Position numbers and translations under genes: made by a program
From: an uncultured Eubacteriales bacterium
Lineage (GTDB): Bacteria; Bacillota; Clostridia; Christensenellales; Aristaeellaceae
DNA: 64,000 bases
Direction of reading: 5' to 3'
Assembly: GCA_902761755.1 (NCBI GenBank)
Contig: CACWLP010000004.1
Span: 18,428 to 82,427, forward strand
In this document: positions 1 through 64,000 of the stretch, piece by piece
Position numbering within the stretch: the stretch's first letter is position 1
How the letters are laid out: the number at the start of each line of letters is the position of its first letter
Notes under the pieces: model-generated
Databases searched by the model: none
Seen by the model: only the letters and a program-made list of their open reading frames with translations
What the model was told of the DNA's origin: nothing

Positions 1-3000
1 TGACCGCGGCGCCGTTGCCGGAGCTGATCGCATTTTGCAGCGTGGTGCCGTCCGCAATATTCAGCGTGCCCTCGTTGCTGATCAGGGCGCTGGGATAAGG
101 AATGATTTCGTCGTTTCCGTTACGGCGGATGTTGCCGTCCAGCGTGATGTTTTCAAACCCAAGCTCGCCCAGGTTGCTGAACATGGGCACTGTCAGGTTG
201 TCCTTGCGTTTGATGACGGAAGTCATGCCCGCCGTGATTTTGTTGTCGGGATCGTCGTCCGGCTCCGCCGTGGTCAGGGTGACATGCAGGAAGGCGGGAA
301 TTTCCGGCGCATCGCTGGCGGGCATAAGATACTCCGGAACCAGCATTTCGATGGTTTCCGTAAAGTCGGCGTCATATTCCTCGATGTACCGGACAGCAGC
401 GGAGATCGTGCTGAATTTTCTTGTGCCGATGCGGCAGATGACCTCGGGCGCGTTGATCAGCGTCAGCGTCATATCCGCATCCAGAACGTTCTCCCCGGAC
501 AGCTCCACCACGCTGTTGCCGTCGACTGCGATATCTGCCGGCGAGGCATTGGAATCCTGGGTATCCTTTATTTTGGCCGTGAGGGTAAAGTTTTCGTTGC
601 CGGTTTCGGTGACGATATAGCTGCCGGGGGCAAGGCCGATGATGGTGACGGCGTCGCCGTCCTTTACTTCAAAGGTGATCACGCCGGGGTTGGCTCCATT
701 TGCAGGCGTGGCGGAAATCGTGGAATAGCCGGTGCCGTCCACGGGATAGGTATCCCGGTTGATGGCCGTGGATTCGATCCTGACGGTGAAGGGCTCGTCA
801 TACCCCGTGTCCTCCGTCACGGTCTTGACCACGGTGAGGTTATAGCCGCGCTCACGGTAAATGGCGTAGATCACGGGCCAGTTCTGGATCGTTACCCAGT
901 CGGGTTCATCCATGAACTTCCAGGCAAGCTTATTATCCTGGATCTTGGTATACAGGGTCAGCGTTTCCGTGATTGCTGCATCATAGGGGGCATTATTGCC
1001 GTCGCGATAGCCGTTGCCCGAATTCCCCGGGAAGTTGATGGCGCCGGTATCATGTTTAATATCGTCGCTGTTTTCCTGCACGGCCGCGCCCAGCTTGTAA
1101 TAAACCAGATCCAGCCTGGCCGTTCCGTTATCCAGCAGCGGCGGGATATTGAAGATTCTGTTGCCGTTTTCATCCACGCCCACTTCCTGGCTGATAGTCA
1201 TTCCTTCGATGGGCATACGCACTTTCTGGGTCGGGGTCACAAGCATGCCGTTGAGGTTCAGGGGGCTGCGGTCATAGGTGATTGCATTCACCGTACTGAC
1301 CCCGTCTTCGGAGCCTGTGATCGGTGTCAGTGTGCCGTCGGAATCTTCCAGCACATAATGGATCGTCAGCATCGGATAGTACAGATAGTACAATCTGTGT
1401 ACAGGAGCGCCTTCCACAGAATGGTAGGACAGCTGATGACCCAGTTCGGTCAGCTGTAAAAGGCGTTCTCCCGCCCCGTTCACAATATAGATATGGTGAA
1501 GATCATTGCCCTCCGACTCCGGCAGGTAGGCGATAGACACATCATCTGTGTACTGATCAACGATACTCACTGTATCATCGTCGGATCCCTGCTGATGCGG
1601 TTCGGGATTGTGCCGATCCCAGCCGTAGATAACCGCGCCCTCAGCGAAATTTGCGAGCGGTTCCTGCAAAAAGTCACTTACAGGCAAAGCAGTGGAAAGT
1701 GCTTTGCTTTCGCCTTTATTGAGGGTGAATCCATAGTGCTCCGATTCATCCGAACGCAGATCGTCCCGGATGGCGATAGAGCCGTCGGGCGAAATCATGG
1801 CCAAATGGAATTCCACGTTCACTGATGCGCGGGTTTCGGTCACGTTGATAAAGTGCGTGCCGCCGTAATCCGGAGACCCGTCGTCGGAGTCTGTGGGTTC
1901 CATGGCCGTGTACACATAAATGAGGCTGTCGTTATGGGTGCCGGGATCCAGGCCCCAAGGCGTATCGGTGCCCCAGGCGGCCGGCCCGGGATAAGAAGCC
2001 TCAGGCTCGGTGTGCTCGCTGTTTCGCAAGCCGAGCGTAAAACCCTCGTCATCGGCTTTTTTACGCTGTGCGACGGTAAGCCGGTAGGTATAAGCGTCCG
2101 TCGTCAGCAGGAATGCCGTGAAGGTCTTGTTGTTTCCCAGTTTGATCGCGCCGGCGCCGTCCGGATCGCTGCTTCCGGCGCCATGATACAGATAAGGATC
2201 AGAAGGGTCTGCCGTGTCGTTTATCGTGGTGAAGGTGTGTTCTATGACCTGGCCGTAATTGCTGCTGTCTAAACTGATTTTGTCGATCCAGTAATCGAAA
2301 TCGAACTCATGGAACTGGTCTGACGCAAGGCCGATGGTCTCCAGATCGAAGGTGACGAACGTGGGCGTCTCCGTGTAAAACACCACATACAGGGAAATCT
2401 CATGCTCACAGTCACGCCAGGTAGCCTCCTCGGTGGGAACAGTCGGGATGTCACGGGCATACTGGAAGCCTGCCCAGGTGTTTCGGATCCGCAGCCAGGG
2501 CCGATCCGTATCATCGGCATAGCGGACGTTGGTCTTCAGGAACAAGTTTTCAGCGCCGGTGGCGTCGGGCGTGCCGAGTGCAAAACAATAGCACATGAAT
2601 CGGCCGCCGTATTGGCCTGTCGCGCCGGCGTTCAGCCAGGAAAGGATGTTATTATTGTTGGCCGGGGCGGCGGGAAGCGGTTCCATCTGGGACATCCTGA
2701 GCTGCGTACCGGGGCCGTTGAGATTGTTTCCGGAATCACGCGGCGCCTGCGCCTCGACGATCATATCCGCAGAACCATGAGTGCCGTCCAGATAGTAGAT
2801 CAAGCCGTCGGAAGCCAGCTCAACGTAGTGAATATTGACCTTCCGCTTCAGATAGTACACGTAATAGATTGTTTCGTTTTCAGCGAGTGGCCTTTCCTCC
2901 GCTTCGTCTGCCAGCTTCACATAGGTCTTGCCCTCCTGGGCGTTGTACCGCAGGGTCTCGATATGCCGCTCAAGGATATACTCCTTGGGCTCCTCGTTGG

Positions 3001-6000
3001 ACAGCACCGTGACGAAGGGAAGGATATACGTATTCCCGTCGTATATTTTCCATCCCTTTTGCCGTTCCTGCTCCTCCGGAGAGAGGCTGGAGTCAGGGGT
3101 GTCCCCGTACAGCGCCTTCGGGTCCGTCGGCTCTGTGGTCAATGTGATGGAAGCGTCGCCGTCCGTGGTCCAGGGAGCATAGTCATATTGATTCAGGGAG
3201 GTGTTGAGGACCTTGATCGGCACTGTGGCCTGGCCCCACTGGGCATAGAGATCCAGCGCACCCTCGATGGCCTGCGCAAAATCATATCTCTGATTGCCCT
3301 GGCTGTCTTCTGCCCAGTACAGGAATGTATTGCCGATGTCGACCGGATCATAGGGAGGCCAATCGACAGTGCTGCCGATGCAGGCCCTTTGGGTGTAGAA
3401 CGTTTCCCCATTCTTTGTTTCCAAAGTGTATGGATCGCCCCATGTTCCGAAGCCAGCGGTTGCGCTGTCGCTGTTCAAATGGTAGTTAACATCCACCGCC
3501 CAGATGGCGTACAGATGCACGGTTTGCTCTTCCGGCGTTTCACCGGGATTTGCGCCCACCCGGTAGGTGCCGCCGCCGTCCAGCAGCGGATAGGTATCCT
3601 CTTTTTCCACATCGAAGAACATTTCCGGGTTTTCGCACCAGCCGACGAAGACGGCCCCGTCACTTCTGGTAAGCCAGGTGCCTTCGGACAAAACAGTTTC
3701 GCTGTTGTTCACAAGCCGGGAAATGGCGATTGTCTGCTGGGAAAGATCGTATTCGGTTTGGTAATCCTTGTAGGTTGTATCCACAGGATAACCGTAGACT
3801 TCATTCTTATTATCAGGGTTTTCAATTACGGTCCGGTCCGCCGTGCCGCCGTTGGCATGATAGACGATCTTAGCAGAGGGCACCTGTTCATACACGGCAT
3901 CCAGGAACACGGTCCGCTTGCCCTGCACCGAGGCCATATATTTTGAGAGCAGGTGGAAGCTCTGGCCGGGACGGTAAATCGTGCCGCTGTCATCCTGGCG
4001 GATGCGCCAGCCCACAAATTCATAGCCCTCCGGCGGCTCGGCAATGCGGGTCACCACCACGTCCGCGTCGTCGGCGTAAGAATCGCCTTCCAGCTCCAGA
4101 TAGAGCGTTTCGTTCTCATCGTCCTTGTTCAGCGTGCCTTCGCCCGGCACGTATTCCAGATAGAACACGCCCGTCTTCATCCAGCGCAGCCGCAGCGTGA
4201 TATTATGGTCCACGATGTTTGCAAAATTATACCGTTCGGAGGCCTCCCCGATTTCATTCCCATTGTCGTCAAAGAGCACTTCATACCAGCCCGCATAGCG
4301 GTAGACGTTGGGATCGTACTGGAAGGTGGACATTTCCGTAGCGTCGCCGGGGACCTGGGTATAGTAGGTTTGCCTGTTCGGATTCTCGCCGCTGACCCAG
4401 GTATCGGGATAGCCGTAATAGGCCCTGTCCTTTTTCACATAGTACCAGGAGCCTGAATCGGATTCCACATAATCGCGCTTGACCGTGGTGTACTCCTGGA
4501 AGGTATCGCCGTATTCCTTCCAGAACCAGGTGGAGCCGCCGGTGCCGATGGTGGGCTCCCCGTTGCTGTCCAGCTTGTACAGTTCGCCGTAATTGGGATC
4601 AATCTTTACGAGGAACCATTCCCGCGTCCAGCCGGCGTAAATGGTAAGGTCGGTAGCGGGCATGGTGGTATAGTACACCCAGTCGGGATGGCTGTTATGC
4701 TCATCTTCCGTCAGCGCAACCGGGCTGGTGCAGGCTTCGTCCGCATACCAGCCTTTGAACGACAGGCCGTTTTCGGAGATCTGGGATACAGGATTCACCG
4801 GAATATAGCCGGAAAGGGATTCCCCATACGCCAGTTCCTTTTCCGTATAGGTCACGCCCTGGTACGTAAACGGGATCGTCTTGGTGGGATCCATGGAATC
4901 CACGAATTTCAGCGTTTTCTGCACGCCGGACAAATTCGGCTTGCTTTCGGCCTGCCAGTCGTAGCGGACATATATGGTGGTGCTGCCGTCAGCCGCGATG
5001 GTTTGGGAATTATAAGTCGAATTTTTATACGTATAGGCATGGTAAGGATTGTTGGTTGCATTGGTATCCGCAGTCAGGCCCGCCCCGGGATGCAGCGCGT
5101 TGAAGCCTTCAAACGTATTCAGCGCCTCAAAGTTGGCATCCCATTCGATCTGGTCGCCGATCGTTCCGGTATATTCAAACTTTTCCGCAAACTCGTACTG
5201 CTCCGCTTCCGGAAGCGTGCCCACATTGTCGATCGCCTTGAGCCCCACGATCACCACGCTGTACTTGGCCGTCGTCCTGGGGACCCAGTGGGCATACAGC
5301 GTGACGGAAGGATTGGTCAGGTGAATATGGGGATCAGAATTGGCCGCGCAGGAGGAAACCACCTCGATGCCGGCCTCGGCCAGCACGGCGTTCGTCACCA
5401 GGCTGCCGTCGGCATTCGCAATTTTGACAGCTCCGGCAACGACCGTTTCGTCATTATCGTCCAGCGACGCTCCGGCATACCATCCTTCAAAATCGTACGG
5501 CCTGCCGGAAGCATCGGGATCCCTGGTCATCACGCTGGCGCCGGGAAGCGAATTCGGGCCTTCTCCGTCATAATGATAGGTGTCGGTGAAGAAAGTCGCA
5601 TGGGTACCGGAGGGGCCTGAATAATAGCTGATCCATTTTACAGCCCGGAAGATCGGATAGAAATGCACCGTTTCGTTGACCAGATAACGGCCTTCCGCAT
5701 CCGTCGTCACGGCCGTAACCTGATCGCCGTAATCGTCAAACACGTCCCCAGGCTGCGTAATCGGCGCAAGAGACCAGCCCACGAACACCATCTTGGTATC
5801 GTCTTCATTCTGGGGGTCTTCGTAAGCAACGCTGTATTGCCTGACGTTGATAAAGAAATCGCTTCCGGTTCCGTTCTGATCCAGGCGCCTGGTAAACGCC
5901 ACCGGGAAAGTGCCGGTTTCTTCGTCGTACTGGTCGTGGAAGATGGCAAAATAGTAATGCGTGAATTTTGCATACAGATGCACATCGTCGTCTTCCGTAA

Positions 6001-8092
6001 GCTCCAGGGGCTGGCTGAAATCGTACTTTTCAATCAAGTCCTGCTGCTTGATGGTGGTATAGGATTGATTGCCCACATACCAGCCCGCAAAAGTTGCCTC
6101 CTGATCCTGCGGGTTAACGGGATTCTGAGGCGCCACCGGCATTTCACCGGACCGGACGATCTGCTCGTATACGGTGTTTTCAAAATCACTGTTCAGATAA
6201 TACGGCTCATATTCCAGGTATTCATTCGGCACATAGAAATGGAAGGTGCGCACGTGGACCGTGCCGTTAACGGCATACACCGAAAAGCTGTCCGTAGTAA
6301 ACTGAACGGTATCCTCAGATACGCTGGAATCCATCGGGGAAACGGAAGCGTTGTCGCCGAAGTGCAGCACATGCACGTCGGCATAATTCTTCAGCGCCTC
6401 GCCCACCAGGGTTATGGACACCTGCACTTCGTTCTTCGGTTCATAAACATGATCGCTGTCATCGGCGTCCACGATCTTGATATCGAACGCACGGGACAGG
6501 CCGATATGGTCTGCATCCGTTCCGATGGCCCGGATGCTCTCGTTGAAATAATAATTATATTCATCTGTTTCAGGCAGGATTTCCTCGACGCGCAGCGCCG
6601 TTCCTTCCATAGGAATGCCGGCGTTTTCATCGTATTCCACGGCGATCCGGTAGGTATTGCCGTCGCTGGCCTCCACAAAGGTTTCGATGGTGTAGCCTGC
6701 AACGACGTACACGGAAAAACTGTCCGTGCTGAAACGGACGGTATTCCCGCTTGCCTGATTCTCCAGGTCAACCGCCGTCAGGCTCTTGGTCCTTCTGCCC
6801 TCCACAAAGTGCAGAACGCCCACGTTGGCGTACTCGTCAAGATCCACGCCCACCAAAGTGATTTCCACATCCACTTCGGTTTTCGGCTCATAGATCCTGT
6901 CGTGGTCTTTCGCGTCCACAATCTTGATATCAAAGGCCCGGGAAATTCCGATGCTGTCCTTTTCGATGCCCAGCTTTCTCGCGGATTCATCGATATATCC
7001 TTCGTAGTTATCGTCGCCTTCTTTGATCTCTTTTACCAGCAGCTCCACGCCTTCCGAGGGAATGCCGCTGTCGCTGCCGTAAGATACGGCGATATGCCAG
7101 GTTTCTCCCTCCACCTGGATGTCGCGCTCGATCACGCCGGCAACGGCATAGATGGAGAAGCTGTCCGCATCAAAGGCGATCCAGCCGTTTTCGTCGGCCC
7201 GGACTTCGGCAACTTTCTCGGCTTCCGCTTTTGCGTCCTTCAAATGATAGACGGTCAGCGCCCCTTTGACGTTTTCAAAATCCGGATTGCGGAAATGCAC
7301 CTGCACCTTTTCGTCTGCCGGCTGCCAGGTCTTTCCTTTTTTCATTTGATTGGCGTTGGCGTAAATGCTGATTTCATAGGCCGTCAGCGCCTGTCGCCCG
7401 TCGATATCCACTTTGACCGGAACGGCGCTCACCACGGCATTGCCGGGCATCTTGCCGGTAAGATACAGATCGTCGTTGGCCCAGATCGCTTGTTCGGGCA
7501 CCAGCGCTTCACCGGTGGATTCCCTCACCAAGGCAATGCCGGTATCCTTGTTGTGCTGCAGTTTCAGTTCAGTTTTGTCGTTTTCAGAGAGGTCCGCAAG
7601 GATCTTATCTCCCAGCCGGTCATTCCTGACTGTATAAAAAGCCAGGCTTTCGTTCCATTCCAGGGCGGGCATGGCGGCGATCTGCACGGTCATGGCAAGC
7701 TCCGAATTGCCGTTCATGCCGTCCACTGTCCAGGCTTCCAGCACCGTTTCCCCGTCCGCCTCAGGAATGTTCAGGGCGCGGACAGACGGCTCCTTCTTTT
7801 TATAGTTGCCGTTCACGGCAACGTGGGCATAGGCGCCCGACGTTTCATAATAGAATTCGGTTTGTTTGCTCTGGTTTTGGAGATACATGACGCCAAAAAC
7901 GGCATTTTCCCCCGCTGCGCCGTTCTGCTGATCATCCTGCTGCGCCGAAGCGTCCTCCTGAACGGCAGGGGCTTCCTGGTTTTCCCCGGAAATCGAGGCG
8001 TCCTCCTGGGCGTTGACAGGCAATGAAATAAACAGCAGTACGAATACGCACAGCAGCGAGAATATTCTGTTCCATGCCGTTTTTTGTTTCAT
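1..8092 (-). CDS. Giant modular surface adhesin, partial (3' end beyond window)
   Basis: The frame opens at an ATG (8092) after an AAAAGAGGAAG ribosome site and stays open for 2,697 codons to the window edge, so the C-terminus and any sorting signal are not visible. Residues 1-32 are a signal peptide (basic start, LLCVFVLLFISLPVNA). Residues about 200-610 hold tandem modules of about 130 aa with the signatures IAVxYxxDSGIP and DSFSVYAVAG. Residues about 640-1,700 contain many InlB B-repeat-like units recognisable by FxGWY and LYAxW strands. Around residues 2,415-2,510 is a prealbumin-like pilin or Cna-B-type domain starting LTVVKTVTED with YIVTETG near its end. From about 2,555 the sequence looks like a right-handed beta-helix (TLNIADGTTLQNAISSGNG). 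It is the last visible gene of a pilus-type operon and is probably a cell-wall adhesin or tip protein. That role is inferred from domain style and neighbours. Confidence 0.85.
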   Translation of the reverse strand, partial: MKQKTAWNRIFSLLCVFVLLFISLPVNAQEDASISGENQEAPAVQEDASAQQDDQQNGAAGENAVFGVMYLQNQSKQTEFYYETSGAYAHVAVNGNYKKKEPSVRALNIPEADGETVLEAWTVDGMNGNSELAMTVQIAAMPALEWNESLAFYTVRNDRLGDKILADLSENDKTELKLQHNKDTGIALVRESTGEALVPEQAIWANDDLYLTGKMPGNAVVSAVPVKVDIDGRQALTAYEISIYANANQMKKGKTWQPADEKVQVHFRNPDFENVKGALTVYHLKDAKAEAEKVAEVRADENGWIAFDADSFSIYAVAGVIERDIQVEGETWHIAVSYGSDSGIPSEGVELLVKEIKEGDDNYEGYIDESARKLGIEKDSIGISRAFDIKIVDAKDHDRIYEPKTEVDVEITLVGVDLDEYANVGVLHFVEGRRTKSLTAVDLENQASGNTVRFSTDSFSVYVVAGYTIETFVEASDGNTYRIAVEYDENAGIPMEGTALRVEEILPETDEYNYYFNESIRAIGTDADHIGLSRAFDIKIVDADDSDHVYEPKNEVQVSITLVGEALKNYADVHVLHFGDNASVSPMDSSVSEDTVQFTTDSFSVYAVNGTVHVRTFHFYVPNEYLEYEPYYLNSDFENTVYEQIVRSGEMPVAPQNPVNPQDQEATFAGWYVGNQSYTTIKQQDLIEKYDFSQPLELTEDDDVHLYAKFTHYYFAIFHDQYDEETGTFPVAFTRRLDQNGTGSDFFINVRQYSVAYEDPQNEDDTKMVFVGWSLAPITQPGDVFDDYGDQVTAVTTDAEGRYLVNETVHFYPIFRAVKWISYYSGPSGTHATFFTDTYHYDGEGPNSLPGASVMTRDPDASGRPYDFEGWYAGASLDDNDETVVAGAVKIANADGSLVTNAVLAEAGIEVVSSCAANSDPHIHLTNPSVTLYAHWVPRTTAKYSVVIVGLKAIDNVGTLPEAEQYEFAEKFEYTGTIGDQIEWDANFEALNTFEGFNALHPGAGLTADTNATNNPYHAYTYKNSTYNSQTIAADGSTTIYVRYDWQAESKPNLSGVQKTLKFVDSMDPTKTIPFTYQGVTYTEKELAYGESLSGYIPVNPVSQISENGLSFKGWYADEACTSPVALTEDEHNSHPDWVYYTTMPATDLTIYAGWTREWFLVKIDPNYGELYKLDSNGEPTIGTGGSTWFWKEYGDTFQEYTTVKRDYVESDSGSWYYVKKDRAYYGYPDTWVSGENPNRQTYYTQVPGDATEMSTFQYDPNVYRYAGWYEVLFDDNGNEIGEASERYNFANIVDHNITLRLRWMKTGVFYLEYVPGEGTLNKDDENETLYLELEGDSYADDADVVVTRIAEPPEGYEFVGWRIRQDDSGTIYRPGQSFHLLSKYMASVQGKRTVFLDAVYEQVPSAKIVYHANGGTADRTVIENPDNKNEVYGYPVDTTYKDYQTEYDLSQQTIAISRLVNNSETVLSEGTWLTRSDGAVFVGWCENPEMFFDVEKEDTYPLLDGGGTYRVGANPGETPEEQTVHLYAIWAVDVNYHLNSDSATAGFGTWGDPYTLETKNGETFYTQRACIGSTVDWPPYDPVDIGNTFLYWAEDSQGNQRYDFAQAIEGALDLYAQWGQATVPIKVLNTSLNQYDYAPWTTDGDASITLTTEPTDPKALYGDTPDSSLSPEEQERQKGWKIYDGNTYILPFVTVLSNEEPKEYILERHIETLRYNAQEGKTYVKLADEAEERPLAENETIYYVYYLKRKVNIHYVELASDGLIYYLDGTHGSADMIVEAQAPRDSGNNLNGPGTQLRMSQMEPLPAAPANNNNILSWLNAGATGQYGGRFMCYCFALGTPDATGAENLFLKTNVRYADDTDRPWLRIRNTWAGFQYARDIPTVPTEEATWRDCEHEISLYVVFYTETPTFVTFDLETIGLASDQFHEFDFDYWIDKISLDSSNYGQVIEHTFTTINDTADPSDPYLYHGAGSSDPDGAGAIKLGNNKTFTAFLLTTDAYTYRLTVAQRKKADDEGFTLGLRNSEHTEPEASYPGPAAWGTDTPWGLDPGTHNDSLIYVYTAMEPTDSDDGSPDYGGTHFINVTETRASVNVEFHLAMISPDGSIAIRDDLRSDESEHYGFTLNKGESKALSTALPVSDFLQEPLANFAEGAVIYGWDRHNPEPHQQGSDDDTVSIVDQYTDDVSIAYLPESEGNDLHHIYIVNGAGERLLQLTELGHQLSYHSVEGAPVHRLYYLYYPMLTIHYVLEDSDGTLTPITGSEDGVSTVNAITYDRSPLNLNGMLVTPTQKVRMPIEGMTISQEVGVDENGNRIFNIPPLLDNGTARLDLVYYKLGAAVQENSDDIKHDTGAINFPGNSGNGYRDGNNAPYDAAITETLTLYTKIQDNKLAWKFMDEPDWVTIQNWPVIYAIYRERGYNLTVVKTVTEDTGYDEPFTVRIESTAINRDTYPVDGTGYSTISATPANGANPGVITFEVKDGDAVTIIGLAPGSYIVTETGNENFTLTAKIKDTQDSNASPADIAVDGNSVVELSGENVLDADMTLTLINAPEVICRIGTRKFSTISAAVRYIEEYDADFTETIEMLVPEYLMPASDAPEIPAFLHVTLTTAEPDDDPDNKITAGMTSVIKRKDNLTVPMFSNLGELGFENITLDGNIRRNGNDEIIPYPSALISNEGTLNIADGTTLQNAISSGNGAAV

Positions 8093-8134
8093 GCTCTTCC
8101 TCTTTTCCCGGAGCAAAGCCTCAGCTGCTCTCAT

Positions 8135-10165
8135 TTATTCAAACAGCTGCTCCATTTGATCCAGCTCGTCGACTATACTCTGGTCTGTTTTCTCGTCGTA
8201 GGTTTCTGGGCTGTTCAGATATGCGGGAATGATGGCTTCCGGCCATGTGACCGCCTCCCGGATATCATAGTCATACAGCTCCCGGGTGTAGAAATCGAAA
8301 TACATGTTGGAATAGACGGGGATCAGCGGCACCGTTTCCGTTATTTTTTCCTGCAAGGCCACCCATTTTTTCATAAAGCTCAGCAGATCGCCGGGTTCGG
8401 TGTGCACCATATCCTGTGCCATGGCGCGCAGCTCTGCCTTGACTTGCGCCAGCGGCAGGTCCTCATCCCTGGGCAGGAATAGATCCGGATCAAAGATCGT
8501 GCGGAAATTATCGCCCAGATAGATCAGATCTGCGTCTCCCGCTTCCCTGCCTTCATAGATGGCCTGCAGCTGCTCTATTCCGGCTTCCCGCCATTCCGTG
8601 CGGAACCCCGCCTGGCGGAGATACGGCAAGAAGTGTATTTCCATCTCGCTTTGCAGCTTTTCAGACTGGGGCAGCATCACCGTCAGCGTCAGCGGAACGA
8701 TTTCCTCCCCGATCCGCTTGCATCTCACTTCGTCCCGCGCGGGATCATACGGCGCGCCTTCCTCATTCAGCGTCCAGCCCGCTTCTTCCAGCAGCCTTAT
8801 GGCTTCCTGCACATTCAGCGCATATTTTGTCAGCCCGTCCAGAGAAATGCCGTCCCATTCCGCCGTTTCGGCCTCATAGGCCTGCATCTCTTCTTCCGTG
8901 GGGGCTTCGCTCAGCGGCACTTCATAGCTCACCGTGCCGTTGGCCAGCAGATACATCCATTCCCCCATACCGTACAGGCCGTCCATCACCATGCCGAATG
9001 GGCCCACGTAGCTCTGTACGAAGGATTCCCGGTCCATGCAGTACGCCACCGCTTTGCGCACGGCTTCCTCCTGCGCCCGGGGGCTGCTCTCCACGAACCA
9101 CAGCAGCGTCAATCCGATGCGGGGATAATTCTGCATCGTAAACTGATGCCCCTGAGTCTGGGCCAGCCTGATCCCGGCCAGCACCGTATCCGACAGCGTT
9201 GCTTTATTCAGCAGCCCGAACTGTCCGTCCTGGAGCTGTTCTGTCATGTCCGCGTTATCGGCGACGGTATAATACAGCGTCTGAATCTGCGGCTTAATTC
9301 CCGCTTCGTTTCCCTTGTATTCTTCATTGATGCGGAACGCCGCCGTGACCCCGTCGAAGGAAATCAGCCGATAGGGCCCGGATACCGTTTGGGGATGAGA
9401 AAGATAGCCGCTTTCCGGGTCCAGGATGGTTTCCCGCAGCTTTTCTTCCTCCAGAGGAAGCGTCAGGAACGCGCCTTCGCCCTCGTCCCGGATATCACAT
9501 CCCGGCGCGATTTCCGCAATGGGCGTCGGCTTGATGTTCAGCCGCGCCAGCTCGTAGAAATACGGCAGCGCCTCGGCCTTTACGGTAACGGCCAGATGAT
9601 GGTCTCCCAGGATACGAAGGCCGGCCAGCGTCTGCGCTTCACCGCTCAGGTATTCCTCGATGCCCAGCAGCCAGAAAGCGTCCATGGGCGTTCCGCCCAG
9701 CCTGCCGATCACAGGATCCACCTGCAGCAGCAGGGTGAACGCATAGTCGTAAGCCGTAATGGGCGTACTGTCGGAATAGCGCAGATCATCGTACAGCACG
9801 ATGCTGTAGGTCCTGTTTCCGTTTGCGTCCTGCACGCACGCGGCGCCGCTGACTACGCTGCGGTCGAACCGCATGCGGCCCAGGCTGCCGTCCCAGCGCA
9901 CCAGGCTATAGCCGTGCAGCAGCTCCTGTACGTCCAGATCGCTGGTGGAGCCGCCCCACATACCGGTAAAGAACTTGCCTTCCAGGGGCGTGGGATTGCC
10001 CACCGTCAATTCGTTGTAATCGTAATCCACCCATTCGCTCTGCGCGTCGCCGCGGCTGTCCTGGGCGGCTTTTCCGTGGCCGTGCCCCTTGGCGTATACA
10101 GTGCTTCCGGGAGCAAGAGCAAGCAGGAGCAGCAGCACGAGCCCAAGGCATAACCTTTTCTTCAT
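8135..10165 (-). CDS. Extracellular solute-binding protein, family 5 (SBP_bac_5-like)
   Basis: This 676-residue secreted protein has an N-terminal signal peptide (MKKRLCLGLVLLLLLALAPG...VYA) followed by a short His/Gly-rich stretch (KGHGHGK). The body matches the style of family-5 peptide/nickel binding proteins: an early LVRWDGS strand, YSIVLYDDLRYSDSTPITAYDYAF-type core (residues about 120-145), VSGPYRLISFD in the middle, and EAVRKAVAYCMDRESFV in the second lobe. No lipobox cysteine follows the signal peptide, so it is probably not a classical lipoprotein. No permease or ATPase gene is adjacent. It starts 13 nt after the sortase stop with an AAGGAGGAGG ribosome site, and the adhesin follows 42 nt later. 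It is therefore part of the pilus operon, and its ligand and role there are unknown. Confidence 0.85.
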   Translation of the reverse strand: MKKRLCLGLVLLLLLALAPGSTVYAKGHGHGKAAQDSRGDAQSEWVDYDYNELTVGNPTPLEGKFFTGMWGGSTSDLDVQELLHGYSLVRWDGSLGRMRFDRSVVSGAACVQDANGNRTYSIVLYDDLRYSDSTPITAYDYAFTLLLQVDPVIGRLGGTPMDAFWLLGIEEYLSGEAQTLAGLRILGDHHLAVTVKAEALPYFYELARLNIKPTPIAEIAPGCDIRDEGEGAFLTLPLEEEKLRETILDPESGYLSHPQTVSGPYRLISFDGVTAAFRINEEYKGNEAGIKPQIQTLYYTVADNADMTEQLQDGQFGLLNKATLSDTVLAGIRLAQTQGHQFTMQNYPRIGLTLLWFVESSPRAQEEAVRKAVAYCMDRESFVQSYVGPFGMVMDGLYGMGEWMYLLANGTVSYEVPLSEAPTEEEMQAYEAETAEWDGISLDGLTKYALNVQEAIRLLEEAGWTLNEEGAPYDPARDEVRCKRIGEEIVPLTLTVMLPQSEKLQSEMEIHFLPYLRQAGFRTEWREAGIEQLQAIYEGREAGDADLIYLGDNFRTIFDPDLFLPRDEDLPLAQVKAELRAMAQDMVHTEPGDLLSFMKKWVALQEKITETVPLIPVYSNMYFDFYTRELYDYDIREAVTWPEAIIPAYLNSPETYDEKTDQSIVDELDQMEQLFE

Positions 10166-10178
10166 GGCTTCCTCCTCC

Positions 10179-11585
10179 TTACTCGATGCAGACGCCGATC
10201 TGCATGTTGTAATGATCCAGACCGAGCGGTGCTCCGTATTTGTCGATGATGATCGTTTCGTTCTCGGGGATGTACAGCACCGTGACCGTCACGTCGCATC
10301 CGCCCATCACGCCCTCCACGTTATTCCTGGAAGGCATATATCCCGGGATTTGCGGCACGTCGACAGAATAGCTTTCGCCGGCGCCGCAGGCGATGACGCG
10401 GCGCTCCAGGAGCTCCGTGCCGTCCAGGGCCACAAACCGCACCGTCAGCGTATAGGTGCTGCGGGTGTAGGTGACGGTGATTTCGGTATCGCTGTCCATC
10501 TTGCCTGTGACGGCGGCCCTGTCAGCCGTGAAGCCGGCGAGCGTGGGCGATTCCGCATAATATTCCGTACCCTCGGGGAATGTGAGGGTCCGGGCGGCAA
10601 ACAGCATATTTCCGTTTTCATCCAGGTACCGGATGGTGAGGGTGTAGGTCGGCGCAGCAGGCTTCGGGGTGGGCACATTCTGCGGCGCTTTGGTAGGCTT
10701 CGGGCCATGGGTCGGCTTCGGCTCCACGGTGGACGTCGGCTCCGCCTTCCGCGGGATCATGCGCCCGAAGAGCACCAGCCGCCCGCTGGTGGTGGCGGAC
10801 GCGCAGGTGGACAGGGCGATCACCTTATTGGTGCGGTTCGCCACGGTTTCGTTGAAATACAGCACGTTGGTGCCCACGCCCACGCCGTCCGCGCCGCCGC
10901 TGCGCAGGAAGGAGATTACGTCGTCCTTCCTGTCGCCCACACTGTAGATCTTACTTTCGTAGGCGTCGGTTTCCGCCACGGCGAAGAACTCGATATCGTA
11001 TACGCCGCTTTTGCCCACGATCACCGCGGATTTATGGGCGTTGAAGTAGGCCTTTTCCTTGAATCTGTCCAGCCCGCCGAACATGGCGCCGTTATCCATA
11101 TGATGGCCGTACAGCAGATTATAGCTGTCTTCCAGCGCGCCGTCGTTGGCCGCGGCCAGATAGATGGCCCCGGTGAGGCTGCTTTGCTTATAGATATCGT
11201 GGGCGGCGTAATACAGGTCGTCAATGCCCTGCATCACCGGATAATCGATGTTGGTATCGTACACGGTGATCCAGGCGCGGTAATCCTGGTTGATTTCTTC
11301 CAGGGAGCTGACGGCCAGCGGCACGTCCTCTTCCTCCGCGATTTCCGGCTTGTACTGCATCAGATCCCAGCTGGAGGAATACGCCCGGTATTCCGTGGCA
11401 AAGGAGTCGTAAATCACATAACCGGAGTACAGAACCAAAACCCCCGCCAGCAGCCCCGCCAGCAGCGTAACGACGCCGTTCCCGGCAGCAATGAAGCTGC
11501 TGAGCACGGAATCCACCACGCTTTTCCCCGGGGCCTTGTGGGTAGTCGGCCGTTCAAAGTCATCCGGCCTGGTCCTGTCCGCCAT
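10179..11585 (-). CDS. Class B sortase with C-terminal MucBP-like domains
   Basis: This is a 468-residue membrane transpeptidase. Residues 33-60 form a transmembrane segment, and residues about 95-280 are a class B sortase domain. Catalytic candidates are His161 in YGHHMDNGAMF, Cys261 in ALSTCASAT and Arg269 in TSGRLVLFGR. A Pro/Lys/Thr-rich linker (281-325) leads to two MucBP-like beta modules, about 320-385 (TIRYLDENG) and 386-455 (TVRFVALDG). Ordinary class B sortases are about 230-250 residues and end soon after the Arg strand, so the tail is an addition. A class B enzyme next to an FctA-like pilin and a SipA-like protein resembles streptococcal FCT pilus loci, so it probably polymerises or anchors the pilin through its SPTG motif. 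The ATG follows AAAGGAG with good spacing. Confidence 0.92.
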   Translation of the reverse strand: MADRTRPDDFERPTTHKAPGKSVVDSVLSSFIAAGNGVVTLLAGLLAGVLVLYSGYVIYDSFATEYRAYSSSWDLMQYKPEIAEEEDVPLAVSSLEEINQDYRAWITVYDTNIDYPVMQGIDDLYYAAHDIYKQSSLTGAIYLAAANDGALEDSYNLLYGHHMDNGAMFGGLDRFKEKAYFNAHKSAVIVGKSGVYDIEFFAVAETDAYESKIYSVGDRKDDVISFLRSGGADGVGVGTNVLYFNETVANRTNKVIALSTCASATTSGRLVLFGRMIPRKAEPTSTVEPKPTHGPKPTKAPQNVPTPKPAAPTYTLTIRYLDENGNMLFAARTLTFPEGTEYYAESPTLAGFTADRAAVTGKMDSDTEITVTYTRSTYTLTVRFVALDGTELLERRVIACGAGESYSVDVPQIPGYMPSRNNVEGVMGGCDVTVTVLYIPENETIIIDKYGAPLGLDHYNMQIGVCIE

Positions 11586-11609
11586 GCGTCCGTCTCCTTT
11601 CCTGAATTT

Positions 11610-12434
11610 CTACAGATTGTTCCTGCGCATGATGGTGATCACCGTGCCCAGGATCTCTTCGGTTTTTACCGGCCCGAAGAACCGGCTGTCCGCGCCGCCG
11701 GCGCGCAGGTCCGCCAGGACGAAGCATTCTCCCGGCTGCAGCTTGACCGGGTATTCCTGAAAGCCCAGGTACGGTACGGTGGAGGAAAATATGTTGGTTT
11801 CCACCATGTGGTTGCCGTTCACCAGCAGCAGCCCTTCGTCAGTGATCTCCACGGTGTCCCCGGAAACGGCGATCACCCGGCAGACGAACTGCATCGTTCC
11901 CTCCGGGCTGCGCAGGCGCAGCCAAATCGCGGCGTTTTTCAGGGCGCTTCTGATTTTGCCTGCGAAGCTGCCGTCCTCCTGCTCCTGTCTGATCCGGATC
12001 CCCTGCACCGATCCGGGCACATACCTGCCATCCGAGCCGGATTTTTCAGCGTCTGGCAGCGACGATAGGCTTTTTTCGATCACGATGATGTCCTGGGCCC
12101 GCACGTCCCGGTCCAGCCGGTAAAAGAGCACCATATCCCCCGCGTCGATCCGGGGATACATGTCGCCGTTGGGCATCACCGTCAGGCCCACCACGTGGAA
12201 AAACAGCACGTAGACCACCAGCAGCAGCATCAGCGTCCGCAGCAGCAGGGCCAGCAGGGCCTTCCTGCGCCTTTTCCGCGCTTTGATCCTCCGCTGCTTG
12301 ATTTCCGCCTTTTTCTCTTCGGCGCTGGATGCCGCGTCCGTGGCCGGAGGCGTGTCCGCAGCGTCTGCCTTCGTTTGATCCGGGGCCGGTACGATCCCCG
12401 GAGCCGGGGCGGGGTGCTTCGGTTCTTTCTGCAT
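11610..12434 (-). CDS. Signal peptidase I-like protein lacking the catalytic dyad (SipA-like pilus chaperone)
   Basis: This 274-residue protein has a Pro/Ala-rich cytosolic N-terminus, a very basic stretch (about 45-58), one membrane segment (59-83) and an S26-type extracellular fold. Signal peptidase boxes are recognisable but altered. Box B is GDMYPRIDAGD, with Asp91 where the catalytic Ser should be. Box D is CRVIAVSGD, with Cys185 in place of the general-base Lys. Box E is LADLRAGGADSRFFG. Loss of both residues is known for SipA of streptococcal FCT pilus loci, which acts in pilus assembly without peptidase activity. The position between pilin and sortase supports the same role here. I chose ATG 12434 because AAGGA lies 8 nt upstream; an in-frame ATG at 12458 would add eight residues. 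Confidence 0.85.
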   Translation of the reverse strand: MQKEPKHPAPAPGIVPAPDQTKADAADTPPATDAASSAEEKKAEIKQRRIKARKRRRKALLALLLRTLMLLLVVYVLFFHVVGLTVMPNGDMYPRIDAGDMVLFYRLDRDVRAQDIIVIEKSLSSLPDAEKSGSDGRYVPGSVQGIRIRQEQEDGSFAGKIRSALKNAAIWLRLRSPEGTMQFVCRVIAVSGDTVEITDEGLLLVNGNHMVETNIFSSTVPYLGFQEYPVKLQPGECFVLADLRAGGADSRFFGPVKTEEILGTVITIMRRNNL

Positions 12435-12498
12435 TGCAAAATCCTTTTTCAAGGGCATTTCTTCCGGCCTTTATACGCCGGATTCGGGGCCCTTGCCT

Positions 12499-12604
12499 GA
12501 GGGAAAGCCGTGCTTTCCCTCAAACAAACGTCCCGCGTTCAGATAGGCCGAATGCCCCGGCCCGGCCGCAGCAAACAAAGGCATGCGGCCGGGATGCCGG
12601 GGCA
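12499..12604 (-). other. Two strong intercistronic hairpins after the pilin gene
   Basis: Between the pilin stop and the SipA-like gene the transcript can form a large GC stem (12553-12604; arms TGCCCCGG/CCGGGGCA plus CCCGGCCGCA/TGCGGCCGGG with a three-base bulge) and a perfect 10-bp stem (12499-12521, GAGGGAAAGC with a 3-base loop). Neither has a U-tract. They look like RNA processing or 3'-protection structures rather than terminators. Confidence 0.6.
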
Positions 12605-12630
12605 GCTGTCTTCACGGAAAAAGCGGAAGA

Positions 12631-14175
12631 TCAGTCGTTGTTTTCCTTGGTCTTGCGGCGGCGCGCAGCCAGGATGATGAACAGCGTCACGCCGGCAACC
12701 AGCATCAGGGCGTAAGGCGCGATGCGGAACGCGATGCCGGTGGGAGAAATGATGCTCAGGGTGTTCGTGAATTGAATGTTCACGTTCTTTTCAGCAGTCG
12801 GGGCAGCACCTGTATCACGGGTTGTTGCTGCAGCGCCCTGCACACGAACAGCAGTATCTGTCGGGTCCGTGGTAGCCGTCTGATAATCTGCAGAAAGGAC
12901 TGCGGTAGAAGCAGAGCCAAATTCCTTAGCCGTCTGGGCGTCTGCGGTAGGAATCGCATTGGTAGCATCCCACTCATCTTCAGTCACTGTCGTGGCATAT
13001 ACCGTACCGATAACATTGTTTGTCTCAGTTACGGTCGCATAAGCAGCGGCAGGGATACCGATATACTTTACTTGACCGCCGTTGGCAATGGAGGGCGTGC
13101 CATCCTTGTCCGCCGTGCCAACAGCGTCAGCGCCGCCGACTTTGTAGAAGGTGTTCGCCGAAATAGAAGTGCCGTTCACGGTGGTTCCAGCAGCCTGGGC
13201 AGTCTTCGTCACGGCTGCGCTGGATTCTTCCACGGCAAACTGGAAAGTGCCGGTCGCTGTGCCAGCCGTCCAGGCCACGTCAAACGGGAACTTGTGGCCA
13301 TTCATAGTGGCGTCACCGACCAGCGTTTTGCCAACGGTCAGGTTGTAGGTATGGTATTCATCAGCAGTAACGCCGTCATTAGCACCGGTGGAGCTTTCAG
13401 GCACAGAAACGAAACCATCGGTTTTTACCGTTGACGGAGTGACATTCGTAGTGCCACCGGCATTATTATTTACACTCTCAGGGCTGATGCAGACGTAACC
13501 GTAAATTCTCCAGTCGCCGGCAACATACGCGGTTTTCCCTGTTGTACCGCCATTAGCCTCGAGCTCCGTAAAGTCTGTGCTCCTCATGACATACACATCA
13601 AGATAACGAGTGTCACTGATATCACCATTGGTCACGCCGGATGTGGTGTAGCTCGCCGGAGTTTCAGTGATCTTGTAGCGATATACACCGGGAGCCGTGA
13701 AAACAACGTCAGAAAAATCAATGGTCAAATCCTTATAGTTTGAAGTACCCTCGGCAGACGCATCCAGAACATCCGCATTTGTCCACGCGATGGTGTTGGC
13801 GGAAGTGCCGGCCATGGCAACGCCGGTTGTTACGCCGGCGTTTACCGTCACTGTTGTGGCAAGACCGGAAGCATGATCCCTCGTTTCATCGGTGACGGTC
13901 ACGAGTTCTGTTCCGGAAGCTGCCTCAATCGCATAGGTATAGGTGATCGCCGGGCCGTAAATCAGCTCCTCATCAGGGTTGAAGGCTTTGATTTCCTTTT
14001 TAATGTTGATTTTCTTATTATCAACATTCTGTGTATCAGCAGTCGTATACCCGCCAACCTCGCCGTTGGTCAAATTTTCAGGATTAGTAGCAGCGGTAGG
14101 TTCCGTTGCGAACGCTGTGCAGCTCAGGCTCAGCACCAGCGCCAGGGCAAGCACGATGGCAAATAACTTTTTCAT
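12631..14175 (-). CDS. Major pilin, FctA/Spy0128-like with SPTG sorting signal
   Basis: This is a 514-residue secreted pilin. Residues 1-23 are a signal peptide ([18 protein letters not shown]...AFA). Two pilin modules follow. The N-terminal one (about 50-250) starts with a lysine-rich strand ([13 protein letters not shown]) and has Glu171 in YRYKITETP. The C-terminal one (about 275-475) shows Lys283 in [10 protein letters not shown], Glu384 in TVTETNN and Asn471 in IQFTNTL, the Lys/Glu/Asn set expected for a self-formed isopeptide bond. The end is a sorting signal: ISPTG (476-480), a hydrophobic segment and RRRK. SPTG replaces the usual LPXTG. The downstream class B sortase is the likely enzyme. 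The start is placed at 14175, where AAGGAAG is correctly spaced; 14181 is an in-frame alternative. Codon choice is less GC-rich than in neighbouring genes. Confidence 0.9.
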
Positions 14176-14383
14176 GTTCATCTTCCTTCTCTTTCTTTTA
14201 TATTCGCAGGCCATCCGGCCGCAGGCTCGTTTGTTGGGGCGGCGTCCATGCCGCGTTCTATCCGTATTCTTCGCGGATTGGCCGGTCTCGGGATGAGGAG
14301 CATCGTCTGCTCATGCTGCATCTCTCCTTTCAGGTGGGCCGCTGGGGAAACAGTCGCTCTTTTTGCTTGAGGTTGGGTCCGCA

Positions 14384-16255
14384 TCAATTACAGACTTTGG
14401 TCTGGAAATTGATGCTCTGGATGTTCTCCCGGCCGTCGGTTTCCGCTTCGGTGGGAAGGGCGGTGGCTTCGCTGCCGGTGAACTGCATCACCTGCACGCT
14501 CTGCTCCTCGGCCGGGACGGATTGGTTCATGATGATTTCCACTTCGTAGGAGTACCCCACCGCATAATTGATCTGATCCGCGATCAGCGACAGATTCAGC
14601 AGATAAAACTTCTCAACGTCTTCCTCCTCCGTATCCTCCAGGGCGGAGCAGGCCTGATCGCAATAGGCCGAGATGCTGGCGGAATCCGTGGTTTCCCAGG
14701 CGCGCAGCACGGCATCGGCGGGAATACCGGAATCGCGGGTGTACCGCACTGCGATGCTGTAATCCCGGCCCTCCACCTGCGCCACCTTTTCCATCACGCC
14801 GCTTTCCGGCCACACGATTTCCGGTATCGGCTCGGGCGTAGGTTCTGGCGTGGGTTCCGGTGTTGGCTCCGGTGTCGGCTCTGGCGTGGGTTCGGGTGTC
14901 GGCTCCGGTGTCGGTTCCGGTGTCGGCTCTGCCGTCGGCTCCGGTGTCGGCTCTGGCGTGGGTTCGGGTGTCGGCTCCGGTGTCGGTTCCGGTGTCGGCT
15001 CTGCCGTCGGCTCCGGTGTGGGTTCTGCCGTCGGCTCCGGTGTCGGCTCCGGCGTCGGCTCTGGCGTAGGTTCCGGTGTCGGTTCCGGTGTGGGTTCTGC
15101 CGTGGGCTCTGCCGTCGGTTCCGGTGCAGGCAGATGAATGATCGTTACCAAATCATACGCGGCGGTCTTTTCCATGGGAAACGCCACGGTGCCGGCGACG
15201 GCGTCGATGGCTGCGGTTTTCTCCGGCACAGCCTTTTTCTTCGGGTTTTCCGCATCGGGCTCATAGCGCATCAGCCGGAACGAAATTTCCGCGCCCTGGT
15301 ACTTCTGCAGATACGATGCCAGGTTCAGCTGCTCGATCCGCACATTGGCCTTCCCGGTGAGCTTCGCGCCGGAGAACGCATAATACGAATGGAACAGCAA
15401 CACGTCGTCCGGCCGATCCTCCATGTCCAGGGCCTTGAACACGGCGGTTTCAAACGCTTCTCTCTTCTCCGTGTCGGCTTTCAGTGCGGCGCCTGGCTCC
15501 AGAACGCCTGCCGGCGCGGATACGATTACTTTTCCGTTTTCAAATTGCCAGCTCTGCTCGTACGGTACGGCAGGCGTTTGGGTGGGTTCAGCCGTCGGTT
15601 CCGCCGTCGGTTCTAGCGTCGGTTCCGCCGTCGGTTCTGGCGTTGGTTCCGCCGTCGGTTCTGGCGTCGGTTCTGGCGTAGATTCAGCTGTCGGTTCCGG
15701 TGTGGGTTCTGCCGTAGGCTCCGTTGTAGGCTCGGGTGTCGGTTCAGCAGTCGGTTCCGGCGTTGGTTCCGGAGTAGGTTCTGCCGTCGGTTCCGGCGTC
15801 GGTTCCGCCGTTGGTTCCGCCGTTGGTTCCGGAGTAGGTTCTGCCGTCGGTTCCGGTGTAGGCTCCGGCGTCGGTTCTGCCGTCGGTTCCGGAGTAGGTT
15901 CAGGTGTCGGCTCCGGCGTGGGCTCTGCTGTAGGTTCAGGCGTAGGTTCAGGTGTCGGCTCCGGCGTGGGTTCTGCTGTAGGCTCAGGCGAAGGTTCCGG
16001 CGTCGGTTCCGGCTCCGATTTGTTTTCATCAGAAGCGGGAATTTCATTCTCCGGCTCGGAGGGCGTTTGCATCTCCTGCTGCGTTTCAGCCGTTTCCAGG
16101 TCATCCGCAGCAGCGGATATGAATGGATGGAAGGCATTGAAAAGGAAAATCAGCATGGCAAACAAGGCAAGCGCTCTGACCGTTTTTTGTGCGCTGGCCC
16201 GTATTTTTTGTTTTGCCGCCGTTCTCCTGATCTGTTTCGCCCCCTTTTTTCTCAT
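14384..16255 (-). CDS. Secreted proline-rich PEPT-repeat protein, first gene of the pilus operon
   Basis: This is a 623-residue protein with a long basic N-terminus and a hydrophobic export segment (about residues 28-48). It then has two extended runs of Pro-Glu-Pro-Thr/Ala-Glu-Pro-Thr repeats, residues about 79-226 and 378-477. The region between them is a compact module (starting [14 protein letters not shown]). The C-terminal 130 residues ([20 protein letters not shown] onward) resemble the modules near the N-terminus of the giant adhesin. That module stops at INFQTKVCN, just before the position where the adhesin copies continue with DSFSVYAVAG, so the C-terminus may be truncated. No sorting motif is present. 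Proline repeats of this kind usually form a stiff wall-spanning stalk. Its function is unknown, and the ribosome site before ATG 16255 is weak. Confidence 0.8.
14826..15123. repeat. Tandem PEPT-coding repeat, block 2
   Basis: The DNA is a degenerate array of 6- and 12-base units (on the plus strand GGCTCCGGTGTC, GGTTCTGCCGTC and variants) encoding PEPT/AEPT. Near-identical longer units, such as the ones starting near 14876 and 14936, show recent duplication, so copy number is probably variable. Confidence 0.9.
15580..16020. repeat. Tandem PEPT-coding repeat, block 1
   Basis: This second array of the same 6/12-base units encodes residues about 79-226 of the proline-rich protein. Sequence variation between units is greater than in the other block, apart from local identical stretches (GGTTCCGGAGTAGGTTCTGC recurs). 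Reading frame is kept by any change in whole units. Confidence 0.9.
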
Positions 16256-16320
16256 TTTTTGCCGGTCTTCTGCTGGAAATTTTTATCACAACAGAAAACC
16301 GATCTGGTTTTACATCTAGT

Positions 16321-16349
16321 AATATATCACAAAAATCAATAAATCACAA
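16321..16349 (-). promoter_or_regulatory. Sigma-A promoter of the pilus operon
   Basis: On the minus strand TTGTGA (16344-16349) and TATATT (16321-16326) are separated by exactly 17 bp, in an AT-rich region 66 nt upstream of the PEPT-protein start. It is the only good promoter I see for the six-gene minus-strand operon. Confidence 0.7.
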
Positions 16350-16369
16350 TAATTTTATGATAAAATTAT
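16349..16369. promoter_or_regulatory. Perfect inverted repeat at the pilus-operon promoter
   Basis: ATAATTTTA-TGA-TAAAATTAT is a perfect 9-bp palindrome with a 3-bp spacer that touches the upstream edge of the -35 box. It is a plausible binding site for a regulator of the operon, or for the divergent small genes. No candidate regulator is encoded next to it. Confidence 0.45.
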
Positions 16370-16536
16370 GAAAAAACTTTCCTTTTTTTCTGTAAACGGT
16401 TGCAAGCGACTGTATTCTCTTGTTTTTTGCAATACAAACCGGATTCTGTTTCTGTTCGGTGATAATCTTATCTCCAGCGCATAGGATAAACCGGGAGGTG
16501 ATTCTTACGCCGCGTCAATCGGACAACAGCGTACGA

Positions 16537-16701
16537 ATGAAATGCTACCCAGGCGGAAAAAGCGCGGTTCAGAAGATCATCGGTTATGTGCTCATCGGCG
16601 GCGGCGTCCTGCTGTTTCTTCTTTTTGTTCCCACCTGGGCCTGGCTGGCTGCCATCGGCATTATCATGATTCTGCTGGGTGTCTGGCTCATCAGCGAATA
16701 G
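16537..16701 (+). CDS. Small membrane protein, unknown function
   Basis: This is a 54-residue reading from ATG 16537: MKCYPGG, then two hydrophobic stretches (IIGYVLIGGGVLLFLLFVP and AAIGIIMILLGVWLIS) separated by TWAWL, so it is probably a two-helix membrane hairpin. A near-perfect Shine-Dalgarno (GGGAGGTGAT, 16493-16502) lies 35 nt upstream of this ATG. The in-frame codon at ideal distance from it is ACG (16507), with ATT at 16501, so translation may start there on a non-standard codon and add about ten residues. The stop overlaps the SD of the next small ORF, so the two are coupled. I do not recognise the family. Confidence 0.6.
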   Translation: MKCYPGGKSAVQKIIGYVLIGGGVLLFLLFVPTWAWLAAIGIIMILLGVWLISE

Positions 16702-16711
16702 GAGGCGTATC

Positions 16712-16804
16712 ATGTCCATCCATGTGATCTGTGTCCGTCCCCCAAGGGGTCTGCGCTGGTTTCTTAGGCTTTTTTCCCGGAAAAAGAAAAACAAACAGGC
16801 ATAA
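16712..16804 (+). CDS. Very small basic protein (30 aa), unknown
   Basis: ATG 16712 follows a strong TAGGAGG site that overlaps the upstream stop codon. The product starts MSIHVICVRPPRG, continues with an amphipathic LRWFLRLF segment and ends in a lysine-rich tail (RKKKNKQA). Translational coupling to the preceding membrane protein and an intrinsic terminator directly after it argue that it is real. It may be a membrane-associated peptide partner. No function can be assigned. Confidence 0.55.
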   Translation: MSIHVICVRPPRGLRWFLRLFSRKKKNKQA

Positions 16805-16810
16805 GCCACG

Positions 16811-16842
16811 CCCCGCCGCAAAATGTACACGGCGGGGCTTTT
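16811..16842 (+). terminator. Intrinsic terminator after the two small ORFs
   Basis: A perfect 8-bp stem CCCCGCCG/CGGCGGGG with a 11-base loop is followed by CTTTT. It begins 6 nt after the 30-aa ORF stop. Confidence 0.75.
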
Positions 16843-17002
16843 GAACAGCCTTTTCCCCCGCTTTCCCCTTTCGAGTTTACTTGTATTCAAAACTTTTTCC
16901 AGTTTCCTGGGACGAAAACATGTTTTCTCCCCGTTTAATTTTTGAAACACGCCGAAGGGACCGGCCGATTACATACAAGACAAATGAAGTGAGGGGAAAA
17001 AC

Positions 17003-18313
17003 ATGAAGAAACATCATTTCAGTCTCCATGCGATCCTGCTGATCGCGTGCATGGCCGTGCTGCTGTCTGCGCCTGCCCAGGCAAGCGCGGAAACCTTTGC
17101 TACCCACGGGAACGGCGACCCCAATACTCCGGTCACTTTCTTCGTGTTTTCCAACGGCAGCGCCAGCGTAACCCTTAAGCAGGAAAAAGGCCTCTGCTAT
17201 GAATTGAGCTATACCCATTTCGTCGACGGGGTTCTGGGGCAGGAGGATGAATGGGGCAAATACCATATCCGCATCACCTCTCCTATGGGAAATGTATCCT
17301 ACGATAAGTGGGATATTACCTTCCACGGCTCCACCAAAGAATTGAGCCTGCCGCTTGCCGGCACCTACAAAATCACGCTGACGCCCTATACTGCGCAGGA
17401 AATGACAGATTCCTGGTCTAACGATACTTTCTATTATTGGACCGAATATCCTTACTGGTGGGTGGACGGATGCAGCAGATGCTCCTGCACGGATCAGATC
17501 TATTGCGACGTGCAGATCCGCCAGGTGAATGCCACCACCGGCCAGCAGCTTTCCACGCGCACCGAACGCCTGCCCTACGGCACCACCACGGTTTACGCGG
17601 GCACAGCTCCCAGCGGTTATTCCCTGACGGGAAGAAGCTGGGTATCCGTAACCGTCGGCATGAATGGCGTGGCCAGCGAAAACCCCGTTGTATTTACCTA
17701 TGAAAGGAATACGCCTGTGGTGACGCCCACGCAGGCTCCGGTTTACGTAAACCCCACGCAGCGTCCATACAGCCCGCCTTCTCCCTCCACGTACAACGGC
17801 GTATTTCAGCTGCCCGGGTGTTCCTATCCCCTTTACCTGCGCAATCCCCCGCAGTACATCCGTCCCCAATGCGGGCCGGGCGACCAGTACATGACATTCG
17901 CAAGCAAGGCCGATAACGGATCTCAGCTGTATCAGACCGCTCAGATCACCCATTGCAACGCCTATTTCTGCGTGGGCGATTGGGTATACGTGGAATTCGG
18001 CTACACAGACCATGTGGTCCGTTTCGGATTCTTCAAAAAATCCCTCTTCACTCCCGCCGATTCCTGGTATAGCATTCCCACTTATACGCTCACCCCGGAA
18101 AAGCAAGGCTGGGTCACTGCGGATACGACCCCCTATAACGGCCCCGGGCCCAACTGCGGCGCCTATTCTTCCTGCAAGCTATACCAGGGGACCACGGTTT
18201 ACGCCTGCTTTGAATGCAACGGCTGGTATTTCTGCCGCTTCTACAATGACCATCACAACCAGTATGGCACCGTCTATCTCTGGGTTCCCGGCTCCAATAT
18301 CAGTTGGTATTGA
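17003..18313 (+). CDS. Secreted protein with a MucBP-like module and SH3-like C-terminus
   Basis: This is a 436-residue exported protein. A signal peptide (residues 1-30, ending AQASAE) precedes a beta-rich N-terminal domain (about 35-150). A Cys-rich turn (CSRCSCTDQIYC) leads into a MucBP-like module (about 165-235, IRQVNATTGQQL and TAPSGYSLTG). A Pro/Thr linker (about 240-265) separates it from a C-terminal region with two SH3-like segments (VGDWVYVEFGY and GTTVYACFECNGWYFCRF). At least eight cysteines outside the signal peptide suggest disulfides. GAGGGG precedes ATG 17003. It points away from the pilus operon but shares MucBP-type modules with its sortase, so it may act at the same surface. 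The role is unknown. Confidence 0.8.
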   Translation: MKKHHFSLHAILLIACMAVLLSAPAQASAETFATHGNGDPNTPVTFFVFSNGSASVTLKQEKGLCYELSYTHFVDGVLGQEDEWGKYHIRITSPMGNVSYDKWDITFHGSTKELSLPLAGTYKITLTPYTAQEMTDSWSNDTFYYWTEYPYWWVDGCSRCSCTDQIYCDVQIRQVNATTGQQLSTRTERLPYGTTTVYAGTAPSGYSLTGRSWVSVTVGMNGVASENPVVFTYERNTPVVTPTQAPVYVNPTQRPYSPPSPSTYNGVFQLPGCSYPLYLRNPPQYIRPQCGPGDQYMTFASKADNGSQLYQTAQITHCNAYFCVGDWVYVEFGYTDHVVRFGFFKKSLFTPADSWYSIPTYTLTPEKQGWVTADTTPYNGPGPNCGAYSSCKLYQGTTVYACFECNGWYFCRFYNDHHNQYGTVYLWVPGSNISWY

Positions 18314-18381
18314 GCCTGTCAGGGCATCAAATTCTCCCTGCCTTTCCGAATGGATCGGCGGGGATCTCTTTTTCCCGGCAT

Positions 18382-18412
18382 AAAAAAGCCCGAAGCAATA
18401 CTGCTTCGGGCT
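18382..18412 (-). terminator. Intrinsic terminator of pyrG
   Basis: An 11-bp stem AGCCCGAAGCA/TGCTTCGGGCT with a 4-base loop is followed on the minus strand by TTTTTTA. It ends the minus-strand glmS-pyrG transcript and may weakly serve the converging plus-strand gene. Confidence 0.85.
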
Positions 18413-18439
18413 GTTGACTATTGTTGAGGGATCGCTCCG

Positions 18440-20047
18440 TCACCGTTTTTCCATCTGCAGCGCCGCGTCGATAAAGCCCACGAAGAGCGGATGGGGCTTA
18501 TTGGGGCGGCTCTTGAATTCGGGATGGAACTGCACGCCCACAAAGAACGCTTCGTCGGGGATCTCAATGGTTTCCACCAGCCGTCCATCCGGAGACAGGC
18601 CGGAGAGGCACAGGCCCGCGTTCTGCATCACGTCCCGGAAAGCGTTGGCGAATTCATAGCGGTGGCGGTGCCGTTCGCTGATTTCCGTTTTTCCGTAACA
18701 ACGGGCGATTACCGTGTTTTCTTTCAGGACGCAGGGATATTTCCCCAGGCGAAGGGTGCCGCCCTTGTCGATCTCGTCGTTCTGGCCGGGCATGAAGTCG
18801 ATCACTTTGTAGGGCGCGGCCTCGTCGAATTCATGGGAATTGGCGTTTTCCAGCCCCGCGGCGTGCCGGGCGTATTCGATGACGGCGATCTGCATGCCCA
18901 GGCAAATGCCGAAATACGGAATATGATGCTCCCGGGCATACTGCGCCGTCAGGATCATGCCCTCGATCCCCCTCCCGCCGAAGCCGCCGGGAACGATCAG
19001 CCCCTGGATACCTTTCAGAACGCTTTGGATATTTTCCTCGTTCAGCCCTTCCGAATCGATCCATTCGATCTCCACCCGGGCGTCCAGTGCATACCCCGCA
19101 TGGCGCAGGGCTTCCGCCACGGAAAGATAGGCGTCGTGGAGCTGAACATATTTCCCCACCAGGCCGATCCGGACGGTTTTGTTCTGATGCCGGATGCGGG
19201 CCACCAGCTCCCGCCATTCGGAAAGATCGGGATCGGGGGCGCTGATGCCCAGCTCCCGGCACACGATGCCGGACAGATGGGCTTCCTCCAGCATCAGCGG
19301 GGCTTCGTAAAGGATCGGCAGCGTCAGGTTTTCGATCACGCAGTCCGGCTTCACGTTGCAGAAATGCGCAATCTTGCTGAAAACGGATTCGTCCGTGATT
19401 TTTTCGTCCACCCGCAGCACGATGATGTTTGGCGTGATGCCCATGCCCTGCAATTCCTTGACAGAATGCTGGGTGGGCTTCGATTTGTGTTCGCCGCTGG
19501 CTTTGAGATACGGCACCAGCGTCACATGCACGTACAGCGCGTTCTCCCGCCCAACCTCCAATCCCACCTGGCGGATGGCCTCAATAAAGGGCTGGCTTTC
19601 GATATCGCCGATGGTGCCGCCGATCTCGGTGATCACCACGTCCGCGTCGGTCTTTTCGCCCACGCGGTAGATGAAGCGCTTGATCTCGTCCGTAATGTGG
19701 GGAATGATCTGCACGGTGGATCCCAGGTATCCGCCCTGGCGTTCCTTATGCAGCACGTTGGAAAAAACTTTGCCTGTGGTGAGATTGGAGTACTTGTTCA
19801 GGTCCTCGTCGATAAAGCGTTCATAGTGGCCCAGGTCCAGATCGGTCTCCGCGCCGTCCTCGGTGACGTAGACCTCCCCATGCTGGTAGGGGCTCATGGT
19901 GCCGGGGTCCACGTTGATATACGGGTCCAGCTTCTGCGCGGCCACCTTCAGCCCCCTGGCCTTCAGCAGCCTGCCCAGGGATGCGGCGGTAATGCCCTTG
20001 CCCAGCCCCGATACCACGCCGCCGGTCACGAAAATGTATTTGGTCAT
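18440..20047 (-). CDS. pyrG: CTP synthase
   Basis: This is a 535-residue enzyme that makes CTP from UTP, ATP and glutamine in the cytosol. The N-terminal synthetase domain shows [20 protein letters not shown] and [21 protein letters not shown]. The C-terminal class I glutamine amidotransferase domain (about 290-535) has the oxyanion PGGFGGRG and the nucleophile Cys in FGICLGMQ, with VQFHPEF carrying the His-Glu pair. Length is standard for the family. It lies 48 nt after glmS on the same strand and precedes a strong terminator, so it is the last gene of that transcript. CTP synthase is one of several glutamine-using amidotransferases clustered here. Confidence 0.98.
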
Positions 20048-20095
20048 CCGCCGTCCCTCTTTCTTTCCGATGTGATGCAGTAGAAATGCCCCGGC

Positions 20096-21964
<1,869 letters not shown>

Positions 21965-21999
21965 GGCCCCCTCGCCTCCCAGCATAAAAGAATAATGAA

Positions 22000-22028
22000 A
22001 TATTATGCGATATGAAAGCCGATGTCAA
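22000..22028 (-). promoter_or_regulatory. Sigma-A promoter for glmS-pyrG
   Basis: On the minus strand TTGACA (22023-22028), a 17-bp spacer and TAATAT (22000-22005) lie just after gltD and about 36 nt before the glmS ATG. glmS-pyrG can therefore be transcribed separately from gltBD. Confidence 0.8.
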
Positions 22029-22040
22029 TTCGTCCGCTGT

Positions 22041-23456
22041 TCAAAATCCGTTTTTCCCTTCCAGAAACCGGTGGGCTTCCGCCGCCGCGGCCCGTCCATC
22101 CGCCAAAGCGCGCACCACCAGGGACTGGCCGGTGCGCATGTCCCCGGCGGAAAAGAGCTTTCCGCCCAAATGATGCGAGCCGTCCACCGGCAGCAGCCGC
22201 CCCCGGGCGTCCGCTTGCAGCGAAAGGCAAGACAGCGTGGCGTCCTCGCAGCCCACGAACCCCGCGGCAATGAGCAGCAATCCGCAGGACAGCGTCTTTT
22301 CCGTGCCGGGCACGGGCGAAAGCCGGCCTTCCGGGCCTTTCGCCAGGCGAACAGTGGTCAGGGAAACGATTTCGTTCTTTTCATTGACCTGAATACTCTG
22401 CACTGTCGTTTCGTAGATCCGGGGATCGCCGCCCTGCACGGCGATGGCTTCGATCTGCCCGTAATCGGTGCGCAGAGTGCGGGGCCATTCCGGCCAGGGA
22501 TTGCCGGGCGCGCGGCTTTCCGGCGCGGCGGGCATCATTTCCAGCTGGGTGACGGATGCGCAGCGCTGGCGCAGAGCCGTGCCCACGCAGTCGTTGCCCG
22601 TATCGCCGCCGCCAACGACTACCACGTGCTTTCCCTTTGCGGAAACGGCGGGATCCGTGCCGGACAGGACGGCTTTCGTGGCTTCCGTCAGATAATCAAC
22701 GGCGAAAAGTACGCCTTTCGCGTCCAGGTGCGCCACGTTCAGGCTGCGGGGCTTTTTCGCTCCGCCGCACAGGATCACGGCGTCGTAATCTTCCGTCAGA
22801 TCAGGCCGAGCCTCGGTATTCAGCAGGAAGGAAACGCCCTCCGCCTCCATCAGCCGGATGCGCCGCATCACGATCTCCTTGGGCAGCTTCATATTGGGGA
22901 TGCCGTACATGAGCAGCCCGCCGGGGCGGTCCGCCTTCTCAATGACCGTGACCGTATGGCCCATTTGGTTCATCAGGTCTGCGGCGGCCAGTCCGGCAGG
23001 GCCGCTGCCCACCACCGCCACCCTTTTTCCCGTGCGGGAGGCGGGGATGCGCGGCTTGATCCAGCCTTTGGAAAAGCCCTTTTCGATGAGGTACAGTTCG
23101 TTGTCCCGGTTGGTCACGCCGTCGTCCGCCAGATTGCAGGCCTTTTCGCACAGCGCCGGGCATACCCGCCCGGTGAACTCCGGGAACGGGGCGGTTTGCA
23201 AAAGCCTGTCCAGCGCCGCCTGCTCCTGCCCCCGGCAAAGCAGATCGTTCCATTCCGGGATCAGGTTGTGCAAGGGACACCCGAAATCCGACTGGCAGAA
23301 GGGCACGCCGCAGTTCATGCACCGCGACGCCTGACAGAAACGGACCTCTGCGGGCTGGGCGGCGTGGAGATCGCCAAAATCCCCCAGCCGCGCTTCCGCA
23401 TCCCGGTACGGGTTCTCCGCCCGGGCGTATTCCATGAATCCGGTGGCTTTGCCCAT
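22041..23456 (-). CDS. gltD: Glutamate synthase, small (beta) subunit
   Basis: This 471-residue NADPH-oxidising subunit feeds electrons to GltB. The N-terminal [4Fe-4S] region shows CMNCGVPFCQSDFGCPLHN and CPALCEKACN. FAD binding is at VAVVGSGPAGLAAADLM (residues about 150) and NAD(P)H binding at VVVVGGGDTGNDCVG (about 290). The C-terminal LIAAGFVG and FSAGDMRTGQSLVV are typical of the family. It begins 4 nt after the gltB stop, so the two subunits are co-translated in the same operon. Length is normal. Confidence 0.97.
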   Translation of the reverse strand: MGKATGFMEYARAENPYRDAEARLGDFGDLHAAQPAEVRFCQASRCMNCGVPFCQSDFGCPLHNLIPEWNDLLCRGQEQAALDRLLQTAPFPEFTGRVCPALCEKACNLADDGVTNRDNELYLIEKGFSKGWIKPRIPASRTGKRVAVVGSGPAGLAAADLMNQMGHTVTVIEKADRPGGLLMYGIPNMKLPKEIVMRRIRLMEAEGVSFLLNTEARPDLTEDYDAVILCGGAKKPRSLNVAHLDAKGVLFAVDYLTEATKAVLSGTDPAVSAKGKHVVVVGGGDTGNDCVGTALRQRCASVTQLEMMPAAPESRAPGNPWPEWPRTLRTDYGQIEAIAVQGGDPRIYETTVQSIQVNEKNEIVSLTTVRLAKGPEGRLSPVPGTEKTLSCGLLLIAAGFVGCEDATLSCLSLQADARGRLLPVDGSHHLGGKLFSAGDMRTGQSLVVRALADGRAAAAEAHRFLEGKNGF

Positions 23457-23460
23457 ACCG

Positions 23461-26400
23461 TCACGCTCCTTTCAGATAAGCCAGGTATTCGTCGGATATC
23501 ACCGTTTTGAACCGGGGCAGGTATTCGTCGAAGGCCCGCAGGATCTCCCCCGCTTTTTTCGAGCCTGTGGCCCGCTCGTGCATCTGCAACAGACGCTGCA
23601 GCTCGCCCGCCTGTTCCGGGGGAACGGGATACATTTTCACATGCCCGGGATTCAATCGGTCTTTCAGCGTCCCGTCCCCGTCCAGCACCCAGGCGACGCC
23701 GCCGCTCATGCCCGCGGCGAAGTTGTCCCCCACCTCGCCCAGCACCGCCACCCGGCCGCCGGTCATATACTCGCAGCCATGATCGCCCAGGCCTTCCACC
23801 ACCGCCCAGGCGCCGGAATTGCGCACGGCGAAGCGTTCCCCTGCCCGTCCCGCAATAAAGGCGTACCCGCCGGTGGCGCCATAAAGGGCCACGTTGCCGA
23901 TGAGGGTATCCTCCGGCTTCCACACGCTGTCTACCGGCGGGCAGACGGCGACCGTGCCGCCGGACAGGCCCTTGCCCAGGTAATCGTTGGCCACGCCGTA
24001 CAGCGTGATCTCCTGGCCCGCGGGCAGGAACGCGCCGAAGGACTGCCCGCCGCAGCCCTGGGCCTGGATGCGCCTTTCGCCCTTCAGCATGGCGCCGAAA
24101 GCCCGGTCGGTGGTGGTGAGGTGCACATGATTCTGGAAGAGCCTCGCGTCGGTGCGCTCGCTCAAATGGAAATCGTGCTTCGCTTCCCGCTGGAAATGGG
24201 TGTTCCTGGCAAAGCCGATCAGGGGGGTCAGATCTATTTTGGCGTCCGGTTTCATTTTCAGCAGATCGCTGCGGCCCACCAGCTCGCTCACCGTCCGCGC
24301 GCCCAGCTTCGCCATGATTTCCCGCAGCTGCTCCGCAATAAAGAGCATGAACCGCTCCACGTATTCCGGCTTTCCCATGAACCGCTTGCGCAGCGCGGGG
24401 TTCTGGGTGGCGATGCCGAAGGGGCACGTGCCCAGATGGCACACCCGCATCATCCGGCAGCCCATCGTCACCAGCGGCGCGGTGGCGAACCCGAATTCCT
24501 CCGCCCCCAGCAGCAGGGCCACCATCACGTCGTGCCCGGTCATCAGCTTTCCGTCAGTTTCCAGCGTAACCTTCTGACGCAGACGATTTCTGCACAGCAC
24601 CTGATGGGCTTCCGCCAGGCCGATCTCCCAGGGCAGGCCCGCGTGATGCACGGAGCTCTGCGGGGCGGCGCCGGTGCCGCCTTCGCCGCCGGAGATCAGG
24701 ATGCCGCCCGCCCCGGCCTTCGCAACGCCGCTGGCGATGGTGCCGACCCCCGTGGAAGAAACCAGCTTTACGGTAATCTTGGCCTGCTCGTTGGCGCACT
24801 GCAGATCGTAGATCAATTCGGCCAGGTCTTCGATGGAATAGATATCGTGGTGGGGCGGCGGGGAGATCAGGGAGATGCCCGGGGTGGAGCAGCGGGTCTT
24901 CGCCACGCTGTCCGTCACTTTCGCCCCCGGCAGGTGTCCGCCCTCGCCGGGCTTGGCGCCCTGAGCCATTTTGATCTGGATTTCTTTCGCGGAAAGCAGG
25001 TATTCCCTTGTTACGCCGAAGCGGCCTGAGGCCACCTGCTTGATGGCGGAATTGAGGTTCGTTCCGAAGCGCTCGGGCAGTTCGCCGCCTTCGCCGCTGT
25101 TGCTTTTGCCGCCCAGATGATTCATGGCCTGGGCCATGCATTCGTGGGCTTCCTGGGAGATGGAGCCGTAGCTCATGGCCCCGGTGCGAAAGCGCCGGAC
25201 GATTTCGGCGGCGCTTTCCACCTCCGAAAGGGGGATTTCCCGGCAGGCGTCGTAATCGAAGGTCAGCATGGAACGGATGGTGCGGGGGCCTTCGTTTTCC
25301 ACCCGGGCGGCGTAACGGTCGAACAGGTCCTTGCTGTCCGTCCACACCGCCTGCTGCAAAAGGTGAATGGTTTCCGGGGAATACAGATGCTCCTCCGCCC
25401 CTTCGCCCGTGCGCAGCCGGTGGATGCCCACGCTGGGCAGCCCTTTCCCCAGGGGATCGGCGAAGGCCGCGGCATGATGGAAACGGCTGTCCGCCTCCAC
25501 CCGGTTCAGGTCCGTGCCGCCCAGGGTGCAGGGCGTATTGGTGAAGTACTTTTCAACGAACGGCTCGTCCAGGCCCACGATCTCAAACAGCTGGGCGCTC
25601 TGGTAGGCCTGCAGGGTGGAAACGCCCATCTTGGAGGCGATTTTCAGGACGCCCGCGGTGAGGGCTTTGTTGTAATCCCGGACGGCGTCCTCCGCGTTCT
25701 TTTGGATCTGCCCCGCTTCGCACAGGGCGCGGATGGTGCCGTGGGCCAGATAAGGGGTCACCGCCCGGGCGCCGAAGCCGATCAGCAGCGCCATCTGGTG
25801 CACGTCCCGGGGCTCGCCGCTTTCCAGGATCACGGAGACCGCCGTGCGCTTCTTGATGCGGATCAGATGCTGCTCCAGGCCGGACACCGCCAACAGCGAA
25901 GGAATGGCCAGCCGGTTTTCATCCATGCCCTGATCGGACAGGATCAGGATGTTGATCTTGTCCTTGCAGGCCTGATCGCAGGCAGCGAAAAATGCAGTCA
26001 GGGCGTCCCGCAGGGAGCCGTTCTTTTCATACAGCAAAGAAATTGTGCGGACGGAAAAGGCGGGATGATCGATCCGGCGGATGCGCTCCAGCTCCTCCTC
26101 CGTCAGGATCGGGGAGGGAAGCTCCAGTACGGTGCAGTTGTCGGGATCGTGGGAAAGCAGGTTGCCATCGTCGCCGATATAGATGGAGCAGTCGGTTTTG
26201 ATTTCTTCCCGCAGGGCGTCGATGGGCGGGTTGGTCACCTGTGCGAAGCGCTGCCTGAAATAATCGAAGAGGCTGGGATGGGTTTTGCTCAGCGCCGCCA
26301 GGGGCTCATCCGCACCCATGGAAACGATGGGCTCCGCGCCGTTTTGCGCCATGGGCAGAAGGATGTCGTGCTCATCCTCCCAGGTGTAATGGAATGCTTT

Positions 26401-27786
26401 GCACAGCTGGGTTCGCCGCGCTTCGTCCGGTTTATTTGGCTGTTCCTGCGCCTGGGGCAGATCGTTCAGGGAAATCAGCTGCCGCATCCAGTCCGGGTAC
26501 GGGCGCTGCTGTGCGTAGGCGGTTTTCAGTGCTTCGCTTTCCTTGAGCGCGCCGGTTTTCAGATCGGCTTCCAGCACGTCCCCGCCCATGAGCTTCCACC
26601 GGCGCACGATATGGGCGTTTTCCTCGAACAGCACTCCGGCCTCCGAGGAAAGGATCAGCCGCCCGTCGTCGGTCAGGGCGCAGCGAAGGGGCCGCAAGCC
26701 GTTGCGGTCCAGGGATGCGCACACCTTTTCCCCATCGGAATACAGGATGGCCGCCGGCCCGTCCCAGGGCTCCATCATGGTGGCGTAATAGCGGTACAGA
26801 TCCCGCCAGGGAGTTTCCTTTTTCGCTCCCTGCCAGGGCTCCGGCAGCAGGATCATCCCCGCCAGGGACAGGGGAAAACCGTTCATGGCCAGGAATTCCA
26901 GGGTGTTATCCAGCATCTGGCTGTCGCTGCCGCCTTCCGTCACCACCGGCAGCACCCGCCGCATCTCCTCGCCCATGACGGGAGAGCGCATGGTTTCCTC
27001 CCGGGCCTTCATGCGGTCGTGATTGCCCCGGATGGTATTGATTTCCCCGTTGTGCAGAAGCATCCGCTGGGGATGCGCTTTGCTCCAGGAGGGGAAGGTG
27101 TTGGTGGAAAAGCGGGAATGCACCATGGCCATCCGGCTTACGTAGCGCACGTCCTGCAGGTCGTCGTAAAAGGAGCGGAGCTGGCTCACCAGCATCATGC
27201 CCTTATAAACGATGGTGCGGCAGGACAGGGAGCAGATATAGGTGTCCGTATCCTGCTTTTCAAAGGCGCGGCGCAGCACGTACAGCCGCCGGTCGAAATC
27301 CAATCCGGGGGCGGCGCCGTCCGGCCGTTTCAGGAAGCACTGGCGGATGCGGGGCATTGTGCGCCTGGCGCCCGCGCCCAGCTGCGCCGGATGGCAGGGC
27401 ACATTGCGCCAGCCCAGCACCTTGATCCCTTCCGACGCCGCTAACTGCTCAAAAATGCGGCGGGCGCTGTCCGCGCCCACCTCGTCCTCCGGCAAAAAGA
27501 ACATCCCCACGCCGTAATCGCCCGGGTTTCCCAGGGCGATTCCTTCCTCCTGCGCCCAGGCGGAAAAAAGGCTGTGGGGAAGCTGCGTCATGATCCCGAC
27601 CCCGTCGCCGGTGGTGCCCAGCGCGTCGCTGCCCGCCCGATGGGCCAGCCTTTCCACAATGGAAAGCGCCTGATCCACCGTCCGGTGGGTGGCCTTGCCG
27701 CTCAGATCGGCAATAGCCCCCACGCCGCAGCTTTCGTGCTCCATGTCTTCGCGATAAAGGGGATACTGTGGATCCCGCATGGTCAT
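23461..27786 (-). CDS. gltB: Glutamate synthase, large (alpha) subunit
   Basis: This enzyme of 1,441 residues makes two glutamates from glutamine and 2-oxoglutarate. I start at ATG 27786, which overlaps the stop of the ANTAR gene (ATGA) behind an AAGGGGG site; the open frame further upstream is a shadow of that gene. The N-terminal amidotransferase nucleophile is Cys in MEHESCGVG, exposed after propeptide removal. The central and FMN-binding synthase domains include GEGGELPERFG, PGEGGHLPGAKV and STGVGTIASGVAKAGA, and the glutamate-synthase beta-helix (GGTVAVCPP, GATGGYAFI, DHGCEYMTGG) closes the protein. The coupling ANTAR-gltB-gltD suggests nitrogen-responsive control. Confidence 0.97.
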   Translation of the reverse strand: MTMRDPQYPLYREDMEHESCGVGAIADLSGKATHRTVDQALSIVERLAHRAGSDALGTTGDGVGIMTQLPHSLFSAWAQEEGIALGNPGDYGVGMFFLPEDEVGADSARRIFEQLAASEGIKVLGWRNVPCHPAQLGAGARRTMPRIRQCFLKRPDGAAPGLDFDRRLYVLRRAFEKQDTDTYICSLSCRTIVYKGMMLVSQLRSFYDDLQDVRYVSRMAMVHSRFSTNTFPSWSKAHPQRMLLHNGEINTIRGNHDRMKAREETMRSPVMGEEMRRVLPVVTEGGSDSQMLDNTLEFLAMNGFPLSLAGMILLPEPWQGAKKETPWRDLYRYYATMMEPWDGPAAILYSDGEKVCASLDRNGLRPLRCALTDDGRLILSSEAGVLFEENAHIVRRWKLMGGDVLEADLKTGALKESEALKTAYAQQRPYPDWMRQLISLNDLPQAQEQPNKPDEARRTQLCKAFHYTWEDEHDILLPMAQNGAEPIVSMGADEPLAALSKTHPSLFDYFRQRFAQVTNPPIDALREEIKTDCSIYIGDDGNLLSHDPDNCTVLELPSPILTEEELERIRRIDHPAFSVRTISLLYEKNGSLRDALTAFFAACDQACKDKINILILSDQGMDENRLAIPSLLAVSGLEQHLIRIKKRTAVSVILESGEPRDVHQMALLIGFGARAVTPYLAHGTIRALCEAGQIQKNAEDAVRDYNKALTAGVLKIASKMGVSTLQAYQSAQLFEIVGLDEPFVEKYFTNTPCTLGGTDLNRVEADSRFHHAAAFADPLGKGLPSVGIHRLRTGEGAEEHLYSPETIHLLQQAVWTDSKDLFDRYAARVENEGPRTIRSMLTFDYDACREIPLSEVESAAEIVRRFRTGAMSYGSISQEAHECMAQAMNHLGGKSNSGEGGELPERFGTNLNSAIKQVASGRFGVTREYLLSAKEIQIKMAQGAKPGEGGHLPGAKVTDSVAKTRCSTPGISLISPPPHHDIYSIEDLAELIYDLQCANEQAKITVKLVSSTGVGTIASGVAKAGAGGILISGGEGGTGAAPQSSVHHAGLPWEIGLAEAHQVLCRNRLRQKVTLETDGKLMTGHDVMVALLLGAEEFGFATAPLVTMGCRMMRVCHLGTCPFGIATQNPALRKRFMGKPEYVERFMLFIAEQLREIMAKLGARTVSELVGRSDLLKMKPDAKIDLTPLIGFARNTHFQREAKHDFHLSERTDARLFQNHVHLTTTDRAFGAMLKGERRIQAQGCGGQSFGAFLPAGQEITLYGVANDYLGKGLSGGTVAVCPPVDSVWKPEDTLIGNVALYGATGGYAFIAGRAGERFAVRNSGAWAVVEGLGDHGCEYMTGGRVAVLGEVGDNFAAGMSGGVAWVLDGDGTLKDRLNPGHVKMYPVPPEQAGELQRLLQMHERATGSKKAGEILRAFDEYLPRFKTVISDEYLAYLKGA

Positions 27787-28319
27787 TCGTTCGTCCCCCT
27801 TGACTCCTTGATGATTTGTGCGGCGTACTCCGCCATCTTCATGCCGTGGTTCATGGCGTACTGCTGCAGGGCACGGTGCGCTTCCGGCTCGGTGAGGCCC
27901 CGGCTCTGCATCAGCAGACGCTTGGCCTGCTCCACCGCCTGCTTTTCCGTGCCCATTCGCTTGGGCAGGCGCATCTGGTGCAGCTGGGTGAGCATTTCCA
28001 CCGCGCCGATCACCGCCTGGCTGGAAGCCGGAAGCGCCAGGCGGAAGATTTCCGGCGCTTCGCAGCTTTCCAGCAATGCGGGCTTTCCGATCAGCAGGAT
28101 CTGAATACGGTCCCCGTAGTCCCATTGCAGATCGTCCGGCTTGCAGTCCGGCAGGCTGCCCAGCATGATCACCACGCCGTCGTCGCATTCATTGACGGTC
28201 CTTCGCAGCTCGCTGCCTGCTCCACAGCATCGGAAAACGGAATAGCCGGAGGAGGAGAGCAGGCGGGAAAGCTGTTCCCGGCTTACTTCCGATGCGCCGG
28301 CGATCACGATTCTTGCCAT
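27783..28319 (-). CDS. ANTAR-domain antiterminator with degenerate receiver
   Basis: This is a 178-residue regulator. Residues 1-110 have a receiver-like fold (MARIVIAGASE), but the acidic pair near the N-terminus is absent and the phospho-acceptor position (VVIMLGSLPD) carries no Asp, so phosphorylation is unlikely. Residues about 122-172 form the ANTAR RNA-binding helices (EKQAVEQAKRLLMQSRGLTE, EAHRALQQYAMNHGMKMAEY). ANTAR proteins bind nascent RNA and prevent termination in nitrogen and amide operons (NasR, AmiR, EutV). The gene sits between glnA (40 nt gap) and gltB (4-nt overlap). Terminator-like leaders precede glnA, asnB and amt nearby, which are obvious but unproven targets. Confidence 0.9.
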   Translation of the reverse strand: MARIVIAGASEVSREQLSRLLSSSGYSVFRCCGAGSELRRTVNECDDGVVIMLGSLPDCKPDDLQWDYGDRIQILLIGKPALLESCEAPEIFRLALPASSQAVIGAVEMLTQLHQMRLPKRMGTEKQAVEQAKRLLMQSRGLTEPEAHRALQQYAMNHGMKMAEYAAQIIKESRGTNE

Positions 28320-28359
28320 GGCCGCTTCCTCCTTCCGGGTTTGTTTTTTTATCCGTGGA

Positions 28360-29691
28360 TCAGTACATCACGATGTACCGGTCGATCTCCCATTTGCTCA
28401 CGTGGGTGCGGTAGGCGTCCCATTCCTTTTCCTTGCCTTCCACATACTGGGACAGCACGTGCTCGCCCAGGGCGGCGCAGATCACCTCGTCCGCTTTCAG
28501 GCATTCCACCGCTTCCTTCAGCGTGCCGGGCAGGGATTTGATGCCCTTCTTCTCCCGGGTGGGGCCGTCCATGGCGAAGATGTTTTCGGTGATCTCATCC
28601 GGCGGCGTCAGGCCCTTTTCGATGCCGTCCAGGCCGGCTGCCAGGCAAACCGCCATGTTCAAATACGGGTTGCAGCTGGGATCGGGGCAGCGCAGCTCCA
28701 CCCGCGTGCCCATGCCCCGGGCGGCGGGAATGCGGATCAGGGCCGAGCGGTTGCTGGCGCTCCAGGCCAGATAGCAGGGGGCTTCATAGCCCGGCACCAG
28801 GCGCTTGTAGCTGTTCACCAAAGGATTCGTAATGGCCGCCATGCCGCGGACGTGGCCCAGGATGCCGGCGATGAAGGAATAGGCTTCCTTGGAAAGCCCC
28901 CGCTTGTCGGCGGGATCGGCAAACACGTTTTTCCCGTCCTTGAACAGGCTCATGTTGGTGTGCATGCCGCTGCCGTTGATGCCGAACACGGGCTTGGGCA
29001 TGAAGGTGGCGTGCAGGCCGTTTTTCTGGGCCAGGGTCTTGACCGCCAGCTTGAAGGTCATGATATTGTCGGCAGCGGTGAGGGCGTCGGTATACTTGAA
29101 GTCGATCTCATGCTGCCCGGCGGCCACCTCATGATGGCTGGCCTCGATCTCGAAGCCCATCTGCTCCAGGCTCATGCAGATCTCCCGCCGGGTGCTTTCG
29201 CCATGATCCAGGGGGCCCAGGTCGAAGTAACCCGCTTCGTCCCCGGTGGTGGTGGTGGGCCGGCCCTGCTCATCGGTCTGGAAGAGGAAGAATTCCATTT
29301 CCGGGCCTACGTTGAAGGAATAGCCCATGTCCGCCGCCTTTTTCAGCACCTTCTTCAGCACGCCCCGGGGATCGCCCGCAAAGGGGGTGCCGTCCGGGTT
29401 GTACACGTCGCAGATCAGCCGCGCCACCTTGCCGTGCTGCGGCCGCCAGGGCAGGATGGTGAAGGTGCTCAGATCGGGGCGCAGATACTGGTCGCTTTCG
29501 TTGATGCGCACAAAGCCTTCGATGCTGCTGCCGTCGATCATGATCTCGTTGTTCACGGCCTTTTCGATCTGGCTGGCAGTGATGGCCACGTTTTTCAGCT
29601 GGCCGAAAATATCGGTGAACTGCATGCGGATGAACTCCACGTCGTCTTCCCGTACCATGCGGATGATGTCTTCCTTGCTGTACTTGCTCAT
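28360..29691 (-). CDS. glnA: Glutamine synthetase, type I
   Basis: This is a 443-residue enzyme that makes glutamine from glutamate, ammonia and ATP. The length fits the shorter GSI-alpha form of Gram-positive bacteria. Hallmarks are [19 protein letters not shown] near residues 52-70, the metal and substrate strand [24 protein letters not shown], the [17 protein letters not shown] loop and [20 protein letters not shown]. The ATG follows AAAGGAGG. It heads the operon glnA-ANTAR-gltB-gltD. A consensus promoter and an intrinsic-terminator-like hairpin lie between it and the divergent asnB, so expression probably depends on antitermination. Confidence 0.98.
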
Positions 29692-29711
29692 AGGTCGCAG
29701 CCTCCTTTAAT

Positions 29712-29753
29712 AATTAAAAAGCGCAAGGGAACCGGATGAATCGGCTCCCTTGC
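29712..29753 (-). promoter_or_regulatory. Leader attenuator (terminator-like hairpin) of glnA
   Basis: On the minus strand GCAAGGGAGCCG pairs with CGGTTCCCTTGC (12 bp, one G-U) around a 7-base loop and is followed by GCTTTTT. The stem starts about 3-4 nt after the predicted transcription start and ends just before the glnA ribosome site. As glnA is the first gene, this cannot be the terminator of an upstream gene. Confidence 0.75.
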
Positions 29754-29762
29754 CATGGATGC

Positions 29763-29791
29763 AGAATAGCACCCCGCGGGCCGCTTGTCAA
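29763..29791 (-). promoter_or_regulatory. Sigma-A promoter of glnA
   Basis: On the minus strand TTGACA (29786-29791) and TATTCT (29763-29768) are 17 bp apart. Predicted start is near 29757. Confidence 0.85.
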
Positions 29792-29844
29792 TCCGGTGGG
29801 CTGTTTTTTTCCTGTTTTTGCGTTTTCTGAGAAACCGCGGCGCA

Positions 29845-29873
29845 TTGACAGCGGACGGCGAACCTGCTATGAT
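29845..29873 (+). promoter_or_regulatory. Sigma-A promoter of asnB
   Basis: TTGACA (29845-29850) and TATGAT (29868-29873) are 17 bp apart, divergent from the glnA promoter 53 bp away. Predicted start is near 29880. Confidence 0.88.
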
Positions 29874-29882
29874 ACGTCCATC

Positions 29883-29921
29883 GGGACAAGGGCGTCCGCA
29901 CGGATGCCCTGTCTCTTTTTT
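29883..29921 (+). promoter_or_regulatory. Leader attenuator (terminator-like hairpin) of asnB
   Basis: GGGACA(A)GGGCGTCC pairs with GGATGCCCTGTCTC (one bulged A, two G-U pairs, 4-base loop) and is followed by TTTTTT. The stem begins about 3 nt after the predicted transcription start and ends before the GGAGGGAGG ribosome site. No plus-strand gene lies upstream that it could terminate. Confidence 0.75.
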
Positions 29922-29944
29922 ATTTGGAGGGAGGAATCGGAAAG

Positions 29945-31525
29945 ATGTGCTCCATCTTTGGATTGACCAGTACGAAAGTGCCCATGGAACAAATGCGCGC
30001 CTGCTTTGACCGCACTGTTTCCCGGGGGCCGGACCTGAGCCGGTTTGAAAAGATCCCCGGCGGATACCTGGGCTTTCACCGCCTGGCCATCATGGGCCTG
30101 GACGACCGGGGCATGCAGCCCTTCCATCTGGGGCTGGACGCGGTGGTGTGCAACGGCGAGCTTTACGGCTTCCGCCCGCTGCGGGACCGGCTGCTGGCCA
30201 AGTACGAATTGCACAGCCAGTCCGACTGCGAGATATTGCTTCCTCTGTATCACGAATACGGCGTGGAAATGTTCAAGACCCTGGATGCGGAATTCGCCCT
30301 GATCCTGTGGGACGGAACGCAAAAGAAGCTCATCGCCGCCCGGGACCCCATCGGCATCCGGCCCCTGTATTACGGCAGACTGCCCGACGGCGAATGGGCC
30401 TTCGCCAGCGAGCCCAAGAACCTGATGGGCCTGTGCGATGAAATATTGCCCTTTCCCCCGGGTCATTACTGGATGGACGGGCGTTTCGTCCAGTACGCCG
30501 ACCCCGCCTACGTGGGTTACTTCACCATGAAAACCGAGGAGGAGGTGTGCCCGAAGCTCCGCCGGCTGCTGATGGACGGCGTGCACAAGCGCCTGGACGC
30601 CGACGCACCGGTGGGTTTCCTGCTCTCCGGCGGGCTGGATTCCTCCCTGGTGTGCGCCATCGCCCAGAAGATGCTGAACAAGCCCATCCGCACCTTTGCC
30701 ATCGGCATGGACGTGGACGCCATCGACCTGAAATACGCCCGCATCGTTGCGGATTACATCGGCAGCGACCATACGGAGGTGATCATTTCCGAACAGGATG
30801 TGCTGGACGCCCTGCCCACGGTGGTGGAGCTGCTGGGCACCTGGGACATCACCACCATCCGCGCCTCCATCGGCATGTATCTGGTGTGCAAATGGATCCA
30901 CGAGCACACAGATGTCCGGGTGCTGCTGACGGGAGAAATTTCCGACGAATTATTCGGCTACAAGTATACCGATTTCGCCCCTTCTGCCGCCGCCTTCCAG
31001 GAGGAGGCGGAAAAGCGCATCCGGGAACTGCACGTGTACGACGTGCTCCGGGCCGACCGCTGCATTTCCGTCAACAGCCTGGAGGCCCGCGTTCCTTTCG
31101 GCGATCTCAAATTCGTCCGCTACGCCATGAGCATCGATCCGGAGCTGAAAATGAACCGGCACAACATGGGCAAGTACCTGATCCGCAAGGCCTTTGCCGA
31201 CGATCATATCCTCCCCGACGAGATCCTCTGGCGGCAGAAGGCGGCTTTCTCCGACGCCGTAGGCCACTCCATGGTGAACGATCTGAAAGCCCTGGCCGAA
31301 AAGACCTATACCGACAAGGAATTTGAGGAAAAAGCGGCGAAATATGATTACTGCCGCCCCTTCACCAAGGAAAGCCTGCTGTACCGGGAGCTGTTCGAGC
31401 AGTTCTATCCCGGCCAGGCCCGAATGATCCCCGACTTCTGGATGCCCAACAAAACCTGGCCCGGCTGCGACGTGGACGACCCCTCCGCCCGGGTGCTGGC
31501 CAACTACGGGGCCAGCGGCGTGTGA
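29945..31525 (+). CDS. asnB: Asparagine synthase (glutamine-hydrolysing), AsnB type
   Basis: This is a 526-residue cytosolic enzyme that converts aspartate, glutamine and ATP to asparagine. I start at ATG 29945 so that Cys2 (MCSIFGL) becomes the N-terminal amidotransferase nucleophile, preceded by GGAGGGAGG. The glutaminase domain includes ARDPIGIRPLYYG. The synthetase domain (from about 210) has the PP-loop LLSGGLDSSLVCAIA, then LLTGEISDELFGYKY and VNSLEARVPFGDLKFV. Length is near that of enterobacterial AsnB. It is divergent from glnA, and its leader has the same promoter-hairpin-SD arrangement. Confidence 0.96.
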   Translation: MCSIFGLTSTKVPMEQMRACFDRTVSRGPDLSRFEKIPGGYLGFHRLAIMGLDDRGMQPFHLGLDAVVCNGELYGFRPLRDRLLAKYELHSQSDCEILLPLYHEYGVEMFKTLDAEFALILWDGTQKKLIAARDPIGIRPLYYGRLPDGEWAFASEPKNLMGLCDEILPFPPGHYWMDGRFVQYADPAYVGYFTMKTEEEVCPKLRRLLMDGVHKRLDADAPVGFLLSGGLDSSLVCAIAQKMLNKPIRTFAIGMDVDAIDLKYARIVADYIGSDHTEVIISEQDVLDALPTVVELLGTWDITTIRASIGMYLVCKWIHEHTDVRVLLTGEISDELFGYKYTDFAPSAAAFQEEAEKRIRELHVYDVLRADRCISVNSLEARVPFGDLKFVRYAMSIDPELKMNRHNMGKYLIRKAFADDHILPDEILWRQKAAFSDAVGHSMVNDLKALAEKTYTDKEFEEKAAKYDYCRPFTKESLLYRELFEQFYPGQARMIPDFWMPNKTWPGCDVDDPSARVLANYGASGV

Positions 31526-31539
31526 CGGGGAGACGCGTC

Positions 31540-31560
31540 CTTTCTCTGGGTCAGAGAAAG
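31540..31560. other. Perfect hairpin after asnB
   Basis: CTTTCTCTG-GGT-CAGAGAAAG is a perfect 9-bp inverted repeat 15 nt after the asnB stop, without a U-tract. It could be a weak 3' end or a REP-like palindrome at the border of the AT-richer stretch that follows. Confidence 0.4.
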
Positions 31561-31639
31561 TACCAAAGAGACCGATCAAGGGGATTTTGGGCCTGAGGAC
31601 TGAACAGCAAACCGGGATTCTGTTTTCGAGGTACTTGAG

Positions 31640-32074
31640 ATGGGCAATCCTTTCGTCTATTATCGCATCGACTCGCTGTCAGATCTGAAGCGCTTTCCTT
31701 CCTGCTCTGTCAGCAGTCTTGACTGGCATGCAGACTTGGCAATGATTCAAAGGTTTTATGCGCGTTTCAATCATGCCGTCAATCCTGACGAGTTCGACCG
31801 GCATGTAGGAAGTCCGCTGGCGATCATACAGAGTGGCGATATTGTCAGCTTTGCAATTCCTTTGTCTTTTCGGGAAGGAGAAATCGAAATAGGTGGCGTC
31901 GCAACTGTTTCGGATATGCAAAACAAAGGCTGCTGTAAAGCGCTCATATCGGAGATGGCTTTCAGGTTTCTGGAACAAGGAAAAGCGGCGACGCTGACAA
32001 CAGAAAAAGACAACCTCCCCATGCGAAGAGCCGCTGAATGGATCGGTATGAAGCTGTTATCGAAAGATGCATGA
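31640..32074 (+). CDS. GNAT-family N-acetyltransferase
   Basis: This is a 144-residue single-domain protein with the acetyl-CoA fold. The central strand IEIGGVATVSDMQNKGCCKALI carries the pyrophosphate-binding region equivalent to Q/RxxGxG/A (here QNKGCC), followed by the helix SEMAFRFLEQGK and the strand AATLTTEKDNLPMRRAAEWIGM typical of small-molecule acetyltransferases. The N-terminus is short for the family, so it may be a variant or a partial copy. Base composition is visibly lower in GC than the neighbouring asnB and guaA, and so is the next gene. The substrate cannot be told. Confidence 0.75.
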   Translation: MGNPFVYYRIDSLSDLKRFPSCSVSSLDWHADLAMIQRFYARFNHAVNPDEFDRHVGSPLAIIQSGDIVSFAIPLSFREGEIEIGGVATVSDMQNKGCCKALISEMAFRFLEQGKAATLTTEKDNLPMRRAAEWIGMKLLSKDA

Positions 32075-32089
32075 TACGAAGGGAGTAAA

Positions 32090-33208
32090 ATGGACATGCG
32101 GAATGAATATGGAAAAAAGCGCAAAAACAGACATATGAAGCGTAGGATTATTGCCCTTGTTCTGATCTGCGCCTTCTTATTCTCATGCGGAACGGATGCA
32201 TATGCTTCTTTTGCAGATCCGGAGAGTCGGGATCAGAAAACACCAGCGGTTTCTGAGGACTGCCTGCATCCTGTTTCTTCCATTGAGTTCATGAGAGAAT
32301 GGATTAGCGAGATCAATCAAACGGACGAGCTTATGGAGCAGCAGGGGTTTCATGCTGTAAGAAAGTACCTTCCGATGTCATTTGTGGAGGACGATGCGCC
32401 TTACACCCCGATTGAGAAGATAGCAGCCGAAGGCAGCGATGTTCACGCTACCGTGGTAATGAGAATTGAAGAAGCAGACAGTAACGAATCTTCCGTTTTT
32501 TCAATGACAGCTGTTCTGCTGGCGAACGGAAAACCAGTCGATTTCCGCCTGAATGAAAACAGCAGCCAGGAAGGAATCCTGACCGTTTCTCTGAATTCCA
32601 ATCAGGATTACATCCTGTCCCTCAGTGCGGAAGATCTTCCGGCAGCCGCAGGAGAGAATAAACTGATACTGGTTGTTTTCGGATACTGCAAGGATCAGGA
32701 TTTCTATCTGGATCCGCAGAGCATCACGGGTTCCTTCCTGTGCGCCGAAAAAAATAACGGTGTTTCCATCGTCCCGTGCCCGGAAAATGAAATTGATATC
32801 GTGACGATACAGAACAAAAATGAACTGGGGCAGTATGCCAGGATGGATTTCTTATCCGATGGAGAAATGACGGATTTTCAGTCGGACCATTACGGTAATT
32901 ATCTGATGACATCAAAGCCGGATCCTACTCTGCATTTTTACATGGATAATATGAATAATCCGGGACAATATGATAACAGTAAAGGAATCATGTTCATGCT
33001 GATTGACGGCGAACTGATGCCGGTATGGAACGGAAGCTGTTTTGGGGAAATCTCAATGCGCAAAAGCGATCTGGTCAAAGTGATCCGGTTGGAGAGCGGC
33101 TTTCCGGCAGGTGAACAGCATCATGTATACTGGTATTATCAGGAGACGGAGGGATTTTCAGACTGGCCGGCCAGTGCGTCATACCGGATGAAGATAAAAA
33201 TCGAATGA
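32090..33208 (+). CDS. Secreted protein of unknown function
   Basis: This is a 372-residue protein starting at ATG 32090 behind AAGGGAG, 15 nt after the GNAT stop. A basic N-terminus and hydrophobic segment (RRIIALVLICAFLFSCGTDAYA) form an export signal. Cleavage may be after AYA, or the Cys in LFSC could be lipidated, although Phe at -2 is unusual for a lipobox. The rest is acidic, rich in beta-strand-like sequence (HATVVMRIEEADS, LTVSLNSNQDYILSLSAED) and ends without a wall anchor. I recognise no family. AT-richer composition, shared with the GNAT gene, suggests that the two arrived together between asnB and guaA. Confidence 0.7.
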   Translation: MDMRNEYGKKRKNRHMKRRIIALVLICAFLFSCGTDAYASFADPESRDQKTPAVSEDCLHPVSSIEFMREWISEINQTDELMEQQGFHAVRKYLPMSFVEDDAPYTPIEKIAAEGSDVHATVVMRIEEADSNESSVFSMTAVLLANGKPVDFRLNENSSQEGILTVSLNSNQDYILSLSAEDLPAAAGENKLILVVFGYCKDQDFYLDPQSITGSFLCAEKNNGVSIVPCPENEIDIVTIQNKNELGQYARMDFLSDGEMTDFQSDHYGNYLMTSKPDPTLHFYMDNMNNPGQYDNSKGIMFMLIDGELMPVWNGSCFGEISMRKSDLVKVIRLESGFPAGEQHHVYWYYQETEGFSDWPASASYRMKIKIE

Positions 33209-33341
33209 CTCTGTTGATCAGAATACGTTGCTAAGCGTGTATATGATGAAAAGCGCTTAGAATGAGCCGGGAAACCCGGAAGTTCATCTGACAAATTCCA
33301 GTTTGTCTTTCCAAATGCCAGTCAGCAAAGGAGCCATTTTC

Positions 33342-34886
33342 ATGCCTGATCCTCAAAAAATCATCATCCTGGATTTCGGCGGGCAGTACACCCAATTGAT
33401 CGCCCGGCGGGTGCGGGAAAACCGTGTGTATTCCGAAGTTGTGCCCTGGAGCCTTTCCGCGGTGGAAATCAAAAAGCGCCAGCCCGTGGGCGTGATCCTT
33501 TCCGGCGGGCCCTCCAGCGTGTGCGACCCGGACGCGCCGAAGTGCGACCCGGCGATCTATGATCTGGGCGTGCCGGTGCTGGGCATCTGCTATGGGATGC
33601 AGCTTACCGCCCATCTGCTGGGCGGCCGGGTGGAGCGCGCCGCAGAAAGGGAGTACGGCCGCGTCGCCGTGCGGATGAAGGAAAGCGCCGGCCTGCTGGA
33701 CGGCATGAAGCCGCACAGCGCCTGCTGGATGAGCCATACCTGGCAGGTGTGCCAGTGTCCTCCCGGCTTCCGTCCCATTGCGGAAACGGAAAACTGCCCC
33801 GTGGCCGCCATGGCGGACGTGGAGAAACAAATTTACGGCGTGCAGTTCCATCCCGAAGTGACCCACACGGAGGAAGGAAAGCGGCTATTGCATAACTTCC
33901 TGTTCGGCATTTGCCATTGCGCGGGCGACTGGACCATGGACGCCTACGCCGAAACCGCCATTGGGCAAATCCGGGAGACCGTAGGAGAAACCGGAACGGT
34001 CCTGCTGGCCCTGTCCGGCGGGGTGGATTCCTCGGTGGCTGCGGCGCTGATTTACCGGGCCATCGGCAATCGCCTCACCTGCGTGTTCGTGGATCACGGG
34101 CTCTTGCGCAAGGGCGAAAGCGAGCAGGTGTGCCACGTGTTCAGCCACCTCTTCCCGGTGCGCTTCATCCGGGCGGACGCCGCGGACAAATTCTTTGCCG
34201 ATCTCAAGGGCGTCACGGAGCCGGAACAGAAGCGCCATATCATCGGCCGGGATTTCATCGAAGTGTTCCGGGAAGAAGCGCGGAAGCTGGGCAGGCTGGA
34301 TTATTTCGCCCAGGGCACTATTTACCCGGATGTGATCGAAAGCGGCCAGGGCACGAATGCGGCGGTGATCAAGAGCCATCACAACGTGGGCGGGCTGCCC
34401 AAAGAGCTGGGCTTTACCCAGCTCATCGAGCCCCTGCGCATGCTGTTCAAGGATGAGGTGCGCGCCCTGGGCGAAGCCCTGGGCCTCCCCCACGATCTGG
34501 TCTGGCGTCAGCCCTTCCCCGGCCCCGGCATCGCTATCCGCGTGCTGGGCGAAGTGACGCCGGAAAAGGCGCGTATCGTGCGGGAGAGCGACGCGATTTT
34601 CCGGGAGGAAGTCGCCAAGGCCGGGCTGGACCAAACGATCAGCCAATACTTTACCGTGCTCACCAACGCCCATACGGTGGGCGTCATGGGCGATGAGCGC
34701 ACCTACGATTACGTGATCGCCCTGCGCGCCGTCACCACCGACGATTTCATGACAGCCGACTGGGCGCGCCTGCCCTACGATCTCATTGCCACGGTCTCCG
34801 CCCGGATCGTCAACGAGGTGCCCCACGCCAGCCGCGTGGTGCTGGATGTGACCACCAAACCCCCCGCCTCGGTGGAGTGGGAATAG
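33342..34886 (+). CDS. guaA: GMP synthase (glutamine-hydrolysing)
   Basis: This is a 514-residue enzyme that converts XMP to GMP with glutamine and ATP. The class I amidotransferase domain (1-190) has [18 protein letters not shown], the nucleophile in GICYGMQ and [10 protein letters not shown]. The ATP-pyrophosphatase domain has the PP-loop [17 protein letters not shown]. The C-terminal dimerisation domain has [14 protein letters not shown] and ends [13 protein letters not shown], the canonical terminus. The start is ATG 33342, preceded by AAAGGAG; an upstream TTG in the same frame lacks a ribosome site. It is yet another glutamine-using enzyme in this cluster. Confidence 0.98.
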
Positions 34887-34912
34887 CGATTGTTTTTTGA
34901 CTGTATTCCCCC

Positions 34913-34941
34913 TTGACAAACCGTTCATTACCGTTTACAAT
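34913..34941 (+). promoter_or_regulatory. Sigma-A promoter of amt
   Basis: TTGACA (34913-34918) and TACAAT (34936-34941) are 17 bp apart, 27 nt after the guaA stop. Predicted start is near 34948. Confidence 0.85.
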
Positions 34942-34947
34942 GCCTCC

Positions 34948-35002
34948 AACCAGCAAGGCGCAAGGGTGCGTGTTACGCACCCGGCGCCTTTTTTGTTGGT
35001 TA
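34948..35002 (+). promoter_or_regulatory. Leader attenuator (terminator-like hairpin) of amt
   Basis: The core stem is GGCGC/GCGCC (34957-34961 with 34984-34988) continued by GGGTGCGT/ACGCACCC around a 3-base loop, followed by TTTTTT. The flanks AACCAGCAA and TTGTTGGTT can pair outside it, so the whole leader from the predicted start can fold. It lies downstream of the amt promoter, between it and the ribosome site. It could also serve read-through from guaA. Confidence 0.7.
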
Positions 35003-35027
35003 GTTTACAGAAACGGAAGTGAGAAGC

Positions 35028-36734
35028 ATGACGTACTCTCCCGCAAACACCATCTGGGTCCTTCTGGGCGCCGCCCTGGTATTCTTCATGCAGGCGGGCT
35101 TCGCCATGTGCGAGGCAGGCTTCACCCGGGCCAAAAACACGGGCAACATCCTGATGAAGAACCTGATGGATTTCTGCATCGGCACGCCCCTGTACTGGCT
35201 GTTCGGCTTTGGCATCATGTTCGGCACGGGCACGGCGCTCTTCGGCTGGATCGACCCCTTCATCATGGGAGATTACAGCGAGGTGCTGCGTGACATCGGC
35301 GTGCCGCTGTGGGCCTACGCCATTTTCCAGACGGTATTCTGCGCCACCTCCGCCACCATCGTCTCCGGGGCCATGGCGGAGCGCACCAAATTCTCCGCTT
35401 ACTGCCTGTACTCCGCCGCCATTTCCCTGTTCATCTATCCCGTCAGCGGCCACTGGATCTGGGGCGGCGGCTGGCTGGCGGAAATGGGCTTCCATGATTT
35501 CGCCGGCTCCACCGCCGTGCACATGGTGGGCGGCGTGTGCGCCCTGGTCGGGGCGAAGATCCTGGGCCCGCGCATCGGCAAGTACGGCAAGGACGGAAAG
35601 CCCAAGGCCATCCTGGGCCACAACCTGTCCATCGCCGCCCTGGGCGTGTTCATCCTGTGGTTCTGCTGGTTCGGCTTCAACGGCGCGTCCACCTTGCACA
35701 TGGACAGCGACGAACAGATCGGCTCCGCCAGCCTGGTATTCTTCAACACCAACCTGGCGGCGGCTGTCGCCACCCTGGTGACCATGCTCTTTACCTGGTT
35801 GCGTTACGGCAAGCCCGACGTTTCCATGACCTTCAACGCAGCCCTGGCCGGTCTGGTGGGCATCACGGCGGGCTGCGACGCGGTAAACCCCTTCGGCGCT
35901 GCCGTCATCGGCGCCTGCTGCGGCTTTGCCGTGGTGCTGGCGGTGGGGTTCTTTGATAAGATCGTGAAGATCGACGACCCGGTGGGCGCCATTTCCGTAC
36001 ACGGTGTCTGCGGCGCGCTGGGCACCATCCTCACCGGCTTCTTCGCCACCGGGATCAGCACCATGAAGGGCGTTTTCTACGGCGGCGGATTCCACTTCCT
36101 GGGCGTGCAGTGCCTGGGCGTTGTCAGCGTGATCGCCTGGACGGGTATCGTTATTACCGCCGTGTTCCTGCTGATCAAGAAAACCATCGGGCTGCGGGCC
36201 GACGCCGCGGACGAGGTCATGGGCCTGGATCGGTCCGAGCACGGCCTGCCTACTGCCTACGCCGGCTACGCCATGATGCCGGAGAGCACCTATGAAGACG
36301 CAGAGCCCACGGTGATTGCTTCCGCCGCGCCCGAAACGGAGGAAGCGCCCCGCAAGGCCAAGGAGAAAGCGCCCGACGCGCCGGTTTATACCCGGGTGCA
36401 GATCATCTGTCGTCCCGGCAGCCTGGAAGGCCTGAAAGCGGCTATGAACAAAATCGGCATCACGGGCATGACCGTCACCAACGTAATGGGCTACGGCGCG
36501 CAGAAGGGCAAGCCGGAATACTACCGCGGCACGCCCGTGGAAGTGACGCTGCTTCCCAAGGTGCAGGTGGATATCGTGGTCAGTAAGGTGCCCGTCCGTC
36601 AGGTGATCGATACCGCCCGCGCCGTGCTCCATACCGGGCATATCGGCGACGGCAAGATCTTCGTATACGACGTGGAAAACGTGGTGCGCGTCCGCACCGG
36701 CGAGGAGGGCTACGACGCCCTGCAGACCGAATAA
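35028..36734 (+). CDS. amt: Ammonium transporter fused to a C-terminal PII (GlnB-like) domain
   Basis: This is a 568-residue membrane protein starting at ATG 35028 behind GGAAGTGAG. Residues 1-400 are a standard Amt channel with about eleven membrane helices. Signatures are FFMQAGFAMCEAGFTRAKN, the family motif DFAGSTAVHMVGG and ISVHGVCGALGTILTG with the pore histidines. An Ala/Glu/Pro/Lys-rich linker (about 415-450) leads to a complete PII-like domain (about 453-568) with VQIICRPGSLEGLKAAMNKI, a T-loop region containing YGAQKGKPEYYRG and a final GDGKIFVYDVENVVRVRTGE strand. PII proteins normally block Amt channels in trans, so here the sensor is tethered to its target. No separate glnB or glnK is visible in the window. 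Confidence 0.95.
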   Translation: MTYSPANTIWVLLGAALVFFMQAGFAMCEAGFTRAKNTGNILMKNLMDFCIGTPLYWLFGFGIMFGTGTALFGWIDPFIMGDYSEVLRDIGVPLWAYAIFQTVFCATSATIVSGAMAERTKFSAYCLYSAAISLFIYPVSGHWIWGGGWLAEMGFHDFAGSTAVHMVGGVCALVGAKILGPRIGKYGKDGKPKAILGHNLSIAALGVFILWFCWFGFNGASTLHMDSDEQIGSASLVFFNTNLAAAVATLVTMLFTWLRYGKPDVSMTFNAALAGLVGITAGCDAVNPFGAAVIGACCGFAVVLAVGFFDKIVKIDDPVGAISVHGVCGALGTILTGFFATGISTMKGVFYGGGFHFLGVQCLGVVSVIAWTGIVITAVFLLIKKTIGLRADAADEVMGLDRSEHGLPTAYAGYAMMPESTYEDAEPTVIASAAPETEEAPRKAKEKAPDAPVYTRVQIICRPGSLEGLKAAMNKIGITGMTVTNVMGYGAQKGKPEYYRGTPVEVTLLPKVQVDIVVSKVPVRQVIDTARAVLHTGHIGDGKIFVYDVENVVRVRTGEEGYDALQTE

Positions 36735-36760
36735 AGAATCTTGAATCAAATAACGGCATG

Positions 36761-36790
36761 GAAAGAGCATCCGGGTTCGGATGCTCTTTC
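36761..36790 (+). terminator. Intrinsic terminator of amt
   Basis: A 13-bp perfect stem GAAAGAGCATCCG with a 4-base loop (GGTT) and its complement, followed by TGTTCTTT, lies 26 nt after the amt stop. Confidence 0.75.
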
Positions 36791-36817
36791 TGTTCTTTCC
36801 GGATAAAGATGGGAAGC

Positions 36818-36845
36818 AAAAAAAGCCCGAATTCTCGGGCTTTTT
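36818..36845 (-). terminator. Intrinsic terminator of tRNA-Pro
   Basis: On the minus strand AGCCCGA-GAAT-TCGGGCT is followed by TTTTTT, immediately after the tRNA CCA end. Confidence 0.85.
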
Positions 36846-36846
36846 C

Positions 36847-36923
36847 TGGTCTGGGTGGAGAGATTTGAACTCTCGGCCTCTTGAACCCCATTCAAGCACG
36901 CTACCAAGCTGCGCTACACCCAG
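36847..36923 (-). tRNA. tRNA-Pro (anticodon GGG)
   Basis: The 77-nt minus-strand sequence folds as a cloverleaf. The acceptor stem is CTGGGTG/CACCCAG, the D-arm contains AGCTTGGTA, the anticodon stem CTTGA/TCAAG encloses the loop ATGGGGT with anticodon GGG, and the T-arm is GAGAG-TTCAAAT-CTCTC. Discriminator A is followed by an encoded CCA. It would read CCC and CCU proline codons. Confidence 0.95.
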
Positions 36924-36995
36924 ATGCCGTTCGCTGGCACAAGGAATATTATACGCAGGCAGGGCCATCTTGTCAATACCAAATTTGTTTTTTCT

Positions 36996-37358
36996 TTACC
37001 CATTCAGTTTCCGCAGGATCGCGTCGAAGGTTTCCGATGAAATATCGTGCTCGATCTTGCAGGCGTCCTCCCGGGCCGTTTCCTCCCCCACGCCCAGGCT
37101 GACCAGGAAAGCGGTCAGGGCCTTGTGGCGCTCATAGATCCGCTGGGCGATCTCCATTCCCCGTTCCGTAAGCGAGATATAATTATCCCGGTCCATGGTG
37201 ATGTATCCGTTTTCCCTGAGCCGTTTCATGGCGAAGCTCACGGATGGCTTTGTAACGGAAAGGCTGTTGGCAATATCGATGGAACGGGCGTAGCCCTTTT
37301 CCTCCTTCAGCATCAATATCCTTTCCAGATAATCTTCCGCCGACTCGTGAATGTTCAT
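36996..37358 (-). CDS. DtxR/MntR-family metal-dependent repressor
   Basis: This is a 120-residue protein with an N-terminal winged helix (EDYLERILMLKEEKGYARSI, VTKPSVSFAMKRLRENGYI) and a C-terminal metal-binding and dimerisation segment. Counting against MntR, likely metal ligands are Asp9, Glu12, His78, Glu103 and His104, but Cys100 stands where Mn-sensing MntR has Glu. DtxR/IdeR iron sensors carry a Cys in the equivalent region, so metal preference is uncertain. It lacks the SH3-like third domain of DtxR. It has its own promoter, starts after GGAGGAGG and has no transporter gene beside it, so its regulon lies elsewhere. Confidence 0.9.
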   Translation of the reverse strand: MNIHESAEDYLERILMLKEEKGYARSIDIANSLSVTKPSVSFAMKRLRENGYITMDRDNYISLTERGMEIAQRIYERHKALTAFLVSLGVGEETAREDACKIEHDISSETFDAILRKLNG

Positions 37359-37392
37359 TCAGCCGTCCTCCTCCGGGCAAATTGACTTTCAG

Positions 37393-37421
37393 ATTATACT
37401 ATAATTCCGCTTTTATTTCAA
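37393..37421 (-). promoter_or_regulatory. Sigma-A promoter of the DtxR/MntR-like gene
   Basis: On the minus strand TTGAAA (37416-37421) and TATAAT (37393-37398) are 17 bp apart, 35 nt before the ATG. Confidence 0.8.
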
Positions 37422-37446
37422 CCCTGCCCGTTCCAGAATTTGTAAA

Positions 37447-37480
37447 ACAAAAAACGGCCAGCCGCAGCTGACCGTTCTTT
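37447..37480 (-). terminator. Intrinsic terminator of the zinc-ribbon gene
   Basis: On the minus strand AACGGTCAGC-TGCG-GCTGGCCGTT (one G-U pair) is followed by TTTTG. It starts 12 nt after the zinc-ribbon stop. Confidence 0.8.
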
Positions 37481-37487
37481 TTCATTC

Positions 37488-37772
37488 TCAGTACTGGGGG
37501 CGGTTCTTGGCGAAGCACTCGCGGCAGTACACGGGCTTGTCGCCCCGGGGCTGGAAGGGAACCTGGGTGGTGCAGCCGCAGCCATCGCAGATCACTTCAT
37601 ACATCTGGCGCTCACCGCGGTTGCCGCCATTGGCACGGCGGGCGGCGCGGCAGGCGGGGCACCGGCCAGGCTCGTTCTGGAAGCCCTTTTCGGCGTAGAA
37701 GGCCTGTTCGGAAGCAGTGAACACGAATTCGTTGCCGCACTCACGGCAGGTGAGGGTCTTGTCCTGATACAT
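37488..37772 (-). CDS. Zinc-ribbon domain protein (zf-trcl type)
   Basis: This 94-residue protein starts at ATG 37772 behind AGGAGG. Two paired-cysteine units are visible: CRECGNEFVFTASEQ with CPACRAARR, and CDGCGC with CRECF near the C-terminus. The pattern CRECG...FYAEKGFQNEPGRCPAC is that of small zinc-ribbon proteins thought to bind nucleic acid. A Gly/Asn/Arg-rich linker (RANGGNRGERQ) joins the halves. It is monocistronic with its own promoter and terminator. The molecular role is unknown. Confidence 0.85.
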   Translation of the reverse strand: MYQDKTLTCRECGNEFVFTASEQAFYAEKGFQNEPGRCPACRAARRANGGNRGERQMYEVICDGCGCTTQVPFQPRGDKPVYCRECFAKNRPQY

Positions 37773-38082
37773 GATGGAAAACCTCCTGATTTTTTTCACC
37801 AAACCGACAGACACCATCCGGCAGTTTCCATGGGCTCTACGCATCTGTCGATTGACGATGAACAAAACCGGGAGGAACTCCTGAAATCCTTGGGCTTGGT
37901 TTTACGAAAAGCATTATAACACAGGTTTTGCCTCTTGTATAGCATTTTTGAAACTTTTTTTCGTATCTTTTGCCTTTTTCCGGATTGGCATGCGGCATTT
38001 TTTGACATTTTTCGTCAGTTCTTTACAAAAAATCCTTTGCCCGGTATAATAGACGCATCATCCGGTCAAGGGGGATTGCATT
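37773..38082. promoter_or_regulatory. 310-bp intergenic region with divergent promoters and a long 5' leader
   Basis: Minus strand: TATACA (37936-37941), 17 bp, TATAAT (37913-37918) gives a leader of about 135 nt before the zinc-ribbon ATG, with no gene in it. Plus strand: TTTACA (38022-38027), 17 bp, TATAAT (38045-38050) drives the XRE gene. I see no known riboswitch in the leader. Confidence 0.65.
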
Positions 38083-38412
38083 ATGGTGGATTATTCGTCC
38101 ATGGGAAAGCGCATGCGGATGAAGCGGCGTTCGCTGCGCATGTCCCAGGAGCAGCTGGCCCGTTCCATCAATATTTCCACGTCCTATTACGGCAATATTG
38201 AACGCGGCATCCGCATCCCCAGCATCGACACCCTGGTGGCCATTGCCAACGCGCTGGGCACCGGCGTAGATTTCTTCTTAAGCGAGAGCCTCACCTCTCC
38301 CCAACTCCAGCGCAGCCAGAGCGAGATCCGCGTGCTGTCCCGCTACCTCAAGGATCAGATCGCAGAATTGGATTACAGCGACGCGATGAAGGATATTTCC
38401 GAAGACGAATAG
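38083..38412 (+). CDS. XRE-family transcriptional regulator
   Basis: This is a 109-residue protein with an HTH_3 domain at about 8-65: GKRMRMKRRSLRMSQEQLA, SINISTSYYGNIERGIRIPS and LVAIANALGTGVDFFLSES. The C-terminal 40 residues are acidic (LDYSDAMKDISEDE) and may mediate dimerisation. The ATG at 38083 follows AAGGGGG and its own strong promoter. It precedes the ABC-F gene by 220 bp, but that gene has its own promoter, so a regulatory link is possible and not shown. Confidence 0.88.
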   Translation: MVDYSSMGKRMRMKRRSLRMSQEQLARSINISTSYYGNIERGIRIPSIDTLVAIANALGTGVDFFLSESLTSPQLQRSQSEIRVLSRYLKDQIAELDYSDAMKDISEDE

Positions 38413-38422
38413 TATTTTTTGC

Positions 38423-38451
38423 TTGCATTATGCCGCGCTATCGTTTATGAT
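38423..38451 (+). promoter_or_regulatory. Sigma-A promoter of the ABC-F gene
   Basis: TTGCAT (38423-38428) and TATGAT (38446-38451) are 17 bp apart. Predicted start is near 38458. Confidence 0.7.
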
Positions 38452-38479
38452 ATTTACAGAAACTGTTTGAAAGGGGTGG

Positions 38480-38589
38480 AAGGATGCGCATTTGATCGCT
38501 CTGCCGTCCGATTTTCAGGGATGCTCGTAAAGGGATTCACGCCCTTTATTTTGCGTCCATGCGGGCAGGTGCGATGCGCATCCTTTTTT
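38480..38589 (+). promoter_or_regulatory. ABC-F leader attenuator
   Basis: A perfect 12-bp long-range stem pairs AAGGATGCGCAT (38480-38491) with ATGCGCATCCTT (38574-38585), followed by a run of T. A second GGATGC (38519-38524) could compete for the same 3' arm, and AAAGGG/CCCTTT (38529-38547) forms an inner hairpin. The 5' arm contains the start of a three-codon ORF, so a ribosome held there would stop the terminator from forming. Ribosome-mediated attenuation is known for other ABC-F resistance genes. Confidence 0.7.
38484..38495 (+). CDS. Leader mini-ORF Met-Arg-Ile
   Basis: ATG CGC ATT TGA sits 7 nt after a GGGG-containing ribosome site (AAAGGGGTGG) and about 26 nt after the predicted transcription start. 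It overlaps the 5' arm of the attenuator stem. Its short length and position fit a ribosome-stalling sensor for antibiotics acting at the peptidyl-transferase centre. This is inferred from architecture only. Confidence 0.5.
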   Translation: MRI

Positions 38590-38634
38590 GCGTTGCGTCC
38601 TTTCCGCTGCCCGTGAACCTTTTGGGAGGATACC

Positions 38635-40137
38635 ATGGCGAAAATACAGATATCTCATTTGACTTTTGCCTATGAAGGCAGCCCCGACCTGATTTTTGAC
38701 GACGCTTCCTTTCAGCTGGATACCGATTGGAAGCTGGGCTTCATCGGGCGCAACGGCCGGGGAAAAACCACCCTGCTGCGCATCCTGTGCGGAGCGCTGG
38801 ATTCCCACGGCGCCGTCAGCGCCCCGGTGCGCTTCGATTACTATCCTTTCCCGGTGCCGGACCCCGGGCTCTCTCCCCTACAGCTGGCCGCTCAAATGGA
38901 CGAAAAGAATGAAACCTGGCGCTTTCTCCGGGAAGCGGATCAATTGGATATCGGCCCGGACTGCCTCAGCCGGCCCCTTTCCACCCTCTCCGGCGGCGAG
39001 CAGGCCAAGGTGCTGCTGGCGATCCTGTTTGCCAGGGAGAATCATTTTCTCCTGATCGACGAGCCTACCAATCACCTGGATATCGCCGGGCGGCAGGTGG
39101 TCAGCCGGTACCTGAACGGCAAAAAGGGGTTTATCCTCGTGTCCCACGACCGGGCTTTCCTGGACGGATGCGTGGACCATATCCTTTCCATCAACCGCGC
39201 CAGCATCGACGTTCAGAAGGGCAATTTCAGCACCTGGGAGGAAAACAAGCGCCGGCAGGATCAATTCAGCCTGGAGAAAAACGAAAAGCTGAAAAAAGAT
39301 ATTTCTTCCCTCCGCGCCGCCGCACGTCAGGCCCACGCCTGGGCGGACAAAGCGGAGAGCACCAAGATCGGCAACGTGCCCGGCGCCCACGAGCGGCCCA
39401 AAAACGCCCGTTCCTACGCCGGGGAAAAATCCCGCCGGATGCAGCAGCGCCGAAAGAACCTGGAAACCCGGATGGAAAAGGAAATCGGAGAAAAAGAAGG
39501 GCTATTGGACGATCTGGAAAAGGCGGACGATCTGAAAATCTTTCCGCTGACCCACCCGGCGGATGCGCTGATCCGATGCAAGGATATTCAGGTTTCCTAT
39601 GGCGGCGCGCCCGTGTTCCCTCCGCTTTCATTCACGCTCCGAAACGGCGAGATCCTGGCGCTGACGGGCAGGAACGGCTGCGGCAAATCCAGCGTGCTCA
39701 GGGCCATTGCCGGCGAAATTCCCCTTTCCGGCGGCGAATTGCGCCTGGCCAGCGGGCTGATTCTTTCCATCGTGCCCCAGCACGCCCACCTGTCCGGGAA
39801 TCTGCGGGATTATATCCGGGAATCAGGGGCTGACGAAACGCTGTTCAAAACCATCCTGCGCAAATTGGATTTTACCCGCGCGCAGTTTGACAAGGACATG
39901 GCCTCCTACAGCGCCGGCCAGCAGAAAAAGGTGCTCATCGCCCGAAGCCTGTGCCAGCAGGCGCATCTCTACCTGTGGGACGAGCCGCTCAATTACATCG
40001 ACGTCCTCTCCCGCATGCAGATCGAGCGCCTGATCTGCGCATTTCATCCCACCATGATCCTGGTGGAGCACGACGCGGCGTTCCTGCGCAATACGGGCGC
40101 CCGGCAGATCGATCTGGACAAAAGCGCCCGGCCGTAA
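38635..40137 (+). CDS. ABC-F ribosomal protection protein, Lsa type
   Basis: This is a 500-residue soluble protein with two ABC ATPase domains and no membrane segments. Domain 1 shows FIGRNGRGKTTLLRIL, LSTLSGGEQAKV and LLIDEPTNHLDI. Domain 2 shows LTGRNGCGKSSVLRAI, YSAGQQKKVLIA and LYLWDEPLNYIDV. Between them lies a long basic inter-domain linker (about 200-300) with AHAWADKAESTKIGN, the antibiotic-resistance-determining region style of Lsa/VmlR proteins. Such proteins act on the ribosomal E-site and displace lincosamides, pleuromutilins or streptogramin A. A leader attenuator precedes the gene, as expected for an inducible resistance factor. The actual drug spectrum cannot be read from the sequence. 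Confidence 0.9.
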   Translation: MAKIQISHLTFAYEGSPDLIFDDASFQLDTDWKLGFIGRNGRGKTTLLRILCGALDSHGAVSAPVRFDYYPFPVPDPGLSPLQLAAQMDEKNETWRFLREADQLDIGPDCLSRPLSTLSGGEQAKVLLAILFARENHFLLIDEPTNHLDIAGRQVVSRYLNGKKGFILVSHDRAFLDGCVDHILSINRASIDVQKGNFSTWEENKRRQDQFSLEKNEKLKKDISSLRAAARQAHAWADKAESTKIGNVPGAHERPKNARSYAGEKSRRMQQRRKNLETRMEKEIGEKEGLLDDLEKADDLKIFPLTHPADALIRCKDIQVSYGGAPVFPPLSFTLRNGEILALTGRNGCGKSSVLRAIAGEIPLSGGELRLASGLILSIVPQHAHLSGNLRDYIRESGADETLFKTILRKLDFTRAQFDKDMASYSAGQQKKVLIARSLCQQAHLYLWDEPLNYIDVLSRMQIERLICAFHPTMILVEHDAAFLRNTGARQIDLDKSARP

Positions 40138-40179
40138 TATAATGGCTGCGGATATTCTTCCGAAAGAGGTGTTTTTTCC

Positions 40180-41094
40180 GTGAAACCGCAGCTGGTCATC
40201 ATGGCCGCAGGGCTGGGCAGCCGCTTCGGCGGGCTCAAGCAGATGGCGCCCGTGGACGCCCAGGGCCATTGGATCATCGACTATTCCATCTTCGACGCCG
40301 TTCGCGCCGGCTTTGACAAGATCATCCTGATCGTTAAGCCCGAAAACGAGCAGCTTTTCCGCGACACCCTGGGCCGCCGCATCGGCAGCCGGGCCAATAT
40401 CGAATACGTGCATCAGCGGCCGGATCTCCTGCCTGCCGGGTTCACCGTTCCGGAAGGCCGGGTAAAGCCCTGGGGCACCGCCCACGCCGTGCTCTGCGCC
40501 AAGGACGCCATCACCGCGCCCTTCTCCGTGATCAATGCCGACGACTTTTACGGCAAAGGCGCCTTTGAAACGATCTACGCCTACCTCACCTCCGATCACC
40601 CGGCAAACGAATACGCCATGGTGGGCTACCGGGTGGAGAACACGCTGACGGAAAACGGCTCCGTGGCCCGGGGCGTATGCAATCTGGATGAAAACGGCCA
40701 ATTCCTCACCGGCATCACCGAGCGCACCCGGGTGGAGCCCCGGGAGGGCGGCGCTGCCTTCACCGAGGACGGCGGAAATACCTATACCTTCCTCCCGGCT
40801 GGCACCACGGTTTCCATGAATTTCTGGGGCTTCCCGCCGGAGATCCTCAAAGAATTCGAGGATCGCTTTCCCGTTTTCCTGAAAGAAAACCTGCCCAAAA
40901 ACCCGTTGAAGTGCGAGTACTTCCTGCCCCTGATCCCCAATCAGATGATTGCAGAAGGCAAGGCGCGGGTGCGTGTGCTGCCCTGCAGGGAAAAATGGTA
41001 CGGCGTCACCTACCAGCCCGATATGCCCGCCTTCCAGGCCGCCATCCGCCGTATGCAGGAAAACGGCCTCTATCCCGAAAACCTGTGGGGCTGA
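40180..41094 (+). CDS. Nucleotidyltransferase (NTP_transferase family)
   Basis: This is a 304-residue cytosolic enzyme starting on GTG 40180 after AAAGAGG. The N-terminal VIMAAGLGSRFGGLKQMAPV is the nucleotide-binding signature of sugar-1-phosphate nucleotidyltransferases. INADDFYGKGAFE supplies the metal-binding Asp, and GTAHAVLCAKDAI fits the family's base-binding segment. The C-terminus is short and lacks a left-handed beta-helix. The sugar substrate is not identifiable. It starts 42 nt after the ABC-F gene and may be read from the same promoter; a terminator follows. Confidence 0.85.
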   Translation: MKPQLVIMAAGLGSRFGGLKQMAPVDAQGHWIIDYSIFDAVRAGFDKIILIVKPENEQLFRDTLGRRIGSRANIEYVHQRPDLLPAGFTVPEGRVKPWGTAHAVLCAKDAITAPFSVINADDFYGKGAFETIYAYLTSDHPANEYAMVGYRVENTLTENGSVARGVCNLDENGQFLTGITERTRVEPREGGAAFTEDGGNTYTFLPAGTTVSMNFWGFPPEILKEFEDRFPVFLKENLPKNPLKCEYFLPLIPNQMIAEGKARVRVLPCREKWYGVTYQPDMPAFQAAIRRMQENGLYPENLWG

Positions 41095-41113
41095 TCCCTC
41101 CCCGCCCATCATC

Positions 41114-41140
41114 CGCCGGAAACGATTTCCGGCGTTTTTT
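41114..41140 (+). terminator. Intrinsic terminator of the nucleotidyltransferase gene
   Basis: A perfect stem CGCCGGAAA-CGA-TTTCCGGCG is followed by TTTTTT. Confidence 0.9.
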
Positions 41141-41192
41141 ATGTTTTTTGAAATTTTACGGAGAGTTTTCCGCTTCTCCATGCTCTTATTGA

Positions 41193-41206
41193 TGTAACGC
41201 GTTACA
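41193..41206. promoter_or_regulatory. Perfect palindrome upstream of the ECF sigma gene
   Basis: TGTAACGCGTTACA is a perfect 14-bp palindrome 20 nt before the sigma-factor ATG, just upstream of its AAGGATG ribosome site. It may be an operator or an RNA hairpin near the SD. I could not place a convincing -35/-10 pair for this transcript. Confidence 0.45.
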
Positions 41207-41226
41207 AACGAAGGATGTGATGAACG

Positions 41227-41706
41227 ATGCAGGCTGGAGTGACAATAGCGCAATGGTTTGCCGATACGGTGACAAACTGCCGGCTTTCCATGTATCGGGT
41301 TGCCCGGGTCATGACCCGTTCCGACGCGGACGCCGAAGACGCCGTTTCCGCAGCCACCGTCAGCGCTTGGGAACACGTTGGGAAGCTAAGAAACAAAGAG
41401 GCGCTGCCCGGTTACCTGATGCGCTGTACGGTAAATGCCTGCCATCTCATCTTAAGGAGGAAGCAAAGAGAAACCGCTGCGGACGATCTGGAGACTTTAT
41501 TCCAACCGAATGTAGCTGAAACGCCTCTCTGGATGTATCTGAGCAGGCTTCCCGAAAAATTCTCCCTGCCCCTTCAGCTTCGCTACGGCGAAAACCTCTC
41601 TCTGGAGGATACCGCCAGCATCCTTCGCATCCCCAAAGGCACCGTCTCCTCCCGCTGCAGCCGGGGGTTGGAGATCTTGAGATCACAGCTTGGAAAGGAG
41701 GAATGA
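41227..41706 (+). CDS. ECF-type RNA polymerase sigma factor
   Basis: This is a 159-residue protein with the two conserved ECF regions. Region 2 spans about 10-70 (MYRVARVMTRSDADAEDAVS, then a helix with TVSAWEHVGKLRN). Region 4 spans about 100-155 (LSRLPEKFSLPLQLRYGENL, LEDTASILRIPKGTVSSRCS with the HTH). It ends 3 nt before a single-pass membrane protein gene, the usual sigma/anti-sigma arrangement. It probably directs an envelope or stress regulon including its own operon; the inducing signal is unknown. Confidence 0.92.
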   Translation: MQAGVTIAQWFADTVTNCRLSMYRVARVMTRSDADAEDAVSAATVSAWEHVGKLRNKEALPGYLMRCTVNACHLILRRKQRETAADDLETLFQPNVAETPLWMYLSRLPEKFSLPLQLRYGENLSLEDTASILRIPKGTVSSRCSRGLEILRSQLGKEE

Positions 41707-41709
41707 GGC

Positions 41710-42906
41710 ATGAACGATCAAGACCTGATCCGTCGGATAACCCATGAACAGCCCCTTCCTCCCAAAGGCTTTGAGGCCCGGCAGGAAAATCTGCTCCACG
41801 GCCTCATAGGAAAGGAAGGAAAGAACATGAGAAAGAAAACGAGCGTTGCCCTAATCATGGCGCTGGCGCTGTGCCTGATCCTTACCGCCGTAGCTGTGGC
41901 GGAAATCAGCGGGTACAGTATCCTGAGCTTCCTGGAGAGCAGGAACGCACTGACTCCTGAAACGGAACAGCTGATCCAACCCGTGGAAGGTGCTTCTCAA
42001 ATCATACCCGGCATGGCGGAGGTTTCCCTCCTGGAAACCCTCTTTGACGGCCGCAGCGCCATGATAACGCTTCGGCTAAAGCCCCTGCGCGATGATATTT
42101 TCCTGATTCCGGATAGCTGGATAGATATGAGCATTGATACGTTGATTCCTGACGCAGGCGAGGATTTTACCGTAGATTACGCGCGTCAAAGGAACCTGCA
42201 GCCGATTTCCGTTCGGATCGATATGACCTTTGATGCGCCCAACGCAGAGCCTGAATACTGCAATAATTTTGAAGGCCGTGTGGCGGCGGACGGTTCACTG
42301 ACGCTGATTGCCCGCACTCAATGCGAATCGGAAACCGAATCATTAGCGTGCCTCTTAAATATTCGTTTGATCCCCGTGCTCTGGGTCAGCGAATATGACT
42401 CCTTTAAGGATTATGAAGCATATATGTTTGCTGAGGCAGAAAAAGAGGGGGTCTATCATTCCGTGTATCCTCTGGATTTTGATTACGAACATGAATCAGA
42501 CTGCATGTTGGCAGCAACGCTGGAAAGCGGCAGCGTCAAATGGCAGGCACGGAACAAAGAGGCCATCCCCTTCCCGTCTCTCGGCGTTACCATCACTGAT
42601 CTGAAGCTGGAGGGATATGCGCTTTCCACCCGAATAACCGCTACCTTCCAGGTGACTGATCCGGAGACTTATAAAATGACGGATGACGGCGTTTGGATCA
42701 GGGTTTTGGACGCAAACGGTGAAGACATGGAATCCGAATTGAGCAACGGCGGTGAAAGCACTTTTCCTGATGATAATGGCATCTTTACGCAGCTTGACAG
42801 CATAAAAGCCATGGATGATGCGCCGGAAACGCTTGTCCTGCACGTCTATAACTGCTGGGACAAGGAGATGTGCCAGGATCAGACCGTCGAATTGATTACG
42901 GAATAA
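41710..42906 (+). CDS. Putative anti-sigma factor, single-pass membrane protein
   Basis: This is a 398-residue protein starting 3 nt after the sigma-factor stop. Residues 1-43 are cytosolic (MNDQDLIRRITHEQPLPPKG), with no visible zinc motif HxxxCxxC. One membrane helix follows (about 44-64, TSVALIMALALCLILTAVAVA). The 330-residue outer part is acidic and beta-rich, in the style of DUF4179/DUF5643-type ectodomains. Position, topology and size suggest that it holds the ECF factor until an outside signal is sensed. This is inferred from context, and the cytosolic part is very short for a sigma-binding domain. Confidence 0.7.
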   Translation: MNDQDLIRRITHEQPLPPKGFEARQENLLHGLIGKEGKNMRKKTSVALIMALALCLILTAVAVAEISGYSILSFLESRNALTPETEQLIQPVEGASQIIPGMAEVSLLETLFDGRSAMITLRLKPLRDDIFLIPDSWIDMSIDTLIPDAGEDFTVDYARQRNLQPISVRIDMTFDAPNAEPEYCNNFEGRVAADGSLTLIARTQCESETESLACLLNIRLIPVLWVSEYDSFKDYEAYMFAEAEKEGVYHSVYPLDFDYEHESDCMLAATLESGSVKWQARNKEAIPFPSLGVTITDLKLEGYALSTRITATFQVTDPETYKMTDDGVWIRVLDANGEDMESELSNGGESTFPDDNGIFTQLDSIKAMDDAPETLVLHVYNCWDKEMCQDQTVELITE

Positions 42907-42921
42907 CTGAGTGAAAAACAA

Positions 42922-42952
42922 GGCCCGCGATTCGCTCGCGGGCCATTTGTTT
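42922..42952. terminator. Bidirectional terminator between convergent genes
   Basis: The stem GGCCCGCGA/TCGCGGGCC with a 5-base loop lies 15 nt after the anti-sigma gene. It is followed by ATTTGTTTT on the plus strand and by TTGTTTTT on the minus strand. Confidence 0.75.
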
Positions 42953-42962
42953 TACTGCAAGA

Positions 42963-44048
42963 TCAATACTGGAAAAGCAGCGGCAGGAAATCATGGATGC
43001 AGCGCCGCCACACGCCCCAGTCGTGCCCGCCGGGATAGGTTTTCCGGATCATGTCCACGCCTTTTTCCTTCACGAATTCGTCGTCCGCGGCAAAGGCGCT
43101 GAAATACTGATCCTCCGTGCCCATTGCCCGGAAAAAGACCCGGAAGCTCCGGCTGAATGTTTCTTTATCGTCCAGCAGCTTCACGTGATCGTTGGGGATC
43201 TCCGGCCGCGGGAAGCGCAGGAACCCGCTGAACAGCCCGGCATAGCCGAACAGATCCGGATTGCTGAGGGTGACGATGCTGGTTTGGAAGCTGCCCATGC
43301 TCAATCCGGCCATGGCACGGTGCCACTTATCCGTCAGCACGGGATACTTGCTTTCGATGAAGGGGATCAGATCCTTCAGCAGCACTTGGGGGAACAGCAT
43401 CCGGCCCATCAGCGGCTCGGTATCCTTGCCCTGGGTCATGCCGTTGCCCATGACGATGATCATTTCCCGCATTTTTCCGTCCGCCAGCAGCCGGTCGGCG
43501 ATCCGGCCCAGATGGCCCTGATACACCCAGCCCGTTTCGTTTTCCCCGTAGCCGTGCTGCAGATACAGAACGGGATACTTTTTCTTCGGGTCATAGCTCG
43601 CCGGAGTATACACCAGGCAGACTTCCTGCTTGCCGGTGACGGAGGAATCAAAATAATGCCGGGTCACCGCGCCGTGGGGAACGCCCTCCAGAGCGCCCCA
43701 TTCTTCTTCCCCGGGCACGGGGATATCCAGGAAATTCATGGGCCGGCAGCAGCCGTAGCCGATGGGCAGATAGGGGCACAGCACGTCCGCCCCGTCCACC
43801 TTCAGAAAGAAATACTGGAAGCCGCGGCCCAGGTCCACGGTGCCTTCCCATTCCTCGTCCGTCACTTTCTCAAGCGGATGCATCCGCCCGAACTGATCCA
43901 GCGCCACTTCCTTGGCGTTGGGCGCTTTCACCCGCACCGTCACCCGCCCGTCCGGCAGGATCTCATATCCCTGGTTCCCGTCCCGGCTGGGCTCTCCCCA
44001 GTACGGATCGAAGGATACCGCCGTATCCAGCGGCCATTGCTTTTTCAT
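42963..44048 (-). CDS. Esterase, CE1/Esterase-D-like, with N-terminal Ig-like domain
   Basis: This is a 361-residue protein starting at ATG 44048 (MKKQWPLDTAV) behind GGAGAG; longer in-frame starts lack a ribosome site. Residues about 15-95 form a CBM48/Ig-like sandwich (VTVRVKAPNAKEVALDQF). The alpha/beta hydrolase follows with YPVLYLQHGYGENETGWVY (oxyanion side), the nucleophile elbow AGLSMGSFQT (Ser) and the C-terminal YPGGHDWGVWRRCIHDFLP (His). This architecture is usual for feruloyl or acetyl-xylan esterases and related carbohydrate esterases. No signal peptide is present, so it probably acts on imported oligosaccharides. No other sugar-degrading genes lie nearby. Confidence 0.85.
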   Translation of the reverse strand: MKKQWPLDTAVSFDPYWGEPSRDGNQGYEILPDGRVTVRVKAPNAKEVALDQFGRMHPLEKVTDEEWEGTVDLGRGFQYFFLKVDGADVLCPYLPIGYGCCRPMNFLDIPVPGEEEWGALEGVPHGAVTRHYFDSSVTGKQEVCLVYTPASYDPKKKYPVLYLQHGYGENETGWVYQGHLGRIADRLLADGKMREMIIVMGNGMTQGKDTEPLMGRMLFPQVLLKDLIPFIESKYPVLTDKWHRAMAGLSMGSFQTSIVTLSNPDLFGYAGLFSGFLRFPRPEIPNDHVKLLDDKETFSRSFRVFFRAMGTEDQYFSAFAADDEFVKEKGVDMIRKTYPGGHDWGVWRRCIHDFLPLLFQY

Positions 44049-44156
44049 GTTTTTCTCTCCTTTCCCCCGATGCAGTATTTTTTTCAATATATCAAATCCC
44101 CGCCGGGCATACAAGCCCTTCGCCCGGCACATCGCAACGATTGATCAGGCGGCAGC

Positions 44157-44186
44157 AAAAACGGCGGACGCTTCCGCGTCCGCCGT
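44157..44186 (-). terminator. Intrinsic terminator of pckA
   Basis: On the minus strand ACGGCGGACGC-GGAA-GCGTCCGCCGT is followed by TTTTGC, 11 nt after the pckA stop. Confidence 0.88.
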
Positions 44187-44196
44187 CCATGTTATT

Positions 44197-45810
44197 TTAC
44201 AGCTGAGGGCCGGCAGGAACCAGGGCCTTGCCCGCTTCGTTGCCTTCGTACTTGACGAAGTTCTTGATGAAGCGGCCCGCCAGATCCTTGGCCTTTTCAT
44301 CCCACACCTTGGGATCGGCGTAGGTATCCCGGGGATCCAGGATGCCGCTGTCCACGCCGGGCAGGGCAGTGGGCACTTCAAAGTTGAAGTACGGGATCTT
44401 CTTGGTGGGGGCGTTGAGGATATCGCCGTTGAGGATGGCGTCGATGATGCCGCGGGTATCCTTGATGGAGATGCGCTTGCCGGTTCCGTTCCAGCCGGTG
44501 TTCACCAGGTAAGCCTTGGCGCCGCTCTTTTCCATTTTCTTGACCAGCTCTTCCGCGTACTTGGTGGGATGCAGCTCCAGGAAGGCCTGGCCGAAGCAGG
44601 CGGAGAAGGTGGGCGTGGGCTCGGTGATGCCGCGCTCGGTGCCGGCCAGCTTGGCGGTGAAGCCGGAGAGGAAGTAATACTTCGTCTGTTCCGGCGTCAG
44701 CACGGAAACGGGGGGCAGCACGCCGAAAGCGTCGGCGGAGAGGAAAATCACGTTCTTGGCGTCCGGGCCGGCAGAGGTGGGCCGCACGTTCTTGACGATC
44801 TTCTCGATGTGCTCGATGGGATAGGAAACGCGGGTGTTCTCGGTGACGGACTTGTCGGCGAAATCGATCTTGCCGTTTTCGTCCAGCGTCACGTTCTCCA
44901 GCAGCGCGTCCCGGCGGATGGCGTTGTAGATATCGGGCTCGCTGTCCTTATCCAGGTTGATGACTTTGGCGTAGCAGCCGCCTTCAAAGTTGAATACGCC
45001 GTTGTCGTCCCAGCCGTGCTCGTCGTCGCCGATCAGCAGGCGCTTGGGATCGGTGGACAGGGTGGTTTTGCCGGTACCGGAGAGGCCGAAGAAGATGGCG
45101 GTGTTTTCGCCCTTCATATCGGTGTTGGCGGAGCAGTGCATGCTGGCGATGCCTTTGAGGGGCAGATAGTAGTTCATCATGGAGAACATGCCCTTCTTCA
45201 TTTCGCCGCCGTACCAGGTGTTCAGAATCACCTGCTCCCGGCTGGTGACGTTGAAGGCCACCACGGTTTCGCTGTTGAGGCCCAGTTCCTTATACTGTTC
45301 GCACTTGGCCTTGGAAGCGGTGTACACGATGAAATCCGGCTCAAAGGTGGCTTCCTCTTCCTTGGTGGGCTTGATGAACATGTTGCGCACGAAATGGGCC
45401 TGCCAGGCCACTTCCATCATGAAGCGGACGGCCATGCGGGTGTCCTTGTTGGCGCCGCAGAAGGCGTCCACCACGTACAGCTTTTTGTTGCTCAGCTGCT
45501 TTTTGGCCAGGCCTTTCACGATTTCCCAGGTTTCCTGGGTCATGGGGTGGTTGTCGTTCTTATATTCGGGGGTGGTCCACCACACGGTGTCCTTGCTGTT
45601 TTCGTCCATGACGATGTACTTGTCCTTGGGGGAGCGGCCGGTATAAACGCCGGTCATCACGTTGACGGCGCCCAGTTCGCTTTCCTTGCCCACGTCATAG
45701 CCCGTGAGGGTGGGGTCCATTTCGTCCTTGTACAGGGATTCGTAGGACGGATTGTAGATGATTTCCTTGGTGCCGGTAATGCCGTACCTGGTCAGATCGA
45801 TGTTCGCCAT
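44197..45810 (-). CDS. pckA: Phosphoenolpyruvate carboxykinase (ATP)
   Basis: This is a 537-residue cytosolic enzyme interconverting oxaloacetate and PEP with ATP/ADP. Signatures are [12 protein letters not shown] (substrate loop), the kinase-1a P-loop [16 protein letters not shown] (about 235-250), [21 protein letters not shown] with metal-binding Asp, and [11 protein letters not shown]. Length is normal for the ATP-dependent family. It is monocistronic with its own consensus promoter, an operator-like palindrome after the -10 box and a strong terminator. In anaerobes it may run in the carboxylating direction; that cannot be decided here. Confidence 0.98.
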
Positions 45811-45871
45811 GATGCACTTACCTCTCTTCTATATTTGATCACAGGATTGGAAATATACGGGGTCGGCTGCC

Positions 45872-45886
45872 GTTGGCAACGCCAAC
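45872..45886. promoter_or_regulatory. Palindrome in the pckA leader
   Basis: GTTGGC-AAC-GCCAAC is a perfect 6-3-6 inverted repeat 13 bp after the -10 box, close to the expected transcription start. It is a plausible repressor operator for a carbon-responsive regulator. Confidence 0.5.
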
Positions 45887-45899
45887 TTCAACCGGCTAC

Positions 45900-45928
45900 A
45901 TTATATCACAGCGTTTTCATGGGGTCAA
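45900..45928 (-). promoter_or_regulatory. Sigma-A promoter of pckA
   Basis: On the minus strand TTGACC (45923-45928) and TATAAT (45900-45905) are 17 bp apart. The leader to the ATG is about 85 nt. Confidence 0.85.
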
Positions 45929-45963
45929 TTCGGAATATCTGTCGTAAAATCGGCCAAAGACAA

Positions 45964-45999
45964 CAAAAAAAGCGCCCGTCAGCCCATAGACTGACAGGC
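45964..45999 (-). terminator. Intrinsic terminator of the yicC-rsmA operon
   Basis: On the minus strand GCCTGTCAG pairs with CTGACGGGC (one U-G) and is followed by GCTTTTTTT. The rsmA stop codon lies inside the loop and stem region. Confidence 0.85.
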
Positions 46000-46806
46000 C
46001 GCCTTGTCCTTCGCGGCGTTGCTCAAAGCCGCAAACTGCGCAAGCGACAGCATTTCACCCCGCACGTTCGGAGGGATGCCGCAGCTTTCCATCCATTCCC
46101 GTGCTTCCTCCCGGCTGAGATGAAAGGAAGCCATCAGATTGTTTTCCATGGTTTTCCGCCGCATGGCGAAAGCCGCTGCAGCCACCCGGAAAAAAAACGC
46201 TTCATCCGCCGTCTGCACCGCGGGGGCCTTCCGCCTGCACATCACCACGAAGGCGCTGTCCACCTTGGGAGGCGGCGTAAAGGCGGCGGCAGGCACGTCC
46301 AGAGCGATCCGGACATCGTAGGCATACCGGGCGCGGACGGCCAGCATGCCCCAGCCCTCCTCCCCGGGGCCGGCAGCAATGCGCTGCGCCGCTTCCTTCT
46401 GCACCATAACGCTGATGGAATCAATGGGCAGGGAGGATTTGAGCAGCATGGTCATCAGATCCGTGGTCAGGTAATACGGGATATTGGCTACGATGTGGAA
46501 CCGCGGCCAAATGGAGGTGATCTCCCCCAGGTTCAGCCGCATCACGTCGCCGTGCACCAGACGGACGTTCGAATATTTTTCCAGCGCTACCTTCAGGATC
46601 GGGATCAGCGCGCCGTCCACTTCCACGGCGATCACTTCCCGGCATCTTTCCGCCAGCGCCTTCGTAAGCCCGCCGGCCCCCGCGCCGATCTCCAGCACGC
46701 AGTCGTTTCCCCCCACGCCGGCCAAATCGACCAGACGGGCGAAAAGCGAATCATCGGTAATAAAATTCTGGCCCAGGCTGTGCTTATGGTGGAATTCCCG
46801 CTTCAT
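45979..46806 (-). CDS. rsmA: 16S rRNA (adenine1518/1519-N6) dimethyltransferase
   Basis: This is a 275-residue KsgA-type enzyme that dimethylates two adjacent adenines in helix 45 of 16S rRNA. The start at ATG 46806 overlaps the rpe stop by 4 nt (ATGA). The S-adenosylmethionine fold shows HSLGQNFITDDSL, LEIGAGAGGLTKALAE (motif I) and the catalytic IVANIPYYLTT (motif IV). The C-terminal domain has FAMRRKTMENNL. Length is standard. It is the last gene of the housekeeping operon, ending in a terminator. Confidence 0.96.
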   Translation of the reverse strand: MKREFHHKHSLGQNFITDDSLFARLVDLAGVGGNDCVLEIGAGAGGLTKALAERCREVIAVEVDGALIPILKVALEKYSNVRLVHGDVMRLNLGEITSIWPRFHIVANIPYYLTTDLMTMLLKSSLPIDSISVMVQKEAAQRIAAGPGEEGWGMLAVRARYAYDVRIALDVPAAAFTPPPKVDSAFVVMCRRKAPAVQTADEAFFFRVAAAAFAMRRKTMENNLMASFHLSREEAREWMESCGIPPNVRGEMLSLAQFAALSNAAKDKAACQSMG

Positions 46807-47444
46807 GCCATTTCCCTCACGGCCCGGGCCACCCCTGCCGGGTCCTCCGCCCGAAAATACGCCGTGCCCATCACCAGCACGTTGGCCCCGGCTTTTACGA
46901 TCTCCGGCGCGTTTTCCAGGTTCACGCCGCCGTCCACCGCAATATCTCCCCGGTAGCCGGCCCGGCGCAGACGGCGGATCTTTTCCAGCTCGTCCGGCAT
47001 GAATTTCTGCCCGCCGAACCCCGGTTCCACCGTCATCACCAGCAGGTTGTCGATCTGATCCAGATACGGGAAAAGCGTTTCTTCCCCCGTTCCCGGCTTG
47101 ATGGACAGCCCGCATTTTACGCCCAGCGCTTTGATTGCTCGCAAAGCCTTTTCCGCATCCGGCAGCACCTCCCGGTGCAGCGTCAGGATATCCGCCCCGG
47201 CGTCGGCAAAAACCGAGATATATTTTTCCGGTTCATCCATCATCAGATGCACGTCCAGCCTGCAGGCCGGAAAAGCCAGCCGTATAGCCTTGAGCAGCCC
47301 CGGCCCGAAGGACAGATTGGGCACGAAATGGGCGTCCATCACGTCAAAATGCAGCCGTGTAACGCCGTTTTCCAGCATTTTTCCGATTTCGCCGTGCAAA
47401 TGCAGCAGATCTGCCGCCAGCAGCGACGGCGCCAGCTCAATCAT
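46803..47444 (-). CDS. rpe: Ribulose-phosphate 3-epimerase
   Basis: This is a 213-residue TIM-barrel enzyme of the pentose phosphate pathway. Motifs are IELAPSLLAADLLHL, LHFDVMDAHFVPNLSFGP (metal His/Asp), LDVHLMMDEPEKYI, VMTVEPGFGGQKFMPD and IAVDGGVNLENA. It overlaps rsgA by 8 nt and rsmA by 4 nt, so it is translationally coupled. The order rsgA-rpe after prkC is common in Gram-positive bacteria. Confidence 0.97.
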   Translation of the reverse strand: MIELAPSLLAADLLHLHGEIGKMLENGVTRLHFDVMDAHFVPNLSFGPGLLKAIRLAFPACRLDVHLMMDEPEKYISVFADAGADILTLHREVLPDAEKALRAIKALGVKCGLSIKPGTGEETLFPYLDQIDNLLVMTVEPGFGGQKFMPDELEKIRRLRRAGYRGDIAVDGGVNLENAPEIVKAGANVLVMGTAYFRAEDPAGVARAVREMA

Positions 47445-48324
47445 AGCGTTCCCTCCATGCCTTCCGGCAGTCTTCCAGCAGCTGCCTGTATCTTTCCAGC
47501 CGCCTTTCGTCGATCGCGCCCTCCGCCGCCGCCTGCGTCACGGCGCACCCGGGCTCCTTTCCGTGATAGCAGGGGGAAAAGCGGCACCGGCCCTCGTACG
47601 GCGCAAATTCGGGATAATATTCCCTGAGCAAAACGGGATCGAATACCTCGTCCATTTCCAGCAGGCTGAACCCCGGCGTGTCGATCACCCGGATGCTGCC
47701 GAAGGTAAACAGCTCCGCGTGCCGCGTGGTATTCTTTCCCCGCCGGATCCTGCGGCTGATGTCCCCGATTTCCTGGTCCAGGCCGAACAGGGCGTTGAGC
47801 AGCGTGGATTTTCCCACGCCGGATTGGCCGGAAAAGCAGCAGATCTCGTTTTCCAGCCGTTCCTGCAGCGGTTTCAGACCGCTTTCATCCAGCGCGCTGA
47901 CGGGCATCAGCTCCGCCTCCGCGCCGCGGTACATTTCCTGCGCTGCCTCCGCGATGCCTTCCCCTTCCGGCATATCCATTTTATTCAGGATCAGCAGCGC
48001 TTTGAGGCCCTGCTTCCGGGCATAGATCAGCAGCTTGTCCACCAGCAGCCAGTCCGGGGCGGGGCTGGGCGAAACCACGATGCACAGCAGCGTCACGTTG
48101 GCCACCGGCGGCCGCAGGCATTGGCTGGCCCTCGGCAGGATCTCCTCGATCCAGCCGTCCGCATCCTCGATTTCCCCGGGGGTGAACAGGATCCTGTCTC
48201 CTACCAGCGGGGTCAGGCCCAGCCTGCGGAATTTTTTCTTGGCCCGCAGCACATATTCCTTTCCGTCCTCTTCCCGGACGGTATAGAATCCGCCGCGGCC
48301 ACGCACCAGGATGCCTTCCCTCAT
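47437..48324 (-). CDS. rsgA: Ribosome small-subunit-dependent GTPase A
   Basis: This is a 295-residue circularly permuted GTPase that checks late 30S subunit assembly. The N-terminal OB-fold (about 1-65) is followed by a G domain in the order G4 (LILNKMD), G1 (FSGQSGVGKSTLLNALF), G2 (TTRHAEL) and G3 (DTPGF). The C-terminal zinc knuckle has CRFSPCYHGKEPGC. It overlaps prkC by 4 nt. Pairing with the PASTA kinase and phosphatase is a conserved arrangement; RsgA homologues are reported substrates of PrkC-type kinases. Confidence 0.97.
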   Translation of the reverse strand: MREGILVRGRGGFYTVREEDGKEYVLRAKKKFRRLGLTPLVGDRILFTPGEIEDADGWIEEILPRASQCLRPPVANVTLLCIVVSPSPAPDWLLVDKLLIYARKQGLKALLILNKMDMPEGEGIAEAAQEMYRGAEAELMPVSALDESGLKPLQERLENEICCFSGQSGVGKSTLLNALFGLDQEIGDISRRIRRGKNTTRHAELFTFGSIRVIDTPGFSLLEMDEVFDPVLLREYYPEFAPYEGRCRFSPCYHGKEPGCAVTQAAAEGAIDERRLERYRQLLEDCRKAWRERYD

Positions 48325-50021
48325 TGCGGCGTTCCTTCCGTGCCGGTTTGGTTTTCCTCCGCCGTTTCAGCGGATACGAACACCGCCAGCTCCACCTTCG
48401 TCTGCTCCTTCACCTGATCGCCGACCTTGTACTGTACGCCGTTATCATCCTTGTACAGCTGGGCCGCCACCACGTTGAACTGCGTTTCATCCGTAATGGG
48501 GATCAACTGGATCGGCGGCGCCAATTGCAGATTCAGCTGCTGAATGATCAGCAATGCTTCATCCTGGGGCTTTCCCACAAGGCTCGGCAGGATCACGCTG
48601 CCGCCGCTCAGCGTCACCTGCACCACGCTTCCGCTTTTTTCCATTTCCCCCGCTTTCGGGATCTGGGTCAGCACGGTATCCCAATCCAGCGCGGATACCT
48701 GTCTTTCCGGCAGGGGCAGCAAAGTGAATCCGCTACGCTCCATGATGCTTCTGGCTTCTTCCAGGGAAGCGCCCACCACCTTGGGCACCTCCTTTTCCTC
48801 CGGCCCGGTGGAAACGGTGATGCAAACCGTTTCGCCCTTGCGCATGGACGTGCCGTATTCGGGCGACTGGGTGATCACCCGCCCGGCTTCCACGCCGGCG
48901 TCCGGGATCCGGTCCACTCTGCAGTTCAGCTCGTTCCGTTCGATGAGCTTCCTGGCGCTGTCCTCCGTTTCATACACGCAGTAAGGCGCGGCGGTGGCGT
49001 TCACCACGGTATCGTAAATCCGCATCCCGGCCAGTGTAAGCCCCGCCAGTACAGCCAGGATCAGCACGCCCGTCAGCGCCCAGGTTCCCCATTTCCAGTG
49101 GGGATTCGCCGGTTTTCTCCTTTCCCCGGCCTGCACAGCCGCAGGCTGCACCAGGGAGGTCAGGGGCTGATCGGAAACGCTTTTTTCCATCCATGCTCCG
49201 TCCGGTTCCTGCAGGGCCCGGTGCAGATCCTGGGCCATTTCCAGGGCGCTCTGATAGCGCATCTCCGGCTTTTTCTCCATGGCCTTTTCCACCACCCGTA
49301 CAATGGCGGGCGGCACGTCCGGCCGGATTTCGCCGATGGGCCGGGCCTTGCCGTTGATGTGCTGCATGGCCACTGCAACCGGGGTTTCCCCGTCGAAAGG
49401 CGGCTGCCCGGTGAGCATTTCATACAGCACCACGCCCACGCTGTACAGATCGCTAGAAAAGGTCACGTTTTTGCCGTTTGCCTGCTCGGGAGAAAAATAG
49501 TATACGGAGCCCATCACGCTGTCGTCCGTGGTAATGGTATCGGCGCCCGTCACCCGTGCGATCCCGAAATCGGATACCTTTACGTGGCCTTCAGAATCCA
49601 CCAGGATGTTTTGGGGCTTGATGTCCCGATGGATGATGCCGTTCTTATGGGCATGCTGCAGGGCGGACAGGATGCGGATGGCGATCTGGGCGGAAAGATC
49701 CGCGGGCAGCTGTCCGTTCTGCTGGATCACTTCCTTGAGCGTCCTGCCGCTGACGTATTCCATCACCAGATACCGCATATCCCCTTCCTGGCCCACGTCC
49801 AGCAGGTTTACGATATTGTGGTGGCTCATTTTGCTGGCCGCCACCGCTTCCCGGTCGAACCGGCTCAGAAATTCCTCGTCCTTGCTGAATTCGGGACGCA
49901 GCACCTTCACCGCCACAGAATGGCCGGTGCGCCGGTCGACGGCGCGGTAAACCAGGGCCATGCCGCCCTTGCCCACGAATTCCACCAGTTCATATCGGTT
50001 GTCCAGCACTTTTCCGATCAT
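48321..50021 (-). CDS. prkC: Serine/threonine protein kinase with PASTA domains
   Basis: This is a 566-residue membrane kinase sensing peptidoglycan fragments. The cytosolic kinase domain (1-270) has the Gly-rich VGKGGMALVYRA, Lys in VAVKVLRPEF, catalytic HRDIKPQNIL, DFGIARV and YFSPEQA. A membrane helix (about 315-340, ALTGVLILAVLAGLTLAG) is followed by three PASTA-like repeats (about 350-545; for example VPKVVGASLEEARSIMERSG and LPSLVGKPQDEALLII). It overlaps prpC (ATGA) and rsgA (ATGA). It is likely to govern growth and dormancy decisions with its partner phosphatase. Confidence 0.97.
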   Translation of the reverse strand: MIGKVLDNRYELVEFVGKGGMALVYRAVDRRTGHSVAVKVLRPEFSKDEEFLSRFDREAVAASKMSHHNIVNLLDVGQEGDMRYLVMEYVSGRTLKEVIQQNGQLPADLSAQIAIRILSALQHAHKNGIIHRDIKPQNILVDSEGHVKVSDFGIARVTGADTITTDDSVMGSVYYFSPEQANGKNVTFSSDLYSVGVVLYEMLTGQPPFDGETPVAVAMQHINGKARPIGEIRPDVPPAIVRVVEKAMEKKPEMRYQSALEMAQDLHRALQEPDGAWMEKSVSDQPLTSLVQPAAVQAGERRKPANPHWKWGTWALTGVLILAVLAGLTLAGMRIYDTVVNATAAPYCVYETEDSARKLIERNELNCRVDRIPDAGVEAGRVITQSPEYGTSMRKGETVCITVSTGPEEKEVPKVVGASLEEARSIMERSGFTLLPLPERQVSALDWDTVLTQIPKAGEMEKSGSVVQVTLSGGSVILPSLVGKPQDEALLIIQQLNLQLAPPIQLIPITDETQFNVVAAQLYKDDNGVQYKVGDQVKEQTKVELAVFVSAETAEENQTGTEGTPQ

Positions 50022-50725
50022 GCGGACACCTCCGCGATGACCAGGGAAATATTGTCGTGCCCGCCGCCGTCCAAAGCCATGGAAAGCATCGTATCCGCCG
50101 CTTCGGACATGGGCATGGAGGCGAGGATCTCCAGCATTTCATTTTCCCGTACGTATTCGGAAAGCCCGTCCGAGCAGATCAGGTATTTGTCCCCTTTCCG
50201 CTTGTTCATCGAAATGATATCCGCCGTCACTTCCGCGTCCACGCCCAGCGCCCGGGTAATGATGTTGCGGTAGGGATGCACCAGGGCCTCTTCCTGGGTG
50301 ATCAGGCCGTCCCGCACCAGTTCGGCCACCATGGAATGATCCTGGCTGACCTGCTCGATCCTGCCTCCCCGCACCCGGTACGCCCGGCTGTCGCCTACGT
50401 GGCCCAGCAGGATCCTGCGCTTGTCCTCCCAGATCACGGTCAGCGTGGTGCCCATGCCGTTCAGATCGGGGTTTTCGCATTGGGCCGCATAAATCTCCGC
50501 ATTGGCCTTTTCGATGGCTTTCCGGAGGGATTCTTCGTTGGGCCGGGCGGAAGAAAGCGCTTCCTTCAGCGTTTCCACCGCCATGCGGCTGGCCACGTCC
50601 CCCGCCTTGTGCCCGCCCATGCCGTCGGCCACGCCGTACAGCCCGAATTCTCCGGGCTGCACCAGCAGCGCGTCCTGGTTGGATTTTCTCACGTTCCCGA
50701 TATGCGTTCTGGATACCGCCTTCAT
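50018..50725 (-). CDS. prpC: PP2C-family protein phosphatase
   Basis: This is a 235-residue metal-dependent Ser/Thr phosphatase that reverses PrkC phosphorylation. I start at ATG 50725 (MKAVSRTHIGNVRKSNQDA), which overlaps the rlmN stop. Conserved PP2C motifs are RKSNQDALLV, GVADGMGGHKAGDVAS with metal-binding Asp residues, GHVGDSRAYRV, DHSMVAELV, LICSDGLSEYV and GGHDNISLVI. It is tightly coupled to prkC downstream. Confidence 0.97.
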   Translation of the reverse strand: MKAVSRTHIGNVRKSNQDALLVQPGEFGLYGVADGMGGHKAGDVASRMAVETLKEALSSARPNEESLRKAIEKANAEIYAAQCENPDLNGMGTTLTVIWEDKRRILLGHVGDSRAYRVRGGRIEQVSQDHSMVAELVRDGLITQEEALVHPYRNIITRALGVDAEVTADIISMNKRKGDKYLICSDGLSEYVRENEMLEILASMPMSEAADTMLSMALDGGGHDNISLVIAEVSA

Positions 50726-51756
50726 GGCTGTCCCTCCTGCATCGCTTTTTTCCTCAGTTGACCGCAGGCGCCCTCGATATCGTCCCCCATTTCCCGCCGC
50801 CGCGTCGCGGAGATATGACGCTTTTCCAGCCAGGAAAGGAAGGAGGCCACCTGCGCTTCCGTAACGCCTTTCAGTTTCCGTTCCTGCACCGTGTTCAATG
50901 GGATCAGGTTCACGTGGCACTGCATGCCCCGGAGCAGATCCGCCAGCTCCATTGCGCATTTTTCATCCGCGTTGACGCCGTCGATCAGCGCGTATTCGAT
51001 CACGATACGCCGCCCCGTCTTTTCCAGATAATACCGGCAGGCGTCCAGCGTTTCGCCGATGGAATACCGCAGGGCGACGGGCATGATCTGACGCCGGATC
51101 GCATCGTTGGGGGCATGCAGGGAAAGCGACAGCGTCACCGGCAGCCCTTCCTCTGCAAACCTGCGGATTTGGGGAACAAGCCCGCAGGTGCTCAGGGAAA
51201 TATGGCGGATCCCGATGTTCAGCCCCTCCGGATGGGAAACCAGCCGCAGGAACCGCACCGTTTCATCGTAATTGTCCAGCGGCTCCCCGCTGCCCATGAG
51301 CACGATGTTGTGCACCCGTTCGTCCCGGAGCACCCGGTTGGCGCACTGAACCTCCCCCAGCATTTCCGCCGCCGTCAGGTTCCTCACGCACCCGTCCAGG
51401 GTGCTGGCGCAGAAGCGGCAGCCCATCCGGCAGCCCACCTGGGTGGAAATACACAGCGTAGCGCCGTAACGGTAGCGCATCAGCACGCCTTCCACGCAGT
51501 TCCCGTCCCGGAGGGAGAAAAGGAATTTCCGGGTGCCGTCCAGCCGGGAGATCCGCTCCTCCCGGATGGAAACCGGCTGGTCCACGCCCTCCGCCTTCAG
51601 CCTTTCCCGAAGCGCCGCGGGCAGATTGGTCATATCGTCAAAGCAGGCGCCGCGATGCAGCCAGGCAAAGATCTGCCCGGCCCGGAAGGGCTTTTCGCCC
51701 ATTCCGGCAACGGCATCCCGGAGCTCCTCCGGATACATCCCCATCCATTCGCGCAT
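50722..51756 (-). CDS. rlmN: 23S rRNA (adenine2503-C2)-methyltransferase
   Basis: This is a 344-residue radical-SAM enzyme that methylates A2503 in the peptidyl-transferase centre and some tRNAs. The cluster motif is CRMGCRFCAST (about residue 112). The second methylation cysteine lies near the C-terminus in DDIEGACGQL. N-terminal FRAGQIFAWLHRG and the SAM site MGSGEPLDNYD fit RlmN rather than resistance-conferring Cfr, as does the housekeeping operon context. It ends in a 4-nt overlap with prpC. Confidence 0.95.
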   Translation of the reverse strand: MREWMGMYPEELRDAVAGMGEKPFRAGQIFAWLHRGACFDDMTNLPAALRERLKAEGVDQPVSIREERISRLDGTRKFLFSLRDGNCVEGVLMRYRYGATLCISTQVGCRMGCRFCASTLDGCVRNLTAAEMLGEVQCANRVLRDERVHNIVLMGSGEPLDNYDETVRFLRLVSHPEGLNIGIRHISLSTCGLVPQIRRFAEEGLPVTLSLSLHAPNDAIRRQIMPVALRYSIGETLDACRYYLEKTGRRIVIEYALIDGVNADEKCAMELADLLRGMQCHVNLIPLNTVQERKLKGVTEAQVASFLSWLEKRHISATRRREMGDDIEGACGQLRKKAMQEGQP

Positions 51757-51765
51757 GCCTCTTCG

Positions 51766-53214
51766 TCACTCCGTTTTTCTCATCCGTGCGATAAAGAACC
51801 CTTCCACGCCGTCCCGGTGCGGCAGCAGCTGCAGCCCGGCGTCCGTCATGCCGGCGGCGAATCTTTCCCCGATTTCCCCGGGCAGCGGATCCAGGCGGAA
51901 TTCCGGATGCTTCTTCAAAAACGCGCGGATCTGCTCCCCGTTTTCCTCCGGCAGGATGCTGCAGGTGGAGTACAGAAATACGCCGTTTTTCTTCACATAC
52001 CGGCAGCAGCAATCCAGCAGCGCTTTCTGAATCCCCGTCAATTCCTGCACCGAATCGGGCGTGGCGCGGTATTTGATGTCCGGCTTGCTGTCCATGACCC
52101 CAAGACCGGAGCAGGGCGCATCCAGCAGCACTGCGTCCATGGTGCCGAACAGATCCTCCTTGGGCGCCGTGGCGTCCCGCACCGCAGGCCGTATGTTGTC
52201 CAGCCCCAATCGCCTGGCTGCCGCCCGGATCAGATTTACCCGGTGCTCGTGCACGTCCCAGGCGTATACCCGGCCCGTGCCGTTCATCTGCTCTGCGATG
52301 TACGCCGTTTTTCCGCCGGGCGCGGCACAGCAGTCCAATACCTGCATGCCGGGCCTGACGCCCAGCGCCTGGGCCGCCAGCATGCTGCTTTCCCCCTGGA
52401 TGGAGAAATTGCCGGAAAGATAATCCGCGTCCCGGCCGATGCCGGAAGCCATCCTCACCCGCCAGGCGTGGTCTGCCTTCCCCCGCTCCGTTTCCCAGAC
52501 CTTCTTTTCCAGCAGCTTTTCAAAATCGCCGTCGGAAAAGCGTATCAGATTGGGCCGGATCACGGTGTAATGGCTGGGGCTGCGATAGGCGCAGATCTTT
52601 TCCGCTTCCTCCGGGCCATAGGCGTCAGCCAGCCTTTCCGCCAGCCATTCCGGCACGGAATACAGGATCGACAGCGCCTTCGGGCCCTCCTTCGGGTCCG
52701 GCCATTTGATCTCGCTTTTTCCCCGCACCATGGCGCGGAGCACCGCGTTGACCAGCCCCGTCAGGCCTTCCAGCCCGGCGGCCCGGGTCAGCTTCACCGC
52801 CTCGTCCACCACCGCGTTTTCCGGCACCCGGTCGTGATACATCAGCTGGCAGGCGCTGATGCGCAGGATATCCCGCGCCGTAGGCTCCAGCGCCTCCGCA
52901 TCCTTGAGGAAAAAGCCCAAAGCATAGTCGATGCGGATCAGGTTTTCCAGGGCGGTATAGACGATGCTGGCGCAGAAGCGCTTGTCCAGCTGGGAGAGAT
53001 TAGCGTTCTGCAGCCGATCGTCCAGGGACAGGGCGGCGTAGGCGTCCTTCCGAATCACGTCCTGAAAGATCTGCAGCGCCGCTTTGCGGGATTCGGAAGG
53101 CGCCGCATCGGGCTTCCTTGCGCCGCGGGCGTTTCCCCGCGGGGCGGGCCGGTACGGTTTTTTGCTCCGGTCCCCGTTTTTCTTTTCCGGGCTCATGGGC
53201 CTGCGATCATTCAT
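51766..53214 (-). CDS. rsmB: 16S rRNA (cytosine967-C5)-methyltransferase
   Basis: This is a 482-residue enzyme. The N-terminus is Arg/Lys/Pro-rich (MSPEKKNGDRSKK), then a NusB-like helical domain (about 40-165, ALQIFQDVIRKDAYAALSLD) and a Rossmann methyltransferase. Its key motifs are VLDCCAAPGGKTAYIAEQ (SAM binding), DAPCSGLGVMDSKPDIKYR (catalytic Cys) and LLDCCCRYVKKNGVFLYSTC (second Cys). A C-terminal HRDGVEGFFIARM is canonical. It overlaps fmt by 8 nt. Confidence 0.96.
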   Translation of the reverse strand: MNDRRPMSPEKKNGDRSKKPYRPAPRGNARGARKPDAAPSESRKAALQIFQDVIRKDAYAALSLDDRLQNANLSQLDKRFCASIVYTALENLIRIDYALGFFLKDAEALEPTARDILRISACQLMYHDRVPENAVVDEAVKLTRAAGLEGLTGLVNAVLRAMVRGKSEIKWPDPKEGPKALSILYSVPEWLAERLADAYGPEEAEKICAYRSPSHYTVIRPNLIRFSDGDFEKLLEKKVWETERGKADHAWRVRMASGIGRDADYLSGNFSIQGESSMLAAQALGVRPGMQVLDCCAAPGGKTAYIAEQMNGTGRVYAWDVHEHRVNLIRAAARRLGLDNIRPAVRDATAPKEDLFGTMDAVLLDAPCSGLGVMDSKPDIKYRATPDSVQELTGIQKALLDCCCRYVKKNGVFLYSTCSILPEENGEQIRAFLKKHPEFRLDPLPGEIGERFAAGMTDAGLQLLPHRDGVEGFFIARMRKTE

Positions 53215-54154
53215 TCTTCTCTTCCTCCGTGAGCAGGCACCGCGTGTGGGCGCAGGGATGGCCCCGGAAATAATCCCGGGCGTCCATCGCTTTCCCGCCG
53301 GGGGCCTGAAGCGCCGTCACGCGAACGGCCCCCTCCCCCGCAGCCACGATCAGGCCGCGCTTCGCATCCGCCGCCAGGATCTCGCCGGGCCCGCCGGATG
53401 CGTCGACCTCCTCCGCCCGCAGCACCTTTACCGTTTCGCCGTCTCCCCAGGCCAGCGTGGTGCCCGGCCAGGGGCTCAGCCCCCGCACCCGGCACACGAT
53501 CCGGGACGCGGGCATGCGCCAGTCGATGGGCGCCATTTCCTTTTTCAGCATGGGGAAATAGCTGGCTTCCGCTTCGTTCTGGGGCGTGCGGGGGCAGTTT
53601 CCCTGCTCGATGCGCCGCAGCGTTTCGATTAGCAGCGCCGCGCCGATGGGGGCCAGCCTGTCCGTCAGTTCTCCGGCGGTTTCCCCGGGCAGGATCTCCA
53701 CCGATTTCTGCAGCAGGATATCCCCCGTATCCAGGCCTTTGTCCGTCATCATGGTGGTGACGCCGGTAACGGTCTCTCCCTCCAGGATGGCCCAGTTGAT
53801 CGGCGCGGAGCCCCGGTATCTGGGCAGCAGAGAGGAATGGACGTTCACCGTGCCGATCCTGGGAATATCCAGGATCTCCTGGGATAAGATCTGGCCGAAC
53901 GCGGCGGTAACGCACAGATCCGGCTGCAAAGAACGCAGGGCTTCCACCCCGTCCGCGCGGATCTTCACCGGCTGAAAAACGGGGATGCCCAGCGCTTCCG
54001 CGCATTCCTTCACCGGGCTTTTCACCATTTTGTTGCCCCGGCCCTTGGGCCTGTCCGGCTGGGTGAATACGCCGGCGATTTCATATCCGGCGCTGTGCAG
54101 CGCTTTCAGCGAAGGCACGCCGAAATCCGGCGTTCCCAGAAAGACAACGCGCAT
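53207..54154 (-). CDS. fmt: Methionyl-tRNA formyltransferase
   Basis: This 315-residue enzyme formylates initiator Met-tRNA using 10-formyl-tetrahydrofolate. N-terminal VVFLGTPDFGVPSLKALHSA, the folate and catalytic segment VHSSLLPRYRGSAPINWAI and VTTMMTDKGLDTGDILL are diagnostic. The C-terminal OB domain (about 205-300) binds tRNA. Its ATG shares a base with the def stop codon, and def-fmt pairing is a classical bacterial arrangement. Confidence 0.97.
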   Translation of the reverse strand: MRVVFLGTPDFGVPSLKALHSAGYEIAGVFTQPDRPKGRGNKMVKSPVKECAEALGIPVFQPVKIRADGVEALRSLQPDLCVTAAFGQILSQEILDIPRIGTVNVHSSLLPRYRGSAPINWAILEGETVTGVTTMMTDKGLDTGDILLQKSVEILPGETAGELTDRLAPIGAALLIETLRRIEQGNCPRTPQNEAEASYFPMLKKEMAPIDWRMPASRIVCRVRGLSPWPGTTLAWGDGETVKVLRAEEVDASGGPGEILAADAKRGLIVAAGEGAVRVTALQAPGGKAMDARDYFRGHPCAHTRCLLTEEEKNE

Positions 54155-54624
54155 CAGGCGTCCTCCTCGTTCTCAAAAATTTCGTGGTCCATTTTATCCA
54201 CGTACATGATCCCGTCCAGATGGTCGATCTCATGGCAAAGCGCCCGGGCCAGCAGCCCTTCCCCTGTGAGCTCGAAGGGCTTCCCCTTCCGGTCCTGGGC
54301 CCGGACCGTCACCTTCTCCGGCCGCACCACGTAACCCTGTCGGCCGGGAACGCTCAGGCACCCTTCGGCGCCGGCCTGTTCCCCCTCTGCTGCAATGATT
54401 TCCGGGTTCACCAGCTCGATCAGGCCTTTTCCATCCTGCACGTCGATGACTACCACCCGGCGCAGGATGCCCACCTGGGGCGCGGCAAGGCCCACGCCCT
54501 CGGCTTTATACATGGTGTCCGCCATGTCCCGCAGCAGCAGCCACAGCCGCAGATCGAATTTCTGCATGGGCTTGCTGTTTTTGCGCAGGGTTTCATCCCC
54601 CAATTTCAGTATCTTGCGAACCAT
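54154..54624 (-). CDS. def: Peptide deformylase
   Basis: This is a 156-residue metalloenzyme that removes the formyl group from nascent proteins. All three motifs are present: [19 protein letters not shown] (metal Cys) and [12 protein letters not shown] (HExxH-like, here HEIDH). AGGAGG precedes the ATG, 9 nt after the priA stop. It forms a functional pair with fmt directly downstream. Confidence 0.97.
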
Positions 54625-54633
54625 TCTTTCCTC

Positions 54634-56856
54634 CTATGCCAGGGACGCCGGATTGATTTCCAGCACCACGTGGGCCGGATATTCCTCCCCTGCCATTTCC
54701 TGAAATCTTTCCAGCAGCCTTTCCGTATCCGGGTGGTTCAGCAGCTTCATGAGCACGTGAGCCCGCGCCCGGTCCTGAATCCGGGTGACGGGCGCTTCAT
54801 CCGCCCGGATGAATAAGATCCGCTTTTCCAGCGCGCTCCCGCCGAACTCCCGGATGATCCCGTCCCGGATGCTTTCCGCCGTGGCCTTTGCCGTTTCCAT
54901 GGACTTGCTTTCGCACAGGAAGCGCGCCAACATGGTAAAGGGCGGATACAGGTCCTGCCGGCGGCGCTGGAATTCCTCCCGGAAAAAAGCGCGGTAATCC
55001 TGGGCGGCAGCGGCCCGGACGGCGTAATGCTCCGGCTTGTAAGTCTGGATCACCACTTCCCCGGGCTTTTCTCCCCGGCCCGCGCGGCCCGCCACCTGCA
55101 CCAGCAGCTGGAACGTGCGCTCCGGCGAGCGGTAATCCGGGAAATTCAGCGTCATATCCGCCATCACCGCGCCCACCAGCGTCACCTGTGGAAAATCCAG
55201 CCCCTTGGCGATCATCTGGGTGCCCAGCAGGATCTGCGCCTGCCCGGCGCGAAAGCGGTTCACCAGATCAAAATGCGCGTTCTTTCCCGCCGTGGTGTCC
55301 ATATCCATGCGGATCACCCCGGCGCCCGGATAGAGGCGGTTCAGCTCCTCCTCCACCTTCTGAGTGCCCACGCCCATGGGCCGGATGTAGGGGCTCTGGC
55401 AGGCTGGGCACGCCTTCGGCATGGGCCGGATCTCCCCGCACCAATGGCAGCGCAACGTCCTGTCCACGCTGTGATAGGTCATGGAAACGTCGCATCGGCT
55501 GCATTTGATGGTCTCGCCGCACCTGCGGCAGTTGACGGAGCTGGCGTAGCCCCGGCGGTTGATGAACAGCATGGCCTGCTGTCCGGCGGAGATGCAGGCG
55601 TCCAGTTTCTCCTTAAGCAGCGCGGAGAACATGCCGCGGTTCCCTTTGCGCAGCTCCTCCCGCATGTCCGTCACATACACTTTGGGCAGCGGCCTGTCCA
55701 GCACCCGGCGGGGCATTTCGATCAGGGTATAATCCCCCCGGCGGCACATGGCGTAGGAATAAATACTGGGCGTCGCGCTGGCCAGCACCGCCGCGGCCCC
55801 CTCCCTTTTCGCCCGGGATATGGCCACGTCCCGGGCGTCATAGCGGGGAAAGCGGTCGGAAAGATAGGTCTGCTCATGCTCCTCGTCCACGATCACCACG
55901 CCCAGGTTTTCCACCGGCGCGAACACCGCGGACCGGGCGCCGATCACGATCCGGGCCCTGCCCAGGCGGATGCGCCGCCACTCGTCGAACCGTTCTCCGG
56001 GGCTGAGACGGGAATGGAGCACCGCCAGGGTGTCCCCGAAGCGGCTGCGGAACCAGTTGATCATCTGGGGCGTCAGCACGATCTCGGGAACGAGGATGAT
56101 CGCCCCTTTTCCCATTTCCAGCGCCCGTCGGACCAGGCGGATATACACCTCCGTTTTCCCGGAGCCCGTAACCCCGTGGATCAGGAACGGCTTTGCGCTG
56201 CGCGTCAGCGCCGGCAGCAGCTCTTCCAGCGCCTCCTTCTGCTCTTCCGTCAGCTCCGGATCCGGCGGGGCGTCGACGATGCCGTAATAGGGCGAGCGCA
56301 GGATCTCCCGCTGGGTGATCTGCGCCATATCCCGTTCGGCCAGCCATCTGAGCGGCTCCCGCACGTCCCGGATCATGCCCCGCAGTTCCTCCACAGGATG
56401 CCATTCGCCGTCGGACAGGAGGGTGATGAGCAGCCTGCGCTTCGCGGAGCGGCTCTGGGCTGCGATGGCCTCGTCGATCCGGTCCGCACCGATCAGAAGA
56501 CGGGCGCATTCCTCGGTTTTTACCTTGACCCGCCCGCCGCGCATTTCCGCCGGCAACATCAGCCGCAGCGCCTCGCACAGCGGGCAATGGGCCTTTTCCC
56601 GGATCTCAAAAGCAAGCTCCATCAGCTGCGGCAGCACCGCCGGATATTCCTCCAGGGCGGAAAGAACGGGCTTGATTTTTGCTTCGTCGTAATCCGGCGT
56701 TTCCTTGAGCCGGATCACGAAGCCTTCCTTTTCCCGCTTCCCGAAGGGCACCGCCACCCGGGTGCCCGGCAGCAGCGTCATCCCCTCCGGCACCCGGTAA
56801 GTGAACACCCGGTCCACCTGTTCGGCGGCGATATCCACGATGATCTCGGCGTACAA
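54634..56856 (-). CDS. priA: Primosomal replication restart helicase
   Basis: This 740-residue SF2 helicase reloads the replisome at stalled forks. It starts on TTG 56856 behind AAGGAGG. The 3'-DNA-binding domain is at the N-terminus (VDRVFTYRVPEG). Helicase motifs are HGVTGSGKTEVYIRL (Walker A), VDEEHEQTY (DEEH box), LASATPS and LLGTQMIAKGLDFP. A zinc-binding insertion carries four CxxC pairs (CRRCGETIKCSRCD, CHWCGEIRPMPKACPACQ). Length is normal. Confidence 0.97.
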   Translation of the reverse strand: MYAEIIVDIAAEQVDRVFTYRVPEGMTLLPGTRVAVPFGKREKEGFVIRLKETPDYDEAKIKPVLSALEEYPAVLPQLMELAFEIREKAHCPLCEALRLMLPAEMRGGRVKVKTEECARLLIGADRIDEAIAAQSRSAKRRLLITLLSDGEWHPVEELRGMIRDVREPLRWLAERDMAQITQREILRSPYYGIVDAPPDPELTEEQKEALEELLPALTRSAKPFLIHGVTGSGKTEVYIRLVRRALEMGKGAIILVPEIVLTPQMINWFRSRFGDTLAVLHSRLSPGERFDEWRRIRLGRARIVIGARSAVFAPVENLGVVIVDEEHEQTYLSDRFPRYDARDVAISRAKREGAAAVLASATPSIYSYAMCRRGDYTLIEMPRRVLDRPLPKVYVTDMREELRKGNRGMFSALLKEKLDACISAGQQAMLFINRRGYASSVNCRRCGETIKCSRCDVSMTYHSVDRTLRCHWCGEIRPMPKACPACQSPYIRPMGVGTQKVEEELNRLYPGAGVIRMDMDTTAGKNAHFDLVNRFRAGQAQILLGTQMIAKGLDFPQVTLVGAVMADMTLNFPDYRSPERTFQLLVQVAGRAGRGEKPGEVVIQTYKPEHYAVRAAAAQDYRAFFREEFQRRRQDLYPPFTMLARFLCESKSMETAKATAESIRDGIIREFGGSALEKRILFIRADEAPVTRIQDRARAHVLMKLLNHPDTERLLERFQEMAGEEYPAHVVLEINPASLA

Positions 56857-56867
56857 AGCGCGCCTCC

Positions 56868-58070
56868 TTATGCGTTCCGAAGGGCGGCCGCCCGATCCAG
56901 CAGTTCCTCGGCTACCTGTCGCTTGGGCAGGCAGGGCAGCGTTTCCTGGCCGTCCTTCGTGATGAAGGTGACCACGTTGGTATCCACGTCGAACCCCGCG
57001 CCCTTCTCCGTCACGTCGTTGGCAACGATCATATCCAGGTTCTTTTTCTTCAGCTTCTCCGCGGCGTTTTCCTTTACCTTTTCCGTCTCCGCGGCGAAGC
57101 CCACCAGGATCTGGCCGATTTTTTTCATGTCGCCCACCGCCGCCGCCACATCGGGCGTCTGGGCGAGGGTCAGCGTCAGCTTTTCGCCGGATTGCTTCTT
57201 GATCTTCTGCTCCGATACCTTTTCCGGCGCAAAGTCCGCCGGGGCCGCCGCCTGGATCACGATATCCATATCCCCGCAGCGCGCCGTCATTTCATCATAA
57301 AGATCCTGGGTGGATACGATCTGCACGCACGCAACGCCCCGGGGCTTTGCCAGGCTCACCGGCCCCGTCACCAGCGTCACGTCCGCGCCCCGGTCCCGGG
57401 CGGCTTCGGCGATGGCGTAGCCCATTTTGCCGCTGGAACGGTTGGTGATATAGCGCACGGGATCCAGCGCTTCCCGGGTGGGCCCGGCGGTCACCAGCAC
57501 GCGCAGGCCTTTGAGATCCTGCTTCGGCATCAGGATCTTTTCGATCTGCGCAAAGATGGCTTCCGGCTCGCTCATCCGCCCCGTCCCGCTGTCCCCGCAG
57601 GCCAGGTATCCGCCCTCGGGCCCCACGAAGCGTACGCCGCGGGAGCGAAGGGTTTCCACGTTCTGCTGCGTGGCCGGGTTTTCCCACATGCCCGTGTTCA
57701 TGGCCGGAGCGATCAGGACGGGCGCTTTCGTGGCCAGCACCGTGGTGGAGAGCATGTCGTCCGCGATGCCGCAGGCCATTTTCGCCAGGATATTGGCCGT
57801 AGCCGGGGCGATCACGAACACATCCGCCCGTTTGGCCAGGGCGATATGCTCCACCTCCCAGGTTTCCGGGCGCGCGAAAGTATCCGTCACCACGGGATGG
57901 TTGGTGAGGGTTTCAAACGTCAGGGGCCGCACGAATTCGCAGGCGTTCTCCGTCATGATCACGAACACGTCCGCCCCGGCCTTGCGCAGCCGGGAAGCCA
58001 GTTCGCACGCTTTGTAAGCGGCGATGCCGCCCGTTACGCCCAGCACCGCGCATTTTCCGTCCAGCGGCAT
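56868..58070 (-). CDS. coaBC: Bifunctional phosphopantothenoylcysteine decarboxylase / phosphopantothenate-cysteine ligase
   Basis: This 400-residue fusion enzyme of coenzyme A synthesis starts at ATG 58070, 5 nt after the rpoZ stop. The CoaC flavoprotein half (1-185) shows LGVTGGIAAYKACEL, VIAPATANILAKMACGIADD, PAMNTGMWENPATQQN and ACGDSGTGRM, which contains the catalytic Cys region. The CoaB half (about 190-400) shows VLVTAGPTREALDPVRYITN, SSGKMGYAIAEA, AAPADFAP and the CTP-site motif IVANDV. Length and order are typical. Confidence 0.96.
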   Translation of the reverse strand: MPLDGKCAVLGVTGGIAAYKACELASRLRKAGADVFVIMTENACEFVRPLTFETLTNHPVVTDTFARPETWEVEHIALAKRADVFVIAPATANILAKMACGIADDMLSTTVLATKAPVLIAPAMNTGMWENPATQQNVETLRSRGVRFVGPEGGYLACGDSGTGRMSEPEAIFAQIEKILMPKQDLKGLRVLVTAGPTREALDPVRYITNRSSGKMGYAIAEAARDRGADVTLVTGPVSLAKPRGVACVQIVSTQDLYDEMTARCGDMDIVIQAAAPADFAPEKVSEQKIKKQSGEKLTLTLAQTPDVAAAVGDMKKIGQILVGFAAETEKVKENAAEKLKKKNLDMIVANDVTEKGAGFDVDTNVVTFITKDGQETLPCLPKRQVAEELLDRAAALRNA

Positions 58071-58075
58071 ATTGC

Positions 58076-58291
58076 TTATACCTCTTCGTCTTCCAGGTTG
58101 CGGTGATAGGTCAGCAGCCCGCGGTTGATCTCGTCCACGGCCACGGAGACCGGCTTCATATCCTTGGCGTCGATCATGGCCGGCGTTCCGGCCACCAGTT
58201 CCCGGGCGCGCTTGGCGCTCTCCACCACCAGGGTGTAGCGGCAGTCCACTTTCTTGCACAGTTCGTCGATGGGGGGCTTGTTTACAGGCAT
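58076..58291 (-). CDS. rpoZ: DNA-directed RNA polymerase omega subunit
   Basis: This 71-residue subunit aids RNA polymerase assembly. The conserved core is DCRYTLVVESAKRARELVAG, followed by a short acidic tail (RNLEDEEV). I start at ATG 58291 because AGGAGG precedes it; an ATG seven codons upstream overlaps the gmk stop and lies before that ribosome site. The position between gmk and coaBC is the conserved one. Confidence 0.92.
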   Translation of the reverse strand: MPVNKPPIDELCKKVDCRYTLVVESAKRARELVAGTPAMIDAKDMKPVSVAVDEINRGLLTYHRNLEDEEV

Positions 58292-58308
58292 TTTCTTTTC
58301 CTCCTCTA

Positions 58309-58908
58309 TCATTCAACCACGGGAAAATACCGGGTTGTACGCTGTTTTTCCGCCTGGATCACGGCGCGCACCTGGGCGCAGGCCGCGTCCAGATCGTCGT
58401 TCACCACGGCGTATTGGTATCTGTCCATCTGCTCGATCTCGCCCCGGGCGTTGCCCAGCCTGCGCTCGATCTCCGCGGGGTCGTCGGTGTTCCGGGTGTG
58501 GAGGCGGCGGCGCAACTCCGCGTAGGACGGTGGCAGGATGAAAATGGACACGCAGTCCTTTCTCCGCGCCATCACCTGCCTGGCGCCCTGGGGGTCGATA
58601 TCCAGCACCACGTTCAGCCCCTGGTCAATCCGCTTCTGCACCTGGGATTTGAGGGTGCCGTACCGGTGGCCGTGGACGGTGGCGTGCTCCAGGAATTCGT
58701 CCCGGTCCAGCAATTCGTCGTATTGTTCTTCGGAAAGAAAGAAATAGTGAGCGCCTTCCTGTTCCCCTTCCCGGGGCTTGCGGGTGGTGGCGCTGACGGA
58801 AAAGACCAGGGACGGGTCCTCCGCCAGCATCCGGGCGCAAATGGTGCCTTTTCCGGTGCCGGAGGGCCCGGAAATCACGATCAGCATGCCCTTGCGTTCT
58901 TCCTTCAC
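58309..58908 (-). CDS. gmk: Guanylate kinase
   Basis: This 199-residue enzyme phosphorylates GMP to GDP. The P-loop is VISGPSGTGKGTI, the GMP-binding segment is SVSATTRKPREGEQEGAHYFFLS-like (residues about 36-58) and DIDPQGARQVM follows. It appears to start on GTG 58908 after AGGGGG; an internal ATG seven codons later is possible. It lies between remA and rpoZ in the standard order. Confidence 0.96.
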   Translation of the reverse strand: MKEERKGMLIVISGPSGTGKGTICARMLAEDPSLVFSVSATTRKPREGEQEGAHYFFLSEEQYDELLDRDEFLEHATVHGHRYGTLKSQVQKRIDQGLNVVLDIDPQGARQVMARRKDCVSIFILPPSYAELRRRLHTRNTDDPAEIERRLGNARGEIEQMDRYQYAVVNDDLDAACAQVRAVIQAEKQRTTRYFPVVE

Positions 58909-58932
58909 GGCTGTGTTTCCCCCTCGTTTTTC

Positions 58933-59172
58933 TTATGTGTCGCTTTGCAGCCGGCCGGCGATGGTTTCGGGCTGGATGGCGGAAAGCACCACGTGGCCCG
59001 TATCCATCATCAGCACCGCCCGGGTGCGCCTGCCCGCCGTGGCGTCCACCAGGTGCCCGCCGTCCCGGGCTTCCTGCACCAGGCGCTTCACCGGCGCGCT
59101 GTCCGGCGCGATCACCGCCACGATCCGGGACGCGGAAACCATATTCCCAAATCCGATGTTCAGCAGCTTCAT
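58933..59172 (-). CDS. remA: RemA-family regulatory protein (DUF370)
   Basis: This 79-residue DNA-binding protein resembles Bacillus RemA, which activates extracellular matrix and osmoprotection genes. It starts at ATG 59172 ([20 protein letters not shown]), five codons into a longer frame that overlaps the yicC stop. The conserved core is [37 protein letters not shown]. Placement after yicC and before gmk is conserved in Gram-positive bacteria. Confidence 0.95.
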
Positions 59173-59176
59173 CCCA

Positions 59177-60061
59177 TCACTCCACATTCTGCACCTGCTC
59201 CCGCAGCTTTTCGATTTCGCCCTTCATGGCCACCACCAGCTTCGTGATCTCCGCGTCGGAGGCTTTCGAGCCGATGGTGTTGGCTTCCCGGTTCAGCTCC
59301 TGGGTGAGGAAATCCAGCCGCCGGCCCGTTTCCCCTTCCGCTTCCAGGGTCTTGCGCATTTGCTGGATATGGGATTCCAGGCGGGCCAGCTCCTCGTCCA
59401 CGGCGCATTTATCCGCCATCAGGGCCACTTCCTGGGCCAGCCGCTGGGAATCTATTTCAGTAACGCCCAGTTCTTTGACCCGGGAGATCAGCTTATCCCG
59501 GTACGCAACGGGCACGCCGGGCGCAAGGAAAGCGATTTCTTTCCGCAGCCGGGCCGTTTCATCCAGGTGATACTTTAGGTCCGCCTTCAGGCTTTCTCCT
59601 TCCCGATCCCGCATGGCGGTCACGTCCCGGAGGGCCTTCGCCGCCGTTTCCGTCAGCAGCGCCAATACCGCTTCCTGATCCTCTTCCTTCACCGTCACCT
59701 GCACCACGTCCGGCTGGCTTACGATCCAGGCGACGTCTTCATCCCGAACGGATGATCTTTCTTTCCTGGCGATCTGCCGGGCGCAAAGAAGCGCTTCCCG
59801 GTACTGCATTACAAGCGCCTCATCCACCCGCACTTCCCTGGCGTCCTGGCGGAGATTGACGTAGGTCACGTTCACGTCCGCGTGGCCCCTTTTCAGCGTT
59901 TCGCCGATCAGCCTGCGCAGATCGTTTTCCGCGAAGAAGAGCGCACGGGGCAGCCGGAAGGCCACGTCCAGGAAGCGATGGTTCACCGTTTTGATTTCCA
60001 CGGTCATTTCCCGTCCGTCCCGGGCGATTGTCCGCCGCCCGTATCCCGTCATGCTCCGCAT
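59177..60061 (-). CDS. yicC: YicC-family endoribonuclease
   Basis: This is a 294-residue protein with the family's characteristic start ([40 protein letters not shown]) and end ([36 protein letters not shown]). YicC proteins are hexameric ribonucleases acting on structured RNA. It begins the housekeeping operon, behind GGAGGGG and a promoter with TATAAT at 60088-60093. Confidence 0.95.
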
Positions 60062-60087
60062 GGGCCACCCCTCCTTCGTATCAGTTG

Positions 60088-60116
60088 ATTATATCATACT
60101 TTTGCATTTCCCGAAA
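60088..60116 (-). promoter_or_regulatory. Promoter of the yicC-rsmA operon
   Basis: On the minus strand a perfect TATAAT (60088-60093) lies 27 nt before the yicC ATG. The -35 hexamer at 17 bp (TTTCGG) is poor, so it may need an activator. The next 75 bp towards 60170 hold no other clear feature. Confidence 0.6.
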
Positions 60117-60169
60117 GCCCAAATTTTCAGGTTTTCGGCCAAATCAAGCCGTCTGCGGGCAAAATAAAG

Positions 60170-60204
60170 AGAAAACGGCGGCGGGCTTTTCCCCGCGCCG
60201 TCCC
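60170..60204 (-). terminator. Intrinsic terminator after the 47-aa ORF
   Basis: On the minus strand ACGGCGCGGG and CCCGCCGCCGT pair with one bulge around GAAAAG and are followed by TTTTCTCTTTATTTT. Confidence 0.75.
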
Positions 60205-60208
60205 GTTT

Positions 60209-60352
60209 TTACCGATGCCACACCGAATACCACAGCCGGTTTTTCCGTATCCAGGGGCACTGCCAGCCGTTGCGGGCGTACACACGGAACGCCCGCCGCG
60301 CCTTCCGCCGCTGCCGGCGCGATTCAGAAAAAACAAGAAAAAAACGGAGCAT
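60209..60352 (-). CDS. Possible small basic protein (47 aa)
   Basis: ATG 60352 follows a strong AAGGGGGAG site 6 nt upstream. The product is rich in Arg, Trp and Tyr, with an Arg/Lys cluster (SRRQRRKARRAF) followed by VYARNGWQCPW and a WYSVWHR end. A terminator begins right after the TAA. It lies 57 nt downstream of the MATE gene on the same strand. I recognise no family; the good ribosome site and terminator argue for a real gene. Confidence 0.45.
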   Translation of the reverse strand: MLRFFLVFSESRRQRRKARRAFRVYARNGWQCPWIRKNRLWYSVWHR

Positions 60353-60408
60353 GCCCTCTCCCCCTTTCCGGAAACAGCGTGCCCCATACGGATCGAAAGC
60401 ATACAGGA

Positions 60409-61857
60409 TTATACTTTTTTATCCTTCCATTTCCCGCTGGCGAAGCGCGGATAGAAGAACGCCACCCTTACCAGGATCTCGGACAGGCCGAAGATCCACG
60501 TGCCCATCAGCTCCAGATGCAGCACCTTCACCGCCAGAATCGCCATCACCGGCCGGATCACGCTGACGCAGACGGAGGCGATCATGGCTACGTACAGGTT
60601 ATCCCCTGCGCCCCTGAGGGAGCCGGAAAGCACCACGGAGCTGATCTGGAAGGGCTGCACAGTGGCCAGCACCAGCATGGTGTCCGCCGCATAGCGGATC
60701 ACCTGCTCCGCGTCTTCCGTGCCCTGCCCGATGAACAGAGAAGACAGCTGATATCGGAAAAACAGGATCAGCGCCCCCAGCACCGCGGAAATCATCATGC
60801 CGTACCGCTGGCATACCTTGCCGTAGAGCATGCTCAGATCCGCGCGCTTCCTGCCCAGGTTCTGCCCTACCAGCGCCGTGGCCGCCACCCCCAGCCCGTC
60901 GCCAAAGGTGAAGGTGATATTCAGCAGCTGCATGCAGATCTGGTTGGCGGCGTACATCACCGGGCCCAGGGAAAACAGGATCCTGGCATAGATGAAGAAT
61001 CCGAACCGCACGCCCAGCTGTTCAATGGCCGCATTGCCGCCCACCCGGACGATGGATTCCATGCTGTCCCTGTCAAAGCGCCATTTGTCGTGGATGGACA
61101 GATGCAGGTATCCCTTGAATTTTCCGCCTGCCATCACCGTCCACAGGGCCATGACGAGCCCGGCGCCCATGCCGATCACGGATGCAATGGCCGCGCCCCG
61201 GACCTCCAGGCGAGGGAAGCCCAGATTGCCGGTGATCAGACAGTAATTGAAAAACACGTTGATCAGGTTGCTGGCCATGTTCACCCACATGGTGATCTTC
61301 GTTTTTCCCGTGCCGCGCTGCGCCGCGCAGATGCACATGGAAAGGGCGTTCACCGGCAGGGCGTAAGACATGATGGTAAAGTAATCCACCGCGTCGCGGA
61401 GAATTTTGGGGTTTTTATCCGCCTGTTCGCCGCCTGCCAGGCGCATCAGCGGCTCCGCAAATACGATGGAAACGGACGCCAGCACCACCGATAAGCCCAG
61501 CGCCATCATCAGCGCGTTCCGCAGCGTGGCGTTGGCCGCTTCCTGCCTTTCCTCGCCCTTGCGGCGGGCCACGATGGCGGTGATGCCCACATTCAAAGCA
61601 AAAAACAGGCAAAGCTGCAGCATGCGCGGCTGGGTGGGCAGCCCTACGGCGGAGAGCGCCTCTTTCCCCAGGCCGCCCACCATCATCGTATCCACGGAGC
61701 CGATCAGGCTCATCAGCACCATTTCGATGATGGACGGCAGCGCGATCTGCATGGCGTTCCTATACGCCGTTTTCATATCCGGCAATTCGCCCAGGCGGTG
61801 TTCTTCCTTCACCAGGCATTCCGGCGCCAGCAGCCGCCTGAATACGTTTCCCTGCAT
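60409..61857 (-). CDS. MATE-family efflux transporter
   Basis: This is a 482-residue membrane protein with about twelve predicted helices in two homologous halves. Typical stretches are ALPSIIEMVLMSLIGSVDTM near the N-terminus, PTQPRMLQLCLFFALNVGIT in helix 2, GTGKTKITMWVNMASNLINV in helix 6, and AATALVGQNLGRKRADLS in the second half. It is a Na+ or H+ antiporter that exports organic cations or drugs; the substrate is not predictable. The start is ATG 61857, with AGGTG 8 nt upstream; the longer in-frame start lies upstream of the -10 box. It is divergent from the SpoIID-like gene. Confidence 0.92.
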   Translation of the reverse strand: MQGNVFRRLLAPECLVKEEHRLGELPDMKTAYRNAMQIALPSIIEMVLMSLIGSVDTMMVGGLGKEALSAVGLPTQPRMLQLCLFFALNVGITAIVARRKGEERQEAANATLRNALMMALGLSVVLASVSIVFAEPLMRLAGGEQADKNPKILRDAVDYFTIMSYALPVNALSMCICAAQRGTGKTKITMWVNMASNLINVFFNYCLITGNLGFPRLEVRGAAIASVIGMGAGLVMALWTVMAGGKFKGYLHLSIHDKWRFDRDSMESIVRVGGNAAIEQLGVRFGFFIYARILFSLGPVMYAANQICMQLLNITFTFGDGLGVAATALVGQNLGRKRADLSMLYGKVCQRYGMMISAVLGALILFFRYQLSSLFIGQGTEDAEQVIRYAADTMLVLATVQPFQISSVVLSGSLRGAGDNLYVAMIASVCVSVIRPVMAILAVKVLHLELMGTWIFGLSEILVRVAFFYPRFASGKWKDKKV

Positions 61858-61886
61858 GACGTGAACACCTGCCTTTCCTGCGTCGG

Positions 61887-61915
61887 ATTCTATCATGTTT
61901 CCCGGCAATTGTAAA
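61887..61915 (-). promoter_or_regulatory. Sigma-A promoter of the MATE gene
   Basis: On the minus strand TTTACA (61910-61915) and TAGAAT (61887-61892) are 17 bp apart, 30 nt before the ATG. Confidence 0.75.
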
Positions 61916-61975
61916 TTCTAAGCGGAGAAAAACAGCGGAAAAAATCAGTGAATATGTCATTTTTATACGTTTTCA

Positions 61976-62003
61976 TTGAATTATCGTGCTTTTTCTGTAT
62001 AAT
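61976..62003 (+). promoter_or_regulatory. Promoter of the SpoIID/LytB-like gene
   Basis: TTGAAT (61976-61981) and TATAAT (61998-62003) are 16 bp apart. The leader to the TTG start is about 140 nt and contains GC-rich hairpin potential (GGCGGCGCATAACGCC) without a U-tract. Confidence 0.7.
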
Positions 62004-62148
62004 AAAAACGTATAAAGAGCCTGTCGGCGGCGCATAACGCCGGGCCGCGCCGGGCACAATGCAACTGCGCATATTTCGGAAAAATGCAATCAAAATGCGC
62101 TGATCTTTCGTTGAATACCGGAACGACGCCGAAAAGGAGGACCGGGCC

Positions 62149-63855
62149 TTGAGAAATAAAACGCATTTTCGCAGAATCATCGCTTTCCTGCTGGCGCTGC
62201 CGCTCCTGCTGTCGGCGGTCCCATCCGCGCAGGCGGAAAAGAAAATGTCCGGGACCGTCCGGGTGCTTTTGACCCGGCTGAACCTGACCGACCGGGCGGA
62301 AATCTCCCTGGACGGCAGCTATACCCTGAACGATATCGCCTTTCAGCGGGGCAGCCGCCTCACCGCCGCGGCGGTGGGCAATGAGGTTTACGTTTACTAC
62401 GAGGGCATTTCCCTGAACGCCGGGAAAACTCTGATCCTGACCCGCCACGAAACCGACGACGGAAAGGAAAACGGCGTAAGGATCAACGGGAATTACGCCC
62501 TGCACCCCGGCGACCTGTACCTGACGGTGCAGGGCGGCGCGCTGCGAGCCGTGCTCCACGCCCCGGTGGAGGAATACATTCTGGGCGTGGTGCCCTATGA
62601 AATGAGCGATTCCTACCCCCTGGAAGCCCTGAAAGCCCAGGCGGTGGCCGCCCGCACCTACGCGCTGCGCAAGGCCGGCGCGCCCGGGGATTACGATTTG
62701 GTGGACAATACCAACGACCAGGCCTATTACGGCGTCAAAAAAGAGCATGCCAACGCCGCCCGGGCCGTCCGGGAGACGGCGGGGATCTGCGGCTTCTGGA
62801 AGGGCAGCCTGGCGCTGTGCTATTATTCCGCCAGCAACGGCGGACAGACAGAGCTGCCCAAACACGTCTGGAGCGACAGCGACGACAGCTGCTACGCCGC
62901 GGTGGAGGACCCTTACGATCTGGAAAATCCGGACAGCACCGTGAAAAAGTATTCCCTGCCCAAACGCCTTTCCTCCAACGATGATCTGGGGAAGCTAAAA
63001 AATACCGTCCTCGGCATCCTCAGCGAGCAGCTGGAAAGCCAGGGCTGGGACGGGGATGCGGAGCACATCCGCGTCACGGGCATCCAGGCCGCCGAAACCG
63101 CCCTACCCCTGCACCGGGACGGCGGCGGGGTCATGACCCTGCTGCGGCTGACCTGCTCCGTGGAGGGCCGCCGCATGGTCACCGGTGATGATGAAACGGA
63201 AATCTCGATCTTTGACGATCCCGCCGTCACCCCGGCCCCCGCATCGCAAAAGGAGGAATGGGGACCCCTGCAGCCGCTGCCCTCCCCCGTCACCGTGGCG
63301 CTGGACCTGTTCCCGGGGGTGGAAACCGCCCTGAACCTGTCCATCAATCCCGGCAGCAACGAAGTGATCACCGTCCGGGAAACGGACGACGCCTTCGTGA
63401 TCGAATCCCGGCGCTACGGCCACGGCGTGGGCATGAGCCAGCGGGGCGCCCAGCGAATGGCCGGCAAGTACGCCTTCACCTATGAGCAGATCCTGCGCTT
63501 CTATTATCCCGGCATGACGCTGGAGACCATGTCCTATACGGCCTCCGCCGCCCCGAAGATCCAGCATCAGTTCCTTTCCACTCCCGGCCCGGCGGCTACG
63601 CCCACGCCCCGGCCCACCCTGATGCCCGTTTCCGCCACCCCCGCCCCCGGCGAATACCGGGTGACGGTGGGCAACATCGGAGTCAATTCCTATCTGAACC
63701 TCCGGGCCGAGCCCAACACCCAGGCGGAGGTGCTGCGCCAGCTGTACTTCGGGCAGGCGCTGATCGTGGTCCGGGATCTGGGGGACTGGCTGCTGGTAAA
63801 GACCGACGACGCCCAGGGCTATGTTATGTCCCAGTTCGTGGTGAAGGAAAAATAA
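62149..63855 (+). CDS. SpoIID/LytB-domain protein with C-terminal SH3 domain
   Basis: This 568-residue secreted protein starts on TTG 62149, 8 nt after AAAAGGAGG. A signal peptide (1-29, ending SAQAE) precedes a SpoIID/LytB domain: VEEYILGVVPYEMSDSYPLE with the catalytic-type Glu, LKAQAVAARTYAL, and the C-terminal signature GHGVGMSQRGAQRMA (about 425-440). A Pro/Thr/Ala linker leads to an SH3b domain (about 505-565, SYLNLRAEPNTQAEV). SpoIID is a lytic transglycosylase acting on denuded glycan in engulfment; LytB proteins stimulate amidases. The SH3 tail suggests that this one works on the vegetative cell wall. Residues 330-400 are an insertion relative to short SpoIID. Confidence 0.9.
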   Translation: MRNKTHFRRIIAFLLALPLLLSAVPSAQAEKKMSGTVRVLLTRLNLTDRAEISLDGSYTLNDIAFQRGSRLTAAAVGNEVYVYYEGISLNAGKTLILTRHETDDGKENGVRINGNYALHPGDLYLTVQGGALRAVLHAPVEEYILGVVPYEMSDSYPLEALKAQAVAARTYALRKAGAPGDYDLVDNTNDQAYYGVKKEHANAARAVRETAGICGFWKGSLALCYYSASNGGQTELPKHVWSDSDDSCYAAVEDPYDLENPDSTVKKYSLPKRLSSNDDLGKLKNTVLGILSEQLESQGWDGDAEHIRVTGIQAAETALPLHRDGGGVMTLLRLTCSVEGRRMVTGDDETEISIFDDPAVTPAPASQKEEWGPLQPLPSPVTVALDLFPGVETALNLSINPGSNEVITVRETDDAFVIESRRYGHGVGMSQRGAQRMAGKYAFTYEQILRFYYPGMTLETMSYTASAAPKIQHQFLSTPGPAATPTPRPTLMPVSATPAPGEYRVTVGNIGVNSYLNLRAEPNTQAEVLRQLYFGQALIVVRDLGDWLLVKTDDAQGYVMSQFVVKEK

Positions 63856-63902
63856 TGTGATCCGCCCATAAAACGCGGGCCCGGCTTTATCGCCAGGCCC
63901 GT

Positions 63903-63929
63903 CAGGGTGTCGACAAAGTCGACACCCTG
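63903..63929. other. Perfect palindromic hairpin after the SpoIID-like gene
   Basis: CAGGGTGTCGAC-AAA-GTCGACACCCTG is a perfect 12-bp inverted repeat with a 3-base loop. It is followed by GCGAAAAAAAG rather than a T-run on the plus strand, so it is a processing or repeat-type palindrome or an accessory part of the terminator beside it. Confidence 0.6.
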
Positions 63930-63937
63930 CGAAAAAA

Positions 63938-63966
63938 AGCGGAAAAAAGGATTCCGCTTTTTTTCG
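63938..63966 (+). terminator. Intrinsic terminator after the SpoIID-like gene
   Basis: AGCGGAA pairs with TTCCGCT around a 7-base loop and is followed by TTTTTT. The last 34 bases of the window hold no further feature that I can see. Confidence 0.75.
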
Positions 63967-64000
63967 ATCCATCAATTTCTTGCAAAATGGCATTTTCGCA

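Follow-up and report, generated by a model that had tools for sequence, protein, structure and literature searches.

Short promoter-proximal leaders of nitrogen genes in Clostridia carry one ANTAR-type hexaloop and are predicted to act as attenuators

In the window (the whole 64,000-nt stretch of DNA analysed here), the nitrogen genes glnA, asnB and amt were found to be preceded by very short leaders, and we consider it likely that these are attenuators of one regulon, switched through a single hexaloop by the ANTAR protein encoded after glnA. On the reverse strand, glnA (glutamine synthetase, 28360–29691; Pfam PF00120, E 1.7e-139, and PF03951) is followed by the gene of the predicted regulator, a 178-aa protein with a degenerate receiver-like domain and an ANTAR domain (27783–28319; PF03861, E 2.2e-16), and by gltB (glutamate synthase, 23461–27770; PF00310, PF04898, PF01645 and PF01493), the final gene of the run, with a tentative start (ORF open to 28188). 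The forward strand carries asnB (asparagine synthase B, 29945–31525; NF006949, E 3.9e-180) and amt, which encodes an ammonium transporter fused to a P-II domain (35028–36734; TIGR00836, E 4e-126; PF00909 and PF00543). The proposal is built on what the sequence shows: a promoter, a single hexaloop that overlaps the terminator, covariation of the hairpin, association with ANTAR genes, and nitrogen genes downstream.

In the proposed mechanism, RNA polymerase would start 1–10 nt ahead of a small hairpin with the hexaloop A1-A2-R3-G4-G5-N6. A hairpin left unbound would give way to a far more stable terminator, in which its 3′ side together with the loop pairs with RNA further downstream, and the polymerase would stop about 40–50 nt from the start. 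Under a shortage of nitrogen (probably glutamine), an ANTAR dimer would bind the hexaloop, stabilise the hairpin and block the terminator, so that glnA-ANTAR-gltB, asnB and amt-PII would be expressed. One hexaloop would do the job for which EutV-type systems need two. The actual starts, ANTAR binding, antitermination, its direction and the signal are what we infer in this scheme.

As stated in the preliminary description, all three genes have a TTGACA promoter with a 17-bp spacer, a terminator near the predicted start and then the ribosome site. The promoters are TTGACA-17-TATTCT for glnA (29763–29791, reverse strand; its place is kept in the glnA leaders of the family), TTGACA-17-TATGAT for asnB (29845–29873, forward strand) and TTGACA-17-TACAAT for amt (34913–34941, forward strand). 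With the transcription start placed by assumption 7 nt past the −10 hexamer, the terminator stems start at about +4 to +8 and the T-runs begin at +35 to +42, which agrees with the strong hairpin and T-run described earlier at 0–10 nt from the predicted start. These terminators occupy 29716–29753 for glnA (reverse strand; hairpin 29753–29723, T-run 29720–29716), 29883–29921 for asnB (T-run 29916–29921) and 34955–34994 for amt (T-run 34989–34994), the latter two on the forward strand. Folds of the leaders including the T-run had energies of −23.4, −24.4 and −27.5 kcal/mol for glnA, asnB and amt (z −4.9, −5.2 and −5.2), equalled by 0 of 200 dinucleotide shuffles for each leader. Across the region as a whole, terminator-like sites were not enriched in a simple count (16 vs. 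13.6 in shuffled sequence), and the case therefore rests on fold energies and conservation. In principle guaA, which lies upstream of amt, could use the amt terminator as well. Neither terminator of the divergent glnA and asnB, as had been pointed out, can be owned by an upstream gene. A terminator shared with an upstream gene was considered as an explanation and set aside.

No AxxGxx loop had been seen in the preliminary description; in fact each leader contains exactly one such hexaloop, overlapping the terminator, and in three of three the loop is closed by a stem of at least 3 bp and has A at position 1 and G at position 4. The hairpins are TGGC[AAGGGA]GCCG for glnA, a predicted antiterminator with covariation in relatives (29742–29755, reverse strand; −4.3 kcal/mol), GGAC[AAGGGC]GTCC for asnB (29884–29897, forward strand; −5.6 kcal/mol) and GCGC[AAGGGT]GCGT for amt (34958–34971, forward strand; −7.6 kcal/mol). 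The CAAGG noted earlier in each leader is present in all three and opens this hairpin. In shuffled 45-nt leaders a hexaloop hairpin of at least 4 bp arose by chance with frequencies of 0.034, 0.038 and 0.041 (glnA, asnB and amt). The hexaloop hairpin overlaps the left arm of the terminator, and the two structures consequently exclude each other, as folding indicated for 3/3 leaders; it is the weaker of the two. The glnA hairpin of the window is without the longer lower stem seen in relatives.

Ninety glnA loci of the family were read, 30 including the window's own and 60 hand-picked from the same list. A regular expression matched 73 leaders; after removal of two mis-anchored ones (L069 and L090), and with the promoter of L097 set by hand, promoter and hexaloop were found ahead of 71/90 glnA genes. 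The hexaloop was followed by a T-run in 70/71 and had at least three contiguous pairs beneath it in 60/71. The distance from the −10 hexamer to A1 was 11–18 nt (mode 14), and A1 and the T-run lay at median positions +9 and +41. Position 1 was A in 67/69 and position 4 was G in 69/69 distinct windows of the 73 leaders, the anchor itself demanding G4 and a purine at 1. In an alignment of 69 distinct leaders (67 glnA, asnB and amt; identical rows merged), which had been proposed earlier as a check, the hairpin was shown to covary: 79.7% of cells were paired, compared to 68.6 when shuffled and 30–45 when slid, two-sided changes were found in 67 cells vs. 23.7, and RNAalifold recovered the same 6-nt-loop hairpin without a supplied structure.

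The presence of the motif was also found to go with that of an ANTAR gene. Among the 90 glnA loci, 70 had both the motif and a nearby ANTAR gene, 19 had neither and one was discordant, its ANTAR gene lying on another contig (Fisher p 1.4e-18, with no correction for relatedness). Four genomes (G006, G054, G103 and G157) have two glnA genes, and in each of them the motif was present only at the ANTAR-side copy; G169 agrees provided that two of its contigs carry a single gene, and a contig end truncates the ANTAR-side copy of G141. These data bear on the possibility that the leaders are constitutive, with no regulator, and that the hairpins only affect initiation, the stability of the RNA or noise in read-through. 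The shortness of the leaders would suit such a role, and 5′ hairpins can stabilise RNA, but a covarying hairpin that is less stable than the terminator and cannot coexist with it argues against it, as do the sharing of the leader by genes of one pathway and its absence from glnA copies that have no ANTAR gene nearby, and we regard it as very improbable. A common attenuation of nitrogen genes by unusually short leaders, as first suggested from the window, is well supported by the comparison with relatives.

The ANTAR protein of the window is the sole ANTAR match in its own genome (73% complete). Its AF2 model (pLDDT 89.6, pTM 0.64) had EutV-RNA 6ww6 as the closest PDB match (Foldseek E 7.4e-10, TM-score 0.54), and K133, E144, H148 and M156, invariant in 16/16 aligned proteins, align with EutV K149, E160, Y164 and M172 (a numbering offset of 2 being inferred). 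Compared to EutV, R142 is replaced by K and Y164 by H. An ANTAR domain with RNA-contact residues was thus identified by PF03861, alignment and Foldseek, and the earlier naming of this protein as a candidate regulator gains support from gene linkage and from the conserved EutV contact positions. The receiver-like domain reads IMLGSLP where Rv1626 has IMDVKMP, and no phospho-acceptor Asp was found at that column in the 16 aligned proteins, which suggests that activation probably occurs through a partner protein, be it PII, glutamine synthetase or some other, and not via a kinase.

Further leaders were searched for with a hairpin-only model (R1) and a promoter-plus-hairpin model (R2). R1 proved unspecific for the own genome (10 matches at E ≤ 10, two of them asnB and glnA, amt being absent), and R2 was used instead. 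In the window R2 ranked asnB, glnA and amt, all three members of its training set, at the top (E 2.9e-8, 2.9e-7 and 0.013; next 0.12). Of 33 R2 places at E ≤ 2 in the own genome, 26 were scanned for a hexaloop hairpin of at least three pairs near the start and a T-run, and asnB, glnA, amt and L411 passed; the other seven comprised four near contig ends, among them L418, and three others. At L411 the "T-run" is directly continuous with the start codon of a galE-like gene, with no sign of a separate terminator stem; L418 leads into a tRNA, as judged by eye. From a list of R2 matches, 40 places were hand-picked (35 at E < 0.001, the rest < 0.002). Six were excluded, L196 as a glnA and L217, L231, L233, L234 and L235 because no terminator was visible by eye; three more, L219, L222 and L225, were dropped by the loop expression, yet read A1..G4. 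This left 31 leaders of other genes. A gene-blind DNA pattern of promoter and hexaloop found at least 122 sites in public genomes, site counts that are not a measure of prevalence. With ORFs called for 115/122, the genes that follow were, among the matches listed, mostly those for glutamine synthetase, ammonium transporter, glutamate dehydrogenase and glutamine-amidotransferase; two MatE, two ABC transporter and one lactate/malate dehydrogenase gene were also among them. A cultured gut isolate, Neglectibacter timonensis (L330), is one example of a carrier of the leaders. TTGAC/TANNNT at fixed spacing was kept across the family and in matches from other families, where the search partly demanded it. 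The promoter is built into R2 and into the DNA pattern, so the sets they yielded were selected for promoter proximity, and only the glnA set tested it freely.

T-runs followed the hexaloop in 3/3 window leaders, 30/31 other-gene leaders and, among the matches listed, 116/122 pattern leaders. In the listed pattern set the outer pairs −6 and −7 were above shuffles and −8 and −9 were not, the inner pairs being fixed by the pattern. A terminator-pairing metric, passed by 70/70, 3/3, 30/30 and (among the matches listed) 115/116 glnA, window, other-gene and pattern leaders, was rejected because 786/1095 shuffled controls passed as well (301/350, 14/15, 111/150 and 360/580), and fold energies and T-runs were relied on instead.

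These searches also bear on whether another RNA-binding protein, or a small-molecule sensor such as a glutamine or ammonium RNA, uses the hairpins while the ANTAR gene is a mere neighbour. One genome, G515 (97% complete, 6% contaminated), does carry the leader without an ANTAR match. Among genomes with R2 matches outside the family (E ≤ 3e-4), however, 19/20 had an ANTAR protein, compared to 196/391 in the class; ANTAR thus tracks the leader gene by gene and genome by genome, A1 and G4 of the loop are the published ANTAR signature, and the hairpin is presumably too small for a ligand pocket. Rfam gave only one tRNA above the gathering threshold in the window and no family in 14 relative loci, and a further scan gave only sub-threshold, unrelated families; glutamine riboswitch and T-box were set aside as having no Rfam match. 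We therefore think another regulator highly improbable and retain the ANTAR protein. Promoter-hugging single-hexaloop ANTAR attenuators might even be a main nitrogen control of many Clostridia, covering not just glutamine synthetases, glutamate dehydrogenase and Amt but also the enzymes that use glutamine to make purines, CTP, asparagine and amino sugars, a broader reading that we offer tentatively and with somewhat more doubt than confidence.

The number of hexaloops was compared in four leader sets (71 glnA, 3 window, 31 other-gene and 122 pattern leaders, the last among the matches listed; 227 rows, 214 distinct, the window glnA sitting in two sets). None of the leaders had a further hexaloop upstream of the first one inside the predicted transcript (0/71, 0/3, 0/31 and 0/122, respectively), and downstream second hexaloops occurred at chance level (26 vs. 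22.0 expected by shuffling). The second hairpin with a short linker that defines a dual-hexaloop ANTAR target was consequently not seen in the 227 rows. That part of the preliminary description, the lack of a two-hairpin target, stands; the different mechanism it considered is not supported, the leaders looking like an ANTAR scheme that works with one hairpin. A classical target whose first hairpin was missed, the true start being further upstream, would accord with the two hairpins of the ANTAR antiterminators tested in PMC3369931 and PMC8934654, as far as their available text describes them, and with the hexaloop-like hairpins between −35 and the main stem in 6/31 other-gene leaders (3.3 expected). 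Against this, the first hairpin would need to sit in conserved −35/−10 DNA, with TTGAC/TANNNT kept at fixed spacing in this and other families, and the −35-to-hairpin DNA of all sets held 28 such hairpins vs. 23.9 expected (7, 0, 6 and 15 vs. 8.3, 0.1, 3.3 and 12.2, the last among the matches listed); we judge it very improbable. Published observations do count against the one-hexaloop model: deletion of the first hairpin abolishes EutV control in E. faecalis (PMC3369931, available text), and in the available text of PMC8934654 EutV-type antitermination is said to need two hexaloops in tight register, the authors, who describe the EutV-RNA structure, suggesting that single ones could serve where no polymerase in the act of transcription limits the time. 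The same text leaves open why two loops are needed, since one dimer holds one loop at a time. On the broader reading offered above, the hairpin would be transcribed before any other RNA, with the stop point only about 30 nt past the loop, so that ANTAR could not be recruited by an upstream hairpin; it would need to catch the hexaloop directly on its way out of the exit channel or be pre-loaded on polymerase at the promoter.

For gut Clostridia, the leaders provide candidates for a nitrogen regulator, its RNA element and its regulon, and they amount to a compact switch of about 50 nt. A literature search (supplementary tables and most subscription papers lay outside its scope) found no paper describing them, and for "ANTAR" with "single hexaloop" it returned only PMC8934654. 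Compared with the EutV-type system of the E. faecalis eut genes, as presented in the available text of Ramesh 2012 (PMC3369931) and Walshe 2022 (PMC8934654), they are alike in AxxGxx hexaloops, a hexaloop hairpin overlapping an intrinsic terminator, an ANTAR protein with a receiver-like N-terminus, nitrogen-gene targets and largely kept contact residues. They differ in having one hexaloop instead of two, in a hairpin at about +1 with loop A1 near +9 (A29 and A53 in eutP), and in a receiver without the phospho-acceptor Asp and His in place of Tyr164. NasR/nasF and AmiR/amiE also act by ANTAR antitermination, AmiR likewise with a pseudo-receiver (PMC8934654, available text), but their targets are in the dual-hairpin seed, whereas one hairpin and a multi-operon regulon are found here. 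The ANTAR regulons predicted by Ramesh 2012 in Desulfotomaculum and others share the theme of glutamate/glutamine synthases, ammonium transporters and PII, and were found with a dual-hairpin model (PMC3369931, available text; compared here by description). The single-hexaloop leaders thus appear to represent a novel form of ANTAR antitermination that seems to be widespread, and with so large a natural set of one-loop attenuators, why EutV-type systems need two hexaloops becomes testable.

All promoters, hairpins and T-runs of the glnA, asnB and amt leaders were borne out at the places given in the preliminary description. The AxxGxx loop, which had been considered not visible, was found once in each leader, within the hexaloop hairpins TGGC[AAGGGA]GCCG (glnA), GGAC[AAGGGC]GTCC (asnB), and GCGC[AAGGGT]GCGT (amt; loops in brackets). 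The ANTAR signature is described as A at loop position 1 and G at position 4 in the published accounts (PMC8934654; PMC3369931), and the CAAGG string noted previously corresponds to the closing base of the hexaloop plus loop letters 1–4. The terminated RNAs of the three genes are predicted to be only some 40–48 nt long, and the terminator fold of each leader was much more stable than the folds of its shuffled sequences (z about −5). Predicted energies were −4 to −8 kcal/mol for the hexaloop hairpin versus −23 to −28 kcal/mol for the terminator, and the two structures share bases and are therefore mutually exclusive. An ANTAR switch is expected to be built in this way, with a weak antiterminator that must be assisted to overcome a strong terminator formed by default. 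Termination would be the default, and under nitrogen shortage the ANTAR protein would rescue transcription, a parsimonious reading since the leader genes make and import glutamine nitrogen.

A promoter+hairpin search model ranked asnB, glnA and amt, all three included in its training set, as the top three sites in the window. The same model gave 33 matches at E ≤ 2 in the genome of origin (73% complete). A hexaloop hairpin followed by a T-run was present in 4 of the 26 matches scanned there, namely asnB, glnA, amt, and locus L411, where the T-run abuts the start codon and no terminator stem was seen.

Among 200 genomes of the family, 188 contained a match, and 90 glnA upstream regions were read (30 loci returned by the search and 60 hand-picked from the list, with the start codon on the contig). 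Promoter and hexaloop were present at the same spacing in 71 of these, 70 of which also had the T-run. The promoter used was the best-scoring one, picked independently of the loop, in 70/71 leaders; that of L097 was set by hand. An alignment of leaders, as proposed previously, showed the hairpin to covary across 69 sequences (67 glnA, asnB, and amt): paired cells amounted to 79.7% compared to 68.6% in shuffled and 30–45% in slid alignments, there were 67 two-sided changes versus 23.7 in controls, and RNAalifold recovered the hairpin unaided. Loop conservation is partly due to selection, since the anchoring regex accepts only loops with G4 and with a purine as the first base; the pairing is not. 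In L136 (G008:C86), which carries another type of glutamine synthetase (46% identical), the promoter-adjacent layout was the same, with the hairpin AATGAAC[AAAGGC]GTTCATT and a terminator right arm repeating the hairpin left arm.

An ANTAR gene was located within 3 kb of 70 of the 71 motif-bearing glnA genes, the remaining genome carrying one on a different contig, and of none of the 19 glnA genes devoid of the motif (p 1.4e-18, a value inflated by relatedness). In G006, G054, G103, and G157, four genomes that each have glnA in duplicate, the motif was on the ANTAR-side copy only; G169 agrees provided that contigs C213 and C200 carry parts of a single gene, and G141 was left out as its ANTAR-side copy is truncated at the edge of a contig. 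At class level, ANTAR was detected in 11 of the 12 genomes in which the model matched versus 196 of 391 overall (p 0.006), the exception being G515 (L268; 97% complete, 6% contaminated), which had the leader and no ANTAR match.

Within the family, leaders were also found upstream of asnB, glmS, pyrG, gltB, gltD, gdhA, type III glutamine synthetase, amt, an ANTAR gene itself, and an aminotransferase (named by eye from N-terminal sequences at hand-picked sites; L213, L224, and L232 were left unnamed). Elsewhere in the order and class, outside the family, the genes behind the leader were mainly asnB, amt, and type III glutamine synthetase. A search with a DNA pattern that combined promoter and hexaloop and specified no gene yielded at least 122 matches in at least 119 stretches. 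Among the 115 listed matches with an ORF call, Pfam families, which overlap within one protein, included Gln-synt_C (53), GSIII_N (50), ammonium transporter (13), glutamate dehydrogenase dimerisation domain (13), class-I glutamine amidotransferase (9), asparagine synthase (3), and adenylosuccinate synthetase, CTP synthase and SAICAR synthetase (4 each); MatE (2), ABC transporter (2) and lactate/malate dehydrogenase (1) were off-theme. Hosts among the matches listed included Neglectibacter, Massiliimalia, Mediterraneibacter, Enterocloster, Oribacterium, and Christensenellaceae, and the same leader was found in L276 (Christensenellaceae) and L244 (the window's order), which makes it probable that this order is Christensenellales.

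In L331, from a contig titled as a Spirochaetaceae MAG, such a leader precedes an apparent CTP synthase gene, reflecting either transfer or mis-binning. Hexaloop leaders in L212 and L336 precede an apparent LL-diaminopimelate aminotransferase gene (N-terminus, by eye), off the glutamine theme. An ANTAR-type leader followed by a protein of unknown function was seen in two distant genomes, in L263 (1594–3060, + strand; C-terminal PPDK_N domain, N-terminal part resembling RecA/KaiC-type sequences by eye) and L232 (judged by N-terminus only). Within the window, region 31640–33208 between asnB and guaA encodes a GNAT acetyltransferase and a 372-aa protein without Pfam match; its G+C content is 46.9% versus 60.7% for asnB and 63.4% for guaA, and it has probably been inserted into the nitrogen cluster.

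P0001, the ANTAR protein encoded directly after glnA (178 aa), was predicted to have a receiver-like fold and a three-helix ANTAR (AF2 pLDDT 89.6, pTM 0.64), with EutV-RNA and Rv1626 as nearest folds at modest whole-chain TM-scores of about 0.55. Columns corresponding to EutV K149, E160, Y164 and M172 held invariant K, E, H and M in 16/16 aligned proteins, and the phospho-acceptor Asp was missing in all 16 (column set by alignment with Rv1626). Because this Asp is absent, control by a partner seems more likely than by a kinase, by analogy with the partner-controlled AmiR/AmiC switch (described in PMC8934654); PII, fused to amt in the window, and glutamine synthetase are candidate partners.

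The two-hairpin ANTAR target had been reported as not visible, and indeed no second hexaloop hairpin was found upstream within the predicted transcript in the glnA leaders of the family (0/71), the window's leaders (0/3), other-gene leaders (0/31) or listed pattern matches (0/122), sets that overlap (227 rows, 214 distinct leaders). Further hexaloop hairpins up to 25 nt downstream occurred at the shuffled-sequence rate (6, 0, 3, and 17 versus 6.7, 0.5, 2.7, and 12.1, respectively). Between the −35 and the main stem, which covers the case of transcription starting further upstream, 7, 0, 6, and 15 were counted versus 8.3, 0.1, 3.3, and 12.2 expected. An extra hexaloop core with T-run before the gene was present in 24 of the 122 listed pattern leaders, including L275, L281, L289, and L303; these look like repeated (tandem) single-loop attenuators.

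The Rfam search suggested in the preliminary description, covering the window and 14 relative loci, gave no family above threshold at the leaders. In the literature consulted, partly as excerpts, the single-hexaloop idea was found only as a suggestion in PMC8934654. The nitrogen theme is known for dual-hairpin ANTAR targets, and Ramesh et al. described two stem-loops in most of their matches (excerpts of PMC3369931); some of their matches may therefore overlap with the present leaders. Linker lengthening between hairpins is reported to abolish antitermination in the EutV-type system, and Walshe et al. showed that isolated hexaloops bind on their own and proposed the first as a recruitment hairpin (PMC8934654), for which the leaders predicted here have no place. 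eutP requires two hairpins with loops beginning at +29 and +53 (PMC3369931), whereas the leaders described here have one, with predicted median positions in the large sets of about +9 for loop A1 and about +41 to +44 for the T-run.
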